Shown here piece after piece: positions 1 to 64,000 of a stretch of DNA of 64,000 nt (position 1 is its first letter; each line of letters begins with the position of its first letter). The position numbers and the translations under genes were made by a program. The notes beneath the pieces were generated by a model. It searched no databases, was not told the DNA's origin, and worked only from the letters and a program-made list of their open reading frames with translations. This DNA is from Acidobacteriota bacterium (GTDB taxonomy: Bacteria; Acidobacteriota; Thermoanaerobaculia; UBA5066): the NCBI GenBank assembly GCA_029781975.1, contig JAKOVQ010000015.1, positions 62,001-126,000 on the forward strand. The letters run 5' to 3'.

Positions 1-610
1 AGTCAGCGAGACCGGCCGCTACGACATCCCGCCCGTCTCCGGCGGGCTCTGGCTCGCCGCCGACGGGAGCGGAGAACGGCTGCTCGTACGGGCGATCCCC
101 TTCGACCGGACGGTCTGGCTCCTCGACGCCCGAACGGGGCGGCGAATCGCCACCTTCGAGGGAGCCCCCGACGGGAAGCCCGGCTTCTCGGGCTTCCTCG
201 CGGACGGACGGATCGTCCTCCTGGAACGGCAGGGCGACGACCGGCAGGTGCGCGTCTTCGACCGGGACGGCCGCGAGGCGCGCTCGGTGCCGTTGGGCCT
301 GCGGGGACCGTCCGTCCGGGTGGGCCCCGAGGTCGCGCCGGGGGTCCTCCCGGTCGCGGTGGAGGAACGATCCGGCAACCGCGCCGGGAGGGAGTACCGG
401 CTCGTCCTTGTGGACGTCGGAGCGGGCCGCATCTCGCCGGTGAAGGGCGACCTCCGGCCCGCCCTCGGGGGCGACTGGCCCTGGGCCGTCGGTCTCCGTT
501 CCCCCGTCTTCCCGGGCTCCCCCGCCTCCCGGCTCTTCCTCGACGCGGACGGGAAGCCCGTCCTCCTCGACCCCGCCACGGGGGCCATCCGGCCCCTCGA
601 CCTCCGCTGA
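1..610 (+). CDS. C-terminal part of an unidentified beta-propeller-like protein (partial)
   Basis: The reading frame is open from base 2 to the TGA at 608-610, so the gene begins before the window and at least 202 residues are visible. I do not recognise the family. The visible part repeats short strand-turn-strand blocks in which an aspartate-rich turn sits between hydrophobic strands, for example WLLDARTGRRIATFEG, VRVFDRDGREARSVPLG and LVLVDVGAGRISPVKGDL. This is the look of WD40/PQQ/TolB-like beta-propeller blades. No enzyme motif is visible. It ends 26 bases before kdsD, which appears to have its own -10 element, so co-transcription is uncertain. Confidence 0.6.
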   Translation, partial: VSETGRYDIPPVSGGLWLAADGSGERLLVRAIPFDRTVWLLDARTGRRIATFEGAPDGKPGFSGFLADGRIVLLERQGDDRQVRVFDRDGREARSVPLGLRGPSVRVGPEVAPGVLPVAVEERSGNRAGREYRLVLVDVGAGRISPVKGDLRPALGGDWPWAVGLRSPVFPGSPASRLFLDADGKPVLLDPATGAIRPLDLR

Positions 611-624
611 GACCCCCGGCCGGC

Positions 625-630
625 TAAGAT
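625..630 (+). promoter_or_regulatory. -10-like hexamer (TAAGAT) just before kdsD
   Basis: TAAGAT ends 6 nt before the GTG start of kdsD, in the gap after the upstream stop codon. This spacing would place transcription start at or very near the start codon (leaderless mRNA). No clear -35 is visible. The same arrangement recurs before several other genes in this window, which raises its credibility. Confidence 0.45.
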
Positions 631-636
631 CCTGCC

Positions 637-1605
637 GTGCCGACGACCGCACGCCGCGAGGCCCGCCGCGTCCTCGAGATCGAGGCCGCGGCGGTGCGGG
701 GCCTCGTGGACGACCTCGACGAGGGCTTCGACGCCGCCGTCGCGCTCCTCAAGGGGAGCGCCGGCCGCGTCGTCGTCACCGGCATCGGCAAGAGCGGGAT
801 CATCGGCCAGAAGATCGCCGCCACCCTCGCGTCGACAGGGACGGCGGCCTTCTTCCTCCACCCGGCGGAGGCGATCCACGGCGACCTCGGGATGATCCTC
901 ACGGGCGACGTCGTCCTCGCCCTCTCCTACTCGGGCGAGACGGAGGAGGTCGTGGCCCTCCTCCCGCACGTCAAGAGGCGTGGAGCGGCGCTCGTGGCGA
1001 TGACGGGGAGCCGGGGCTCGACGCTCGCCCGCGGGGCCGACGTCGTCGTGGCGATCACGATCCGGGAGGAGGCCTGCCCGCTGAACCTCGCGCCCACCGC
1101 CTCCACGACGGCCCAGCTCGCGATGGGGGACGCCCTCGCGATGGCGCTCTCGGTGGAGAAGGGGTTCCGGCCGGAGGACTTCGCGGCCCTCCACCCCGGG
1201 GGCAAGCTCGGCAAGCGCTTCCTCCGCGTCTCGGACCTGATGCACACGGGCGAGAGCGTCCCGCTCGTTCCCCTGGACGCCCCGATGAGGGACGTGATCT
1301 ACGAGATGTCCAAGAAGCGGTTCGGGATCACCGGCGTCGTCGACGCGGCGGGGCGGCTCGCCGGGGTCGTCTCGGACGGCGACCTGAGGCGCCTCCTCGA
1401 GCGGGACTGTGAGAGGGCGTGGGGCGCGAACGCGGGAAGCGCCATGAACGCCGACCCCAAGACGATCGAGCCGTGGGCCTTCGCGACCGCCGCCCTCCTG
1501 ACGATGGAGGAGCGGAAGATCACGTCGCTCTTCATCCTCGACGGCGACGGGAAACCCCAGGGGATCCTCCACCTCCACGACCTCTGGGGGGTCGAGTCGA
1601 TCTGA
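637..1605 (+). CDS. kdsD: Arabinose-5-phosphate isomerase KdsD (SIS + two CBS domains)
   Basis: Interconverts D-ribulose 5-phosphate and D-arabinose 5-phosphate, the first step towards Kdo, the inner-core sugar of lipopolysaccharide; cytoplasmic. The 322-residue protein has the family length. The N-terminal SIS sugar-isomerase domain carries GIGKSGIIGQKIA (about residues 49-61) and HPAEAIHGDLGMI. The C-terminal half is a CBS pair starting at VSDLMHTGESVPLV and ending in a second CBS repeat. The start is GTG at 637; no earlier start fits the SIS domain. kdsC follows 36 nt downstream, so the two consecutive Kdo steps are encoded together and imply an LPS-bearing outer membrane. Confidence 0.93.
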   Translation: MPTTARREARRVLEIEAAAVRGLVDDLDEGFDAAVALLKGSAGRVVVTGIGKSGIIGQKIAATLASTGTAAFFLHPAEAIHGDLGMILTGDVVLALSYSGETEEVVALLPHVKRRGAALVAMTGSRGSTLARGADVVVAITIREEACPLNLAPTASTTAQLAMGDALAMALSVEKGFRPEDFAALHPGGKLGKRFLRVSDLMHTGESVPLVPLDAPMRDVIYEMSKKRFGITGVVDAAGRLAGVVSDGDLRRLLERDCERAWGANAGSAMNADPKTIEPWAFATAALLTMEERKITSLFILDGDGKPQGILHLHDLWGVESI

Positions 1606-1627
1606 CCCGGGTCCCGCCCGGCTGTCG

Positions 1628-1633
1628 CATAAT
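1628..1633 (+). promoter_or_regulatory. -10-like hexamer (CATAAT) just before kdsC
   Basis: CATAAT ends 8 nt before the ATG of kdsC in the 36-nt kdsD-kdsC gap. No Shine-Dalgarno-like purine tract is well placed for this ATG, so a leaderless kdsC transcript in addition to readthrough from kdsD is plausible. Confidence 0.45.
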
Positions 1634-1641
1634 CGAGCAGG

Positions 1642-2247
1642 ATGCCTGCCGCCCCCATCGTCCCCGAAGACCTTCGGACGAAGCTCCTCCGGGTCCGGGG
1701 GATCGTCCTCGACGTCGACGGCGTCCTCACGGACGGCGCGCTCACGTTCGACGAGGACGGCCGGGAGCTGAAGTCGTTCGACGTCAAGGACGGCTTCGGG
1801 CTCGTCCTGATGCGCGACCTCGGCTACCGGATCGGCATCATCTCCAGCCGCTCGTCGCGCGTGGTGGCGCAGCGCTGCCGCGACCTGAAGATCCCCGAGG
1901 AGAACGTCCAGCAGGGGGAGATCGACAAGGTGACGGCGTTCGACCGGCTCCTCGCGCGGTGGGAGCTCGCGCCGCACGAGGTGGTCGCGGTCGGCGACGA
2001 CCTGCCGGACCTCGGGATGATGAGGCGGGCCGGAGTGAGCGCCTGCCCGGCCGACGCGGTGAGGATCGTGAAGGACGCCGCCGCCCTCCACCTGACCCGC
2101 CCGGGGGGCCAGGGGGCCGTCCGGGAGCTGTGCGACCTCATCCTCGAGATCCGCCGCGGCGCGCGGGCGGACGCCCCCGCCGCCGTCGCGCCTCCCCAGC
2201 CGCCCGCCGACGGCGACGTCATCCCCTTCCCCGGCTCCCGCGGCTGA
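1642..2247 (+). CDS. kdsC: 3-deoxy-D-manno-octulosonate-8-phosphate phosphatase KdsC
   Basis: Removes phosphate from Kdo-8-phosphate to give Kdo. It belongs to the HAD superfamily type C0/III. The 201-residue protein shows HAD motif I as VLDVDGVLTDG (about residues 17-27, with both catalytic aspartates), the motif II serine/threonine region IGIISSRSS, and motif IV VGDDLPDLGMM. The core matches the 170-190-residue family. The last 35 residues form an Ala/Pro-rich tail (APAAVAPPQPPADGD) that is not part of the fold. It lies directly downstream of kdsD. Its stop codon is part of the hairpin shared with the convergent tatC end. Confidence 0.93.
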   Translation: MPAAPIVPEDLRTKLLRVRGIVLDVDGVLTDGALTFDEDGRELKSFDVKDGFGLVLMRDLGYRIGIISSRSSRVVAQRCRDLKIPEENVQQGEIDKVTAFDRLLARWELAPHEVVAVGDDLPDLGMMRRAGVSACPADAVRIVKDAAALHLTRPGGQGAVRELCDLILEIRRGARADAPAAVAPPQPPADGDVIPFPGSRG

Positions 2248-2270
2248 CGGGCCGGCTCGCCGGCCTCAGC
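2243..2270. terminator. Hairpin shared by convergent kdsC and tatC ends
   Basis: GCTGA, a 2-nt bulge and GGCCGG pair with CCGGCC and TCAGC around a CTCG tetraloop. The outer arms include both stop codons (kdsC TGA and, on the other strand, tatC TGA). It has no U-tract on either side, so it is a likely bidirectional structured 3' end rather than a textbook intrinsic terminator. Confidence 0.5.
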
Positions 2271-3036
2271 CCGCCTGGTCCGAGGCGGCTCCCGCCTCCG
2301 GCTTCTTCTTGAAGATCCACGCCAGGAGGATCCCGAGGAGGTAGAGCGCGATCATCGGCAGCGCGAACGCGCACTGGGTCGGGATGTCCGGGGTCGGGGT
2401 GATCAGCGCCGCGATGATGAAGATGACGAGGACCGCGTAGCGGAACTTCTGGAGGAGCCACTTCTCCGTCACGACGCCGATCCGGGCCAGGAAGAAGATG
2501 ACGATCGGCGTCTGGAAGACGAGCCCGAGGCCGAGCAGGATCTTCGAGAGGATGTCGAGGTAGTCGTCGATCTTCAGGACGGGCGTGAAGTCCTGGCCCG
2601 TGGTGACGAGGAACTTCGCGACCATCGGGAACGCCACCTTGTAGCCGAAGTAGCCCCCGAGGACGAAGAAGCTCGCCGCGAAGACGACGAAAGGAACGGC
2701 CCATCGCTTCTCGTGGCGGTAGAGCCCCGGCGCGACGAAGAGCCACACCTGGTAGAGGATCACCGGGCTGGCGATGAAGATCCCCGCCAGGAGGGCGATG
2801 TTGATGTAGAGCATGAAGGGCTCGGTCAGCTGGGTGTAGGCCAGCTTCGTCCCCTTCGGCAGGACGTCGAGGACGGGCTTCTGGAGGAGCCGGAAGATCT
2901 CCTGGGACTTCCACCACGCCACCAGGAAGCCGGCGGCGACCGCGATGACCGAGACGGTGAGCCTCTTCCGGAGCTCCTCGAGGTGCTCGAGGAACGACAT
3001 CCGGGGGAGGTCGTCCTCGGGGAGGTTCTCCGTCAC
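2266..3036 (-). CDS. tatC: Sec-independent (Tat) protein translocase subunit TatC
   Basis: Core membrane receptor of the twin-arginine translocase, which exports folded proteins across the inner membrane. The 256 residues match the family. The N-terminal MSFLEHLEELRKRL stretch is the conserved pre-TM1 motif of TatC. Six hydrophobic segments follow, including FVVFAASFFVLGGYFGYKVA and the conserved loop LPKGTKLAYTQLTEPFMLY. The start is GTG at 3036, overlapping the tatA stop (GTGA). The gene is transcribed after tatA, so translational coupling of the two subunits is likely. Confidence 0.95.
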   Translation of the reverse strand: MTENLPEDDLPRMSFLEHLEELRKRLTVSVIAVAAGFLVAWWKSQEIFRLLQKPVLDVLPKGTKLAYTQLTEPFMLYINIALLAGIFIASPVILYQVWLFVAPGLYRHEKRWAVPFVVFAASFFVLGGYFGYKVAFPMVAKFLVTTGQDFTPVLKIDDYLDILSKILLGLGLVFQTPIVIFFLARIGVVTEKWLLQKFRYAVLVIFIIAALITPTPDIPTQCAFALPMIALYLLGILLAWIFKKKPEAGAASDQAG

Positions 3037-3365
3037 GCGGGGTGGACCGGGCCGCCCGGCTCCTTCGAGGCGGCGACCGCGCCGTCGGCCGGCCGGACTT
3101 CGGGCGCCGCGGTCGCGGTGGGGGCCGGGGGCTGGGACGCCGGAGGGGGCTGGGAGACCTGGGAGGCCCGGGTCGAGGCCTCCTCCACCTGCGTCGCCTT
3201 CTCGACCTCCTCCTCGAGCGTCCTCTTCAGGTCGTTCGAAGCCCTCTTGAACTCACCCAGGGCCCTCCCGAGCTGCTTCCCCAGCTCCGGCAGCTTCTTC
3301 GGGCCGAAGACGAGGAGGGCCACGATCATGATGAGGAGGAGCTCCGGCATTCCGAGGTTACCCAT
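3033..3365 (-). CDS. tatA: Tat translocase subunit TatA (TatA/B family)
   Basis: Forms the protein-conducting element of the Tat translocase. The protein is 110 residues from the ATG at 3365. It has a single short N-terminal membrane helix (MPELLLIMIVALLVFG), the hinge FGPKKLPELGKQLG, an amphipathic helix and a variable Ala/Pro-rich tail. I chose the ATG at 3365 because it puts the transmembrane segment at the N-terminus and has GAAAGG upstream; the frame continues upstream but adds only a basic, non-conserved stretch. The FGP motif is typical of TatA/TatE. No separate tatB is nearby, so a minimal TatA-TatC system is possible. Confidence 0.92.
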   Translation of the reverse strand: MGNLGMPELLLIMIVALLVFGPKKLPELGKQLGRALGEFKRASNDLKRTLEEEVEKATQVEEASTRASQVSQPPPASQPPAPTATAAPEVRPADGAVAASKEPGGPVHPA

Positions 3366-3434
3366 GGAGGTTCGGCCTTTCTCGGTGAGGGCCCGGCCCC
3401 TTCGGGCGAGCGGGCGCCGACCTGACAACCGATC

Positions 3435-3440
3435 ATGATA
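3435..3440 (-). promoter_or_regulatory. -10-like element (TATCAT) for tatAC in the divergent tatA-ctpA gap
   Basis: The 95-nt gap between the divergent tatA and ctpA starts holds TATCAT on the minus strand, embedded in the small palindrome ATCATGAT. No good -35 is found at 16-18 nt. ctpA on the plus strand has a CCGGAGG ribosome-binding site 6 nt before its GTG. Confidence 0.3.
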
Positions 3441-3460
3441 CCTTCTCCCCGGAGGCATCC

Positions 3461-5140
3461 GTGACGCCCGACTCCCGCCGCCCGCTCCGCCGCTTCGCCC
3501 TCCTCGCCCCCCTCGTCCTCGTGACGACGACCCTCCTCGGAGCCGCCTTCGGCCCCCGGATCCTCGCCGTCTCCGACGCGACGAACCCGGGCCTCAAGGA
3601 GCTCGCCGACATCCTGACGACCGCCCGGGCGTGGTACGCCGACGACCTGACCTCCGAGAAGCTGGTCTACGCCTCGATCGAAGGGATGCTCGGCACGCTC
3701 GACCCGCACTCCAGCTTCCTCGAGCCCGAGGAGTACGGCGCGATGCAGGAGAAGCAGCGCGGCTCCTTCTATGGCCTCGGGATCATCATCTCCAAGCGGA
3801 ACGGCAAGGTCACCGTCATCACGCCGGTCGAGGGCTCCCCCGCCGAGCGGCTCGGGATCCGGGCCGGGGACGTGATCGACCTCGTCGAGGGGCAGCCGAT
3901 CTCCGACCTCCCCATCGACGCCGTCGTCAAGAAGCTGAAGGGGCCGAAGGGGACCAAGGTGCGGATCACCATCGTCCGCCCGGGCCTCGGTGAGCCCCTC
4001 CAGATGACCGTCACCCGGGCCGAGATCCCCACGAACTCCGTCTCGTTCGCCTTCCTCCTCCAGCCCGGCGTCGGCTACATCCGGCTGAAGGACTTCACCC
4101 ACACGTCGGCCGCCGAGGTCGGCGAGGCGTGGGACCGCCTGGCGAAGCAGGGGATGACGAAGCTCGTCTTCGACCTGAGGGGGAACCCGGGCGGGCTCCT
4201 CGACCAGGCCGTCGGCGTGGCCGACACCTTCCTGAAGAAGGGGGACAAGGTCGTCATCACCCGTGGCCGGCAGGCCTCGTCGGAGCAGGTCTACGACGCT
4301 CCCGGGAAGAACACCCGCCCGCGGATCCCGGTCATCGCCCTGATCAACAAGGGCTCCGCCTCGGCGTCCGAGATCGTCGCGGGCGCCCTCCAGGACCACG
4401 ACCGGGCTCTCGTCGTGGGCCAGACCAGCTGGGGGAAGGGGCTCGTCCAGTCGGTCTACAACCTGACCGACGGCGCCGGGCTCGCCCTGACGACGGCCAA
4501 GTACTACACCCCTTCGGGGCGCTGCATCCAGCGCGACTACAAGGAGTTCATCGAGTACGTCACCCCGCTCGACGAGGACGGCGAGGGGGAGGAGGCCGAG
4601 TCGATCGAGGCCGCCAAGAAGGAGGTCTACCGGACCGACGGCGGCCGCGTCGTCTACGGCGGCGGCGGCATCACCCCGGACGAGGTGGTCAAGGCCGAGC
4701 GGCTCTCCCGCTTCGCCGCGGGCCTCTACGCCCGGGGGCTCTTCTTCGAGTTCGCCGTCCAGTGGCGGGCGAAGAACCCCGAGGTGCCCCTCGACTTCAA
4801 GGTGACCGACGCCGTGCGCGACGCGTTCTTCAAGTACGTCGACGACCAGTCGGCGGGGGGCGAGAACGGGGCGAAGGCGAGCTACGCCGCCGAGAAGGAC
4901 CCGTCGGTCATCGACCGCGCCATCGAGGAGGAGATCCTGACCGCCGCCCACGGCCGCGAGGCGGGATACAAGGTCGCCCTCTCGGGCGACGTCCAGCTCC
5001 AGAAGGCCCTCACGATGTTCCCCGAGGCGGAGAAGCTGGCGGGGATCCCGCCGGAGCCCGAGAAGGTGGCCGGGAAGGCGCCGGCGGCGGGGGGCGTGGC
5101 CCGAACGACGGGGGCGGCGGGGAAAGCGCGTACCGAATGA
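3461..5140 (+). CDS. ctpA: Carboxy-terminal processing protease CtpA/Prc (S41 family)
   Basis: Periplasmic serine protease that trims or degrades proteins from the C-terminus. The 559 residues comprise an N-terminal signal/anchor (about 12-30, after an RRPLRR basic stretch), the LDPHSSFLEPEEY motif, a PDZ domain (about 95-190, GLGIIISKRNGKVTVITPVEGSPAERLGIRAGD read in parts) and the S41 core. The catalytic pair is Ser301 in NKGSASASE and Lys326 in WGKGLVQ, the 25-residue spacing usual for the family. The C-terminal about 40 residues are Ala/Gly-rich. The GTG start has a GGAGG ribosome-binding site. The stop overlaps the ychF ATG (ATGA), so the two are coupled. Confidence 0.94.
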   Translation: MTPDSRRPLRRFALLAPLVLVTTTLLGAAFGPRILAVSDATNPGLKELADILTTARAWYADDLTSEKLVYASIEGMLGTLDPHSSFLEPEEYGAMQEKQRGSFYGLGIIISKRNGKVTVITPVEGSPAERLGIRAGDVIDLVEGQPISDLPIDAVVKKLKGPKGTKVRITIVRPGLGEPLQMTVTRAEIPTNSVSFAFLLQPGVGYIRLKDFTHTSAAEVGEAWDRLAKQGMTKLVFDLRGNPGGLLDQAVGVADTFLKKGDKVVITRGRQASSEQVYDAPGKNTRPRIPVIALINKGSASASEIVAGALQDHDRALVVGQTSWGKGLVQSVYNLTDGAGLALTTAKYYTPSGRCIQRDYKEFIEYVTPLDEDGEGEEAESIEAAKKEVYRTDGGRVVYGGGGITPDEVVKAERLSRFAAGLYARGLFFEFAVQWRAKNPEVPLDFKVTDAVRDAFFKYVDDQSAGGENGAKASYAAEKDPSVIDRAIEEEILTAAHGREAGYKVALSGDVQLQKALTMFPEAEKLAGIPPEPEKVAGKAPAAGGVARTTGAAGKARTE

Positions 5141-6207
5141 AGCTCGGCATCGTCGGCCGTCCCAAGGTCGGCAAGACCACCCTCTTCAACCTCCTGACCC
5201 GCTCCCACCAGGCCGTCGACAAGTTCGGCTCGGTGCGGGAGACCCACGTCGGGACGGCCCACGTCCCCGACGCCCGGCTCGACGCCCTCTCGGCGATCTT
5301 CAAGCCGAAGAAGCACACGCCCGCCACGGTCGACTTCGTCGACGTGCCGGGGATCGCGAAGGGCGAGCAGGAGAAGATCGACCTGGCGGCGCTGAAGAAC
5401 GTGGACGCCCTCGTCCACGTGGTCCGCGCCTTCGACGACCCGGACATCCCCCACGAAGGGGGCGTCGACCCGGCGCGCGACGCGCGCTCCCTCGACGAGG
5501 AGCTCGTCCTCTCCGACTACGTCGTCCTCGAGAAGCGGCGGGAGAAGCTCGACAAGGACCGGAAGAAGACCAAGTCCGCGGACCTCGACGCGGAGTGGGC
5601 CGCCATCGAGCGGTGCCGCCCGGTCCTCGAGGCCGGGACGCCCCTCCGGACGCTGGCGCTCGCTCCGGAAGAGGAGAAGCGGCTCCGGGGCTTCACCCTC
5701 CTCTCGCTGAAGCCGCTCCTCGTCGTCGTCAACGTCCCGGACTCGGAGGCCGCCGTCGACCCGGTCCCGCGCTACGGCCTCGACGGCTTCGCGGCGATGG
5801 AGCACGTCGTCGTGGCGCGCGCGGCCGCGAAGATCGAGATGGAGCTGAACGACCTCCCGGAGGAGGACGTGTCGGCGTTCCTCGCAGACCTCGGCGTCTC
5901 CGAACGCGGCATCGACCGGATCCTCCGGGCGTCCTACCGCCTCCTGGGAGTCCAGTCGTTCTTCACGGCCGGCGAGGACGAGTGCCGCGCCTGGACGATC
6001 CCGGTCGGCGCCACGGCGCTCGACGCGGCCGGCGTGATCCACTCGGACATCGCGCGAGGCTTCATCCGGGGCGAGGTCGTCCCCGTGGAGGACCTCCTCG
6101 CGCTGGGCTCGCTGGCCGAATGCAAGTCGAAGGGGAAGATGCGGCTCGAGGGGAAGGAGTACGTCGTCAAGGACGGCGACGTGGTCCACTTCAGGTTCAA
6201 CGTCTAG
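5137..6207 (+). CDS. ychF: YchF/OLA1-like Obg-family nucleotide-binding protein
   Basis: Member of the YchF subfamily (ribosome-associated ATPase/GTPase). The protein is 356 residues from the ATG that overlaps the ctpA stop. It contains the P-loop GRPKVGKTT (residues 7-15), switch II DFVDVPGIAKGEQEK, the G4-position motif VVVNVPDSE, and a C-terminal TGS domain (about 275-356, with VIHSDIARGFIRGEVV). It is divergent. Canonical YchF has GLGNxFL shortly after DVPGL and NVxE at the G4 position; here the first is replaced by KIDLAALKN and the second ends in Asp. The call is secure at subfamily level from the overall order and TGS domain. Whether ATP specificity is kept is unclear. Confidence 0.85.
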   Translation: MKLGIVGRPKVGKTTLFNLLTRSHQAVDKFGSVRETHVGTAHVPDARLDALSAIFKPKKHTPATVDFVDVPGIAKGEQEKIDLAALKNVDALVHVVRAFDDPDIPHEGGVDPARDARSLDEELVLSDYVVLEKRREKLDKDRKKTKSADLDAEWAAIERCRPVLEAGTPLRTLALAPEEEKRLRGFTLLSLKPLLVVVNVPDSEAAVDPVPRYGLDGFAAMEHVVVARAAAKIEMELNDLPEEDVSAFLADLGVSERGIDRILRASYRLLGVQSFFTAGEDECRAWTIPVGATALDAAGVIHSDIARGFIRGEVVPVEDLLALGSLAECKSKGKMRLEGKEYVVKDGDVVHFRFNV

Positions 6208-6507
6208 TTTTCCCGGGGGTTTCTCGATCCCCCCGGACCCCCCAACCTGGAGATGGGCCTCCTCGTCATGCTCCGGCCTCCGTCCGGGGGTTTCTCGATC
6301 CCCCCGGACCCCCCACCCAGGAGTTGGGCCTCCTCGTCATGCTCCGGCCTCCGTCCGGGGGTTTCTCGATCCCCCCGGACCCCCCGGACCGGAACGGGCC
6401 CCGGAGCCCGGGACCGATGAAGGCGTCCGGCTCCGGTCGGACGGGCCGATAATGTGTGGTTCCCCGCGAATGCGAGGGGACGGCCGGATCCGGTGAAGGG
6501 AGCTCGC
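6208..6507 (+). repeat. 71-bp tandem repeat (about 2.4 units) behind ychF with a 30-bp core
   Basis: This 300-bp gap holds three exact copies of a 30-bp core at 6214-6243, 6285-6314 and 6356-6385, spaced by exactly 71 bp. The intervening 41 bases are also nearly identical between the two full units. The core reads CGGGGGTTTCTCGATCCCCC followed by CGGACCCCCC, so its first 20 bases can fold as a G5/C5 hairpin. The first copy begins 6 nt after the ychF stop. A fourth identical core lies at 50108-50137. The rest of the gap contains GATAAT at 6448-6453 and the ribosome-binding site of the next gene. Confidence 0.9.
6448..6453 (+). promoter_or_regulatory. -10-like hexamer (GATAAT) before the GWxTD gene
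   Basis: GATAAT lies 54 nt before the ATG at 6508, downstream of the repeat array. No convincing -35 is visible. The mRNA would have a leader of about 48 nt carrying GAAGGGA as ribosome-binding site, so this gene would not be leaderless. Confidence 0.35.
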
Positions 6508-8079
6508 ATGAGAAGGACATTCGCCCCGCTCGCGCTCGCGCTCGTCGCGGCCACGGCGGTCGGGGGGGGCCTCGACCGATACAAGGACTGGAAGAAGTCG
6601 CCGGAGTTCGTCCACCTTGCCACCGAGGACGAGCAGAAGGCATGGAAGGGGATCCGGACGGACGAGGAGGCCGAGCGGTTCGTCCGGCTCTTCTGGGCCC
6701 GGCGCGACCCGGACCTCGCGACCGCCGCGAACGAGTTCGAGATCGAGTTCGAGCGGCGCGTCGAGCAGGCCGACAAGCTCTTCTCCCTCCCGTCCGAGCG
6801 GGGGGCGCTGACGGAGCGGGGGAAGCTCCTCATCATCCTGGGGCCGCCGAAGGAGCTGAAGCGGATCCAGGGGACGAGGCCGCAGCCCATTCCCGTCCGC
6901 GGGTCGGACGGCAGCATGTCGATCCCCCCTCCCAACGAGCCGGGGACGACGCTCGGCGAGCACATCGCGATCTTCACCTACGAGGCGCAGCAGCTGCCCG
7001 ACTGGGCCAGGGTCAAGTCGCTCGTGGCGACGTTCGTCGTGGAGGCGACTCGCGACTACGCGGCTCGGGGGAACAGCGGCGAGGTCCAGAGCCTCGAGGC
7101 GCTGGGTCGGACGGCCCTCGTGAGGAACCCGGACCTCAAGGAGCCGCCCCACGTCCCCACGGCGGCGGAGATCGAGGCCGGGCGGGCCGCGGCGGCCCTG
7201 GCCGCCGAGGACGCCCGGAAGGGTCCGGCCCTGGCGCCGGCCGTCCGGCAGGCCCTCGAGGAGGCGCTCTCGAAGCCCGACGAAGGGTCGCTCACGCTCC
7301 TGCCCGTCGCCACGCGCGACGAGCTCCGCCTCCACGTCCAGCTCTTCGTCCCGGCCGCCGCCGGGACCGTCCCCGCCGGCGCCCGCCTCGCGGTCCTGGT
7401 GAAGGACGACGCGGGGCGCGACGCGGCCCGCTCCGACGAGGTGACGACCTTCGCCAGGGGGACCGACGGCACCTTCTTCGGCCGCTCCTTCGCGGTCCCC
7501 GCGGGGGCGTACACGGCGGCGGCGGGGCTCTTCGACCCGGCCGGGACCCCGCTCCGGATCGCGCGCGCGGGGGTCTCCGTACCGCCCGCCCCCGCCGGCT
7601 TCGCTCTCGGCCGGCTCCTCGTCGCCTCGGCCGTCCTGCCGGCCCCGGACTCGAAGGTCGACGACGCCTTCGCGTTCTCGGGCTTCCGCTTCGTCTCGAA
7701 GGCGGGCCGGCTCGATCCGACGGACGGCCTGAACTTCGTCGTCCGGGTCTACAACCCCGCCGTCGACCCGGCGACCCGCTCGGTCCACCTCTCCCGGACG
7801 GTGAAGCTCAAGCCGAAGGGGCAGCCGACGATCGACATCCCGCAGCCCGAGGACGCCCCGATTCCCGTCCCCGAGCGGAAGGGAAAGGAGGCGGAGGGCC
7901 CCCTGACCGTCGACGTCGCGGCCTCGCTCATCGAGTCGAACCTCGGCGCGTACCTGAGCCGGCCGGGCGACTACGACCTGAAGGTCGCCATCACGGACCT
8001 CATCGCGAAGACGACCGCCGAGGCGACCGCCACCTTCACGGTTACGGGGACGCTCAAGGCGCCCGCCGCGGCGAAGTAA
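6508..8079 (+). CDS. GWxTD domain-containing secreted protein
   Basis: The 523-residue protein starts at the ATG with a GAAGGGA ribosome-binding site 6 nt upstream. An N-terminal signal peptide (RRTFAPLALALVAATAVGGG) points to export. Residues about 20-120 match the GWxTD domain pattern: DWKKSPEFVHLATEDEQKAW, then TDEEAERFVRLFWARRDPD, NEFEIEFERRVEQADKLF and ERGKLLIILGPPKE. The domain is common in Acidobacteriota-type and related genomes and has no established biochemical role. The C-terminal 300 residues look like two or three beta-sandwich modules (DELRLHVQLFVPAAAG, LNFVVRVYNPAVDP) and end in ATATFTVTGTLKAP. The gene converges with the DUF1499 gene after 5 nt. The function is unknown. Confidence 0.8.
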   Translation: MRRTFAPLALALVAATAVGGGLDRYKDWKKSPEFVHLATEDEQKAWKGIRTDEEAERFVRLFWARRDPDLATAANEFEIEFERRVEQADKLFSLPSERGALTERGKLLIILGPPKELKRIQGTRPQPIPVRGSDGSMSIPPPNEPGTTLGEHIAIFTYEAQQLPDWARVKSLVATFVVEATRDYAARGNSGEVQSLEALGRTALVRNPDLKEPPHVPTAAEIEAGRAAAALAAEDARKGPALAPAVRQALEEALSKPDEGSLTLLPVATRDELRLHVQLFVPAAAGTVPAGARLAVLVKDDAGRDAARSDEVTTFARGTDGTFFGRSFAVPAGAYTAAAGLFDPAGTPLRIARAGVSVPPAPAGFALGRLLVASAVLPAPDSKVDDAFAFSGFRFVSKAGRLDPTDGLNFVVRVYNPAVDPATRSVHLSRTVKLKPKGQPTIDIPQPEDAPIPVPERKGKEAEGPLTVDVAASLIESNLGAYLSRPGDYDLKVAITDLIAKTTAEATATFTVTGTLKAPAAAK

Positions 8080-8084
8080 GCCGG

Positions 8085-8570
8085 TCAGCCCGCCGGAGGA
8101 GAGGCGAGCGCGCGGCGGAGCCTCTCCACCCGCGCCCGGTTGACGCCGAGGTCCCAGGTCCCGACGCGCGAGGCGGACCTCACGTGGACGACCCCCGCGC
8201 CCCGGTCGACCCTCAGCTCGAGGTCGTCGACGAAGCCGAGGAAGCGCGAGCGGCACTCCGCGCGCAGGTAGCCCGGCTCGTCCACGACGACCCGGGTGCG
8301 CGGGAGCGCCTCGAGGGCCGCCTTCAGGCGGCGCCGGACCTCGTCCGCCGGACCGGCCAGGCGGATCGGCTCGACGAAGGCCCGCGAGGCCGGGTCCTCG
8401 GAGCAGACGCAGTTCGGGGTCGAGGGGCAGGGGGCGAGGCGACCGGACGGCATGCCGAGGTCCTCCGGGGCGGGCGTGTGAGCAGCCCGGATGCGGACGA
8501 TGAGGAACGAGGCCGAGAGGGCGGCTGCGACGGCGACGACGAGGGAGGCGACCCGACGGGGCCGCTTCAC
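8085..8570 (-). CDS. DUF1499 family protein
   Basis: The 161-residue protein has an N-terminal membrane anchor or signal (VASLVVAVAAALSASFLIV, about residues 7-25) and the DUF1499 hallmarks. These are CPSTPNCVCSED (the family has CPxxPNCVSS), a central RCRSRFLGFVDDLELRV-type strand block, and the C-terminal signature RSASRVGTWDLGVNRARVE. The biochemical role of DUF1499 is not established. The GTG start at 8570 overlaps the stop of the preceding secreted-protein gene (GTGA), so it is the last gene of that minus-strand group. Confidence 0.85.
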   Translation of the reverse strand: MKRPRRVASLVVAVAAALSASFLIVRIRAAHTPAPEDLGMPSGRLAPCPSTPNCVCSEDPASRAFVEPIRLAGPADEVRRRLKAALEALPRTRVVVDEPGYLRAECRSRFLGFVDDLELRVDRGAGVVHVRSASRVGTWDLGVNRARVERLRRALASPPAG

Positions 8571-10141
8571 CGGCCCGTGACGGCGGCCTCGAAGGCCTCC
8601 GAGAGGAAGCCGTCGCGGGTGAGCCCGGCGACCCGGTAGCGGTACGACGTCCCCGGGCGCGCGTCGCGGTCCAGCAGCCGGTAGCCGAAGCCCCCCGGCT
8701 GGGCGTCCGTGGTGGGGACGAGCTCCCGGCCGTCGAGGCGGAGCTCCCCGTCCTCGTCCTCGACGAACCGGGTGACGACCCAGGCGAGGAGGTCACGGTG
8801 CGCCACGGTCCTCCAGGTCAGCTCCACGGCGCCGTCGGCGAACGACGCGCTCGAGGAGGCGAGCTTCAGGGGGTAGTCCGGGACGCGGCGCAGGCGGACG
8901 AAGACCCCCGACCGGGCGTCGCCGTCGACCACGACGAGCGAGAGGCCCCGCGTCCCGGAGAGGGGGACCAGCTGGGACCCGCCCCTGCGAAGGGGGACGG
9001 CGTCGTGCTCGCCTCCGGGCCCGCGATAGACGACGAGCGCCCTCCCGGCGCCGAACGGACCCGACTCGGGGAGCGCGATCTCGAGGCCGGCCCTCTCGTC
9101 GATCCCGTCGAAGCTCAGCCGCTGCCAGCCGAGCGGCGGCGGCGCCGGCAGCTCGAAGTCCCCCGGGGCGAAGGCGACCGTCGACGGGACCTCCCCGCCG
9201 GGCGAGGCGGCCGCCGCGCCGAGCGCTTTCACGAGGAGGTCCGCCATCAGCTCGGGGAGGCCTCCCGGCGCTGCCCTGGCCGCCAGCCCGCGGAGGAAGC
9301 TCTCCGAGTCGTCCCCCCGGGCCGCCCCGGCCTCGATCCAGGCGGCGCGCAGCGCGTCGTCCGGAGAGGGGAGCCGGCGCGCCAGCTCGGCCACGATCAC
9401 CGCGGCGGCCCCCGGGCTGGCGAGGGTCCCCTTCGCGGCGAGGAACGGGGACGGGAAGACGGCCGGGTCGGGGACCAGGCCGAGGAGCCGCCGCGCGAGC
9501 CAGTCCGCGGTCCCCTCGACGAGCCAGCCCGCCTCGTCGGGAGCCGCCTGCCTGAGGACGAGGACGGCGACCTGCCGGACCGCGTCGAACGCGACGGCCG
9601 CCGGGGCGCGATCGGTGACGTCGACGGCGACGACGGGGCGCGCGAGCCGACCGGACACGCGCCCGTCCCAGCCGGCGACGGCGCCGACGGGAGAGCCGTG
9701 TCGGACCGCCAGGACCGTGAGCGGTTCGTCCGACGATCCGGGCGTGTCCCAGCCCAGGGACTCGAGGAGCGCCGCGGCCCCTTCGAGAGCGGCCGCGAGA
9801 GCCTCCTCGGTCTCCTCGGGGACCGATCCCTCCCACGAGAGCCGGATGGCGCCGCCATGGAGCGCCCGGTGCGCGGCGACCTGCGTGTACGGGGAGCGGA
9901 GGAGATCCGCGCGGCGTCGGGCGGCCTCTCGGTCGGAGAGCTCCCCGGTCGAGGACGCGGCCGCCCCGGGGTGGTCCGCGGCCCGCGCCGGGAGGGCGCC
10001 GATCCCGGCGAACGCCCACGCGGCTACGGCCGCCCTGGCCGCCCTGGCCGCCCAGGCCGCGAAGGCCGCGGGACGGAGCGCGGAGGGGCGGCGAGCGACG
10101 GCCGGGGCCCGGCGTCGGAGGGAGGCGCGGACGGGGCTCAG
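8567..10141 (-). CDS. Uncharacterised secreted protein, degenerate gluzincin-peptidase-like; probable CTG start
   Basis: The frame contains no ATG, GTG or TTG anywhere near its N-terminus. The only start matching the operon pattern is CTG at 10141, which overlaps the PPM phosphatase stop as CTGA. From there the product (524 residues) begins with a basic n-region and a hydrophobic Ala-rich stretch ending in ALPARA-AD, a convincing signal peptide. The middle part has GWLVEGTADWLARR, the downstream helix seen in gluzincin (peptidase MA) metalloproteases. However, the place of the upstream HExxH reads VRQVAVLVLR, so the zinc site appears lost. The C-terminal about 110 residues resemble a fibronectin III-like module (TSYRYRVAGLTRDGFLSEAF). 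The function is unknown and the start codon is inferred. Confidence 0.6.
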   Translation of the reverse strand: MSPVRASLRRRAPAVARRPSALRPAAFAAWAARAARAAVAAWAFAGIGALPARAADHPGAAASSTGELSDREAARRRADLLRSPYTQVAAHRALHGGAIRLSWEGSVPEETEEALAAALEGAAALLESLGWDTPGSSDEPLTVLAVRHGSPVGAVAGWDGRVSGRLARPVVAVDVTDRAPAAVAFDAVRQVAVLVLRQAAPDEAGWLVEGTADWLARRLLGLVPDPAVFPSPFLAAKGTLASPGAAAVIVAELARRLPSPDDALRAAWIEAGAARGDDSESFLRGLAARAAPGGLPELMADLLVKALGAAAASPGGEVPSTVAFAPGDFELPAPPPLGWQRLSFDGIDERAGLEIALPESGPFGAGRALVVYRGPGGEHDAVPLRRGGSQLVPLSGTRGLSLVVVDGDARSGVFVRLRRVPDYPLKLASSSASFADGAVELTWRTVAHRDLLAWVVTRFVEDEDGELRLDGRELVPTTDAQPGGFGYRLLDRDARPGTSYRYRVAGLTRDGFLSEAFEAAVTGR

Positions 10142-11256
10142 GGCTTTTCCGGCTCCCGCGGCTCGGGCGCGGCGTCTCCGGGCGGAGCGTCGCCGGCGGG
10201 AGGGGCGGGGGGCTCGGACGGATGGAGGGACTGGCCCTCCTTTGGCTTCGCCTCGCCCTGGCCGGCGGCGTCGACAGTGCCGATTCCACCGACTCCACCG
10301 ACTCCACCGACTCCACCGGCTCCACCACCTCCGCTCTCCCCACCGTCGAGGGGAGCCGACGGGCCTTCGCTCGACGTCGTGGGCACGGTGCTGTCGACGT
10401 CGACCGGCCGCAGGGAGACCGCGGTCTGAATGCTGGAGGTGCGCTGCTCGGCAGCGGGCTTCGGCGGGGGGGCCGCAGGGGGCTGGTCGCCGCCCACCTC
10501 GACCATGATGGCCGTGATGTTGTCGACGCCGCCCGCCTCGTTCGCGAGGGTGATGAGGGTCGTGACGATCACCTCGAGCGGCTTGTCCGATCGGAGGAGG
10601 TCGGCGATCACCTCGTCGGCCACCATGCCGGTCAGGCCGTCGGAGCAGAGGAGGAACCGGTCGCCCCGCCCCGTCGGGATCTCCATCAGGTCGACGGCCA
10701 CGTGCGCGCCGCCGCCGAGCGCGCGGGTCACGACGTTCTTGAGGGGGTGGGTCTTCGCCTCCTCCTCGCTCAGGATGCCGGCGTTCACCTGCTCCTGGAC
10801 CCAGGAGTGGTCGTCGGTGAGCCGCCGCAGCTCCCCGCCCCGCAGGAGGTAGGCCCGGCTGTCCCCGACGTGGACGAGTGTCGCCCGCTGCTCGTCGAAC
10901 AGCGCGGCCACGACGGTCGTCCCCATCCCCTTCAGCTCGGGCCGGTTGACCACCGCCCGCATCACCTTCTCGTTGGCGCGCTCGACCGCCGTCGAGAGCC
11001 TGTTCCCCTCGACCGAGTAGCGGTTGTTGTAGCCGAAGGGCCACGTGTTGTCGTGATCGTCCTCGGTCCCGGAGATGAACTCCTGGATCGACTCGACGGT
11101 CAGGCGCGAGGCGACCTCGCCGGCCACGTGCCCGCCCATGCCGTCGGCGACGACGAAGAGCCCGCGCTCGACGTCGAGGAGGTACGCGTCTTCATTGTGC
11201 TTGCGCTTGCGGCCGACGTCCGTCAGGCCGAATGCGGTGAGAGCCACGCCTCGCAT
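10138..11256 (-). CDS. PPM/PP2C-family serine/threonine protein phosphatase
   Basis: A metal-dependent phosphatase that removes phosphate from Ser/Thr, usually opposing Hanks-type kinases. The 372 residues start at the ATG that overlaps the upstream stop (TAATG). The metal-binding motifs are present in order: DVGRKRKHNEDA (13-24), VVADGMGGH (35-43, Asp38 and Gly39 ligands), HVGDSRAYLLRGG, LLCSDGLTGMV and GGVDNITAIMVE. The catalytic domain ends near residue 245. It is followed by a tail containing a Gly-Gly-Val tandem repeat and a Pro/Glu-rich end. No transmembrane helix is visible, and no kinase gene lies in the window. Confidence 0.92.
   Translation of the reverse strand: MRGVALTAFGLTDVGRKRKHNEDAYLLDVERGLFVVADGMGGHVAGEVASRLTVESIQEFISGTEDDHDNTWPFGYNNRYSVEGNRLSTAVERANEKVMRAVVNRPELKGMGTTVVAALFDEQRATLVHVGDSRAYLLRGGELRRLTDDHSWVQEQVNAGILSEEEAKTHPLKNVVTRALGGGAHVAVDLMEIPTGRGDRFLLCSDGLTGMVADEVIADLLRSDKPLEVIVTTLITLANEAGGVDNITAIMVEVGGDQPPAAPPPKPAAEQRTSSIQTAVSLRPVDVDSTVPTTSSEGPSAPLDGGESGGGGAGGVGGVGGVGGIGTVDAAGQGEAKPKEGQSLHPSEPPAPPAGDAPPGDAAPEPREPEKP
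10276..10330 (-). repeat. 9-bp tandem repeat coding for Gly-Gly-Val in the phosphatase tail
   Basis: The plus strand shows the 9-mer CCGACTCCA about four times with imperfect flanks. Read on the coding strand it encodes a GGVGGVGGVGG run at about residues 325-340 of the PPM phosphatase. Such a microsatellite inside a disordered linker is prone to length variation. Confidence 0.75.
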
Positions 11257-11906
11257 TATCCCTTCCGCCCGAAGAGGCTTCCAAGGAATTTCTTCTGATC
11301 GGCGCCGGGCCGGAGCTCGGCGAGCAGGCGCTCGGCCTCCGGATCGCCGGGCAGCCACTTCAGCGCCTCCTCGAGGTGGCGCTCCGCCTTCGTCCTGAGC
11401 CCGACCTGGAGGTGGAGCTTGGCGGCGTCTCGATGGAACGTCCCGTTGTGCGGGTCGAGCTGCAGGGCGGCCTCGATCGCCTCGAGGCCCCGGCGCGCCT
11501 TGCCCGGCACCTTCAGGCTCGACAGCGCGAGGTAGTGCCACGCCTTCGAGTCCTTGGTCCAGTGGTGGACGGCCATCTCGAAGTTGCGGAAGGCTTCCGG
11601 GAAGTCGGCCTCCCGGTACGCCTTGACCCCCTTGGCGACGTGGACGCGGGCGACGGCCTGCGGGTCGAACGCCGCGGCCTCCTTCCCCTTGTCCAGGTCG
11701 AAGTCGTGGGCCCTCCTCCGCTGCGGGTTCGTCAGGACGTTGACCGCCTCGGTCAGCACCTGGAACCGCGCCTCGGCCTCGGCCTTCTTCGCCGGGTCGG
11801 TGAACCTGTCGGGATGGCACTCGCGCGCCAGGACGCGGAACCTCTCGCGCACCGCCGCATCCGGCGCGTCGCGATCCACCCCGAGGACCTCGTAGTAGTT
11901 GGTCAC
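11256..11906 (-). CDS. J-domain protein with C-terminal TPR-like repeats
   Basis: The N-terminal J domain (about 1-65) starts YYEVLGVDRDAP and has the HPD motif at residues 31-33, required to stimulate DnaK/Hsp70 ATPase. The DnaJ Gly/Phe, zinc and C-terminal substrate domains are absent. Residues about 85-205 instead form TPR-like helix pairs (VAKGVKAYREADFPEAFRNF, AIEAALQLDPHNGTFHRDAA). This places it among specialised J-proteins that recruit Hsp70 to particular clients. The start is GTG at 11906. The stop TAA overlaps the ATG of the phosphatase gene by one base, so the two are coupled. Confidence 0.85.
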   Translation of the reverse strand: MTNYYEVLGVDRDAPDAAVRERFRVLARECHPDRFTDPAKKAEAEARFQVLTEAVNVLTNPQRRRAHDFDLDKGKEAAAFDPQAVARVHVAKGVKAYREADFPEAFRNFEMAVHHWTKDSKAWHYLALSSLKVPGKARRGLEAIEAALQLDPHNGTFHRDAAKLHLQVGLRTKAERHLEEALKWLPGDPEAERLLAELRPGADQKKFLGSLFGRKG

Positions 11907-11965
11907 GGTCTCCCGACTCCCATCACGGCTTCGCGGCCCTCGCCTGATCCACGCAGAATGGCAGG

Positions 11966-11995
11966 ATTCTCACACACGCCCGAACGGGAGTTCAA
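11966..11995 (-). promoter_or_regulatory. Predicted promoter for the J-protein/phosphatase group
   Basis: On the minus strand TTGAAC (11995-11990), an 18-bp spacer and GAGAAT (11971-11966) lie in the 126-bp gap upstream of the J-domain gene. Transcription would start about 55 nt before the GTG. Confidence 0.5.
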
Positions 11996-12032
11996 GGCGA
12001 CGGCGACGGGGCCGCTGCCGAAGGGCACCCGG

Positions 12033-13097
12033 TCAGGACATCTGCCGGCGGGCGACGATGCGCCGGGCGGTCACCCGGATGGCCTCCGGGACGTTGCGGT
12101 CCGAGGCCAGGGCCGCCTGCTCCCGCGGGCCGAGGCGCGGGATCAGAGGGAGGGTGACGTCGATCGGCGACCTCGGGTTCCTCACCAGAGCGGCGACGAT
12201 CGAGTACTTCTTGAGGAACTGGCGGCGCTGGGCGATCGCCCGCAGGACGTCCTCCGAGACGCTCTTCATGTTCGCGATCGCCTCCGCGTCCGCCTCGTTC
12301 GTCTTCGGCGACTTCAGGACGGCCGTGGCCACGAGCCGGTTCGTGTCGCGGATCAGGAAGAGACGCTCCTCCCGGTTGCCGCGGAAGGCGATCCGGATCC
12401 GCTGCGAGACGCTCAGGGTGGCCAGCCTCGCGAACAGCGACTTCCCCTCGTCGTCCTCCGCCTGGGCGTCCGCGGCAGCCGCGATCTCGGCGGGGGTCGG
12501 CGCGGCCGTCGCCTGGGTCCCGGACCCGTCCGCCGATGGGGCCTGCTCCTCGGCCTCGACCGCCTCCTCGAGCCCGTCGAGGGCCTCCCGCTCCTTCTTG
12601 AGGAAGAACTCCTCGAGGAACTCGTCCGCCCGGCGCCGGATGTCGGACGACATCTCCGGGTTCTCGAAGAGCCGCTCCACGATCCCGGGGGAGGCGAGGA
12701 GCCGGGCCTGGTTCGTGACCAGGACGTCCTGGAGGTCGGGCGGGATCCAGCCCGCGAGCCACTCGAGGGTGGAGTCCGGCACCACCCGGCTCTGGATGAC
12801 CGCCTCGAGGACCCGGGACTCCTTCGTCCGGCGGGCCACGACGTCCACCTGCTCGGCGCGGACGCCGTCCGAGCGGACGGCGGCGAGGAGCGTGTCGGTG
12901 TCGAAGGTCGCGAACGTCTCCTCGCAGAGAGCGCTCAGCTCCGGGTCCTTCGCCGCCAGGATCGAGCCGACCGCGCGGACGAGCTCCGCGGGAGGGAGAG
13001 GGACGAATCCCCGCGCCGCGAACTCGAGGATCCGCCGCGGCGCCTGGCCCGACTCGATCGAGGCGAGGAGCTCCTGCTCGGGGGGAGCGGACGACAT
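12033..13097 (-). CDS. Uncharacterised helical-repeat protein
   Basis: The 354-residue, mostly alpha-helical protein has no signal peptide or membrane helix. It alternates short amphipathic helices in an ARM/HEAT-like fashion (VVARRTKESRVLEAVIQSRV, LASPGIVERLFENPEMSSDI). The acidic/Ala-rich linker at about 175-215 separates an N-terminal half from a C-terminal block that begins LSVSQRIRIAFRGNREERLF and LIRDTNRLVATAVLKSPKT. The latter resembles a conserved uncharacterised segment I associate with deltaproteobacterial and acidobacterial proteins; this is from memory and unverified. No function can be assigned. It lies 18 nt after rodZ in the same direction. Confidence 0.65.
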   Translation of the reverse strand: MSSAPPEQELLASIESGQAPRRILEFAARGFVPLPPAELVRAVGSILAAKDPELSALCEETFATFDTDTLLAAVRSDGVRAEQVDVVARRTKESRVLEAVIQSRVVPDSTLEWLAGWIPPDLQDVLVTNQARLLASPGIVERLFENPEMSSDIRRRADEFLEEFFLKKEREALDGLEEAVEAEEQAPSADGSGTQATAAPTPAEIAAAADAQAEDDEGKSLFARLATLSVSQRIRIAFRGNREERLFLIRDTNRLVATAVLKSPKTNEADAEAIANMKSVSEDVLRAIAQRRQFLKKYSIVAALVRNPRSPIDVTLPLIPRLGPREQAALASDRNVPEAIRVTARRIVARRQMS

Positions 13098-13115
13098 GCG
13101 GAGTCCCCGGGCCGG

Positions 13116-13982
13116 TCAGCCGCCCTGCGGCTGGCCGAGGAGAGACCCGTCGACGACGACGTCGCGGACCACCTCGCCCGGGCTCCCCAGGCTCCGGATC
13201 TGCGTTCCGTCGAGCTTCACCACGACGCCTCCGGCGTTCCCGAGCGTCAGGACGAACCGCTGGGCGCCCGAGAACTCGCGGACCGTCCCCGCCCGACCGA
13301 GCTCCGCGGCGGCCACCTTGCCGTCGATGCTGACCTCGATCCAGCAGTCTTCCTGGAACGTCAGCGTCAGCGTCCGCCCCGCGCCCGACGGAGCGGGGCG
13401 GCTCGCGGCGGGCGCCACCGACGCGGGAGAGGGAGACAGCGACGAGCCGGGCGGGAGCGCCACCGACGCCTCGGCGATCGTCGGGGGGAGGGAGAGGGCG
13501 GCGGGGCCGCTGGCCGGGTCGGGCGTCGCCATCGCCGCGCGCCGGAGCGTGGCGGGCTTCTCCCCGCCGCGCGCCTTGACGATGGCGAAGACGCCGGCCG
13601 CGCTCGCCAGGACGACCGCGATCCCGACGCCGAGCGCGGTGGTGTCGAGGGCGGTCCTCCTGCGGGGACGGGAGAGCCGGACCGGGCCCGCGACCGCGAC
13701 CGTGGAGCTCTTTCCCGCCTGCTCCTGGCTCCATTCCTCCCAGACGTGGGAGAAGGCCGCGGCAGAGAGCTCCGGGTCGAGCCCGAGGTGCTTGGCGATC
13801 GCGCGGACGAACCCGCGGCTGAAGACGCGCGCGGGGAGGAGCTCGAAGCGCCCTCCTTCGAGGGCTTCGATCTGGCGGACGGAGACCTTGGTGACCTCCG
13901 CCAGCTGCTCCCTGCTCACCTCGCGGAGCTCACGCTCGCGACGCAGCTCTTCACCGAATTCCTGGGGCGTTTCCGCGGACAC
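13116..13982 (-). CDS. rodZ: RodZ-like cytoskeletal/cell-shape protein (HTH + TM + DUF4115)
   Basis: RodZ links MreB to the membrane in rod-shape control. The 288 residues start at GTG 13982, chosen because GAGGAGG lies 3-4 nt upstream and the HTH follows at once. The order is: Cro/Xre-type helix-turn-helix (about 5-75, FGEELRRERELREVSREQL and RVFSRGFVRAIAKHLGLDP), a basic stretch, one membrane helix (about 122-143, TTALGVGIAVVLASAAGVFAIV), a Pro/Ala/Ser linker, and the periplasmic DUF4115 domain (about 200-285, EDCWIEVSIDGK and RFVLTLGNAGGVVV). This is the full RodZ architecture. No mreB is in the window. Confidence 0.88.
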   Translation of the reverse strand: MSAETPQEFGEELRRERELREVSREQLAEVTKVSVRQIEALEGGRFELLPARVFSRGFVRAIAKHLGLDPELSAAAFSHVWEEWSQEQAGKSSTVAVAGPVRLSRPRRRTALDTTALGVGIAVVLASAAGVFAIVKARGGEKPATLRRAAMATPDPASGPAALSLPPTIAEASVALPPGSSLSPSPASVAPAASRPAPSGAGRTLTLTFQEDCWIEVSIDGKVAAAELGRAGTVREFSGAQRFVLTLGNAGGVVVKLDGTQIRSLGSPGEVVRDVVVDGSLLGQPQGG

Positions 13983-14028
13983 GACCCTCCTCGGACGCAA
14001 GAAGGGTACCGGCCCGGGGACCGAGGTG

Positions 14029-14790
14029 TCAATCAGGTGGCGAGGACTCTCGGAGCAGCCTCGCGGCGCAGGCGGCCAGGAGAGGGTCGGCACCCGGCGT
14101 CTCGACGAGCCGGGCCCATTCCTGGCGGCTCGCCCCGGACAGGAGGGCGAGCGCGACGGGCCGCGGCGTTCGCGACGAGGAGAGGAGCGCCGCCCGGATC
14201 CCGGGCCGGTCGACCCACCTCTCCGCCTCGGCGAGGAGCGCGAGGAGCGAGGGATCGGGGCTCCTGACGAGGACCCAGGCGGTGAGGTCCTCCGGGAGGA
14301 GCCGCGGGTTCTCGAGGAGGGCCGCGAAGACCTCCGGCCCCCCCGTGTCGAGCAGCGCGGGGAAGAGCTCGCGGTCCGCGAGGCGGGCGAGGGCGATCCG
14401 CTCCCCGAGGGCGAGCCGGGGGAGCTTCTCGAGGATCCGCCGGTTCGCGGCGCTCCGCACGGCAGCCGGCGTCCGCGCGTGCCGGCCGACGTCGGCGAGG
14501 TCCCGCCAGGTCAGCTCCTCGAGGCAGTGGACGGCCTCCGTGCGGGGGGTCCGCGGGTGGAGCGCGAGCGCCTTGCGGACGGCCCGCGCCGACACCAGCC
14601 GGCGCTGGGCCAGGATCGCCGAGAGGACCCCTTCGCCGGCGAACGGGTGCCTCAGGCACTGGAGGGCGTCCCGCTCCGAGAGGCGCTCCGCGCTCTCCTC
14701 CACCAGCGCGAGGAGGGCCGGACCGTCGGCGCGCGCGATCCGCGCCGACAGCGGCTCCGCGCCGGCGCGCGCCTGCGGGCCCCGCTCCAC
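14029..14790 (-). CDS. Uncharacterised helical-repeat (ARM/leucine-rich-variant-like) protein
   Basis: The 253-residue, Ala/Leu/Arg-rich protein lacks a signal peptide or membrane helix. It consists of repeated two-helix units with the recurring phrase (H/N)PR(T/L)P followed by a helix and a DL turn, for example LALHPRTPRTEAVHCLEEL, LLENPRLLPEDLTAWVLV and LLSSSRTPRPVALALLSG. It looks related in style to the 354-residue protein two genes downstream. The function is unknown. The GTG start has GATAAT 6 nt upstream, suggesting its own leaderless promoter immediately behind trpA. It ends 46 nt before the rodZ start. Confidence 0.6.
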   Translation of the reverse strand: MERGPQARAGAEPLSARIARADGPALLALVEESAERLSERDALQCLRHPFAGEGVLSAILAQRRLVSARAVRKALALHPRTPRTEAVHCLEELTWRDLADVGRHARTPAAVRSAANRRILEKLPRLALGERIALARLADRELFPALLDTGGPEVFAALLENPRLLPEDLTAWVLVRSPDPSLLALLAEAERWVDRPGIRAALLSSSRTPRPVALALLSGASRQEWARLVETPGADPLLAACAARLLRESSPPD

Positions 14791-14796
14791 GGGGCG

Positions 14797-14802
14797 ATTA
14801 TC
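14797..14802 (-). promoter_or_regulatory. -10-like hexamer (GATAAT) behind trpA
   Basis: On the minus strand GATAAT ends 6 nt before the GTG at 14790 and overlaps the trpA TAA stop. This would give the downstream helical-repeat/rodZ genes a start independent of the his-trp supraoperon. Confidence 0.45.
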
Positions 14803-15607
14803 CGCGGGTCGCCGCGGCGAGGCTCGAGACGAGGCGCGCCGCCGCGGGGACCGGGTCGCGCCCGGCGGCGACGGCCTCCTCCATCGTCCGGACGATCGCG
14901 CTCCCGACGACGACCCCGTCCGCCTCGCGGGAGACCGCGCGGACCTGCTCCGGGCTCGAGATGCCGAACCCGACCGCGAGCGGCGTCCTGCCGATCCCCG
15001 CCCGAACCCGGGCGACGAGGTCGGGGAGGCCCTCGGGGAGGTCGTTCCGCGCCCCGGTGACCCCCGGGCGGGAGACGAGGTAGACGAAGCCGGAGGAGAG
15101 CCGCGCGGCCCGGCGGATCCGCGCCGGGGTGGAGCTCGGGGCGAGGAGGAAGACCGGGTCGAGCCCGGACGAGACGAACGTCGCGGCCGCCGCCTCCCCT
15201 TCCTCCGGGGGAAGGTCCGTCACGAGGACCCCGTCGATCCCCGCCTCCGCCGCGCGCCGGGCGAACGCCGCCACGCCGAACGCGAGGATCGGGTTCGCGT
15301 AGCTGAAGGCGACGAGGGGGACCGAGAGCCCTTCGCCGCGCGCCGCCGCCGCCGCGTCGAGGACCTTCGCGAGGGTCGCTCCGGCCCCCAGGGCGCGCTG
15401 GCTCGCGCGCTGGATGACCGGGCCGTCGGCGATCGGGTCGCTGAAGGGGATCCCCAGCTCGATCACGTCGGCTCCGGCGGCCTGGAGGGCGGGGAGGAGC
15501 CGACCCGTGACCGCGAGCGAAGGGTCGCCCGCCTCCACGAAGGCCACGAGGGCCGCGCGCCCTTCCGCGCGCGCCCTCCCGAACGCGGCGCCGAGCCGGC
15601 CGCTCAC
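14798..15607 (-). CDS. trpA: Tryptophan synthase alpha subunit
   Basis: Cleaves indole-3-glycerol phosphate to indole and glyceraldehyde 3-phosphate; indole is channelled to TrpB. The 269 residues have family length. The catalytic Glu and Asp lie in [16 protein letters not shown] (about 46-61), and the phosphate-binding end has [11 protein letters not shown] and VVVGSAIV. The GTG start at 15607 overlaps the trpB stop (GTGA). It is the last gene of the aro-his-trp supraoperon. Confidence 0.96.
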
Positions 15608-16827
15608 AGCTCCACCCCCTCGCGCCGGGCCACCTGGGGGACGTCCTTGTCGCCGCGCCCCGAGAGGTTGACGACGATGACCTCGTCCGGGCGGCGGCGC
15701 GGCGCCTCGCGGACCGCCCAGGCGACGGCGTGGGCCGTCTCGAGGGCGGGGATGATCCCCTCCTTCTCGGAGAGGAGGTGGAACGCCTCGAGCGCCTCCC
15801 CGTCGGAGACCGACACGTAGCGCGTCCGCCCCAGGGCGGCGAGGTTCGCGTGCTCCGGGCCGACGGCCGGGTAGTCGAGGCCCGCCGAGACCGAGTGCGT
15901 CGGGAGGACCTGGCCGTCCTCGTCCTGCAGGAGGAGCGTCCGCGTCCCGTGGAGGACCCCGGCCCGGCCGGGACCGAAGCGCGCCGCGTGCTCCCCCGGG
16001 GCGAGAGAGCGCCCCCCCGCCTCGACCCCGACGAGCTCGACCCCGCGGAACGGGAGGAACGCGTGGAAGAGGCCGATGGCGTTCGAGCCGCCGCCGACGC
16101 AGGCGACGAGGAGGTCCGGGAGCGCCCCGTGGAGGAGCCTGCGGCTCTGCGCCAGAGCCTCCTTCCCGATGACGGCGTGGAAGTCGCGGACCATCGTCGG
16201 GAAGGGGTGCGGCCCCAGGACCGACCCGAGGACGTAGTGGGTCGTGTCGTAGGTGGCCACCCAGTCGCGCATCGCCTCGTTGATGGCGTCCTTGAGCGTC
16301 CGCGAGCCCGACGCCACCGGGACGACCTTCGTCCCGAGGAGGCGCATCCGGTAGACGTTCGGCGCCTGCCTCTCGACGTCGACCTCCCCCATGTAGACGA
16401 CGCACTCGAGCCCCAGGAGCGCCGCCGCCGTCGCGGTCGCGACCCCGTGCTGGCCTGCGCCCGTCTCCGCGACGACCCGCCTCTTCCCCATCCGTCGCGC
16501 GAGGAGGACCTGGCCGAGGGCGTTGTTGATCTTGTGGGCCCCCGTGTGGAGGAGGTCCTCGCGCTTGAGGAGGATCCGCGCCCCGCCGAGCGCCTCCGTC
16601 AGACGCCGCGCCTGGGTCAGGGGCGTCGGGCGCCCCGCGTAGGTCGTCAGGAGCCCGTCGAGCTCGCGCCGGAACGCCCCGTCGCGGCGGGCCCGCCGGT
16701 AGGCCGTCTCGAGCTCGGCGAGCGGCGCCATCAGCGTCTCGGGCACGAACCGCCCCCCGTACTCTCCGAAGCGACCCGCCGCGTCCGCCCGCGGCACGTC
16801 GAAATCGCGCCTGCCGAAGTCAGCCAC
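15604..16827 (-). CDS. trpB: Tryptophan synthase beta subunit
   Basis: PLP enzyme that condenses indole with serine to form tryptophan, as an alpha2-beta2 complex with TrpA. The 407-residue product begins at GTG 16827, which lies 8 nt inside the trpCF end. The PLP lysine is in [13 protein letters not shown], the phosphate-binding glycines in [10 protein letters not shown], and GRFVPETL near the start is the usual TrpB1 N-terminal signature. This is the TrpB1 (alpha-partnered) form. Confidence 0.96.
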
Positions 16828-18286
16828 CGAGCCCGTCCCCTTCCTTCCCGGCGTCCCGCCGGTCTCTCCGTGCGCCGCGCGCATCCCGCCCCTTCCGTGC
16901 CGCCTCCACGAAGGCGGCGATCCGCGCCGCGTCCTTCACCCCTGGCAGCGACTCGACGCCGGACGCCACGTCGACCCCGTGCGGGTCGAGCGCGCCGACC
17001 GCGCCGGCCACGTTGTCCGGCGTGAGCCCCCCCGCGACGAAGACCGGGCGGCCGCCGGGAAGGGAGACGCTCCAGTCCCACGTCCGCCCGGTGCCTCCCG
17101 GCCGGTCGGGGGCCGCCGGGTCGACGCCGTCGAGGACGAGGACGTCCCCCGCCCATCGGGCCGCCTCGGCGAGGTCGTCGCGCCCCACGCGGACCGCCTG
17201 CCAGAGAGGGACGGCGAGCGGCCGCGCGCCCCCCGGCGGGGGCGGGTCGTGCCTCTGGACCGCGTCGGGCCGGACGGTCTCGAGGACCTCGTCGACGTCG
17301 GTCTCGGCGTTCCCGGCGAAGACCGCCACGACGCCCTTCAGCCACCGAGCCTTCTCCCGGAGCTCCCGGGCCGCGGGCACCGTCACCCGCCGCGGCGAGA
17401 GCGGCGAGAAGTTGAGCCCGACCCAGTCCGCCCCGGCCTCCTCGACGGCCGCCAGGTCCTCGGCCCGCGTGACGCCGCAGACCTTCACCTCGACCGTCCC
17501 CTCGCCCCGCAGGGCGCGGAGCGCGCGCGCCGGATCCGCGGCGCGGAGGAGCGACTCCCCCACCAGGAAGCCGCCGAAGCCGGCGGCCGCCAGCCGCTCG
17601 ACGTCGCCGCGGCCCCGGATGCCGCTCTCGGCGACGCGGACGGCCTCGCGCGGCAGGAGGGCGCCGAGGCGCATCACCTCGTCGAGGTCGACGGCGAAGG
17701 TCGTCAGGTCGCGGGCGTTGATCCCGACCACCTCGGCACCCGCCGCTGCGGCCCGGCGGACCTCCGCCTCGTCGTGCGCCTCGACCAGGACGGCCAGCCC
17801 GCGCGAGCGCGCCGCCCGGTGGAGGCGCGCGAGGTCGTCGTCCCCGAGCGCGGAGACGATCAGGAGGACGGCGTCGGCGCCGAGCGCCACCGCCTGGTCG
17901 AGCTGGACCTCGTCGACGACGAAGTCCTTCATCAGGACCGGCAGGCCGGTGAGGCGCTTGGCCTCCGGGAGCCAGGAAGGGTCGCCGCCGAAGAAGTCCT
18001 GCTCGACGACGACCGAGAGCGCCGCGGCCCCGGCGCGCCGGTAGGCGCGGGCCACGGCGGGAAGGGCGGTCGCCGGGTCGGGGAGGATCACCCCCGCCGA
18101 GGGGGAGCGGTGCTTCAGCTCGGCGATCACGCGCGGCCCCGGAGCCCTCAGCGCGGCGAGGAAGCGCGCGCCGTCGGACGGCAGAGGCGCAGATCCGCGT
18201 GGAGCGAGCTCGCCAGCGGTGAGGCGCCGCCTCTTGGCCGCGAGGATCTCCCCGAGGAGGCCGCCCGCCCGCTGAGGAGCCGTCAC
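16820..18286 (-). CDS. trpCF: Bifunctional indole-3-glycerol-phosphate synthase / phosphoribosylanthranilate isomerase
   Basis: Catalyses two steps: PRAI isomerisation (TrpF) and ring closure to indole-3-glycerol phosphate (TrpC). One 488-residue reading frame carries both TIM barrels. The IGPS domain (about 1-265) shows [39 protein letters not shown] and [10 protein letters not shown]. The PRAI domain (about 272-475) shows [29 protein letters not shown] and [12 protein letters not shown]. There is no stop or start between them, so this is a real fusion with the same order as the enterobacterial TrpC(F) protein. The GTG start overlaps the trpD stop (GTGA). The C-terminal 25 residues are Arg/Asp-rich and extra. 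Confidence 0.94.
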
Positions 18287-19310
18287 AGGGCCTCCGCCGA
18301 GAGGGCGACGAGACGCGTCAGGACCCCCCGGGCCGTCCCGCCGTCCAGGGCGGCCTCCGCCCGGGCGACCCCCGTCCGGAAGTCCGGCGCCGCCCCCGCC
18401 ACGACGAGCGCGGCCGCCGCGTTCATCAGGACCGTGTCGCGCCGCGGCCCCTTCTCGCCGTCGAGGAGGGCGCGCAGGTAGCCGGCGTTGGTCGCCGCGT
18501 CCCCGCCGGCGAGGGCCTCCGGAGAGTGCTCGGGGAGACCGAAGTCGGACGCGGTCAGCTCCAGCCGCCGGACCGCCCCGCCCGAGACCTCGGCGGCGCG
18601 GGTGACGCCGAAGGGGAGGATCTCGTCCCCGCCCCCCTCGTGCGAGACGACGAGGGCGTGCGCGGTCCCGAGGGCGAGGAGGGCTTCGGCGAGGACCTCG
18701 ATCCGCTCGGGGCGGTCGACGCCGACGAGCTGGCGGGCGACCCGGGCGGGATTGGCCAGGGGGCCGGCGAGGTTGAAGACGGTCCTCACCCCGAGCTCGC
18801 GCCGGAGCCCGGCGACCCGCTTCATCGCCCCGTGGTAGGCGGGAGCGAAGAGGAACGTCATCCGCGCCTCGGCGAGGGCGCGCGCGGCGAGGGGGAGCGG
18901 CATGTCGATCCTCACGCCGAGGGCCGAGAGGACGTCCGCCGACCCGCACGCCGAGGAGACCGCGCGGTTGCCGTGCTTGGCGACGGGCACCCCCGCGCCC
19001 GCCACGACGAAGGCGGTCGCCGTGGAGACGTTGAACGTCCCGAGGCCGTCGCCCCCCGTCCCGCAGACGTCGATCGCGGAGGCGGCGACCGCTTCGTCGA
19101 GAGGGAGGCGGACCGCCCGGTCGCGCAGGACGTCGACGACGCCGGCCACCTCCGACGGCGCCTCGCCCCGGCGGGCGAGCGCGGCCAGGAGGGCCGCCGT
19201 CAGGACGTCGGAGGAGCCCTCGCCGAGCATCTCCTCGAAGGCCCCCCGGCACGCCTCGCGCGAGAGGACGGCCCCGGACATCACCGCCCGGAAGGCGCGG
19301 GCGAGCCCGG

Positions 19311-19314
<4 letters not shown>
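18283..19314 (-). CDS. trpD: Anthranilate phosphoribosyltransferase
   Basis: Transfers phosphoribose from PRPP to anthranilate, the second Trp step. The 343 residues are typical. Motifs are the PRPP-binding DVCGTGGDGLGTFNVST (about 82-98), KHGNRAVSSACGSAD, and the metal-site GGGDEILPFG. The GTG start overlaps the trpG stop as GTGA. Together with HisG it makes two PRPP-consuming enzymes in the same supraoperon. Confidence 0.96.
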
Positions 19315-19876
<562 letters not shown>

Positions 19877-19880
<4 letters not shown>

Positions 19881-21277
19881 GGCTCGTACTCCGCGGCGGC
19901 CTCGGCGGCCCTCATCAGCGCCCGCGCCTTGCTCTCGCACTCGTCGGCCTCCGCCTCGGGCCGCGAGTCGGCGACGATCCCGGCCCCCGCCTGGACGTGG
20001 AGGACCCCGTCCTTGACGACCGCCGTCCGGATCGCGATGGCGACGTCGAGGTTCCCCGCCAGGTCGAGGTACCCGACCGCCCCGCCGTAGGCGCCGCGTC
20101 GGACCGGCTCGAGCTCCTCGATGACCTCCATCGCCCGGATCTTCGGCGCCCCCGTCAGCGTCCCCGCGGGAAAGGTCGCGCCGAGGGCGTCGACCGCGTC
20201 GCGTCCCTCCGCCAGCCTCCCGACGACGCGGGAGGCGAGGTGCATCACGTGCGAGTACCGCTCCACGGAGAAGAACTCGGCGACCCGAACGCTCCCCGCC
20301 GCCGCGACGCGGCCCACGTCGTTCCTCCCGAGGTCGACGAGCATGACGTGCTCGGCCCGCTCCTTCTCGTCCGCGAGGAGCTCGCGCTCCAGGGCGAGGT
20401 CCTCCTCGCGGCTCGCTCCGCGGCGCCTCGTGCCGGCGAGCGGGATGGTCTCGATTTCGCCTCCTCCACCTCCTCCGCCCGTTCCTCCCCCCCGCTTTCC
20501 TTCCGCCCTCACGAGCCGCTCGGGCGACGCGCCGAAGACCGAGGCCCGGGGCGTCCTCACGAAGTACTGGTACGGGGACGGGCTGATCCGCCGGAGGGCG
20601 CGGTAGATCCGGAACGGGTCCCCCGCGAACGGCGCCGACCAGCGGCGCGAGAGGACGACCTGGAAGACGTCCCCGGCGCGGATGTGCTCCTTCGCCCGCT
20701 CGACCGCCGCGACGTACTCCGCCCGCGGCATCGACTCCGCGAAGGTGCCGGGGGGCTCCCAGGGGCGCGGCGCCGGCTCGGGGGCGACGCCCCGCGCCAC
20801 CCGGTCGGCCAGCCGTCGCAGCGCCTCGCGCGCCGCCCCTTCGTCGCCGGGCTCGGCGTGGGCCAGGAAGAGGAGCCGGTGCTTGACGTGGTCGAAGGCG
20901 ATGATCGTCGTGAAGACGCCGAACCAGGCGTCCGGGAGGCCGATCGGGTCGGGGCGGAGCGACGGGAGGCGCTCGAGCCGCCGGACGGCGTCGTACCCGA
21001 GGTAGCCGACGGCGCCGCCGGTGAACGGCGGGAGGTCGTCCGACGGGGGCGGAGGGTCGGTCGCGACGCGGCGCAGGGCGGCGAACGGGTCCTCGGTGGC
21101 GCCGTCGATCTCTCGCTCGGGCGCCGTCCCGAGGAACGACCACCGGGCGCTCCGCTCGCCCCCCTCGACCGACTCGAGGAGGAAGCAGGGCTCGGGCGAG
21201 GCGAGGAGCGTCCGCATGACCGCGACCGGGGTCGTCAGGTCGGCCGGCCGCTCGAGGACGACGAGGGAACGGCTCAC
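19877..21277 (-). CDS. trpE: Anthranilate synthase component I, with a polyglycine insertion
   Basis: Converts chorismate to anthranilate, the committed step of Trp synthesis. The 466 residues carry LLES (about 33-36), the region where Trp binds for feedback inhibition in characterised TrpE. The catalytic core shows [34 protein letters not shown], and [15 protein letters not shown]. An unusual run GGGTGGGGGGG is inserted between [10 protein letters not shown] and [11 protein letters not shown], where the family normally has a short turn. The reading frame stays intact. The GTG start overlaps the hisFIE stop (GTGA), so this is the point where the his block passes into the trp block without any gap. 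Confidence 0.95.
20459..20495 (-). repeat. Low-complexity glycine-codon run inside trpE
   Basis: A C/T-rich stretch on the plus strand (GGG/GGA/GGC codons on the coding strand) encodes ten glycines and one threonine in a row. It is in frame and replaces a short turn next to the conserved AGTR loop of TrpE. Confidence 0.8.
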
Positions 21278-22737
21278 GGCTCCCCTTTCGGCGCGCGGCG
21301 GACGCCGCGCCTCTCCTCGAGCTCCCGCTGGACGGCCGACGGGTCGAGCCCCCGCGCCGCCATCAGGACGACGACGTGGAAGAGGAGGTCGGCCACCTCG
21401 CCCGCGAGCGCCTTCTCGTCGCCCGTGACCGCGGCGAGGGCGACCTCGACCCCTTCCTCGCCGACCTTCTGCGCGCACCGCGCCAGCCCCTCGGCGAGGA
21501 GGCGGTTGGTGTACGACCCGGGCTGCGGGTGGGCCTGTCGCTCGGCGACGATCTCGAAGAGGGGCTCCAGGTCGAGGCGAGGAGCCGGCGCGGCTGCTGC
21601 CGGCCCGGTCGGAGCGGCGCCCGGCGCCGCGAACGGCAGCCCCGGCACCGCCGTGAAGCAGGTCCGCCTCCCCGTGTGGCACGCGGGGCCCTCGGGGAGG
21701 ACGTCGTAGAGCACGGCGTCGCGGTCGCAGTCGACCGAGATCCTGACGACCCGCTGGACGTGGCCGGAGCTCTCCCCCTTCTTCCAGAGCGCCTTCCGGC
21801 TCCTGCTGTAGAGGTGCGTGAAGCCCGTCTCCGCGGTCAGGGCGAGCGCCTCGGCGTTCGCCCACGCGAGGGTCAGGGCATCGCCCGTCCGCTCGTCGCG
21901 GATCACGACGGGGACGAGGCCCGCCGCGTCCGTGACGAGCGCCTCGAGACCGGGCGGGACCGCGGGACGGACGGGGACGCCGGCGGCCGCGAGAGCCCGC
22001 TTGACCGCGCCGACGGTGAAGACCCGGTCGTGGAAGACCGAGGCGGCGAGGACGGCGTCGGCCCCCGCCTCGAGGACCGCCGGAGGGAAGTGCTCGACCT
22101 TCCCCGCCCCCCCGGAGGCGACGATCGGGACGGTCGTCGCGGCGCGCGCCGCGCGGAGCATGGGGAGGTCGAACCCCGCCTGCGTCCCGTCTGCGTCCAT
22201 CGAGGTGAGGAGGATCTCCCCCGCCCCGCGAGCCGTCACCTCGGCGACCCAGGCCGGGACCTCCAGCTCCGTCAGGCGACGGCCTCCGTGCGTGGAGGCG
22301 ACGAAGCGGGGCCCGCCCCCGGTCCCGCCCGCGACCTTCTTCCCGTCCACGGCGACGACGACGCACTGCGCGCCGAACCGTTCGGCGAGCCGCGTCACGA
22401 GCGACGGGTCGGCTATCGCCGCGGTGTTGACGGTGATCCTGTCGGCCCCGGCGGCGAGGAGCGCGCCGGCGTCCTCGACGCTCCGCACGCCCCCGCCGAC
22501 GGTGAAGGGGATGGCGAGGGCCTCGGCGACGCGCGAGACGAGGGCGACGAGAGTCCCCCGCTCCTCGTGCGAGGCGGCGATGTCGAGGAAGCAGAGTTCG
22601 TCGGCCCCCTCGGCCTCGTACCGGACGGCCGCCTCGACCGGGTCGCCGGCGTCGCGCAGGTCGACGAAGTTCAGGCCCTTCACGACGCGCCCGCCCGCCA
22701 CGTCGAGGCAGGGGATGACCCTCACCGCGAGGCTCAC
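21274..22737 (-). CDS. hisFIE: Trifunctional HisF-HisI-HisE protein
   Basis: One 487-residue frame joins three histidine enzymes. Residues about 1-256 are HisF, the cyclase of imidazole-glycerol-phosphate synthase ([40 protein letters not shown]), partner of HisH. Residues about 257-360 are phosphoribosyl-AMP cyclohydrolase HisI, with [28 protein letters not shown] and [12 protein letters not shown] (metal Asp/Cys ligands). After an Ala/Pro linker, residues about 395-480 are phosphoribosyl-ATP pyrophosphatase HisE ([30 protein letters not shown]). HisI-HisE fusions are common, but the additional N-terminal HisF is unusual. No internal stop exists. The GTG start overlaps the hisA stop. Confidence 0.93.
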
Positions 22738-23495
22738 GGCCTTCCCTTTCCGTCCCCGCGCGCGGCGAGCGCCGACCGGGCCGCCACGAGGGAAGGGACG
22801 TCGGTGGCCCCTTCGTGGACCGCGCGGCCGAAGATCGCCCCGCACGGCCCCCCGGCGAGGGCCTCGACGACGGGGGCCAGGTCCCCGGGGCCGCGCATCC
22901 CGCCGGAGGCCAGGACCTCGCCCGGGAAGCAGCCCCTCACCTCGCGCAGGAGCTCCAGGTTCGGGCCGTCCATCGCGCCGTCGTGCGCGACGTCTGTGAC
23001 GAGGAGCGCCCTCACGCCGAGCTGCGCCAGGAGCCGCGCGACGTCCGAGGCCTTCCCGGCGCCCGAGTCCTCGGTCCACCCCTTCACCGTGGGGCGGCCG
23101 GCCTTGCAGTCGAGGGCGACGACGACCCGGGAGCCGTGGGTCTCCTGGACCGAGACGAACGCCTCCGGGTGGCGGAACGGGAGGCTCCCGAGGACGACGC
23201 GGGCGGCCCCCGCCGCGAGCATCGACTCGACGGCGGCGAGGCCCCGGAGGCCGCCACCGACCTGGACCGGCACCTTCACGGCCGAGAGGATCGCCTCGAC
23301 GGCGGGGCGGTTGGAGCCGCGGCCGAGCGCCGCGTCGAGGTCGACCACGTGGATGCCGTCCGCGCCCTCCCCGGCCCACCGCCGGGCCACGGCCACGGGG
23401 TCTTCGTCGTAGACGGTCCTGTGGGCCGGGTCGCCGTGGAGGAGGCGGACGACGTGCCCCTCGAGGAGGTCGATGGCGGGCCAGAGAGCGATCAT
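22734..23495 (-). CDS. hisA: ProFAR isomerase HisA
   Basis: The TIM-barrel isomerase acting before HisF/HisH; 253 residues. [18 protein letters not shown] at the N-terminus carries the catalytic Asp, and the mirror-half Asp is in [25 protein letters not shown] and [11 protein letters not shown] mark the phosphate sites. A separate TrpF domain exists in this operon, so a dual-specificity PriA role is not needed. ATG overlaps the hisH stop (ATGA) and the stop overlaps hisFIE. Confidence 0.94.
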
Positions 23496-24115
23496 CCCGG
23501 CTCCTCCTTCAGGAAGGCGGCGAGGATCGCGCGCCCCGCCGACGACGACTTCTCCGGGTGGAACTGGCACCCCCAGACCTCGCCCCGCTCGACCGCCGCC
23601 GGGAAGCGTCCCCCGTGGTCGCACCAGGCCGCCACGTCGGCCGGGTCGGCGCCGTCGGCCCGGAAGGAGTGGACGAAGTAGACCCACGCCCCTCCCGGCA
23701 GCCCCCCGAGGATCCGCCGGCCGGGCGGGCTCCCCGCCGGCTCGACCCGGTTCCAGCCGACGTGCGGCACCCGCGCGCCGGGGCCGAAGGGCTCCACGCG
23801 CCCCCCGAGGAGGCCGAGCCCGCGCGTGACGCCGAACTCGGCGCTCGACTCGAAGAGGAGCTGGAAGCCGAGGCAGAGGCCGAGAAGCCGCGCCCCCGAG
23901 GCGAGCGCCGCCCGGAGGCCCTCCTCGAGCCCCGTCGCCGCCAGCCGCTCGCGCGCCGGCGCGAAGGCGCCGACGCCGGGGAGGACGACGCGACGGGCGG
24001 CGGCCACCCGCTCCGGGTCGCCGCTCTGCGCGACGACCGCCCCGAGGCGCTCGAGGGCGCGGCGGACCGACGCGGTGTTCCCGACGCCATAGTCGACGAG
24101 GACCACCTCGCTCAT
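23492..24115 (-). CDS. hisH: Imidazole-glycerol-phosphate synthase glutaminase subunit HisH
   Basis: Generates ammonia for the HisF cyclase. The class I glutaminase has 207 residues, with [14 protein letters not shown] at the N-terminus, the catalytic Cys in [14 protein letters not shown], and His/Glu in CQFHPEKSS. Its partner HisF is the N-terminal domain of the HisFIE fusion two genes downstream. ATG overlaps the hisB stop, and the stop overlaps the hisA ATG. Confidence 0.95.
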
Positions 24116-24708
24116 GCCGTCAGCGTCCCTTTCGTCGAGAGGATGCCGCTCTCCGAGACGGCCACGGCCTGCCGGAGCGCCCGCGCCGCGGCCTTGAAGA
24201 TCGCCTCGGCGGCGTGGTGGCCGTTGCGCCCGCGGAGGAGGTCGACGTGGAGGTTCAGCTTCCCGCGGAAGGCGACCGACTTCCAGAACTCCTCGACGAG
24301 CGCGAAGGGGAAGTCCGGGGTGACGTGCGCCAGCTCCGGCGTCGACGGCGCCTCGAAGACGAGGTACGGGCGGCCGGAGAGGTCGACCACGGCCCGCGCG
24401 AGGGCCTCGTCGAGCGGGACGTAGGCGTGGCCGAACCGCGCGATTCCCGCCCTGTCGCCGAGCGCGCGGTCGAGGGCGTCGCCGAGGGCGAGGCCGACGT
24501 CCTCGACGGTATGGTGGGCGTCGACGTGGACGTCCCCCTCGGCCGAGAGGGTGACGTCGAACCGCGCGTGGCGCGCGACGGTCTCGCACATGTGGGTGAG
24601 GAACCCGACGGGGGTCGCGACCTTCGCCTCCCCCGCGCCGTCGAGGTCGACGACGAGGTGGACGCTGGTCTCCTTCGTGACGCGGCGGACCTCGGCGATG
24701 CGGCTCAC
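24112..24708 (-). CDS. hisB: Imidazoleglycerol-phosphate dehydratase HisB (monofunctional)
   Basis: Dehydrates IGP to imidazole-acetol phosphate, a manganese enzyme. The 198 residues equal the dehydratase domain alone. The metal-binding motifs are HVDAHHTVEDVG and RNGHHAAEAIFKA, with FGHAYVPLDEALARAVVDLS between them. The N-terminal histidinol-phosphatase domain of the enterobacterial HisB is absent, so step 8 of histidine synthesis must be encoded elsewhere. The GTG start overlaps the hisC stop. Confidence 0.95.
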   Translation of the reverse strand: MSRIAEVRRVTKETSVHLVVDLDGAGEAKVATPVGFLTHMCETVARHARFDVTLSAEGDVHVDAHHTVEDVGLALGDALDRALGDRAGIARFGHAYVPLDEALARAVVDLSGRPYLVFEAPSTPELAHVTPDFPFALVEEFWKSVAFRGKLNLHVDLLRGRNGHHAAEAIFKAAARALRQAVAVSESGILSTKGTLTA

Positions 24709-25787
24709 AGGACCTCCTCGAACGCCCGGAGGAAGGCGTCGTTCTCTTCGGGGGTGCCGATGGTGACGCGGATGGCGGAGGGCGTTGCGGACGATGCAGG
24801 GAAGACGAGCTCGCGGACGAGGACTCCCCTCTCGCGGAGGCCGCGGAAGAGCGCCGGGGCGTCGCCCCCCGGGGGGACGAAGAAGAGGAAGTTCGCGCGC
24901 GACGGGGCCACCCGCGCGCCGAGGGCGCGGAGCGCCGCGGCCACCCGCTCGCGCTCGCGGGCGACCTCGCCCGTCCGCGCGGCCACGCCCGCGCGGTCGG
25001 CGAGGAGGGCGAGCGCGGTCTCCTCCGCGCCCACGTCGACGCTGAACGGGAGGACGGCCTTGGCGACCTCTCGCGCGAGCGGGGTCCGCGCCAGGGCGTA
25101 GCCGACCCTCAGGCCCGCGATCCCGTACGCCTTCGAGAGCGTCCGGAAGACGACGAGGTTGTCGAGCTCGTCGAGCAGGATCCGCGCGTCGTCCTCCTCG
25201 CCGGCGAAGTCGACGTACGCCTGGTCGAGGAGGACGACCGGCGCCACCGCCGCGAGCCGGCGGACGAACGCGAGCGGCACCGTCCCGCCCGTCGGGTTGT
25301 TCGGCGAGCAGAGGAGGGGGACGGGCCTCGCCTCGCGCGCGACCGCCGCGAGGAACGCGTCCTCGTCGAGGGCGAAGGCCGGCCCGGCGAGCGGCACCTC
25401 GGCGACCCGGGCTCCGACGAGGGCGGCCATCTGGTAGTAGAGCGAGAAGACCGGCGGGGCGAGGAGGAGCGTCCCCCCGCAGCCGGCGAGGACCGACATC
25501 GCCGCCAGGATCACCTCCCCCGAGCCGTTTCCGGGGACGACCTCGTCGGGAGAGCGGCCCGAGGCGGCCGCCAGCGCCTCGCGGAGCCTCGGCGCGCCGA
25601 ACTCCGGGTAGAGCGCCCACCGCCGCGCCGCGACCCGCGCGAGGACCTCCGCCTTCCGCGCCGGAGCGACGTCGGCGGAGGCCTCGTTGAAGTCGAGCTT
25701 GGCCCGGAGGCCCTGAGGGACCGGGGCGAAGGTGTAGGCGCGGAGCTTCCGGATCTCGGGACGGACGGCGTCGAGGGCGCGGCTCAC
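24705..25787 (-). CDS. hisC: Histidinol-phosphate aminotransferase HisC
   Basis: PLP aminotransferase converting imidazole-acetol phosphate to histidinol phosphate. The 360 residues are class I/II fold: LDFNEASAD near the N-terminus, GNGSGEVILAAM for PLP phosphate, SPNNPTGG, LLDQAYVDFAGE, and the PLP lysine in TLSKAYGIAGLRVGY. The GTG start overlaps the hisD stop (GTGA). Some HisC enzymes also serve aromatic amino-acid synthesis, which cannot be decided here. Confidence 0.94.
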   Translation of the reverse strand: MSRALDAVRPEIRKLRAYTFAPVPQGLRAKLDFNEASADVAPARKAEVLARVAARRWALYPEFGAPRLREALAAASGRSPDEVVPGNGSGEVILAAMSVLAGCGGTLLLAPPVFSLYYQMAALVGARVAEVPLAGPAFALDEDAFLAAVAREARPVPLLCSPNNPTGGTVPLAFVRRLAAVAPVVLLDQAYVDFAGEEDDARILLDELDNLVVFRTLSKAYGIAGLRVGYALARTPLAREVAKAVLPFSVDVGAEETALALLADRAGVAARTGEVARERERVAAALRALGARVAPSRANFLFFVPPGGDAPALFRGLRERGVLVRELVFPASSATPSAIRVTIGTPEENDAFLRAFEEVL

Positions 25788-27085
25788 CTGGGTCCTCTCC
25801 TGTCGAGCGATCGGGCGTGGGCCTCGAGCCCCTCGAAGCGGGCGAGCGTCGCCGCGGGGGGTGCGAGCCGGCGCGCGGCGTCCCTGCTGAAGCGGACCGT
25901 CCGCCCCCAGCGGACGAAGTCGCGGACCGAGAGGCCGGAGAAGCTCCGGGCCGCCCCGCCGGTGGGGAGGACGTGGTTCGGGCCCGCGAGGTAGTCGCCG
26001 AACGCGGTCGGCGTGTCGGAGCCGACGAAGACCGCCCCTCCCGTCTCGGCGAGGAGCGGGGCGAAGGGCTCGGCCTTCCTCCCCATGACCTGGACGTGCT
26101 CGGCGGCGACCCGCCGCCCCTCCGCGGCCGCACGCGCCAGCGACGGGAAGACGAGCGCCGCCCCGCGCGCCTCCAGCGCCTGCCGGGCGGTCGCCTCCGC
26201 GGGGAGGCCCGGGAGCTGCCCCGCGACCTCGGCGGCGACGGCGCGACCGAGCGCGATCGAGTCGGTGAAGAGGAGGACGAGGGCGTCGGGGTCGTGCTCG
26301 GCCTGGGCGAGGAGGTCGGCCGCCACGCGGTCGGCGGGGGCGTCGGCCGACGCCAGGACGAGGACCTCCGACGGCCCGGCCGGGAGGTCGACGGAGACGA
26401 GCCCCGAGAGGAGGTGCTTGGCGGCGGCGACCCACCGGTTGCCGGGGCCGACCACCTTCGTGCAGCCGCAGACGGAGACGAGCCCGGCGACGCCGTGGGC
26501 GCCGCCGGCCAGGAGGACCTCGTCCACCCCGAGCTCTGCCAGCGCCCACCGGAGCTCGGCGCTGCCGAGGTACGCGCGGGGAGGCGTCGCGACGACGACC
26601 CTCCGCGCCCCGGCCACGCGGGCCGGGACGACGCCCATCAGGAGCGAGGAGGGGTAGAACGCGCGCCCCCCCGGTACGTAGACGCCGACCACGTCGTGCG
26701 GCACCGGGCCCTCGGAGAAGGTCACCCCCTGCGCGTCGCGGAAGGCGAAGCCGGACGGGAGCTGCCTCCGGTGATAGCGGGTCAGCCGGGCGCGCGCCAG
26801 GCGGAAGGCGCGGACGAAGCCGGGGTCGACCGGGGTCGCGCCGCGCGCCTTCCTCGGTTTCACGGTGACCTCGGCGTCCGTAAGGGAGGCGCCGTCGAAC
26901 GCGCGGACCGCCTCGGCGAGGGCGGGGCGCCCCCCCGAGAGGATCGACTCGACGATGGGGAGCGCGTCGCGCAGCGCGCCGAAGTCGGGGCGCCCCCGGC
27001 CCTCGAGGAGGCGCGTCAGGAGGACGCGCCCGGCGTCCGGCCCCCTCCGTCCCGACGCGGGGCCGACCTTCTCGACCCTCAGCAC
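25784..27085 (-). CDS. hisD: Histidinol dehydrogenase HisD
   Basis: Oxidises histidinol to histidine in two NAD-dependent steps, the last of the pathway. The 433 residues match the family. Zinc ligands are expected in LLAQAEHDPDALV and in AGPNHVLPTGGAAR. Other family blocks are VGVYVPGGRAFYPSSLLMG and VVGPGNRWVAAAKHLLSG. The GTG start at 27085 lies 7 nt inside hisZG, one of only two junctions in the supraoperon that is not a 4-nt overlap. Confidence 0.95.
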   Translation of the reverse strand: MLRVEKVGPASGRRGPDAGRVLLTRLLEGRGRPDFGALRDALPIVESILSGGRPALAEAVRAFDGASLTDAEVTVKPRKARGATPVDPGFVRAFRLARARLTRYHRRQLPSGFAFRDAQGVTFSEGPVPHDVVGVYVPGGRAFYPSSLLMGVVPARVAGARRVVVATPPRAYLGSAELRWALAELGVDEVLLAGGAHGVAGLVSVCGCTKVVGPGNRWVAAAKHLLSGLVSVDLPAGPSEVLVLASADAPADRVAADLLAQAEHDPDALVLLFTDSIALGRAVAAEVAGQLPGLPAEATARQALEARGAALVFPSLARAAAEGRRVAAEHVQVMGRKAEPFAPLLAETGGAVFVGSDTPTAFGDYLAGPNHVLPTGGAARSFSGLSVRDFVRWGRTVRFSRDAARRLAPPAATLARFEGLEAHARSLDRRGPR

Positions 27086-28698
27086 GGGACACCCGCCCCG
27101 GAGGCGAGCCGCGACGCCAGGGCCGCCACCTCCGAGCGCCTCTCGACCAGCGCGCGGCGCCCCACGACGAGCGTCGCGCGGCTCTCGAGGATCGTCTCGA
27201 TCTCCGCGAGGCCGTTCTCGGCGAGGGTCCGCCCCGTCTCGATCAGGTCGACCACCACGTCGGTCAGCTTCAGGGCCGCCGCCAGCTCGACCGAGCCGGA
27301 AAGGGGGACGATCTCGTGGGGGAGGTGCCGCTCGTCGAAGTACCGGGCCGCGACGCGCCGGTACTTCGTCCCGACGCTCACCGGGTGCCCGTTGGGCTGG
27401 AACGGCTCCCCGGCCCGCCCGATGAGGGAGAGCCGGCAGGCGCCGAACGGCAGATCGACCGGGGCGAACACCTCCTCGCCCGACTCGGCGATCCGGTCGC
27501 TCCCGACGATCCCCGCGTCGGCGGCGCCGTGGGCGACGTAGGTCGGGACGTCGTCGTCCTTGAGGAGGAGGAGCTCGAAGGCGCCCGCCGCGTCCGGCAC
27601 GACGAGCCGCCTCCCGTCGGGCTCGGCGAAGTCGACGCCGGCCCCGCGAAGCGCGGCGAGCGCCTTCGGGAGGAGCCGCCCCTTCCCCGCGGCGATCCGG
27701 AACGGCCGCGGCGCCCGTGCCGCGGGGGCCTCGGTGGCCGCGACGAGGGCCTCCACGCCGACCGAGAAGCCGACCGCCGGGGCCGGCCGGCCGAAGCGGC
27801 CGAGGAGCTCGTCGTACCGCCCCCCTGCCGCCACGACCGCCCCTCCGCCCGCGGCGTCGAGCGCCCAGGTGAGGCCCGTGTAGTAGGGCGCCGTCGGAGT
27901 CCCGGCGAGGTCGACGACCACCGTCAGGCCCGGGCGCGCCGCCACGGCCGCCTCCGCCGTCCGCTTCAGGCACGCCGCCGGCCCCGCGAGGACCGGCTCG
28001 GAGAGGAGCCGGGAGCCGGCGTCGAAGCCGGTCAGGAGCGAGCGGGCGATCTCCTCCGCGGCCGCCGGCCGCGCCCCCGCCTCCCTCAGGCGGCGCTCGA
28101 CCGTCGTCACCCGGCGCTCCCGCGCCGCCCGCAGGACGTCGGCGAGGCCGGAGGAGAGGCGGCTCGTGAGGGAGGGCGCGGCGGCGGAGACGACCGCCGG
28201 AAGGAGGCCGGCCCAGCCGAGCGTCAGGGTGAGCCGCTCGGCCGGGACCTCGGCGACCGCGCCCAGGAGGGTCGCGAGCATCCTCAGGTCCGCGTCGAAC
28301 GACGGGTCGCCGTAGAGCTCGGCCCCCACCTGGGAGAACTCCCGCGGGCGGCCGACGCCGGCCGCCTCGTCCCTCACGACGTCGCCGCGGTAGAAGAGCG
28401 AGACGGGCTCCTCGAGGGAGCCGAGGCGCGGGGCGGCGACGCGCGCCGCCATCGGCGTGAAGTCGGCCCTCAGGGCCAGGAGCTCCCCCTGCCGGTCGAC
28501 GAACCGGTAGAGCCGCTCGTCCCCTTCCGCGGTGACGCCCTCGTAGGGGGATGCGTAGTCGAGGACGGGGAGGATCACCTCGCGCAGGCCCGCGGCCAGG
28601 AGGGCCCGGACGATGCCCTCCTCCACCCGGCGCCGCCGCTCGGCGCCGTCGAAGAGGAAGGCCTGGACCCCGCGGGGAAGGTTGGGGGGAGAGCTCAC
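27079..28698 (-). CDS. hisZG: HisZ-HisG fusion: ATP phosphoribosyltransferase with tethered regulatory subunit
   Basis: The 539-residue frame joins the HisS-like regulatory subunit HisZ (about 1-325) to a short-form catalytic HisG (about 330-539). HisZ shows class II tRNA-synthetase-like blocks: ADFTPMAARVAAPRL, FSQVGAELYGD and AAGGRYDELLGRFG. HisG shows AGKGRLLPKALAAL, DAGIVGSDRIAE and the PRPP loop VVDLIETGRTLAENGL. Short HisG normally needs free HisZ to form the hetero-octamer that binds histidine for feedback inhibition; here the two are covalently linked. There is no stop between the parts. The GTG start overlaps the aroDE stop (GTGA). Confidence 0.93.
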   Translation of the reverse strand: MSSPPNLPRGVQAFLFDGAERRRRVEEGIVRALLAAGLREVILPVLDYASPYEGVTAEGDERLYRFVDRQGELLALRADFTPMAARVAAPRLGSLEEPVSLFYRGDVVRDEAAGVGRPREFSQVGAELYGDPSFDADLRMLATLLGAVAEVPAERLTLTLGWAGLLPAVVSAAAPSLTSRLSSGLADVLRAARERRVTTVERRLREAGARPAAAEEIARSLLTGFDAGSRLLSEPVLAGPAACLKRTAEAAVAARPGLTVVVDLAGTPTAPYYTGLTWALDAAGGGAVVAAGGRYDELLGRFGRPAPAVGFSVGVEALVAATEAPAARAPRPFRIAAGKGRLLPKALAALRGAGVDFAEPDGRRLVVPDAAGAFELLLLKDDDVPTYVAHGAADAGIVGSDRIAESGEEVFAPVDLPFGACRLSLIGRAGEPFQPNGHPVSVGTKYRRVAARYFDERHLPHEIVPLSGSVELAAALKLTDVVVDLIETGRTLAENGLAEIETILESRATLVVGRRALVERRSEVAALASRLASGAGVPC

Positions 28699-30212
28699 GC
28701 GGTCACCTCGAACGGAGTCCGGAGCCGCTCCGGCAGGCAGGCGGTCAGATCGCTCGCCGACGCCGGGCGGCCCGTGAAGAGGGCGGCCTGTGAGGCCGCC
28801 TGGGCTGCGAGGAGGGAGAAGCCGTCGACCGCCTCTGCGCCGCGGGCGCGGGCCTCGCGGACGAGGAGGGTCCCCCCCGGGCGATAGGGAGCGTCGACGA
28901 CGAGGACTCCCGGACCGAGGAGGCCGGGGGCGCACGGAAGGGGGTCGTTCGCGTCGAGGCCCAGGGGGGTGGCGTTCACGACGACGCGGTAGGGCCGGCC
29001 GGTGGCGCCGGAGCGTCCGTCCACGCCGGCGAGCTCCGCCGCCTCGCCGCCCAGGCGGCGCGCGAGGAGACGGGAGACCTCCGGCCGGCGAGCGGCGACC
29101 TCGAGGCGGTAGGCGCGGGCCGCCAGGACGGACGCCGCCGTGACCGCCATCCCGCCGGCCCCGAGGAGGAGGGCGCGGTCGCCGGGGGACGCCGCCGGGA
29201 TCGCTTCGAGGAGCGCCGTCCGGTCGGTGTTCGCCGACACGAACCCCGGCCCCGACCTCACGAGCGTGTTGACCGCCTCCTCGCCCGGGCAGGGGAAGCG
29301 GCGCGCGGCGTCCCCTTTCCAGGGGATCGTCACCGAGGCCCCGCGGACCGGGAGACCCCAGCGGTCGAGCGCGGCCACGACGGCATCCCACTCGCCGAAG
29401 GAGGCGAGGGCGACGGGGAGGTAGAGGAGGGGGATCCCGTTCGTCTCGAGCCAGCCGTCGTGCAGCGCCGGGGAGAAGGAGTGCGAGACCCGTCCCCCGG
29501 CGAGGAGGCAGGAGCCCGTCGCGACACGGGGGCGCCCGACGGCATACGTTTCGAGGAGATCGAGCGCCGCGAGCTGCCCCGGCGCGGTCGGGGCCGCGGG
29601 GTCGAGGGAGCCGAAGCTCAGCGCCGCCCCGAGCCACGGCGCGAGAGCCCTCGCCAGGAGGCCGCGCTCGCCCATCCCGAGGACGGAGAGCCGGCCGTCG
29701 GCCCGCCGGCGCTGAAGGTCGAGGAGCGCGAGCGCCTCGACGGCGCTCTGCGGCGTGGCGACGAGCTTCGCGAAGCGGGCGCCGGTCGCGGAGAGGAGGG
29801 CCGCCCGGGCCTCGACGTCGGCGGGGACCCCGGCGGGGTCGTGGAACGAGGCGACGCACCTCCCGGCCGGGAGGCCGAGGAGCCGCTCCCCTCCGTCGAG
29901 CGCCGCCTCGACGTCGACGAGGTCGAAGCCGGCGTCGAGCGCGGCGGCGAGGAGGGTCCGTGCCGATGCGGCGCTCCCGTCGAAGCGCCCCCCCTCGCGA
30001 CGGCTCCGGACCGTCGCCAGGAGGGTCACCGACGGGAAGAGGGAGCGGAGCGCGGGGAGGTCGGGCGGCTCGAGGAAGCCGTCGAGGCGCAGCTCGACCG
30101 CCCGGATCCGCCCGTCGAGCAGCGAAGCGACGCGGGCCGCCTCTCCCGCCGTCGCCGGCGCGGCGGAGGCCACGAGGAGCGTCCTCTCGGCGGTCAATCC
30201 CTCGGGTGCCAA
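28695..30212 (-). CDS. aroDE: Bifunctional 3-dehydroquinate dehydratase (type I) / shikimate dehydrogenase, AroD-AroE
   Basis: Catalyses two consecutive shikimate-pathway steps towards chorismate, the substrate of TrpE. The type I dehydroquinase domain (about the first 200 residues) has VELRLDGFLEPPD, the general-base His in CVASFHDPAG and the Schiff-base Lys in RFAKLVATPQ. The shikimate dehydrogenase domain follows, with GRVSHSFSPALHDGW, SVTIPWKGDAA and the nucleotide loop LLLGAGGMAVTAA. The start is uncertain. The frame is open up to a GTG at 30275, but that codon lies inside the leader before the terminator. I prefer TTG 30212 (or TTG 30197), just behind the terminator U-tract. It is the first structural gene of the supraoperon. 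Confidence 0.88.
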   Translation of the reverse strand: MAPEGLTAERTLLVASAAPATAGEAARVASLLDGRIRAVELRLDGFLEPPDLPALRSLFPSVTLLATVRSRREGGRFDGSAASARTLLAAALDAGFDLVDVEAALDGGERLLGLPAGRCVASFHDPAGVPADVEARAALLSATGARFAKLVATPQSAVEALALLDLQRRRADGRLSVLGMGERGLLARALAPWLGAALSFGSLDPAAPTAPGQLAALDLLETYAVGRPRVATGSCLLAGGRVSHSFSPALHDGWLETNGIPLLYLPVALASFGEWDAVVAALDRWGLPVRGASVTIPWKGDAARRFPCPGEEAVNTLVRSGPGFVSANTDRTALLEAIPAASPGDRALLLGAGGMAVTAASVLAARAYRLEVAARRPEVSRLLARRLGGEAAELAGVDGRSGATGRPYRVVVNATPLGLDANDPLPCAPGLLGPGVLVVDAPYRPGGTLLVREARARGAEAVDGFSLLAAQAASQAALFTGRPASASDLTACLPERLRTPFEVTA

Positions 30213-30240
30213 ACGAAAACCCCCTCGGTCCGAGGGGGTC
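30211..30240 (-). terminator. Intrinsic terminator of the his-trp attenuator
   Basis: Read on the minus strand, ACCCCCTC (30239-30232) pairs with GAGGGGGT (30226-30219) around the loop GGACC. A TTTTCGTTT tract begins at the last stem base. It sits between the leader peptide and aroDE, so it would end transcription prematurely unless its 5' arm is captured by the antiterminator. Confidence 0.85.
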
Positions 30241-30306
30241 GAAGGAAGCCGTTCTGTCTTCGCGCCCTCGGACACAATGGTCCGACGGGCGAGATGCGCC
30301 CGTCGG
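30228..30306 (-). promoter_or_regulatory. Attenuator alternative structures: pause hairpin, sequestering hairpin and antiterminator
   Basis: Minus-strand segments form mutually exclusive pairs. Hairpin A: CCGACGGGCG (30306-30297) with CGCCCGTCGG (30291-30282), 10 perfect pairs starting 3 nt after the leader stop. Hairpin B: TCGGAC (30285-30280) with GTCCGA (30273-30268), which needs the 3' arm of A to be free. Antiterminator: GTCCGAGGG (30273-30265) with CCCTCGGAC (30236-30228), 9 perfect pairs, which destroys the terminator. Logic (inferred): a ribosome stalled at the Trp/His codons leaves A intact, so the antiterminator forms. A ribosome at the stop codon covers the 5' arm of A, B forms, and the terminator folds. 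Confidence 0.8.
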
Positions 30307-30308
30307 CC

Positions 30309-30353
30309 TCAGCCGTGGTGCCAGTGCCAGGAAAGCTGGGCGACGTTCGCCAT
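30309..30353 (-). CDS. Leader peptide of the his-trp attenuator (MANVAQLSWHWHHG)
   Basis: A 14-codon frame from ATG 30353 to TGA 30311-30309 encodes MANVAQLSWHWHHG. Residues 9-13 are Trp-His-Trp-His-His, five rare residues in a row that are exactly the two end products of the operon downstream. The stop lies 2 nt before the first attenuator hairpin. Translation speed over these codons would report both Trp-tRNA and His-tRNA charging. The ATG lies about 9 nt after the predicted -10, so the mRNA is probably almost leaderless here. Composition, position and downstream structures together make chance unlikely. Confidence 0.88.
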   Translation of the reverse strand: MANVAQLSWHWHHG

Positions 30354-30362
30354 GCGCGGCGG

Positions 30363-30392
30363 AGTAGAGCGCGCCGCCGGGCGGCTTGTCAA
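30363..30392 (-). promoter_or_regulatory. Promoter of the aro-his-trp supraoperon
   Basis: On the minus strand a perfect -35 TTGACA (30392-30387) is followed by 18 bp and TCTACT (30368-30363, 4 of 6 matches to TATAAT). The start would fall near 30356, 2-4 nt before the leader-peptide ATG. It lies in the 74-nt gap behind the cysS stop. Confidence 0.7.
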
Positions 30393-30427
30393 GGGGACCC
30401 GGCCGGGGCGCGGCGCGGCTTTGCCGC

Positions 30428-31840
30428 CTACCCCTTCCGCCTCCAGCGGACCCCCTGCGGGGTGTCCTCGAGGAGGATCCCGCGCGCGGCGAGCTCGTCG
30501 CGGATGGCGTCGGCGGTCCTGAAGTCGCGCCGCTTGCGCGCCTGCTGCCGCGCCTCGATCCGTGCCTCCACCTCGGCCGCGAGCGTCGCCTCCTCGTCCT
30601 TCGGCAGGACGCCGAGGACCGCGTCGGCCTCGCGGAGGAGCGCCCGTCCGGCCGCGGCGTCGCCGGGCGCCAGGTGCCCGGCCTCGAGCGCCGCGTTCGC
30701 CTCCTTGACGAAGGAGAAGAGGGCGCCGAGCGCGGCGGCGGAGTTCAGGTCGTCCTCGAGCGCCGCCCGGAAGCCGGCCGACGCCTCGGCGGCACGGCCC
30801 GCGAAGGCCCCGTCCCCGGCGGGCGGGGCCCCGGCCGCCCGCTCGGCGAGCCGGGCGTCGAGCGAGTCGAGCCGCTCGAGGGCCGAGGCGGCCGCGCGGA
30901 GGCCGTCGAAGGTGAAGTTGAGCTTCTGGCGGTACGGGACGGAGAGGAGGAGGTAGCGGACCTGGCGCGCGGTGAAGCCCCGCGCGACGACGTCGGGGAG
31001 CGTGAAGAAGTTCCCCTTCGACTTCGCCATCTTCTCGCCGTCGACGACGAGGTGCTCCCCGTGGAGCCACGTCCTGACGAACGGCTTCCCCGTCGCCCCC
31101 TCGCTCTGGGCGATCTCGTTCTCGTGGTGCGGGAACATGTTGTCGACCGCCCCGGTGTGGAGGTCGAGCGTCTCGCCGAGGTACTTCATCGACATGGCGC
31201 TGCACTCGAGGTGCCAGCCCGGCCGCCCGCGCCCCAGCGAGGTGTCCCAGAGGGCCGACTCCGGCTCTCCCTCCTTCGCCCCCTTCCAGAGGGCGAAGTC
31301 GCGGACGTCCTCCTTCTCGTACTCGTCGTCCGCCACCCTCTGCCCCCGCCTCATCGCCCCGGGGTCGATCCTCGAGAGCCGCCCGTAGGCGGGGAACGAG
31401 GCGATCCGGAACCAGATCGACCCGTCGCTCTCGTAGGTGTGGCCGCGCTCGGCCAGCCGCCTCACGAGCTCGACCATCTCCGGCACGTGCTCCGTCGCCC
31501 GGGGATAGACGTCCGCCGGCGTCACGTTCAGCGCCGCGAGGTCCTCGAAGAAGGTGGCGGCGTGGCGCTCGGTGAACTCCCGCAGCGGGACGCCCGCGGC
31601 CACCGCCCCGCGGATCGTCTTGTCGTCGATGTCGGTCAGGTTCATCACCTGGACCACGGAGAGCCCCAGGAGGCGGAGGGACCGGCAGAGGACGTCCTCC
31701 CAGACGAACGTTCGGAGGTTCCCGATGTGGACCCGGTTGTAGACGGTCGGCCCGCACGTGTAGATGCCGACCCGCCCGGGGACGAGCGGCTCGAAGGGGA
31801 CGAGGGCGCGCGCGGCCGTGTCGAAGAGGGTGAGGCTCAC
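30428..31840 (-). CDS. cysS: Cysteinyl-tRNA synthetase
   Basis: Charges tRNA-Cys; class I synthetase of 470 residues. HIGH-type motif VHIGN is at 37-41 and the KMSKS-type loop reads EKMAKSKGN. C29 in YTCGPTVYN plus later CSAMS and HHENE residues make up the zinc site. The N-terminus SLTLFDTAARALVPF is typical. I chose GTG 31840 over an in-frame upstream codon because the family starts here and a -35/-10 pair fits it (TTGCGC, 17 bp, GACAAT, 7 nt before GTG). The gene ends 74 nt before the his-trp leader and is divergent from the response regulator. Confidence 0.96.
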   Translation of the reverse strand: MSLTLFDTAARALVPFEPLVPGRVGIYTCGPTVYNRVHIGNLRTFVWEDVLCRSLRLLGLSVVQVMNLTDIDDKTIRGAVAAGVPLREFTERHAATFFEDLAALNVTPADVYPRATEHVPEMVELVRRLAERGHTYESDGSIWFRIASFPAYGRLSRIDPGAMRRGQRVADDEYEKEDVRDFALWKGAKEGEPESALWDTSLGRGRPGWHLECSAMSMKYLGETLDLHTGAVDNMFPHHENEIAQSEGATGKPFVRTWLHGEHLVVDGEKMAKSKGNFFTLPDVVARGFTARQVRYLLLSVPYRQKLNFTFDGLRAAASALERLDSLDARLAERAAGAPPAGDGAFAGRAAEASAGFRAALEDDLNSAAALGALFSFVKEANAALEAGHLAPGDAAAGRALLREADAVLGVLPKDEEATLAAEVEARIEARQQARKRRDFRTADAIRDELAARGILLEDTPQGVRWRRKG

Positions 31841-31847
31841 CCGGCGG

Positions 31848-31876
31848 ATTGTCGACGCCGTCGACGGACCGCGCAA
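31848..31876 (-). promoter_or_regulatory. Predicted leaderless promoter of cysS
   Basis: TTGCGC (31876-31871), a 17-bp spacer and GACAAT (31853-31848) on the minus strand end 7 nt before the GTG of cysS. The element lies in the 77-bp gap to the divergent response-regulator gene. Confidence 0.5.
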
Positions 31877-31881
31877 TCTCC

Positions 31882-31910
31882 TTGACTGGGAAGGGCTCAG
31901 GTGGGAAAAC
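31882..31910 (+). promoter_or_regulatory. Predicted leaderless promoter of the GAF-like response regulator
   Basis: TTGACT (31882-31887), 17 bp and GAAAAC (31905-31910) end 7 nt before ATG 31918. The -10 match is weak (3 of 6), but the spacing is the same as at cysS on the opposite strand. Confidence 0.4.
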
Positions 31911-31917
31911 GGCGTCG

Positions 31918-32826
31918 ATGTTCCGAGCGCCGACGAGCCGTCCCCTCCTGCTCCTCGTGGACGACGACCCGTACCAGGCGGAGGTCGCCTCGTACATCGC
32001 CTACGAGCTGGACTGCGACTTCGAGAGCGCTCTTTCCGGGACGGAGGCGCTCGAGCGCGTCGCCAACAGGCCGCCGGACGTCATCCTCCTCGACGTCAAG
32101 ATGCCCGACCTCTCCGGGTACGAGGTCTGTCGCAGGATCAAGACGGACCCCGAGACGGCCGAGACGCAGGTCCTCTTCGTGACCGCCCGGACCGAGGAGG
32201 AGGACCTCCTGAAGGGGTTCGAGGCGCTCGCCAATGACTACCTCACGAAGCCCTTCTCCGCGCGCGAGCTGAAGGCGCGGGTGAAGAACGCGCTCCGCTC
32301 GAAGCGCCTCCTGGACGCTCTGAAGGCGCGGACGCGGCTCCTCGAGCTGCAGCAGGAGATCATCGACCGGCTCGAGACGCCCGACGCGGGGGACGAGAAG
32401 GCGCGGGCCTCGGCGCTCCCCCCCATCCTCGACCGGATCGCCACCCTCTTCGGCGCGGAGGGGGTCACCCTTCACACGCGCCGCTCCGGCGGCGCGCAGA
32501 CGAACGCCGCGCTCTCGACGGCGTGGCCCGGGGGAGTGCCGCCGACCTACCTGGCCGCCCTGGCGCTCTCGGAGGACCCCCGTGTCGAGCGGGCCCCGCG
32601 CCTCGCCGGCGAGGTCCGCGACTCGGGATCCGACTGGGTGATCGTCTCGGCGCCGCTCTGGTTCGGGCCCGAGCTGATCGGCACCCTCCGCATCCACCGG
32701 CGGGGGGCCCTGCCGGCCGCGGGGGACTCGACCGAGCTGGAGCACCTCGTCGCCCTGGCCGGGCACCTCGCCCGGACGATCCACCGCGCCGACCTCCTCT
32801 CCGAGCTCAGGGCCACGCGCGGCTGA
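31918..32826 (+). CDS. Response regulator with N-terminal receiver and C-terminal GAF-like domain
   Basis: The 302-residue protein begins with a CheY-like receiver (about 9-125): acidic pocket VDDDP (14-18), phospho-acceptor Asp59 in ILLDVKMPD, Thr in LFVTART, Lys in YLTKPFS. A helical linker (RLLELQQEIIDRLETPDAG) leads into a domain of about 130 residues. It begins PILDRIATLFGAEGVTLHTR and contains SDWVIVSAPLWFGPELIGTL, a GAF-like pattern. There is no DNA-binding domain, so output is probably by protein interaction or ligand-modulated signalling. No cognate kinase is next to it. The frame is open further upstream to an ATG at 31849, but 31918 fits the receiver start and the promoter. Confidence 0.82.
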   Translation: MFRAPTSRPLLLLVDDDPYQAEVASYIAYELDCDFESALSGTEALERVANRPPDVILLDVKMPDLSGYEVCRRIKTDPETAETQVLFVTARTEEEDLLKGFEALANDYLTKPFSARELKARVKNALRSKRLLDALKARTRLLELQQEIIDRLETPDAGDEKARASALPPILDRIATLFGAEGVTLHTRRSGGAQTNAALSTAWPGGVPPTYLAALALSEDPRVERAPRLAGEVRDSGSDWVIVSAPLWFGPELIGTLRIHRRGALPAAGDSTELEHLVALAGHLARTIHRADLLSELRATRG

Positions 32827-32867
32827 GGCGGCTGAGCGGGCCGGCGGCGCCCACGGGCGCGGGGCCC

Positions 32868-33383
32868 CTACCAGGCGCCCTGGCGCTGGCGCTTGAGGAC
32901 CCTCCGGAGGACGAAGCCCCGCTTCAGGCTCGACATCCTCTCGATGAAGAGCCGGCCGTCGAGGTGGTCGACCTCGTGACAGAAGGCCCGGGCCAGGAGG
33001 TCCGTGGCGTCCAGCGTCCGCCGGAGCCCCTTCTCGTCGAAGGCCTCGAGCGTCACCCGCTCGGGGCGCTCGACGAGCTCGGTGATGTCGGGGAAGGAGA
33101 GGCACCCCTCCTCGTCCCGGATCAGCCCGGCGGCATCGACGACGACCGGGTTGATCAGGACGATCACCTGAGACGGGTCCGTCCCGACGGAGAGGTCGAC
33201 GACCGCAACGCGCTTGTTCACGCCGATCTGGGGAGCGGCGAGCCCGAGCCCGGGGGCGGCCCGGCAGGTGTCGAGCAGGTCCCGGAGGAGCCCCGGGAGC
33301 TCCGGGTCGTCGAAGGCCACGAGGGGCTCGTTCCGGGCGACGAGTCGCGGGTCGCCGTACTTCACGATGTCTCGGATCGCCAC
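32868..33383 (-). CDS. def: Peptide deformylase
   Basis: Removes the formyl group from nascent N-terminal methionine, using Fe2+ or another metal. The 171 residues contain all three motifs: GLGLAAPQIG (45-54), EEGCLSFP (Cys ligand) and CHEVDHLDG (two His ligands and the catalytic Glu). The start is GTG at 33383, one nucleotide after the stop of the cyclic-nucleotide-binding gene, so the two are probably co-transcribed. Confidence 0.96.
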   Translation of the reverse strand: MAIRDIVKYGDPRLVARNEPLVAFDDPELPGLLRDLLDTCRAAPGLGLAAPQIGVNKRVAVVDLSVGTDPSQVIVLINPVVVDAAGLIRDEEGCLSFPDITELVERPERVTLEAFDEKGLRRTLDATDLLARAFCHEVDHLDGRLFIERMSSLKRGFVLRRVLKRQRQGAW

Positions 33384-33384
33384 C

Positions 33385-34191
33385 TCAGGCCCCCTCGCCC
33401 TTCCGTCTCCTGTACGCGTCCACGACCGCCTCGGCGGCCAGGCTCGCGCGCTCGCGCATCGTCGTCTCGAGGACCTCCGAGAGGCGCGGGTGTCTCGCGA
33501 CGAGGGTCGCCCAGCTCTTCTCGCTGATCTCGAGGCACTCGGCCTCGGACTCCGCCACGATCGTGGCCGCCCGCGGCCTCCCCGTCAGGATGGCCACCTC
33601 GCCGAAGGCGTCGCCGACGGTGAGGGTGCCGACCGGGACCGGGTCGCCGCCCGCTCCCCGGGTCGAGACGGCGAGGGCCCCGCGCGTCACGATGTAGAGG
33701 TGGGTCCCCGGCCTCCCCTCCTCGACCACGACGTCGCCGGCGGCGTAGCTCCTGCGCCCGGTCGACTCGATCAACGCGGCGATCTCGCTCGCGTCGAGGT
33801 CGGCCAGGAGCGGCGCCTCGCGGATCCCGGCGGGGACGTCGGCCCCCGGCTTCCTCCCGGGCGCCCGGATCGGGCCGGTCTCGTCCCTCCGGGCCGCCAT
33901 CTTCCGCGCCCCCTCGTCGGGCGTCTCGCTCTCGGCCCCGGGCTTCCACGCCTGGATCTGGTAGCGGACGGCGACCGCCAGGGGGAAGCTCCCCTCCCCG
34001 GCGAGATCCTCGGCGAGGGCCTCCAGCAGGGCCACGGCCTCGTCGGTCCTCCCCTCGGCGTGAAGGGTCTCCGCGGCCTTCCGGCGCTCCTCGTAGTCCT
34101 GCCGGCCGGGGGCGGCCCCCCCGTCCGCGGGCGCATCCGCTCCCGGCCCCACGATCTCCTGGAGCTTCTTCCTCAGGAACTCGAAGACCAC
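33385..34191 (-). CDS. Cyclic-nucleotide-binding-domain (Crp-like cNMP) protein without DNA-binding domain
   Basis: The 268 residues start at GTG 34191 with a short helix (VVFEFLRKKLQEIV). The N-terminal about 110 residues are helical and TPR-like (AAETLHAEGRTDEAVALLEAL). Residues about 125-245 form a cNMP-binding beta-roll: RRSYAAGDVVVEEGRPGTHLYIV, the phosphate-binding-cassette region GDAFGEVAILTGRPRAATIVA, and a C-terminal helix. The family's Arg in the cassette (RPRAAT) is present, compatible with cAMP/cGMP binding but not proving it. No HTH domain follows, so it is not a Crp-type transcription factor. A TTGACC-17-CACTCT element ends 6 nt before the GTG. Confidence 0.8.
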   Translation of the reverse strand: MVFEFLRKKLQEIVGPGADAPADGGAAPGRQDYEERRKAAETLHAEGRTDEAVALLEALAEDLAGEGSFPLAVAVRYQIQAWKPGAESETPDEGARKMAARRDETGPIRAPGRKPGADVPAGIREAPLLADLDASEIAALIESTGRRSYAAGDVVVEEGRPGTHLYIVTRGALAVSTRGAGGDPVPVGTLTVGDAFGEVAILTGRPRAATIVAESEAECLEISEKSWATLVARHPRLSEVLETTMRERASLAAEAVVDAYRRRKGEGA

Positions 34192-34197
34192 GGGGCA

Positions 34198-34226
34198 AGA
34201 GTGACTCGCCCCCGGCCTCCGGTCAA
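34198..34226 (-). promoter_or_regulatory. Possible leaderless promoter of the cNMP-domain/def pair
   Basis: TTGACC (34226-34221), 17 bp and CACTCT (34203-34198) end 6 nt before GTG 34191. The -35 is good and the -10 poor, but the geometry equals the other leaderless candidates. Confidence 0.35.
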
Positions 34227-34253
34227 GCGTCTCCGGCAAAGGACGTTCCGGGC

Positions 34254-34270
34254 CTGGCACGAGCGTCGCA
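34254..34270 (+). promoter_or_regulatory. Sigma-54-like -24/-12 site before the FecR/DUF6600 gene
   Basis: CTGGCACG-AGCG-TCGCA has the GG (34256-34257) and GC (34268-34269) dinucleotides separated by exactly 10 bp. It matches the YTGGCACG-N4-TTGCW consensus with one mismatch. Transcription would start about 15 nt before ATG 34296, which has its own GGAGG site. Neither rpoN nor an enhancer-binding protein is in the window. Confidence 0.35.
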
Positions 34271-34295
34271 AGGAATCTGGGCGGAGGTTGCGGAG

Positions 34296-36794
34296 ATGCG
34301 AGAGACCAGTCTCAACCGCACCGCCTTGTCGGTTGCCGTCGCCATCCTCCTCGCCGGCCCGGGGACTGCCGCCGCCCAGCGGGAGGGGTACACGTACCTC
34401 TCCTACGTCGGCTCGGAGGTCTCCCTCGTCTCCTCCGCCGACGGCGAGCAGGGCGCTCGCGCGAACACGCCCGTCCTCGCCGGCGACGTCGTCTCGACCG
34501 GCCCGTCGTCGCGAGCGGAGGCGATCCTGGCCGACGGGGGCGTCCTGCGCGTCGACGTGAGGACCCGGGTCCGCTTCGACCGGCTCGCCAGGACCTACGA
34601 GGCGACCGACGACCGGAACGCCTTCTTCGTCGAGCGCGGCGCCGTGTCGCTCCAGCAGTCCGTCCCCACGACCCGGGACGCGGCCTCCCGCATCGACACG
34701 GACGACGTGACCGTCCTCGTCTCCGAGAAGGGGATCGTCCGCGTCGACACCGGCCGGAGAGGGACCGAGGTCTACGTCCTCGAGGGCGCGGCCGAGGTGA
34801 ACGCCCGGACCGGGCGGGCGCTCCTCCGCGCGGGGGAGTACGCCTACGTGAGCGGCTCCTCGGAGATCGAGGTCGACGCCGTGGACGTCCCCCGCGACCG
34901 CTTCACCCTCTTCGTCGAGGAGCGGCTCGACCGCCTGACGAGCGGGAGCGTCCCGCGCTACGTCAACGCCGACTACTCCTACGACTACGCCGCGTCCGAC
35001 TTCGACGCCTACGGGAGCTGGGTCTGGGTCTCCGACGTCGGGTCGTACTGCTGGCGTCCCACGGTGGGGGCCGACTGGCGGCCCTACACCCTCGGCACCT
35101 GGCGCTGGACGCCGGCCGGCCTGACCTGGTGCTCCTACGAGCCCTGGGGCTGGCTCCCCTACCACTACGGGACCTGGACCTTCGGCGCCGGCGTCGGCTG
35201 GTGCTGGTCTCCCGGCGTCGTTTACTCGCCCGCCTGGGTCTACTGGGCCTACACGCCTTCGTGGGTCGGCTGGTGCCCGATGGGCTACTACGGCGCCTCC
35301 TGGTGGCGTCACGGGGGCCACGGCGGCCGGTACGGCCACGGCGGGTGGAACGACTACTACCACCTCCGGGGCCCCGTCGACATGGGCCGCGTCGATCCCC
35401 GGGGCTGGAACTACGTTTCGGTCTCCAGGCTCGGAGAGCGCCTCGATCCCTCGCGGGACATTCGTCACGGCGAGCAGGTCGGCTTCCGTGGGGGAGAGCG
35501 AGGCCTCGTCGCCACCTCGCCGCTCCGGATCGAACGGGGCCGGTCGGGATCGATGGTGACCGCCGTCCAGGACGCGGTCCGGCGCGTGCCGCTCGAGGCC
35601 GGCCTCGAGGGGCGCGGCTCGGGGCGGAACCCCGACGCCACCCTCACCTCGATCCTGGGCCGCGACAGGACCCTCGGGCCGGCCGCGACCGCCGTGCTCG
35701 ACAGGTCGCGGGCCGTGCCCGGACGCGACCCCGCGTACAGGCCGATCACGGTCGACCGGATCGCCTCGGCCTCGCCCGGCCGGGAGGAGGGACGCTCCCC
35801 CGGCGGCGGGTCGGCTTTGGGTCGCGAGGTCCCGCGCGGGGGGACGGCCGGTCCGCCCGTCTCCGCCCGGGAAGGGGCCGTCCTGGGCGGCGGCTTCGGC
35901 TCCGAGGGGGCGGGACGCGGGACGCCTGCGGGCACGATGCGCGACGGGGACCCGTCGTCGGGACGGACCGATCCCTGGCGCGAGAGCTCCGGCGTCGGAC
36001 CCTCGCGAAGCGCCCCTTCGGCGTCCGGACGCCTCGACACGGCTGGCCGCCGCGAAGGCGACCTCCCCGCGTCGCCGGCCCCGCGCGACAGGGCCGTGCC
36101 GCGAGGGGACGACGGCTGGCGCTCCCCGTCGGCCACGACCTCCCCGGGCTTCGTCGGCGGCTCCCGCGGCGACAGGCCTCCGGCGGACGGGAGCGAGCGG
36201 GCCGGTGGGACGCTGCGCCCCGCCGAGCCGCTCAGGCGTTCTCCCGCTCCCGCGCCCGAGACCGGCTCCGGGCGGGTGACCGCCCCCGCGCCCCCTTCGA
36301 CGGCCCCCGCGCTGCGCGCCGAGCCCCGCTCGGAGGGGTGGCGCACGGCCCCCCCGAGCGGTGAGCCCTCTTCGCGCCCCGAGCCGTACCGCTCGGACGG
36401 GTGGCGCTCCAGCCGCTCCAACGGCCCTGAGCCGTCCTATCGTGGCTCGGCCCCTCCGCGGGACACCTCCCCGCGGGGGTGGTCGGCGGCTCCCGGCTCC
36501 CGCCCGTACACGAGACCGGAGCCTCGCCCCTACCAGGAACCGAGGTCGTACTCGCCACCGGCGCCGCGCTCGTACCAGGAGCCACGCTCGTACTCGCCGC
36601 CGGCGCCGCGCTCGTACTCCGCCCCGTCTCCCCGCTCGTACGCGCCCCCCTCGGCGCCGCGGTCGTATTCAGCCCCGTCTCCCCGCTCCTACGGCGCGCC
36701 CTCGGCCCCCCGTTCGTACTCCGCCCCCTCGGCTCCCCGGGCCGCACCCGCCCCTTCCGGTGGCGGAAGAGGAGGACGAGGCGGACGCGGCTGA
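34296..36794 (+). CDS. Secreted FecR/DUF6600-type protein with a disordered Ser/Tyr/Pro repeat tail
   Basis: The 832-residue protein starts at an ATG with GGAGG 8 nt upstream and has a signal peptide ending GTAAAQ (about residue 28). Residues about 40-200 resemble a FecR domain (LAGDVVSTGPSSRAEAILAD, VYVLEGAAEVNARTGRALLR). Residues about 225-370 are dense in Trp/Tyr (YGSWVWVSDVGSYCWRP, LGTWRWTPAGLTWCSYEPWG), the DUF6600 pattern, ending in a Gly/His/Tyr-rich stretch. The C-terminal about 430 residues are Arg/Gly/Ser/Pro-rich and probably disordered, closing with repeats of the type PRSYSAPS and finally GGGRGGRGGRG. It is probably exported and surface- or envelope-associated. The function is unknown. 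Confidence 0.78.
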   Translation: MRETSLNRTALSVAVAILLAGPGTAAAQREGYTYLSYVGSEVSLVSSADGEQGARANTPVLAGDVVSTGPSSRAEAILADGGVLRVDVRTRVRFDRLARTYEATDDRNAFFVERGAVSLQQSVPTTRDAASRIDTDDVTVLVSEKGIVRVDTGRRGTEVYVLEGAAEVNARTGRALLRAGEYAYVSGSSEIEVDAVDVPRDRFTLFVEERLDRLTSGSVPRYVNADYSYDYAASDFDAYGSWVWVSDVGSYCWRPTVGADWRPYTLGTWRWTPAGLTWCSYEPWGWLPYHYGTWTFGAGVGWCWSPGVVYSPAWVYWAYTPSWVGWCPMGYYGASWWRHGGHGGRYGHGGWNDYYHLRGPVDMGRVDPRGWNYVSVSRLGERLDPSRDIRHGEQVGFRGGERGLVATSPLRIERGRSGSMVTAVQDAVRRVPLEAGLEGRGSGRNPDATLTSILGRDRTLGPAATAVLDRSRAVPGRDPAYRPITVDRIASASPGREEGRSPGGGSALGREVPRGGTAGPPVSAREGAVLGGGFGSEGAGRGTPAGTMRDGDPSSGRTDPWRESSGVGPSRSAPSASGRLDTAGRREGDLPASPAPRDRAVPRGDDGWRSPSATTSPGFVGGSRGDRPPADGSERAGGTLRPAEPLRRSPAPAPETGSGRVTAPAPPSTAPALRAEPRSEGWRTAPPSGEPSSRPEPYRSDGWRSSRSNGPEPSYRGSAPPRDTSPRGWSAAPGSRPYTRPEPRPYQEPRSYSPPAPRSYQEPRSYSPPAPRSYSAPSPRSYAPPSAPRSYSAPSPRSYGAPSAPRSYSAPSAPRAAPAPSGGGRGGRGGRG
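36520..36745 (+). repeat. Short degenerate coding repeats (PRSYxxP units)
   Basis: About ten degenerate repeats of 24-30 bp, each coding for a unit like APRSYSAPS or EPRSYSPPA, form the last 75 residues before the RGG end of the FecR/DUF6600 protein. The copies differ mainly in third positions. Confidence 0.75.
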
Positions 36795-36801
36795 CGCCCC
36801 C

Positions 36802-36807
36802 TAGAAT
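36802..36807 (+). promoter_or_regulatory. -10-like hexamer (TAGAAT) before the small membrane-protein gene
   Basis: TAGAAT ends 6 nt before GTG 36814 and begins 8 nt after the preceding stop codon. No -35 is obvious. The identical hexamer at the same distance precedes the response regulator at 37516. Confidence 0.45.
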
Positions 36808-36813
36808 GGCCTG

Positions 36814-37074
36814 GTGTCCGACGAGTCCCGCGCGGGCCGCTTCGTCCGCTTCCTCGTGGCGTTCTACTTCCTCGAGGCCGGCCTCTTCCTGATCCTGGCC
36901 CCGTGGAGCCGCCTCTGGCTCTACCGGGTCGTCCTTCGCGCGCCCGCCTCCTGGCAAGGGCTCCTCGCGGAGCCGTGGTTCCGTGGATTCGTCGCGGGCC
37001 TCGGCGTCCTGCACCTCTTCCTCGCGGCCCGCGAGCTCCGGACGCCCCGCTCCCGCGCGGGGGCCCCCGCGTGA
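36814..37074 (+). CDS. Small two-helix membrane protein of unknown function
   Basis: The 86-residue protein has two hydrophobic segments, FVRFLVAFYFLEAGLFLILA (about 10-29) and GFVAGLGVLHLFLAA (about 59-73), with arginine-rich flanks. No family is recognised. The start is GTG 36814. The TGA stop overlaps the GTG of acpS (GTGA), so the two genes are coupled and the protein may sit near lipid synthesis (inference from position only). Confidence 0.65.
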   Translation: MSDESRAGRFVRFLVAFYFLEAGLFLILAPWSRLWLYRVVLRAPASWQGLLAEPWFRGFVAGLGVLHLFLAARELRTPRSRAGAPA

Positions 37075-37505
37075 CCCGGCTCCGCGAGGAGCTGGCCGCC
37101 GCCGCCTACCCTCCGGGCGGCTCGGTCGTCGGGATCGGGATCGACCTCTGCGAGATCGAGCGGATCGCCGAGGCGCTGGTGCGGCACCCGGGCCGCTTCC
37201 TCGAGCGCGTCTGCGTCCCGGGCGAGGTCCGGCGCCCGCCCGGCTCGCCCCGCTTCGCCGAGCACGTGGCGGGCCTGTTCGCCGCCAAGGAGGCCGCGAT
37301 GAAGGCCCTGGGCACCGGGATGAGGGGGGTCGCCTTCCGCGAGATCGCCGTCGCCCGCGTCTCGGGAGGCCCTCCCCGCCTCGCCCTCCTCGGGCGCGCG
37401 CGCGAGCGCGCCGACGCCCTCGGCGTGACCGCGGCCCACGTGACGATCACGCACTCGCGGACCGAGGCGGCGGCCGTCGTCCTCCTCCTGGCCCCGTCCG
37501 CCTAG
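37071..37505 (+). CDS. acpS: Holo-[acyl-carrier-protein] synthase AcpS
   Basis: Transfers 4'-phosphopantetheine from CoA to acyl carrier protein. The 144 residues start at GTG 37071. Magnesium-binding motifs are VGIGIDLCEIERI (Asp in GIGID) and LFAAKEAAMKALG (Glu). The end has the conserved HVTITHSRTEAAAVVLL. The first about 20 residues are slightly longer than usual. The TAG stop forms part of the TAGAAT element of the next gene. Confidence 0.93.
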   Translation: MTRLREELAAAAYPPGGSVVGIGIDLCEIERIAEALVRHPGRFLERVCVPGEVRRPPGSPRFAEHVAGLFAAKEAAMKALGTGMRGVAFREIAVARVSGGPPRLALLGRARERADALGVTAAHVTITHSRTEAAAVVLLLAPSA

Positions 37506-37508
37506 AAT
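37503..37508 (+). promoter_or_regulatory. -10-like hexamer (TAGAAT) before the single-domain response regulator
   Basis: TAGAAT overlaps the acpS stop and ends 7 nt before ATG 37516, again suggesting a leaderless transcript. Confidence 0.45.
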
Positions 37509-37515
37509 CCCGGGG

Positions 37516-37917
37516 ATGGCGTCCACCGGCCTCCCGCTTCCCGGACGGAGGATCCTCGTCGTCGACGACGAGCCCTACATCCTCAAGATCCTCTCGTTCA
37601 AGCTCCGCCTGGCCGGGATGGTCCCCTTCGAGGCGACCTGCGGCGAGGAGGCCCTCCGGCTGGCGCGGGAGACCCTCCCCGACCTCGTCCTCCTCGACGT
37701 CTCGCTCTCCCCGGGCCTGACGGGGTTCGACGTCTGCCGCATCCTGAAGGAGAACCCCCGGACGAACCCGCTGCCCGTGGTGATGCTGACGGCCCGGAAC
37801 CACCCCGCCGAGCGCGAGCAGGGGCTCCGGCTCGGCGCCCGCCTCTACCTCACCAAGCCGTTCTCGACGAAGGTCCTGCTCGAGGAGATCGAGAGGGCCC
37901 TGTCGGTCCCGGGCTGA
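37516..37917 (+). CDS. Single-domain response regulator (CheY-like)
   Basis: The 133-residue stand-alone receiver has the acidic pocket VVDDEP (15-20), the phospho-acceptor Asp61 in LVLLDVSLSP, Thr in VMLTARN and Lys in YLTKPFS. All phosphorylation residues are present. There is no output domain, so it acts by protein interaction or as a phosphorelay intermediate. A small insertion (SLSPGLTGFD) follows the Asp. No kinase is adjacent. The gene converges on rplQ, with a strong hairpin between them. Confidence 0.9.
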   Translation: MASTGLPLPGRRILVVDDEPYILKILSFKLRLAGMVPFEATCGEEALRLARETLPDLVLLDVSLSPGLTGFDVCRILKENPRTNPLPVVMLTARNHPAEREQGLRLGARLYLTKPFSTKVLLEEIERALSVPG

Positions 37918-37938
37918 GGGCAGGGGCTCCGAAACAGA

Positions 37939-37962
37939 TCGGGGCGCCCGAGGGCGCCCCGA
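37939..37962. terminator. Bidirectional hairpin between the response regulator and rplQ
   Basis: TCGGGGCGCCC and GGGCGCCCCGA are perfect 11-nt inverted repeats around GA (effective stem 10 bp with a 4-nt loop). The hairpin lies 21 nt after the response-regulator stop and 39 nt after the rplQ stop on the other strand. No T-run follows on either side. Confidence 0.65.
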
Positions 37963-38001
37963 CGGTGAACGATCGAACCGGGAGACCGTCCCGGAGCCGG
38001 G

Positions 38002-38694
38002 TCAGCCTCCGCCCACCTTGCGGGGGGTCGCGGAGCGGGTGCTCCCCCCCTTCTTCTCCGGCTTGGGGCCCTTCGGGGCCTTCGCCGCCTTGGAGGCTCC
38101 CGCCTTGGGCTCCGCCTTCGGCTTCGACGGCTTCGACGCCTTCGGCTTGGCAGGCTTCTTCTCGGTGGACCCTTCGGTCGCGGCCTCCGGGGCGGCGCCG
38201 GCCTTCTCGGCCTTCTCGCCCTCGGCGGCCTCGCCCTTCCCCTTGCCCGTCACGAGGCGCCGGGCCTTGTCGAGGAGGGACTCCTTCTTGTCGGTCGCCG
38301 CCTTCTCGGCCGCCTTCTTCTCGGCGCGCCGCTGCGCGAAGTCGAAGTCGACGAACTCGAGGATCGCCATCTCCGCGCCGTCGCCCGGACGCTGGCCGAG
38401 CTTCATGATGCGCGTGTAGCCCCCGGCCCGCGTGGTGAAGCGCGGGGCGATCTCGTCGAAGAGGCGCTTGACCGAGTCCTTGTCGATGGTCCGGGCGGCG
38501 AGCCTCCGCGCGTGGAGCCCGCCCCGCTTGCCGAGGGTGACGAGCTTCTCGGCGAGGGGCCGGAGCTCCTTGGCCTTCGGGAGCGTCGTCGTGATCCTCT
38601 CGTGCGTGAGGAGGGAGTTGAGCTGGTTGCGGAAGAGGGCCTTTCGGTGGGCGGTGGTCCTGCCCAGCTTCCGGCCTGCGCGGTTGTGCTGCAT
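38002..38694 (-). CDS. rplQ: Ribosomal protein bL17 with long Ala/Lys/Pro-rich tail
   Basis: Large-subunit protein near the exit tunnel. Residues 1-118 are the usual bL17 fold ([40 protein letters not shown]-like block, [13 protein letters not shown] region). The remaining about 110 residues are a low-complexity basic tail ([17 protein letters not shown]) that nearly doubles the size of the protein. Similar tails occur on uL22, uL30 and uS5 in this cluster. It is the last gene of the alpha group and follows rpoA by 10 nt. Confidence 0.93.
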
Positions 38695-38704
38695 CGACGC
38701 GTCC

Positions 38705-39676
38705 TTACCGCCCCGCGCCCGTCGGAGCCTCGATCTTCATCCCGAAGGCGAGGCCCTTCTCGCGGAGGATGTCCTTGATCTCGTTCAGGCTCTTGCGCCC
38801 GAAGTTCTTGGTCTCGAGCATCTCCTTCTCGGTCTTCTGGACGAGCTCGCGGAGCGTCCGGATGCCCGCGTTCTTCAGGCAGTTGGCGCTCCTCACGGAG
38901 AGCTCCAGCTCCTCGACGCTCGTGTCGAGCAGCGCGTCGAGCTCGCTCTGGGGGAGGTCCGGGCCGGCGCCCGCGCTCCCCTCCTCGGTCTCCACGTTCA
39001 CGAAGATCGCGAGGTGGTCGCGGAGGAGGACGGCGGCCATGCCGACCGCGTCGCGGGGGGAGATGGTGCCATTGGTCCAGACGTCGAGGACGAGCTTGTC
39101 GTAGTCGGTGGCCTGCCCGACGCGGGCCGCCTCGACGTGGTAGTTCACCCGCCGGACCGGCGAGTGGGCCGAGTCGAGCGGGATGGTCCCGATCGGGGCC
39201 TCGGGGTCGAAGTTCCGGTCCGCCGGGACGTACCCGCGGCCGCGGGCGACGGTCGCCTCCAGCCGGAGGCGCCCCCCGTCGGCGAGCGTCGCGACCGGCG
39301 CCTCGGGGTTGAGGATCTCGACCTGCGCGTCGTCCTCGAACGAGTCCGCCGTGACCGGCCCCTTCGCCTTGGCGTCGAGGACCAGGGTCCGCGGCTCGTC
39401 GCCGTGGAGCCTCAGGGCGAGGCCCTTCAGGTTGAGGACGATGTCCGTCACGTCCTCGACGACGCCCGGCATCGCCGTGAACTCGTGCTCCACGCCGTCG
39501 ATCTTGACCGCGGTGATCGCCGCCCCCTCGATGGACGAGAGGAGGACGCGCCGCAGGGCGTTTCCGATGGTGGTTCCCCAGCCGCGCTCGAGCGGCTGAG
39601 CGGTGAAGCGGCCGTAGGTCGCGGACTCCTCCTCGACGTCGAGGCGGTTCGGCCTCTGGAAGCCCTTCCACATCAT
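38705..39676 (-). CDS. rpoA: DNA-directed RNA polymerase subunit alpha
   Basis: Assembles RNA polymerase and contacts UP elements and activators. The 323 residues comprise the N-terminal dimerisation domain (about 1-235, [34 protein letters not shown]) and the C-terminal domain (about 250-315, [33 protein letters not shown]). I start at ATG 39676 (MMWKGFQRP) with GGGAG about 10 nt upstream; the frame allows eight further residues. It lies between rpsD and rplQ. Confidence 0.97.
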
Positions 39677-39710
39677 GGTGCTCGTTCTCCCTTCGCTCAA
39701 CGCTCGGCCG

Positions 39711-40337
39711 TCACTTGCTGTAGAGCTCGACGATCAGCTTCTCGTTCACCGCCAGGGAGACGTCCTCGCGCTTCGGAAGCGTGACGACCTTCCCCTGGAA
39801 CTCCGACGCGTTCAGCTCCAGCCAGGCCGGGACTCCCCGGGCCTTCGCCCCTTCCAGGGCGCCCACGACGAGGGGGTTCTGCCGGCTCTTGTCCTTGATC
39901 GCGACGACGGCGCCCTGCGCGACCACGAAGCTCGGGATGTCGACCTTCCGGCCGTTCACCTTCACGTGGCCGTGGCGGACCAGCTGCCGGGCCTGCTCGC
40001 GCGACGAGGCGAACCCGAGCCGGTGGACGACGTTGTCGAGGCGGCGCTCGAGGAGCGAGAGGAGGTTCTCGCCCGTCACGCCCCGCATCCGCTCGGCCTT
40101 CTCGAAGGTGAGGCGGAACTGGGTCTCCAGGAGGCCGTAGAACCTCTTGACCTTCTGCTTCTCGCGCAGCTGGATGCCGTAGCCGAGGATCTTCGAGCGG
40201 CGGCGTCCGTGCTGGCCCGGGGGGAAGTTGCGGCGCTCGATGGCGCACTTGTTGGAGAAGCAGCGGTCGCCCTTGAGGAAGAGCTTCATCCCCTCGCGCC
40301 GGCAGAGCCGGCAGACGGACTCACAGTAACGGGCCAC
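39711..40337 (-). CDS. rpsD: Ribosomal protein uS4 (zinc-binding form)
   Basis: Primary 16S rRNA-binding protein and, in characterised systems, a translational repressor of its own operon. The 208 residues begin with four cysteines, CESVCRLC and DRCFSNKC, a zinc ribbon (C+ form). The S4 RNA-binding domain follows ([39 protein letters not shown]). The start is GTG 40337. A structured leader of about 290 nt separates it from rpsK, in contrast to the tight packing of the other cluster genes. Confidence 0.97.
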
Positions 40338-40624
40338 GGGTGTCGGGACCTCCCCTTCGACTCCGTCGTTTCCTCTCTCACCCTTCGTCCCGGCCCGGAA
40401 TCGGGAGCCGGTTTACGGGTGCCGGTCCGCGAGGGACCGGTTCCTTCGCTCGTCCGCCCGCGCCGTGCGGGCGGGGACCCGGCCGTTCCCCGCCGCCCCG
40501 GAGGGCGCCGCGGGACGGCCCGCGCCGGCCGCCGGTGGGGATCCTGGGAAGCGGCCCCACCGGGGGCGGCGCCGGGCTCCGGGACGTGCCGGCGCCCGGG
40601 CCGGCTGGTCAGGATATCAGACCG
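40338..40624 (-). promoter_or_regulatory. Structured leader upstream of rpsD (candidate alpha-operon autoregulatory RNA)
   Basis: This 287-nt gap holds no gene but four GC-rich hairpins. They are 40422-40440 (CCGGTCC/GGACCGG), 40454-40474 (CCGCCCGC/GCGGGCGG), 40532-40563 (CCGGTGGGG/CCCCACCGG) and 40568-40596 (GGCGCCGGG/CCGGCGCC). At its upstream end the minus strand has TGATATCCT (40619-40611), an extended -10. A separate transcript carrying rpsD-rpoA-rplQ with a long folded leader is likely. Binding by uS4 is an analogy to other bacteria, not shown by sequence. Confidence 0.55.
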
Positions 40625-41026
40625 TCAGACGCGCCGCCGCTTCCGCGGCCGGCACCCGTTGTGCGGGATGGGGGTGACGTCGCGGATCGACTTGATGTCG
40701 AGCCCGGCGGCCGCCAGGGCGCGAATGGCGCTCTCGCGCCCGGCTCCCGGCCCCTTCACCCTCACGTCCAGGCTCCTGACGCCGTGCTCCTGGGCGAGCT
40801 GCGCCGCGTTCTGGGCGGCGAGCTGCGCGGCGAAGGGAGTCCCCTTCCGGGAGCCCTTGAAGCCGATCCGGCCCGCGGACGACCAGGACAGGACGTTCCC
40901 CGCCGGGTCCGTGATGGCGACGATGGTGTTGTTGAAGGACGCCTGCACCGACGCCGTCGCGTGCGGGACGTTCTTCTTCTCCTTCTTGGGGCCCTTCTTC
41001 CGGCCCTTGGCTTCGGCAGCGGCCAT
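40625..41026 (-). CDS. rpsK: Ribosomal protein uS11
   Basis: Small-subunit platform protein contacting mRNA near the E site. The 133 residues include the conserved blocks [40 protein letters not shown] and [18 protein letters not shown] at the C-terminus. A short Lys-rich N-terminal extension ([15 protein letters not shown]) is present. It follows rpsM by 15 nt. Confidence 0.98.
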
Positions 41027-41041
41027 CGGCTCTCCTCGTTC

Positions 41042-41425
41042 CTACTTCTTCGTCGCCTTCTTCTTGCCGGCGACCGCGCCCTTCCGCGGGCCCTTGCGGG
41101 TCCGGGCGTTCGTGTGGGTCCTCTGCCCGCGGACAGGCAGGCCGCGGCGGTGACGGAGACCGCGGTAGCAACCGATGTCCATGAGGCGCTTGATGTCCTG
41201 GGCCACCTCCTTGCGAAGGTCGCCCTCCACCTTGACGTCCTCCTGGATCTTCTTTCGGATCTTGCTCACCTCGTCCTCGGAGAGGTCCTTGACGCGGGTG
41301 TCCGGGCTGACCCGGGCGTCCGTGCAGATCCGCTGGGCCGTCGAGCGGCCGATCCCGAAGATGTACGTGAGTCCGATCTCCACGCGCTTGTTGGGGGGGA
41401 GATCCACGCCGGCGATTCGAGCCAT
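41042..41425 (-). CDS. rpsM: Ribosomal protein uS13
   Basis: Head protein that contacts the P-site tRNA and bridges to the 50S subunit. It has 127 residues with [20 protein letters not shown] at the N-terminus, [10 protein letters not shown], and the C-terminal [20 protein letters not shown]. The tail ends KKKATKK. It is located between rpmJ and rpsK. Confidence 0.98.
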
Positions 41426-41502
41426 CTAGTTCTCCTGCTTCCTGGTCCTTCCCTCGACTGACGACTTCGGTCCGGCGCCGCGGGTGTCCGCCGCGCGCGG
41501 CC

Positions 41503-41616
41503 TCATCCCTGCCGCTGCTTGTGCTTCTGGTTCTCGCAGATGACGCGGACGACGCCGGCCCGGCGAATCACCTTGCACTTCGTACAGATCTTCTTGACGG
41601 ACGCGCGGACTTTCAT
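41503..41616 (-). CDS. rpmJ: Ribosomal protein bL36
   Basis: A 37-residue protein read from ATG 41616 to TGA 41505-41503: [19 protein letters not shown] followed by [18 protein letters not shown]. The zinc ligands are CTKC, the later Cys and the His four residues on (CENQKH), the C+ form. It sits between infA (54 nt upstream) and rpsM, the normal position at the spc/alpha boundary. Confidence 0.97.
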
Positions 41617-41669
41617 GTCTCTCTTCCGGCTCTCCCCCGGCCCCGCGGGCCGTGGGACGGGCCGCCCTC

Positions 41670-41888
41670 CTACTTGTAGCGATAGATGATCCGGCCCCGG
41701 TTCAGGTCGTACGGCGAGAGCTCCACGAGGACCTTGTCGCCGGGCAGGATCCGGATGAAGTGCTTGCGCATCTTCCCGGAGATGTGAGCGAGCACCTGGT
41801 GCTTGTTGTCGAGCTCCACCTTGAACATCGCGTTCGGGAGGGGCTCGATCACGGTGGCGGTCACCTCGATGGCGTCTTCCTTAGACAT
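41670..41888 (-). CDS. infA: Translation initiation factor IF-1
   Basis: Binds the A site of the 30S subunit during initiation. The 72 residues of the S1-like OB fold begin [20 protein letters not shown] and end [13 protein letters not shown], with [17 protein letters not shown] in the middle. Length and sequence are entirely typical. It follows map by 12 nt. Confidence 0.98.
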
Positions 41889-41900
41889 CCGTCCCTCGAA

Positions 41901-42740
41901 TCATGCGACGGCCCCGCCCGCGAGCGGGGCAGCCGCGTCGGGATACTCCGACTCGTCCGGCGCGCCCGGGACGACGCCGTCGGCGGTGTACCGCCCGAAA
42001 CCCAGGACGACCGGTCCCGACGCCGTGGCGACGACGGTGTGCTCCCAGTGCGCCGACGGGCGCCCGTCGAGGGTCGTCACCGTCCACCCGTCCGGTCCCA
42101 CGCGCACCTTGGCCGTCCCGAGGTTGAACATCGGTTCGATCGCGAGGGTCATCCCCTCGCGGATCGGCTCTCCCTTCCCGGCAGGGCCGTAGTTCGGGAC
42201 CTGCGGCTCCTCGTGGAGGGCCGTCCCGATTCCGTGTCCCACGAACTCGCGGACCACCCCGAAGCCGTGCTCCCGGGCCACCGCCTCCACCGCCGCGCCG
42301 ATGTCGCCCACGCGGCCTCCGACGCGGACCGCCTCCACGCCCGCCGAGAGCGCCCGCCGGGTCTCCACGACGAGCGTTCGGACCTTCTCGGGGACGGCGC
42401 CGACCAGCGCCGTCCGCGCCGCGTCGCCGTAGTAGCCGTCCACGATCGCGCCGAGGTCGAGGCCGACGATGTCCCCCTCGCGGAGCTTCCGCCTGGCGGA
42501 GGGGATGCCGTGGACCACCTCCTCGTTCACCGAGACGCAGATGGTCTTCGGGTAGCCCCGGTAGCCCGGGAAGGCGGCCTTCGCCCCCCGGCTCCGGATC
42601 CCCTCGGCGGCGATCCGGTCGATCTCCTCGGTCGAGACCCCGGGCTGGCAGGCGGCCACGCACTCGGCCAGGACCTCCTGGACCACCCGCGTGGCGCGCT
42701 CCATCCGGAGGATCTCGGACCTCCCCTTGCAGGTGATCAT
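41901..42740 (-). CDS. map: Methionine aminopeptidase type I
   Basis: Removes the initiator methionine from nascent proteins, a dimetal enzyme. It has 279 residues from the ATG overlapping the adk stop (ATGA). Metal and substrate residues are in VDGYYGDAARTALVG (two Asp), EFVGHGIGTALHEEP (His), TLAIEPMFN (Glu) and WEHTVVATASG (Glu). The C-terminal about 25 residues (DESEYPDAAAPLAGGAVA) are extra. The class is Ia-like, without an N-terminal extension. Confidence 0.96.
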   Translation of the reverse strand: MITCKGRSEILRMERATRVVQEVLAECVAACQPGVSTEEIDRIAAEGIRSRGAKAAFPGYRGYPKTICVSVNEEVVHGIPSARRKLREGDIVGLDLGAIVDGYYGDAARTALVGAVPEKVRTLVVETRRALSAGVEAVRVGGRVGDIGAAVEAVAREHGFGVVREFVGHGIGTALHEEPQVPNYGPAGKGEPIREGMTLAIEPMFNLGTAKVRVGPDGWTVTTLDGRPSAHWEHTVVATASGPVVLGFGRYTADGVVPGAPDESEYPDAAAPLAGGAVA

Positions 42741-43324
42741 CGGGCGGCTTCCGCGGCGGCGGCCACGGCCCGGGAGATGTCGGCGGCGACGGCCTCCACC
42801 GGACGGTTCCCGTCGACCCGCGCCAGGAGGCCCTTCTCCCGGAAGCGGGCCGCGAGGGGCTCCGTCTTCTCCCGGTAGACCCGGAGGCGCTCCCGGATGG
42901 TCTCCGGGGTGTCGTCGGCGCGCCCCTCGAGCGCCGCGCGCTTCACGAGGCGGTCGACGATGACCTCGTCCGCGACGTCGAGGAAGACGACGCTCACGAT
43001 CCTGCGGCCCGACTCGGCCAGGAGGGCGTCGAGCGCCGCGGCCTGCGCGACGGTCCTCGGGTAGCCGTCGAAGAGGACGCCGCACGCCGCGTCGGGCTCG
43101 GCGAGCCGCCCCCGGAGCATCCGGGTCACGAGCTCGTCGGGGACGAGGGCGCCGGACTCCATGATCGGCTTGGCCACCTTGCCGAGCTCCGTCCCCTGCG
43201 CGACGTGGCCGCGCAGGAGGTCCCCGGTGGAGACCTGCGGGATGCGGAGGGATTCGGCCAGGCGCTGGGCCTGGGTCCCCTTTCCCGACCCCGGCGGTCC
43301 GAAGAACACGACGTCGACGCCCAT
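42737..43324 (-). CDS. adk: Adenylate kinase (short-LID form)
   Basis: Equilibrates ATP, ADP and AMP. The 195 residues include the P-loop FFGPPGSGKGTQAQ (about 7-20), the AMP site STGDLLRGHVAQGTELG, and LFDGYPRT. The LID is short (RAALEGRADDTPETIRERL) and lacks the four-Cys zinc site of Gram-positive enzymes. It lies between secY (9 nt) and map (overlap), the usual spc-operon order. Confidence 0.96.
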   Translation of the reverse strand: MGVDVVFFGPPGSGKGTQAQRLAESLRIPQVSTGDLLRGHVAQGTELGKVAKPIMESGALVPDELVTRMLRGRLAEPDAACGVLFDGYPRTVAQAAALDALLAESGRRIVSVVFLDVADEVIVDRLVKRAALEGRADDTPETIRERLRVYREKTEPLAARFREKGLLARVDGNRPVEAVAADISRAVAAAAEAAR

Positions 43325-43333
43325 GACTCCTCC

Positions 43334-44740
43334 TCAGGCGCGGCGGCCGCGGATCCTGCCCTTCTTGAGGAAGCCGTCGTAGTTGCGCATGACGAGCTGG
43401 GACTCGATCTGCTGGACCGTGTCCATCGCCACGCCGACGACGATCAGGAGCGAGGTTCCGCCGAAGAAGAACGGCACGCCCAAGCCTTGCGTGACGAACG
43501 CGGGAAGGTTCGAGTCGAGCCACGGCCCGATCCCCGGGATGCTCTGGACCTTGAAGCCCATCATCAGGAACTCGGGGATCAGCGCCACGACGACGAGGTA
43601 GACCGCGCCGATCAGCGTGATGCGCGTCAGCACGTCGTCGATGTAGTCGGCGGTCGCCTTCCCCGGACGGATGCCGGGGATGAACCCGCCGTACTTCCGC
43701 ATGTTCTCGGCCGTGTCAGTCGGGTTGAAGATGATCGAGATGTAGAAGTAGCAGAAGAAGACGATGCTGACGCCGTAGAAGAAGTTGTAGAGCGGCTGGC
43801 CGATCGAGAGCTGGTTGGCCATCGCCTTCATGAAGTCGCTCTTGAAGGCCGACGCCAGGTACTGCGGGAACTGGATGATCGAGACGGCGAAGATGATCGG
43901 GATGACGCCGCCCGTGTTGACCCTGAGCGGGAGATAGGTGTTCTGGCCGCCGTAGACGCGCCGGCCCACGACGCGCTTGGCGTACTGGACGGGGATCCGC
44001 CGCTGCGCCCGCTCCACGTAGACGATCGCGGCCACCACCGCCACCATGAAGACCATGAGGATCAGGGCGGGGAAGAGCGACAGCTGGCCGCGCTGGACCT
44101 GCTGCATCAGCTTCCACGACGCGGCCGGGAGGTTGACGACGATGCCCGCGAAGATGATGAGCGAGATGCCGTTCCCGATGCCCCGTTCGGTGATCTGCTC
44201 GCCCAGCCACATGACGAACGCGGTGCCGGTCGTCAGCGTCAGGATCGCCATCAGGACGAAGCCGAGCTTGCCGGCGTCCGAGCCCGGGTCGCGCACGGCC
44301 AGGAACTTCCCGGTGGGTGTCTGGGACGACCAGAGCCAGAGCGCGATCCCCGCTCCCTGGACGACCGAGAGGACGACCGTCCCGTAGCGGGTGTACTGCG
44401 TGATCTTCCGGCGCCCCATCTCTCCTTCCTTCGAGAGCTTCTCGAGGAACGGCCAGACGACCGTCAGGAGCTGCAGGATGATCGACGCCGTGATGTAGGG
44501 CGTGATGCCGAGGGCGAAGACCGAGAGCCGGCGGAGGGCGCCGCCCGAGAAGATGTCGAGGAAGCCGAGGAGGCCGCCCGCGCTCGCCTTGAAGAACTCC
44601 TCGAGCGCCTTCGGGTCGAGGCCGGGGGTCGGCACGTGGGCGCCGATCCGGTAGACCGCCAGCAGCGCGAACGTGAACAGGACCCGCTTGCGCAGGTCCG
44701 GCACCGCGAAGACGTTCCGGAACGACTCGAGGATCTTCAC
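43334..44740 (-). CDS. secY: Protein translocase subunit SecY
   Basis: Channel of the Sec translocon. The 468-residue, ten-helix membrane protein begins [19 protein letters not shown]. Characteristic parts are [19 protein letters not shown], the plug/TM2 region [28 protein letters not shown] and the cytosolic tip [18 protein letters not shown]. The GTG start at 44740 overlaps the rplO stop (GTGA). No secE or secG is in the window. Confidence 0.97.
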
Positions 44741-45192
44741 GCGGGCTTGTCCTCGCAGCGGCCGCCCGCGGCCTCGATCTTCCTGCGGGCGCCCTCGGTG
44801 AAGCGGTCGGCGGAGACGGTCAGAGCCTTGGTGAGCTCGCCCGTCCCCAGGACCTTCACCTTCGCCCCCTTCTTCCCGAGGGCTCCGGCGGCGGCGAGGG
44901 CCGCCTCGTCCACCGACGCCCCGGCCTCGAAGAGCCGGTCGAGCTGCTGGACGCTGACGGTGTTCCACTCGGCGCGGAAGATGTTCGTGAAGCCCCGCTT
45001 GGGCACCCGGCGGTGGAGCGGCATCTGGCCGCCCTCGTGCCCGCGGAGGTGGCTGTAGCCGGAGCGGGAGTTCTGCCCCTTGTGGCCCTTGCCCGAGGTC
45101 TTCCCGAGGCCCGAGCCGGGGCCGCGTCCCACGCGCTTGCGGGACGTCGTGGCCCCCTTCCGGGGACCGATGGTGTGGAGGGCGTGCGCCAT
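44737..45192 (-). CDS. rplO: Ribosomal protein uL15
   Basis: Late-assembling large-subunit protein. The 151 residues show the Gly/Arg-rich N-terminal block [40 protein letters not shown] and the globular C-terminal domain ending [16 protein letters not shown]. It lies between rpmD (17 nt) and secY (overlap). Confidence 0.98.
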
Positions 45193-45209
45193 GTCGTCGT
45201 CTCCCGCCG

Positions 45210-45563
45210 CTACTCGCCCACCACCTCGACGAGGTGGCGGACCTTCAGGATCTGGCCCCGCGTCGAAGGGTTGTCCTCGCGCACGACCTCGTGGCGGATG
45301 CGCCGGAGGCCGAGCCCGACGAGGGCCTGCTTCTGGTCCTTCGGGGCGCAGATGCCCGACCGGACCTGACGGATGCGGATGGTCCTCTTCGCGGCCGGCT
45401 CGGCCGCCGCGGCCGGGGCCGCGGACGGGGCCGGCGACGCGGTCGTCGCGGCCTTCGCGGCGGCCTTCTTCGGGACGCCGGCCGCCGACGCCACCTGCGT
45501 CAGGAGGGCGTCGACGTCCTTCATCTTGCCGGGCTTGCCCGGCTTCTCGCTCTTCTCGCTCAT
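45210..45563 (-). CDS. rpmD: Ribosomal protein uL30 with a 58-residue N-terminal extension
   Basis: The last 59 residues ([20 protein letters not shown] through [11 protein letters not shown]) are a complete uL30, normally about 60 residues long. In front is an unusual Lys/Ala/Pro-rich extension ([20 protein letters not shown]). The long form is supported by the start: ATG 45563 overlaps the rpsE stop as ATGA, as at other junctions here. An internal Met at codon 14 would still leave most of the extension. Confidence 0.93.
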
Positions 45564-46252
45564 CCCTTGGTCTCCGCCGCCTCGGTCTCGACCGGAGCCG
45601 CGGCCTCGAGGGCCGCCGCCGTCGCCGGAGCGGCTTCGGCCGCGCCGGCCGGCGCGCCGGCGCCGCGCCCGCGCGACCGCATGATCGCGTCCTCCAGGTG
45701 GAGGTTCTTCAGGGCGTCGAAGGTCGCCTTCACCACGTTGTGCGGGTTCGTGGTGCCGAGCGACTTCGTCAGGACGTTCTGGACGCCGACCGACTCGAGG
45801 ACGGCGCGGACGGCGCCGCCCGCGATGACGCCCGTCCCCTCGGAGGCCGGCTTCAGGAGGACCCGGCCCGCCCCGTAGTGGCCGATGACCGGGTGGGGGA
45901 TCGTCGACCCCTTGAGGGGGACGGAGATCATGGTCTTCTTGGCCATCTCGATCCCCTTCTTGATGGCCATCGGGACCTCCTTCGCCTTCCCCGCGCCGTA
46001 GCCGACCCGGCCCTTGCCGTCGCCGACGATCACGAGGGCGGAGAAGGAGAAGTTCTTGCCGCCCTTGACGACCTTCGTCACACGGTTGATGTGGACGACG
46101 TGGTCGATGAGGTCGGCGCCCGCGCGCCCTTCGCCGAGGGCTCCCGCGGGTCGCTGCGGCGCGCCCGGGCCACCCGGGCCTCCCGGCCCGCGGCCGGGAC
46201 CCCCGGGGCGGTTACCGAAGCGGGGGGGACGACTTGCGACGTTCGTGCTCAA
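45560..46252 (-). CDS. rpsE: Ribosomal protein uS5 with extended termini; TTG start
   Basis: Helps form the mRNA entry channel and ensures decoding fidelity. The core (about 45-200) has [40 protein letters not shown]-type blocks and [17 protein letters not shown]. Both ends are unusual: a Gly/Pro/Arg-rich N-terminus ([16 protein letters not shown]) and an Ala/Glu-rich C-terminus of about 30 residues. The start is TTG 46252, overlapping the rplR stop as TTGA; no ATG or GTG lies close to the right position. Confidence 0.94.
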
Positions 46253-46617
46253 AACTTCAACCCCTTCTCGCGCGCCGAGTCCGCGAGGGCCTTGACGTTG
46301 CCGTGATAGAGGTGGCCCCCCCGGTCGAAGACCACCGCGTCGATCCCCTTGTCCTTCGCCCTCTGGGCGATGAGCGCGCCCACGGCGACGGCGGCCGACA
46401 TGTTCGCGGCGCTCTTCTTGCCCGAGAGCACGGACTCCTCGCGGGAGCTCGCGTGCGCCAGGGTCCGCCCCGCGGCGTCGTCGATGAGCTGCACGTAGAT
46501 GTACCGGAGCGTCCTCCGCACGGCGAGGCGGGGCCGCTCCGCGGTGCCGACCACCTTCCTCCGGATGCGCCGGTGGATCCGCTCGCGCGCCTCCACCCGG
46601 AACTGAGCCTTATCCAT
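46249..46617 (-). CDS. rplR: Ribosomal protein uL18
   Basis: Binds 5S rRNA. The 122 residues have [40 protein letters not shown], and the C-terminal [20 protein letters not shown] and REKGLKF. It follows rplF by 12 nt and overlaps rpsE. Confidence 0.98.
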
Positions 46618-46629
46618 CGCTCCGTGACC

Positions 46630-47187
46630 TCACTTGCCCGTCGCCTTGCCGGCCTTCTTCTTCAGGACCTCGCCGACGAAGCGGAAGCCCTTCAGCTTGT
46701 AGGGATCGGGGGGCTTGATCGCGCGGATCTTCGTCGCGGTCTCGCCCACCTTCTGCTTGTCCACGCCCGTGACGACGATGTGGGTGATCTCCTTGGCCTT
46801 CGGGTCGGCGGCCACGTCGATCGTCACCCCCGGGGGCTCGGGGAACCGGACCGGGTGGGAGTAGCCGCAGGTGAAGACCACCTCCGTCCCCTTCTTCTCG
46901 GCCTTGAACCCGATCCCGACGAGGTCGATCGCCCGCCGGTACCCCTCGGTCACCCCGGTCACCGCGTTCTGGAGGAGGGCGCGGTTCAGGCCGTGGAAGG
47001 CCTTGTCCCGCTTCTCCTCGCCCTGGCGGACGACCTCGATCTTCCCGTCCTTCACCGCGACCTTCATCCCCGCGAGGATCGGCGCGGAGACGGAGCCCTT
47101 GGGCCCCTTCACCTGCACCTCACCCGTCTCGACGCGGACGTCGACCCCCTTCGGCAGGACGATCGGCTTCTTTCCCACTCTCGACAT
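46630..47187 (-). CDS. rplF: Ribosomal protein uL6
   Basis: Located at the base of the L7/L12 stalk. The 185-residue two-domain protein begins SRVGKKPIVLPKGVDVRVET, with VKGPKGSVSA and the C-terminal signature KIRAIKPPDPYKLKGFRFVG. The last residues form a short Lys-rich tail. It is situated between rpsH (16 nt) and rplR. Confidence 0.98.
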   Translation of the reverse strand: MSRVGKKPIVLPKGVDVRVETGEVQVKGPKGSVSAPILAGMKVAVKDGKIEVVRQGEEKRDKAFHGLNRALLQNAVTGVTEGYRRAIDLVGIGFKAEKKGTEVVFTCGYSHPVRFPEPPGVTIDVAADPKAKEITHIVVTGVDKQKVGETATKIRAIKPPDPYKLKGFRFVGEVLKKKAGKATGK

Positions 47188-47203
47188 GGCTGCGCCTCCC
47201 GCC

Positions 47204-47602
47204 TCACCACACCGAGCAGACGACCTCGCCGCCGAGGCCGCGCTTCTTGGCGTCGTTCCCGGTCAGCAGGCCCTGCGAGGTGGAGACGATGGCGATCCCG
47301 AGGCCCCCCAGGACGTCCGGGAGGGCGTCCTTGCGGGCGTAGAGCCGCCGGCCGGGGCGCGAGACGCGCGAGAGGCCGTGGATGACCGGCTTCCCGGAGT
47401 CGTCGTACTTGAGGTAGAGCCGGAGGAGCCCGGCCCCCCGGTCGTCGAGCACCTTGAAGTTCTTGATGTAGCCCTCGTCCTTGAGGATCCTGGCCAGCTC
47501 GACCTTGAACCTCGAGGACGGGACGTCGATCTTCTCGTGACGGGCCGAGAGCCCGTTCCGCACCCGGGTCAGGAGGTCCGCGATCGGATCGGTGACGTGC
47601 AC
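47204..47602 (-). CDS. rpsH: Ribosomal protein uS8
   Basis: Central 16S rRNA-binding protein; in E. coli it represses the spc operon. The 132 residues start GTG with DPIADLLTRVRNGLSARHEK, and end with GLGIAIVSTSQGLLTGNDAK plus GGEVVCSVW. It lies 10 nt after rpsN and 16 nt before rplF. Confidence 0.98.
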   Translation of the reverse strand: MHVTDPIADLLTRVRNGLSARHEKIDVPSSRFKVELARILKDEGYIKNFKVLDDRGAGLLRLYLKYDDSGKPVIHGLSRVSRPGRRLYARKDALPDVLGGLGIAIVSTSQGLLTGNDAKKRGLGGEVVCSVW

Positions 47603-47612
47603 GTCGCCCCCC

Positions 47613-47798
47613 TTACCACGAGGCCTTCGTCACGCCCGGGACGTAGCCGCCGAGCGCGAGGTTGCGGAAGCAGATCCGGCACAGGCCGAACTTGCGGAGG
47701 AATGCGCGCGGCCTGCCGCAGACCTTGCAGCGGTTCCGCGTCCGGATCGCGAACTTCGGCTTCCGGTTCGCCTTGACGATCGATCCACGACGAGCCAT
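47613..47798 (-). CDS. rpsN: Ribosomal protein uS14, zinc-binding (type Z)
   Basis: The 61-residue short form carries two Cys pairs, [10 protein letters not shown] and CRICFRNLA, which bind zinc, and ends PGVTKASW. The N-terminus is [15 protein letters not shown]. It is situated between rplE (22 nt) and rpsH. The zinc-free long form is not seen in this window. Confidence 0.98.
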
Positions 47799-47820
47799 CG
47801 AACTCTGTCTCCCCTCTTCC

Positions 47821-48363
47821 CTAGCGCCCGAACGGCATGCCGAGCTCCCGAAGGAGCACCCGGGCCCTGTCGTCGCTTCCGGCGGTCGTCACGATGGTGA
47901 CGTTCAGCCCCCGGGACTTCTCGGTCTTCCCCGGGTCGATCTCGGGGAAGATCAGGTGGTCGCGGATGCCGAGCGTGTAGTTGCCCCGGCCGTCGAACGC
48001 CCGCGTCGGCACGCCGCGGAAGTCGCGGACGCGCGGGAGCGCGATGTTCATCAGCCGGTCGAGGAACTCGAACATCCGCGTGCCCCGGAGCGTGACGCGG
48101 CAGCCGATCGGCATGCCGGACCTCAGCTTGAAGCTCGCGATCGACTTCTTCGCCCGGGTGATGACCGCGCGCTGCCCGGCGATGCGCGTCAGCTCCTCGG
48201 CCGCGCCCTCGACGAGCTTCACGTTCTGGATCGCCTCCCCGACCCCCATGTTCAGGACGATCTTCTCGATGCGCGGGATCGCCATCGGGTTCTCGATCCC
48301 GAACTCCTTCTTGAGGGCGGGGACGACCGCCTTCTTGTACCTGTCCTGCAGCCGTGCCGGCAT
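47821..48363 (-). CDS. rplE: Ribosomal protein uL5
   Basis: 5S rRNA-binding protein that contacts the P-site tRNA. The 180 residues include [60 protein letters not shown] and the tail ELGMPFGR. It lies 3 nt after rplX and 22 nt before rpsN. Confidence 0.98.
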
Positions 48364-48366
48364 CGA

Positions 48367-48735
48367 CTACTCCCCCGCCTTCGTCTTGACCGCCGAGACG
48401 GTGGTCTTGCTCCGCTTGGCGTAACGGACCTTCTCGTTCCCCTCGACGCGGACGCCGAGGCGGGTGGCCCGGCCCGTGCTCGGGTCCCGCAGCTGGACGT
48501 TCGAGAGGGCGATGGGCCCTTCCTTCTCGACGATCCCGCCCTTGATGTTCTTCTGCGGGTTCGGCCGCGTGGCGCGCTTGATCATGTTCACGCCCTCGAC
48601 GACCACGCGTGCCTCCGACGGGAGGACGCGGAGGATCTTCCCGTGCGTGCCCCGGTCCTTCCCCGTCAGGACGACGACCTCGTCGCCCTTCCGGAGCCGG
48701 ACCTTCCCGGTGAACGCGGGCTTCTTCTTCTTCAT
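48367..48735 (-). CDS. rplX: Ribosomal protein uL24
   Basis: Assembly initiator at the tunnel exit. The 122-residue KOW-domain protein shows [40 protein letters not shown] and [20 protein letters not shown]. An extended C-terminus ([19 protein letters not shown]) is present. It begins 1 nt after the rplN stop codon. Confidence 0.98.
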
Positions 48736-48736
48736 C

Positions 48737-49111
48737 TCAGATCACCTCGGGCGCCAGGGAGATGATCTTCATGAAGCGCTTCTCCCGGAGCTCCCGCGCG
48801 ACCGGCCCGAAGACGCGGGTCCCGATCGGCTCCTTGTCGTTGTTGATCAGAACCGCGGCGTTGTTGTCGAACCGGATGTAGCTGCCGTCGCGGCGCCGCT
48901 GCTCGCGCACCGTCCGCACGATGACCGCCTTCACCACCTTCCCCTTCTTCACCGAGTCCGGCGCGTCGGGGTTCGACTCCTTCACGGCGCAGGTGATGAT
49001 GTCGCCCAGGCGCCCGTACGGCCCCGCCGATCCGCCCTTCAGGCGGATGCACGAGAGCCGGCGGGCTCCGGAGTTGTCGGCGACCTCGAGGATCGTCCCC
49101 ATCTGAATCAC
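48737..49111 (-). CDS. rplN: Ribosomal protein uL14
   Basis: Intersubunit-bridge protein. The 124 residues are highly conserved: [60 protein letters not shown], and [10 protein letters not shown] at the end. It follows rpsQ by 31 nt. Confidence 0.98.
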
Positions 49112-49142
49112 GGCGCTCTCCTCCTCGCTCCCCGGCCCGGCC

Positions 49143-49454
49143 TCAGCCCTCGCGGCGCGCGGCGGTCACGACGCGCGTCACGCGCCACCGCTTGCGCGCC
49201 GACAGGGGCCGCGTCTCCTCGATCTCGACGACGTCGCCCGGGATGCACCCGAGCGAACGCTCGTCGGCGAGGAACCGCTTCGAGCGCTTCTGGTACTTGC
49301 CGTAGCGGCCGTTCCTCACGAGGCGCGTGACCTCGACCGCGACGGTCTTCTCCATCTTGTTCGAGACGACCGTCCCGATCTTCCGGCTCTTCCGCGGGGA
49401 CGGCGTCCCCTCGGCGGCCGCCGGAGCGGCCGTCTCGGCGGCGGGCGTGCTCAT
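49143..49454 (-). CDS. rpsQ: Ribosomal protein uS17
   Basis: Early-binding small-subunit protein with an OB fold. It has 103 residues from the ATG overlapping the rpmC stop (ATGA). The core is [37 protein letters not shown] and [20 protein letters not shown]. The first about 20 residues ([17 protein letters not shown]) are an Ala/Pro-rich extension not found in most uS17 proteins. Confidence 0.97.
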
Positions 49455-49645
49455 CGGCTCATCCTCTCGGCGGTCTTCAGCCGCGCGATGTCCCGCTTGA
49501 GGTCGCGGATCTTCATCGGGTTCTCCAGCTGGCCCGTGGCCTTCTGGAGCCGCAGGTTGAAGAGGGCCTGCGTCCACTCGTTCAGCTTGGCGGTCCGCTC
49601 CTCGGCGGTCCACCCCTTCATGGTCTCCATGGTCGTCTCGCTCAT
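49451..49645 (-). CDS. rpmC: Ribosomal protein uL29
   Basis: Small helical protein at the tunnel exit. The 64 residues show [40 protein letters not shown] and [16 protein letters not shown] overlaps the rplP stop, and the stop overlaps the rpsQ ATG (both ATGA). Confidence 0.97.
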
Positions 49646-50067
49646 CGCACGGCCTCCAGGAACGCGCGGGAGACGAAGCGCGTCTTGATCCCGATCTTGT
49701 CGGCCGCCAGGCGGAACGCCTCGCGGGCGATCTTCTCGTCGACGCCCTCCATCTCGAAGAGGACGCGGGCGGGCTTGATGACGGCCACCCAGGCCTCCGG
49801 CGCGCCCTTCCCCTTCCCCATGCGGGTCTCGGCGGGCTTCTTGGTGATCGGCTTGTCCGGGAAGACGCGGATCCAGAGCTTCCCGCCGCGCTTGACGTGA
49901 CGCTGGATCGCGACGCGGCCGGCCTCGATCTGGCGGGCGGTGAGCCACCCGGGCTCGAGCGCCTGGAGGCCGAACTCCCCGAAGGAGAGGTCGGAGCCCC
50001 GGTACGCCATCCCCCGGCGCTTCCCCTTCTGCTGCTTGCGGTACTTGACCTTGGCGGGCATCAACAT
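49642..50067 (-). CDS. rplP: Ribosomal protein uL16
   Basis: Needed for A-site tRNA binding. The 141 residues include [60 protein letters not shown] and [20 protein letters not shown]. It begins at ATG 50067 (Met-Leu-Met; the third codon is an alternative). It is separated from rpsC by a 76-nt gap containing the dispersed repeat. Confidence 0.98.
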
Positions 50068-50107
50068 GATTCAGATCCCTTGCCTTCGCTCCCCTGGCTC
50101 CCCGGAC

Positions 50108-50137
50108 GGGGGGTCCGGGGGGATCGAGAAACCCCCG
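50108..50137 (-). repeat. Fourth copy of the 30-bp dispersed core, between rpsC and rplP
   Basis: On the minus strand this is base-for-base the same 30-mer as at 6214, 6285 and 6356. It starts 6 nt after the rpsC stop and in the sense orientation, exactly as the first copy does behind ychF. Its G5/C5 arms can form a hairpin in the mRNA between two ribosomal-protein genes. Confidence 0.92.
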
Positions 50138-50143
50138 GATTCA

Positions 50144-50791
50144 TTAGGCCGCCTTGCGGCGGGACTTCGCGCGGTGCAGGTCGCCCTTGTAGATCCACAC
50201 CTTCACGCCGATCTTCCCGTACGTCGTCCGCGCCTCGGCGAAGCCGTAGTCGATGTCGGCCTTCAGGGTGTGGAGCGGCAGGCGCCCCTCCTGGTACCAC
50301 TCGGAGCGGGCGATCTCGGCCCCGTTCAGCCGCCCGGAGCAGCGGATCTTGATCCCCTGCGCGCCGAACCGGAACGCGGACTCCATCCCCTTCTTCATCG
50401 CGCGGCGGAACGCCACGCGGCGCTCGAGCTGCATGGCGATCGACTCGGCGACGAGCTGGGCGTCGGTCTCGGGGCGCTGGATCTCCACGATGTTGACGTG
50501 GATGTCCTTGCCGAGGCGGCGCTGCAGCCGGTCGCGGAGCTGGTCGACGGCGGCGCCCTTCTTCCCGATGATGACGCCGGGGCGCGCGGTCATGATGTTG
50601 ATCTTCAGCTTGTTCCCGCGCTCGATCTCGATCTCGGAGACGGCTGCGTTCGCGAGGTCGCGCTTCAGCTCGGCCCGGAGCTTCAGGTCGTCGTGGAGGT
50701 GCTTGAGGTAGTCCTTCTCGGCGTACCAGCGGGAGTGCCAGGTCCGGTTGTAGCCGATGCGGAACCCGTACGGGTGGACCTTCTGACCCAT
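50144..50791 (-). CDS. rpsC: Ribosomal protein uS3
   Basis: Part of the mRNA entry tunnel. The 215 residues comprise [20 protein letters not shown] at the N-terminus, the KH domain ([20 protein letters not shown]) and the C-terminal domain ([40 protein letters not shown]). It follows rplV by 7 nt. Confidence 0.98.
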
Positions 50792-50798
50792 TCTCGTC

Positions 50799-51413
50799 CT
50801 ACTCCTGCGTGTCGCCGGATTCGGTCTTCTTGGAGGCCTTCGCTCGGCCGGGTTTCGACGCCTTCGGCGCCTTCGGCGCCTTCTCCGACTTCTCGCCCTT
50901 CTCCGCGGCCGGGCGAGCCGCCGCCTTGGAGACCGCCGCCGCGACGCGGCCGCCGGCCCGCTTCTTCGGCTGCGGCTTGGGCGGCTCGGCCGGGAGGCCG
51001 GCCTTCCGCCGGACGGTCGGGTCGTCGGAGACGACGACCGTGACGTGGCAGAACGGACGCGGCACCAGCCACATCCGGCCCTGCGGGCCGCTCATGAAGC
51101 GCGGCCGGGCGAACCGCTTCTTGTAGTTCGAGACGGCCCGGATCATCGCGTTGCGCTGGAGGGGCTTGCGCCCCGCGCCGTCCACGAGGATCCGCGCGAC
51201 GACGAGCGCGTCCGCGTCGACGCCGGAGCCGTTCTGCTGCGCGTTCGCGACGGCGGACTCCACGAGCTTGGCCAGCGGCGCGGAGCACGACTTGCGGGTC
51301 GTCTTCAGGGTCGCGAGGGCGCGGTCCACGGACTTCATCCGGATCAGGTCCGCGACGAGCCGGATCTTCTGGGCCGAGCCGCGGTAGTGGCGGAGGCGGG
51401 CGACTGCTTCCAT
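50799..51413 (-). CDS. rplV: Ribosomal protein uL22 with long basic tail
   Basis: Reaches into the exit tunnel. Residues about 1-110 are the core ([60 protein letters not shown]). It is followed by about 90 residues of Lys/Ala/Pro-rich sequence ([20 protein letters not shown]) that the standard protein of about 110 residues lacks. It lies between rpsS and rpsC. Confidence 0.95.
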
Positions 51414-51426
51414 CGTCTCCCCCGCC

Positions 51427-51723
51427 CTACTTCGCCGGCGCCGGCGCGGCGCCCTTCTCGACCTTCTTGCCGGAGTGGCCCTTGAAGGTGCGGGTCGGGG
51501 AGAACTCGCCGAGCTTGTGGCCGACCATGTTCTCGGAGACGTAGACCGGGACGAACTTCTTCCCGTTGTGTACCGCGAGCGTGTGCCCCACCATCTCCGG
51601 GGTGATCGTCGAGCGGCGCGACCACGTCTTGACGACGCGCTTCTCGCCCGCGCCGTTGAGCGCGGAGATCTTCTCGATGAGGTGGCCGTCCACGAAGGGG
51701 CCCTTCTTGGTCGAACGTGACAT
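51427..51723 (-). CDS. rpsS: Ribosomal protein uS19
   Basis: Head protein near the A site. The 98 residues include [60 protein letters not shown] and [18 protein letters not shown]. It follows rplB by 20 nt. Confidence 0.98.
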
Positions 51724-51743
51724 GGAGTTCTCCGTCGGTCCCG

Positions 51744-52565
51744 CTACTTCCGGCGCTTCACGATGAAGCCGTCGGTCCGCTTGTTGTTCCGGGTCTTGTG
51801 CCCCTTCGTCTTCCAGCCCCAGGGCGAGCAGGGGTGGCGTCCGCCCGAGGTCTTCCCCTCGCCTCCGCCCATGGGGTGGTCCACCGGGTTCATCGCGACG
51901 CCGCGGTTGTGGGAGCGCCAGCCGAGCCAGCGGTTCCGCCCCGCCTTGCCGATCGAGACGTTCTCGTGCTCGAGGTTGCCGACCTGCCCGATCGTCGCGT
52001 AGCAGTCGACGCGGACCCTCCGCAGCTCCCCGGACGGGACGCGGAGCAGGGCGTGGTCGCCCTCCTTGGCCATCAGCTGGGCCCCGGCGCCGGCCGAGCG
52101 GGCCATCTGGCCGCCCTTGCCCGGCTGCAGCTCGATGTTGTGGACCACCGTGCCGAGCGGGATGGACCGGAGCGGCAGGGCGTTACCGGGGAGGATGTCG
52201 GCCGTGGGGCCGGAGACGACGGTCTGCCCGACCTCGAGGCCGACGGGGGCGAGGATGTAGCGCTTCTCGCCGTCCGCGTAGTGGATCAGCGCGATCCGGG
52301 CGGAGCGGTTCGGGTCGTACTCGACCGAGAAGACCTTCCCGGGGACGCCCGTCTTGTCGCGGCGGAAGTCGACCTCGCGGTAGCGCCGCTTGTGGCCGCC
52401 GCCGCGCCACCACGAGGTGAGCTGGCCGAGGTTGTTCCGGCCGCCCGACTTCGTCTTGCCGCGGGTGAGGGACTTCTCGGGCTCGGTCCTCGTGATCTCG
52501 CGGAAGTCCGACGTGGAGCGCTGCCGGATGCCGGGGGACGTGGGCTTGTAGGTGCGGACCGGCAT
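51744..52565 (-). CDS. rplB: Ribosomal protein uL2
   Basis: Universal protein near the peptidyl-transferase centre. The 273 residues include [40 protein letters not shown], and [20 protein letters not shown] with the conserved functional His, ending [17 protein letters not shown]. It is located 4 nt after the rplW stop codon. Confidence 0.98.
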
Positions 52566-52569
52566 GGTG

Positions 52570-52863
52570 TCAGACCCCCTCGAAGATCGGCGGGAGCTTC
52601 TCGCCCGCCTTCAGCTTCACGTAGGCCTTCTTCCCCTCGGACGTCCGCCCGATCGAGCGGCCCACCTTCTTGATCTTGGACGGCGTGGTCAGGACCCGCA
52701 CCGAGTCGACCTTCACCTGGAAGAGGACCTCGACCGCGCGCCGGATCTCGATCTTGTTGGCGTCGCGCGCCACGCGGAAGGCCAGGACGCCCTGCGACTG
52801 CGACACGGCCGTCGCCTTCTCGGTGATGACGGGGCGGAGGATGATGGACTGCGGGGTCTTCAC
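52570..52863 (-). CDS. rplW: Ribosomal protein uL23
   Basis: Docking site for trigger factor and SRP at the tunnel exit. It has 97 residues from GTG 52863, which overlaps the rplD stop (GTGA). Sequence blocks are [40 protein letters not shown] and [20 protein letters not shown]. Confidence 0.97.
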
Positions 52864-53504
52864 GCCAGCACCTCGGTCACCGTGCGGAGGGCCTGCTCGG
52901 AGAGGACGACCGTCCGGGCGTTCAGCGCGTCGTAGGCGTTGAGCGCGAGGGCGTCGAGGACGAGGAGGTCCGGGTTGTTGGCCGCGGCCCGCGCGAGGTT
53001 CTCGTTCTCCCGCCGGTCGAGGAGGAGCGCCGAGCCCGTCAGGCCGAGCTTCGCGATGGCGGCGGACAGGTCCTTCGTCTTGTGCGTCGGGAGGTCGAGG
53101 CTCTCGAGGAGGACGAGGGCGTTGGTCCGGAGCTTCTCGGAGAGGACGCACCGGAGCGCGGCCTTCTTCGTCTTCACGTTGGTCTTCAGCTCGTAGGAGC
53201 GGGGGACGGGCCCGTGGGCCGTGCCGCCGTGCCGGTGGATCGGCGGGCGGCCGCCGCCCTGCCGGGCGCGCCCGGTGTGCTTCTGCTTGAACGGCTTCTT
53301 GCCCGACCCCGAGACCTCGGAGCGGGTCTTCGTCTTGTGCGTCCCCGCCCGCTCGCCGGCGCGGATCGCGCGGACGACCTCCCACACGACGTGGCGGCGG
53401 AACGGCACGCCGAACACCTCGGCGGGGAGGTTCGCCTCGCCCACCGTCTCGGCGGCGAGGTTCCGGATGGGGACGGTCAGCGTGGCCTTCGCGTCGGTCG
53501 GCAT
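52860..53504 (-). CDS. rplD: Ribosomal protein uL4
   Basis: Lines the exit tunnel and in E. coli represses the S10 operon. The 214 residues start at ATG 53504, preferred over an in-frame GTG at 53519 because GGGAGGAG lies 5 nt upstream. The GTG overlaps the rplC stop and remains possible. The core shows GTHKTKTRSEVSGSGKKPFK, KHTGRARQGGGRPPIHRHGG and RRENENLARAAANNPDLLVL. Confidence 0.97.
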   Translation of the reverse strand: MPTDAKATLTVPIRNLAAETVGEANLPAEVFGVPFRRHVVWEVVRAIRAGERAGTHKTKTRSEVSGSGKKPFKQKHTGRARQGGGRPPIHRHGGTAHGPVPRSYELKTNVKTKKAALRCVLSEKLRTNALVLLESLDLPTHKTKDLSAAIAKLGLTGSALLLDRRENENLARAAANNPDLLVLDALALNAYDALNARTVVLSEQALRTVTEVLA

Positions 53505-53515
53505 CGGCTCCTCCC

Positions 53516-54166
53516 TCACGCGGCCGGCGCCGACGCGGCGCCCTGCTTCTTCAGGATCTTCACGAGGGAGTTGCGCGCCCCCGGGACGGCCCCGCGGATG
53601 TAGAGGAGGTGGTTCTCGGCGTCGACCTTCACCACCTCGAGGTTCTTCACGGTCGTCTGCTTGCCGCCCATCCGGCCCGAGGAGCGCGTCCCCGGGTAGA
53701 CCCGCGACGGGAACGCCGACGGCCCGATGGAGCCCGGCGCGCGGTGGAACATCGACCCGTGCGTGGCGACGCCGCCCCCGAAGCCGTGGCGCTTCACCAC
53801 GCCCTGGAAGCCCTTGCCCTTCGAGAGGCCGATCACGTCGACCGTCTCGTCCGCCGCGAAGATGTCGCAGAGGACCTTGTCGCCCGGGGCGACGGCGTCC
53901 TGCACGTCGCAGCGGACCTCGCCGAGGGACCGGGCGGGCGGGACCCCGGCCTTCTCGAAGTGGCCGCGGAGGGCCTTCGACAGGCGGCGGGGCGACACGC
54001 GGCCGACGAGGCCCAGCTGGACCGCGTCGTAGCCGTCGTTCTCCTTGGTCTTGCGCTGGACGACGAGGCAGGGGCCCGCCTCGACCACCGTCACGGGGAT
54101 CACCGTCCCGTCGGCGGCGAAGATCTGGGTCATCCCCACCTTGCGCCCTAGAATTCCGTTGATCAT
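53516..54166 (-). CDS. rplC: Ribosomal protein uL3
   Basis: One of the first proteins to bind 23S rRNA. It has 216 residues from ATG 54166 (GAGG 8 nt upstream; an in-frame TTG at 54172 is less likely). Blocks are [60 protein letters not shown] and [20 protein letters not shown]. It is the second gene of the S10 group. Confidence 0.98.
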
Positions 54167-54200
54167 CGTCAAACCCTCGAGGAGGCGGCGGCCCCCCCCC

Positions 54201-54518
54201 TCACTTCCCCATCGTCCGGATCTCGACCTCGACGCCAGCCGGGAGCTCGAGCTTGGTCAGGGCATCGACCGTCTGCGGGGTCCACTCGAAGATGTCGAGC
54301 AGGCGCTTGTGCGTCCGCATCTCGAACTGCTCGCGGGATTTCTTGTCGACGTGGGGCGACCGGTTGACCGTCCAGCGCGAGATCGACGTCGGCAGCGGGA
54401 TCGGCCCCGCCACCTTGGCGCCGGAGCGCCGCGCCGTGTCGACGATCTCGAGCGTCGACTGGTCCAGGATGCGGTAGTCGTACCCCTTGAGGCGGATGCG
54501 GATCTTGTCGTTGCCCAT
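54201..54518 (-). CDS. rpsJ: Ribosomal protein uS10
   Basis: Small-subunit protein that also takes part in NusB/NusG transcription complexes. The 105 residues are [60 protein letters not shown] and [16 protein letters not shown]. It is preceded by a hairpin in the tuf-rpsJ gap. Confidence 0.98.
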
Positions 54519-54567
54519 GTTCCTCGCTCGCTTCGCGCCGCAAGGGCCCCGCCCCGGCCCCCGGAGG

Positions 54568-54590
54568 GCCGGCGCGACGTGCGCGCCGGC
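54568..54590 (-). terminator. Strong hairpin between tuf and rpsJ
   Basis: GCCGGCGCG and CGCGCCGGC are perfect 9-nt arms around a 5-nt loop in the 107-nt tuf-rpsJ gap. There is no T-run, so it may reduce readthrough, protect the tuf 3' end or act as a processing site rather than terminate fully. Confidence 0.45.
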
Positions 54591-54625
54591 TCCGGGGCTC
54601 CGGGGGCTGCGGCCCCGGCGGTGTC

Positions 54626-55828
<1,203 letters not shown>

Positions 55829-55877
55829 CGTTTCCTCCGTTCTCTCCTGGTTCCGAACTCGACCGGACGAGCTTCTT

Positions 55878-55909
55878 TCTCTACGTCTCTACGTCTCTGC
55901 GTCTCTACG
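55878..55909. repeat. 8-bp tandem repeat (four units) in the fusA-tuf gap
   Basis: TCTCTACG occurs four times head to tail, with one G for A change in the third unit. On the transcribed strand it reads as a purine-rich CGTAGAGA repeat, 20 nt after the fusA stop and about 50 nt before the tuf start. Confidence 0.85.
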
Positions 55910-55929
55910 ACTTCGCGGGAGCGGCGGCC

Positions 55930-58005
55930 CTAGACCGACACCTTGGCGACGATCCCGTCGGCGATCGCCTTGGGGACCTCGTCGTACCGCTCGAACTGCA
56001 TGCTGTAGTTGGCCCGCCCCTGGGTGATGGAGCGGAGCGTCGTGGCGTACCCGAACATCTCGGCGAGCGGCACCGTGGCCGAGATCACCTGGAAGTTGAC
56101 CCGCGGCTCCATGTGGTTGATCTTGCCGCGCCGGGAGTTCAGGTCGCCGATGACGTCGCCCATGAACTCCTCGGGGGTCACGACCTCCACGGCCATCATC
56201 GGCTCGAGGATCGCCGGGTTCGCCCGGCGGGCGGCGTCCTGGTAGGCCATCGAGCCGGCGATCTTGAACGCCATCTCCGACGAGTCGACGTCGTGGTACG
56301 AGCCGTCGTAGACCTCGACCTGGACCTTCACCGTCGGGTATCCCGCGAGGACGCCCGTCAGGAGCGCCTCCCGGATTCCCTGGTCGATCGGCTTGATGAA
56401 CTCCCTGGGGATCACGCCACCGACGATGGCGTTGACGAACTCGTAGTCCTTCCCCTCCGGGTGGGGGCGGATCCGGATCTTCGCGTGGCCGTACTGGCCG
56501 CGGCCGCCGGTCTGGCGGATGAACCGGCCCTCGCCCTGGGTCTCCTTCCGGATGGTCTCGCGGTAGGCGACCTGGGGCTTGCCGACGTTCGCCCCGACGT
56601 TGAACTCCCGCGTCAGGCGGTCGACGATGATCTCCAGGTGGAGCTCCCCCATCCCCGCGATGATGGTCTGGTTCGTCTCCTTGTCCGTGGAGACCCGGAA
56701 CGTCGGGTCCTCCTGCATGAGCTTCGCGAGGGCCATCCCCATCTTCTCCTGGTCGGCCTTCGTCTTCGGCTCGATGGAGAGGTTGATGACCGGCTCGGGG
56801 AACTTCATCGCCTCGAGGACGACGACGGAGCCCTTGTCGCAGATCGTGTCGCCCGTGACGACGTTCTTCAGCCCGACCGCCGCCGCGATGTCCCCCGCCC
56901 AGACCTCCTTGATCTCCTCGCGCTTGTTCGCGTGCATCTTGAGGAGGCGGCCGACCCGCTCGTTCGTCTGCTTCGTGGCGTTGTAGACGCCCGAGCCCGC
57001 GTCGAGGTGGCCGGAGTAGACGCGGAAGAACGCGAGCTGGCCGACGAAGGGGTCGGTCATGATCTTGAAGACGAGCGCCGCGAAGGGCGCGTCGTCCTTC
57101 GTCGGGCAGAGGACCTCCTTGCCGTCCTCGTCGACGCCCCGGATGGGGGCGATCTCGAGCGGGGACGGGAGGTAGGCGACGACCGCGTCGAGGAGCTGCT
57201 GGACGCCCTTGTTCTTGAAGGCGCTGCCGCAGACGACCGGGTGGAGCTTCCCGGCGACCGTGGCCCGCCGGAGGGCGGCGCGGAGCTCGTCGGCCGAGGG
57301 GGCCTTCCCCTCCAGCCAGCCGTGCATCAGGTCGTCGTCGGTCTCGACGATCGCCTCGATCGTCTTCTCGCGCCACGCCTCGTACTCGGCGCGGTGCGCG
57401 GCGGGGACGTCCACCACCTCGAACTCGGCGCCGAGGCTCTCCTCGCGGAAGTCGTAGGCCTTCCCCTCCAGGAGGTCGATGACCCCCTCGAAGGTGTCGC
57501 CCGAGCCCCACGGGTACTGGACCGCCACCGGGCGCGCGCCCAGCTTGGCGACCATCATCTCCACGCAGCGCTCGAAGTCGGCCCCGGTCCGGTCCATCTT
57601 GTTGACGAACGCGATCCGGGGGACGCCGTAGCGGTCCGCCTGGCGCCAGACGGTCTCCGACTGCGGCTCGACCCCGGAGACCGCGTCGAACACCGCCACC
57701 GCGCCGTCGAGGACCCTCAGCGAGCGCTCGACCTCGGCCGTGAAGTCCACGTGGCCGGGCGTGTCGATGATGTTGATCCGGATCCCCTTCCACATGCAGG
57801 TCGTCGCGGCCGAGGTGATCGTGATGCCGCGCTCCTGCTCCTGGACCATCCAGTCCATCGTGGCCGTGCCGTCGTGGACCTCGCCCAGCTTGTAGTTGAC
57901 GCCGGTGTAGTAGAGGACTCTCTCGGTAGTCGTCGTCTTACCGGCATCGATGTGAGCCATGATGCCGATGTTCCGGCACTTCTCGAGCGGGTGAATTCTG
58001 GGCAT
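55930..58005 (-). CDS. fusA: Elongation factor G
   Basis: Ribosomal translocase GTPase. The 691 residues have the canonical five-domain size. G1 is [20 protein letters not shown] (about 14-33), G3 [17 protein letters not shown]4 [11 protein letters not shown]. The C-terminal part has [19 protein letters not shown] and [20 protein letters not shown]-type blocks. It follows rpsG after a 222-nt gap. Confidence 0.98.
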
Positions 58006-58227
58006 GGCGGCTTTGTCCCGACCTTGGCTTGTCTGCGCCGTCGAACCCGGCCCGGCTCGCCTTCCGCGAGCCCCGGCGGGTTCCGCACGCTTGTGGCGTG
58101 GCCCGGGTTCTACCGGGGGACCTGTCCGGCTCGATCCCCGCGAGGGGCCGTTCCGGCCGGTTTCCTCCGACCCGGAGCTTCGTCGAGAGGGCGAGGCCTC
58201 ATCGGCCGCCCTCCCGCTCCGTGCAGG
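58006..58227 (-). other. rpsG-fusA intercistronic region with hairpin
   Basis: The 222 nt contain no gene. A perfect 7-bp hairpin, GGCTCGC/GCGAGCC with loop CTTCC (58054-58072), lies about 50 nt before the fusA start. Other GC-rich segments may pair. No promoter of good quality was found. In E. coli the S7 repressor acts in this part of the str operon, but between rpsL and rpsG, so no function is claimed. Confidence 0.4.
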
Positions 58228-58698
58228 CTACCAGCGGTAGTGCGCGAAGGCCTTGTTGGCCTCCGCCATCTTGTGGGTATCCTCCTTCTTCTTGACCGAG
58301 TTCCCCCGGCTGTTGGCGGCGTCCAGGATCTCGCCCGCGAGCTTGTCCCTCATCGTCTTCTCGCCGCGAGCCTGCGAGTAGGTGATGATCCACCGGATCG
58401 CGAGCGACGTCCGCCGGTTCGGCTTGACCTCGATCGGGACCTGGTACGTCGAGCCGCCCACGCGGCGGGACTTGACCTCGAGGACGGGCTTGACGTTCTC
58501 GAGGGCCTTCTTGAAGGTCTTGAGGGGGTCGTCCGAGGTCTTCCCCTCGATCTGCTTCATCGCCCCGTAGAAGATCCCCTCGGCGGTCGACTTCTTCCCC
58601 CGCTCCATGACGCAGTTGATGAACTTGGTCACGAGCTGGGACTGGTAGACCGGGTCCGGGAGGACTTCACGCTTGGGAACTTCACGTCGACGCGGCAT
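58228..58698 (-). CDS. rpsG: Ribosomal protein uS7
   Basis: Organises the head of the small subunit. The 156 residues include [60 protein letters not shown] and [20 protein letters not shown], ending KAFAHYRW. It follows rpsL by 52 nt. Confidence 0.98.
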
Positions 58699-58750
58699 GT
58701 ACGATCTCGCTTACGTTTCCACTCAGGCTTCTGACCGGCGGCCGGGGCCG

Positions 58751-59125
58751 TCAGCCCTTGGGCCGCTTCGCGCCGTACTTCGAGCGCGACTTCTTTCGGT
58801 TGGCCACGCCGACCGCGTCGAGGGTGCCGCGGATCACGTGGTAGCGGACGCCGGGGAGGTCCTTCACGCGGCCCCCGCGGATCATCACGATCGAGTGCTC
58901 CTGGAGGTTGTGGCCGATCCCCGGGATGTAGGTCGTCACCTCGATGCCGTTCGTGAGCCTCACGCGCGCGATCTTCCGGAGGGCGGAGTTCGGCTTCTTG
59001 GGCGTGGTCGTCTTGACCTGGGTGCAGACCCCCCGCCGCTGCGGGCAGGACTGGAGGGCGGGCGACTTCGTCTTGTAACGGACGGCCTCGCGCCCCGTTC
59101 GAACGAGCTGGTTGATGGTCGGCAT
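58751..59125 (-). CDS. rpsL: Ribosomal protein uS12
   Basis: Decoding-centre protein. The 124 residues start at ATG 59125 ([20 protein letters not shown]); the frame is open further upstream, but the family starts here. The streptomycin-relevant loops [18 protein letters not shown] and [20 protein letters not shown] are wild-type-like. It is the first gene of the str group, behind a strong promoter. Confidence 0.97.
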
Positions 59126-59254
59126 CGGGTTCCTCGAAATCCCTCCGGTTCGCGTCAAAACCCCGGGCGCCCTGTCGGCACCGCTCCCGGGGGCGCGCTG
59201 GCGCGGCACCCGATGCGGTCCCGTCCGGGTTCGTGAGCCCGGGGAAACCGCAAG

Positions 59255-59283
59255 AGGATACCGGCGCCGCCACGGCCTGTCAA
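59255..59283 (-). promoter_or_regulatory. Strong predicted promoter of the str/S10/spc cluster
   Basis: On the minus strand a perfect TTGACA (59283-59278), a 17-bp spacer and TATCCT (59260-59255) form the best sigma-70-type match in the window. The transcript would begin about 120 nt before rpsL. Confidence 0.8.
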
Positions 59284-59340
59284 CCTACCCGCCCGGAGAG
59301 GCCGCAACCCCGGACGGGTCAGGAACTTCAGGGCCGGGGA

Positions 59341-59356
59341 GGGCCCTCGGGGGCCC
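59341..59356 (-). terminator. Small hairpin behind rpoC
   Basis: GGGCCC-TCGG-GGGCCC lies 14 nt after the rpoC stop and before the rpsL promoter. It may mark the rpoBC 3' end. It has no T-run, so it is only a weak terminator candidate. Confidence 0.35.
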
Positions 59357-59370
59357 CGCCCGGCGCCGGG

Positions 59371-63585
<4,215 letters not shown>

Positions 63586-63604
63586 GCTTGGTCCTCTCCC
63601 TCCC

Positions 63605-64000
<396 letters not shown>

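Follow-up and report, generated by a model that had tools for sequence, protein, structure and literature searches.

A REP-like hairpin repeat lying just past gene 3' ends, in sense orientation, in one family of Acidobacteriota

Results

The window analysed here, a stretch of 64,000 nt, carries the 30-mer CCGGGGGTTTCTCGATCCCCCCGGACCCCC in four exact copies, three behind ychF and one behind rpsC. The ychF gene (5137-6207, + strand), which encodes the redox-regulated ATPase YchF (TIGR00092, 285 bits, over the cut-off, and a gene call), ends in a TAG codon at 6205-6207 that is followed by a 5-nt linker, TTTTC (6208-6212, +), where the flank typical of the family is (A)GTGTTC. Copy 1 (6213-6242, +) therefore starts exactly 5 nt past the stop, with stem arms at 6213-6219 and 6230-6236 enclosing a loop at 6220-6229, then A6237 and a C-tract from 6238. 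Copy 2 (6284-6313, +) lies within the second unit and copy 3 (6355-6384, +) within the partial third unit of a head-to-tail tandem array of 71-bp units (6213-6385, +), to which Tandem Repeats Finder assigned a period of 71, 2.4 copies and a 97% match. The fourth copy (50138-50109, − strand) stands singly 3' of rpsC (50144-50791, −; 30S ribosomal protein S3, TIGR01009, 301 bits), whose stop, TAA at 50146-50144, is followed by TGAAT, and it too begins exactly 5 nt past the stop; its arms occupy 50138-50132 and 50121-50115, its loop 50131-50122, and A50114 precedes the C-tract. It sits in a spacer of 82 nt (50062-50143, −), and the next gene of the operon, rplP (49642-50061, −; ribosomal protein L16, TIGR01164, 192 bits), starts about 45 nt downstream of the hairpin element.

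An earlier sequence-only reading had described three exact cores with a period of 71, a fourth elsewhere, and the same placement behind both genes; these hold, with its coordinates off by one and its gap of 6 nt corrected to 5 nt. The hairpin that it had proposed for the core is borne out as a 7-bp stem, CCGGGGG/CCCCCGG, around the loop TTTCTCGATC. A chance repeat was ruled out, as zero copies of CCGGGGGTTTCTCGATCCCCCCGGACCCCC are expected in shuffled sequence and a reversed control pattern gave none, and a known Rfam RNA family was likewise ruled out, since covariance-model searches gave no match at gathering scores across the window and none at E-values up to 1 across 6190-6520.

The 30-mer recurs at 42 places genome-wide at up to three mismatches, against none for its reversed control, and a covariance model made from 42 distinct copies gave 54 matches at 33 sites in the source genome and 129 matches in MAG-257 (G006). 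Among 60 relatives the repeat occurs in five genomes, all of one family, of which G006 is the richest, and a pattern search found no copy in 47 genomes of the class that fall outside this family. Among one genome each of 84,980 species, an exact 19-mer occurs in five MAGs only, labelled by their submitters as Acidobacteria/Acidobacteriota or Thermoanaerobaculia; the viral collection IMG/VR lacks it, and a virus-borne repeat was ruled out on that ground. De novo counting of 15-mers in 736 kb of relatives brought up no dominant new family. Several hairpin copies in MAG-257 (L077, L080, L095 and others) are adjoined by another short repeat, CCTTCCGCTCCGCTCGCTTCGCTCGC, and a 63-bp tandem array with GGCGCCGGGTTCCCCTGATCAG lies at a contig end in G001 (L241, C1:38-178). 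In the source genome (G000), contigs C31 and C49 both end inside 47-bp arrays of the hairpin repeat with the common unit ACGGGAGCGAGTGTTC, and the two contigs may be joined to each other.

The element is a hairpin-forming repeat of 30-50 bases, put more closely at about 38-48 bp, and follows one plan: a linker, AGTG(T/A)TC or TTGATC, a stem of 7-8 bp around the fixed 10-nt loop TTTCTCGATC, one base, and a second C-tract. The 5' flank is commonly TTGATC in G006 and TGTTC in the source genome. Covariation is seen in the outer part of the stem (CG/GC/UA at one pair, CG/UA at the next): double-sided changes number 24, shuffles give 8.7 ± 2.4, and none of 500 shuffles reached 24. The loop is nearly invariant across two genera, and it and the inner five G-C pairs hardly vary among copies, partly because the copies were gathered with the exact core. 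Such covariation would suit an RNA or a DNA hairpin alike, wobble pairs being too few to separate them. The lone hairpin folds at about −14.5 kcal/mol; folding energy was given up as evidence because GC-rich shuffles fold equally well (z of −0.3 to −1.4 for the 71-nt units, +1.0 for the rpsC unit), and a bistable switch between the two C-tracts, seen in single folds, found no support in covariation. A GGGG often follows the second C-tract, within 16 nt in 16 of 41 source-genome copies and 43 of 99 in the other set, compared with 14% and 5% of the respective control stretches, and the two could form a small second hairpin.

Adjacent copies less than 250 bp apart are direct in 34 cases and inverted in none, so that arrays are always head-to-tail, as tandem duplication would give; such duplication is shown by G011, which has gained one 40-nt unit relative to two congeners. 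At several loci of the source genome (L127, L129, L139, L140, L142, L145) the full hairpin is often preceded by a shortened first copy (CCGGGGGTTT, in some cases longer) and then a GGCAGCAGTGTTC-like stretch.

Placement was scored against genes called with a simple codon-usage gene finder; 32 of the 33 sites in the source genome were scorable, and the expectation was uniform intergenic placement on a random strand. Twenty of the 32 sites lie within 12 nt past a same-strand stop codon (5.1% expected, p about 2e-18) and 31 within 45 nt (14.5% expected, p about 3e-25). In the one exception, L131, a TAG 10 nt ahead of the first hairpin closes an open frame of 465 codons, which probably marks a missed gene. 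Corresponding figures for G006 are 42 and 52 of 70 sites, where about 14% would be expected within 45 nt. In spacers between co-directional genes, sense copies outnumber antisense copies 17 to 1 in the source genome and 33 to 6 in G006, and in neither genome does a site fall between divergent genes. Restricted space is no explanation for this position, since of nine sites in the source genome that have 100 nt or more of free sequence downstream, eight are still 5-12 nt past the stop. Some copies in G006 lie directly 3' of tRNA-Cys and tRNA-Ala and others just past hairpin-plus-T-run terminators, from which the placement rule is best put as behind the 3' end of a gene, most often its stop codon. 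The sequence-only reading had named two outcomes as fatal to its proposal, copies scattered without regard to gene ends and a family of only four copies; neither occurred.

The stop codons themselves are skewed. TAG closes the upstream gene at 20 of 32 sites in the source genome, as counted by eye, against 63 of 270 background genes (p about 1e-5), and the ychF stop, TAG here, is TGA at the same residue both in G005 and in G004, the nearest relative. Of 52 sites in G006, 34 stand at a distance of 2 mod 3 from the stop (34/10/8 by frame), and the TGA of the flank TTGATC stands in frame with the upstream gene in clear excess. These patterns would fit an element that inserts into or right after a stop codon and may itself supply a new one.

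Comparison of occupied and empty sites covered rpsC and ychF only, and both sites are empty in relatives. The rpsC-rplP spacer, 82 nt in the source genome, measures 9-13 nt in G002, G004, G005, G007 and G008, five relatives with S3 proteins at 91-97% identity; the element was thus inserted here, with no visible target duplication, in support of the mobile element that the sequence-only reading had suggested. In G001 the same spacer holds another hairpin of like plan, CCGGGGCCGGGTTCCCCCGGACCCCC. The 3' side of bamA is similarly varied: the source genome and G006 carry this repeat family, AGGGGGAACCCGGACCGCC, or a sequence close to it, is present in the three genomes of genus g5 (G004, G009, G011), G003 has an apparent decayed remnant of GGCGGGGGTTTC, and G001, G002, G008 and G010 have no element. 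Sites common to genera include bamA (source genome and G006), an orthologue pair between the source genome and G011, and a TPR protein, and they could be either hot spots or old insertions homogenised within each genome. At one orthologous site the stem reads GTGGGGG/CCCCCAC in the source genome and GCGGGGG/CCCCCGC in G011, a compensatory change. Most upstream genes differ between the source genome and G006, with three apparent orthologue pairs among about 31.

Further scattered hairpins of a second plan, that of the g5 hairpins behind bamA, with a CCCCCTCCGCG tail, were found by pattern search behind genes in G005, G001, G011 and G004. Sister hairpins with a GGGGGAACCCGG..CCGGGTTCCCCC core and the same tail lie behind genes at L185, L217, L238, L288, L296, L304 and L317 (genera g2, g5 and g6), and probably represent related families of like plan. 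Within the source genome, contigs C19 (L137) and C34 (L146) are 94% identical over 5.7 kb, with Hsp70-like genes 97% identical in protein, which suggests that two strains share one bin; one contig has the repeat intact and the other has it decayed, with a broken outer pair.

The source genome encodes one Y1 protein, which scores 79.7 bits against the NCBIfam model 'REP-associated tyrosine transposase', just short of the cut-off of 80. Its gene (321 aa; 1427-2429 of L106, C37:20345-23668) is flanked by inverted repeats, GGTCTGTGATCCGTGATC, that are unrelated to the hairpin repeat; it is a different mobile unit and has no convincing hairpin copy beside it. No hairpin copy flanks the Y1 gene at any of the nine Y1 loci examined, the sole weak match (L110, 103-144) lying more than 1.3 kb from the gene. 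The copy-rich G006 (83% complete) gave no Y1 match, and G003 has ten Y1 matches and no hairpin copies. The REP-type transposase whose association the sequence-only reading had proposed looking for was therefore not found in linkage with the repeat.

Discussion

Our findings go further than the four copies in the window could reveal and describe a repeat family with an anatomy like that of stop-proximal REPs and outside the described REP superfamilies. We consider it probable that the family is a REP-like repeat, non-autonomous and restricted to one lineage, whose copies insert or persist in the sense direction at gene 3' ends, where they would form a stop-proximal mRNA hairpin. Under this proposal the repeat amplified within one Acidobacteriota family, in two of its genera, and would have been moved by an enzyme acting on the hairpin, with new copies landing, or surviving, directly past gene 3' ends in sense orientation. 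At times the element would supply or rebuild the stop, its own AG completing a TAG or its own TGA being read in frame, and local copies would then expand into head-to-tail arrays. Once in place it is the first structure of the 3' UTR at most sites, and a mild effect on the RNA might be expected by analogy with stop-proximal E. coli REPs, in that it would shield the transcript from 3' exonucleases and delay ribosomes as they terminate. REPs less than 16 nt from the stop are reported to slow terminating ribosomes in E. coli (PMC12306157), and the present element, which at the majority of its sites is no farther than about 15 nt from the stop, could do likewise. A selected role as a 3'-end RNA is plausible, though the copies behind tRNAs and past terminators in G006, which would fall outside the mature transcript, argue that an RNA role in the upstream gene is not general. 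The bamA elements of several genera could, as a counterpoint, be old inherited sites homogenised per genome and not fresh insertions, and neither a transposase nor any other enzyme could be linked to the repeat.

The resemblance to REPs is one of analogy. Bacterial REPs of the GTAG and CGTC superfamilies are multicopy, extragenic palindromes of 20-40 bp found near the 3' ends of upstream genes (PMC3733652, PMC2817692), and the hairpin repeat has in common with them a short, multicopy, extragenic palindrome, a position at gene 3' ends, and complementary stem changes. That it belongs to one of these superfamilies is nonetheless highly improbable. The tag of these superfamilies is GTAG (or GTGG) or CGTC beside the palindrome; in a count that covered GTAG and CGTC, GTAG stands near the stem in 5 of 41 copies of the source genome and 4 of 100 of the G006 set, and CGTC in 6 of 41 and 2 of 100. 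The inverted dimers known as BIMEs or REPINs are missing and arrays are solely direct; the loop is long and fixed, a further C-tract lies on the 3' side, and the orientation is strictly sense. With neither tag, inverted pairs nor linked gene, a RAYT-linked REP was ruled out, and the label 'REP-like' given by the sequence-only reading stands for likeness only. Stop-proximal E. coli REPs offer a parallel in their strong hairpin no more than about 15 nt past the stop codon, the situation at most sites in the source genome; they differ in that the sequences are unrelated and that the present repeat also lies behind tRNAs in G006.

An inherited and now immobile cis-regulatory hairpin, recognised by a single protein or small RNA and defining a post-transcriptional regulon kept uniform by selection and gene conversion, would account for the nearly invariant loop beside covarying stem pairs, for the strict sense placement and for the sites common to genera. 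We regard it as unlikely, since the upstream genes mostly differ between the source genome and G006 and have no functional theme (rpsC, ychF, bamA and others), the rpsC and ychF sites are empty in relatives, copies lie behind tRNAs and terminators, and one copy has decayed on a co-binned contig 94% identical to its counterpart. Very unlikely, in turn, is an intrinsic transcription terminator. A GC-rich hairpin right past stop codons in sense orientation is what one would look for, and hairpin-only terminators without a U-tract have been proposed in GC-rich bacteria. The repeat shares with these its place directly past the stop and its missing U-tract, but it occurs at few genes, has one near-identical sequence and lies also inside the S10 operon. 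A C-tract follows the stem, TTTT occurs within 20 nt in only 2 of 141 copies, the ychF region has no terminator-like site, and copies in G006 come after separate hairpin-plus-T-run terminators; the missing U-tract and the position between rpsC and rplP, shortly ahead of the next gene, speak against a simple terminator.

Another alternative is a miniature element of the IS200/IS605 kind on which a Y1 tyrosine transposase would act in trans, cutting single-stranded DNA after a short AT-rich target such as TTGAT; stop codons would then be favoured because a GC-rich genome offers few such targets elsewhere. Elements of this kind insert 3' of a fixed tetra- or pentanucleotide, and the pentamer before the repeat is predominantly TGATC in G006 and TGTTC in the source genome. 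Miniature elements derived from IS200/IS605 resemble the repeat in their subterminal hairpin, in the absence of target duplication as seen at rpsC and in a short AT-containing 5' flank, here the common TTGATC or TGTTC, and the one Y1 protein of the source genome falls close to the RAYT model. This reading seems quite doubtful, as a matching transposase or full-length parent was not found, the copy-rich G006 (83% complete) gave no Y1 match and G003 has ten with no hairpin copies, the only Y1 gene of the source genome is bounded by GGTCTGTGATCCGTGATC, and the 5' pentamer differs between genera while the loop is the same.

Returning to the REP-like, non-autonomous repeat that we favour, a bolder version of it would make the family a new class, whose copying recognises gene 3' ends in the direction of transcription, for example by way of the transcript or of the template unwound at its end, restores the stop codon, and has left genus-specific variants at recurrent sites such as bamA and rpsC; we give this only a small chance. 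Whether stop-proximal REPs are junk or translational regulators is debated, and the present family is an independent stop-proximal case without the usual transposase, with almost all copies in sense orientation right past gene ends. Its occupied and empty sites in relatives offer natural before-and-after comparisons, and it may point to a new mechanism by which gene 3' ends are targeted, as well as to a family of similar hairpins in several Acidobacteriota genera.

The window contains further tandem repeats. An 8-bp tandem repeat, TCTCTACG in four copies (55878-55909), occupies the spacer behind the gene at 55930-58005 (− strand), and nested tandem repeats of 24, 27, 42 and 51 bp (36515-36754) lie within the open frame at 34296-36794.
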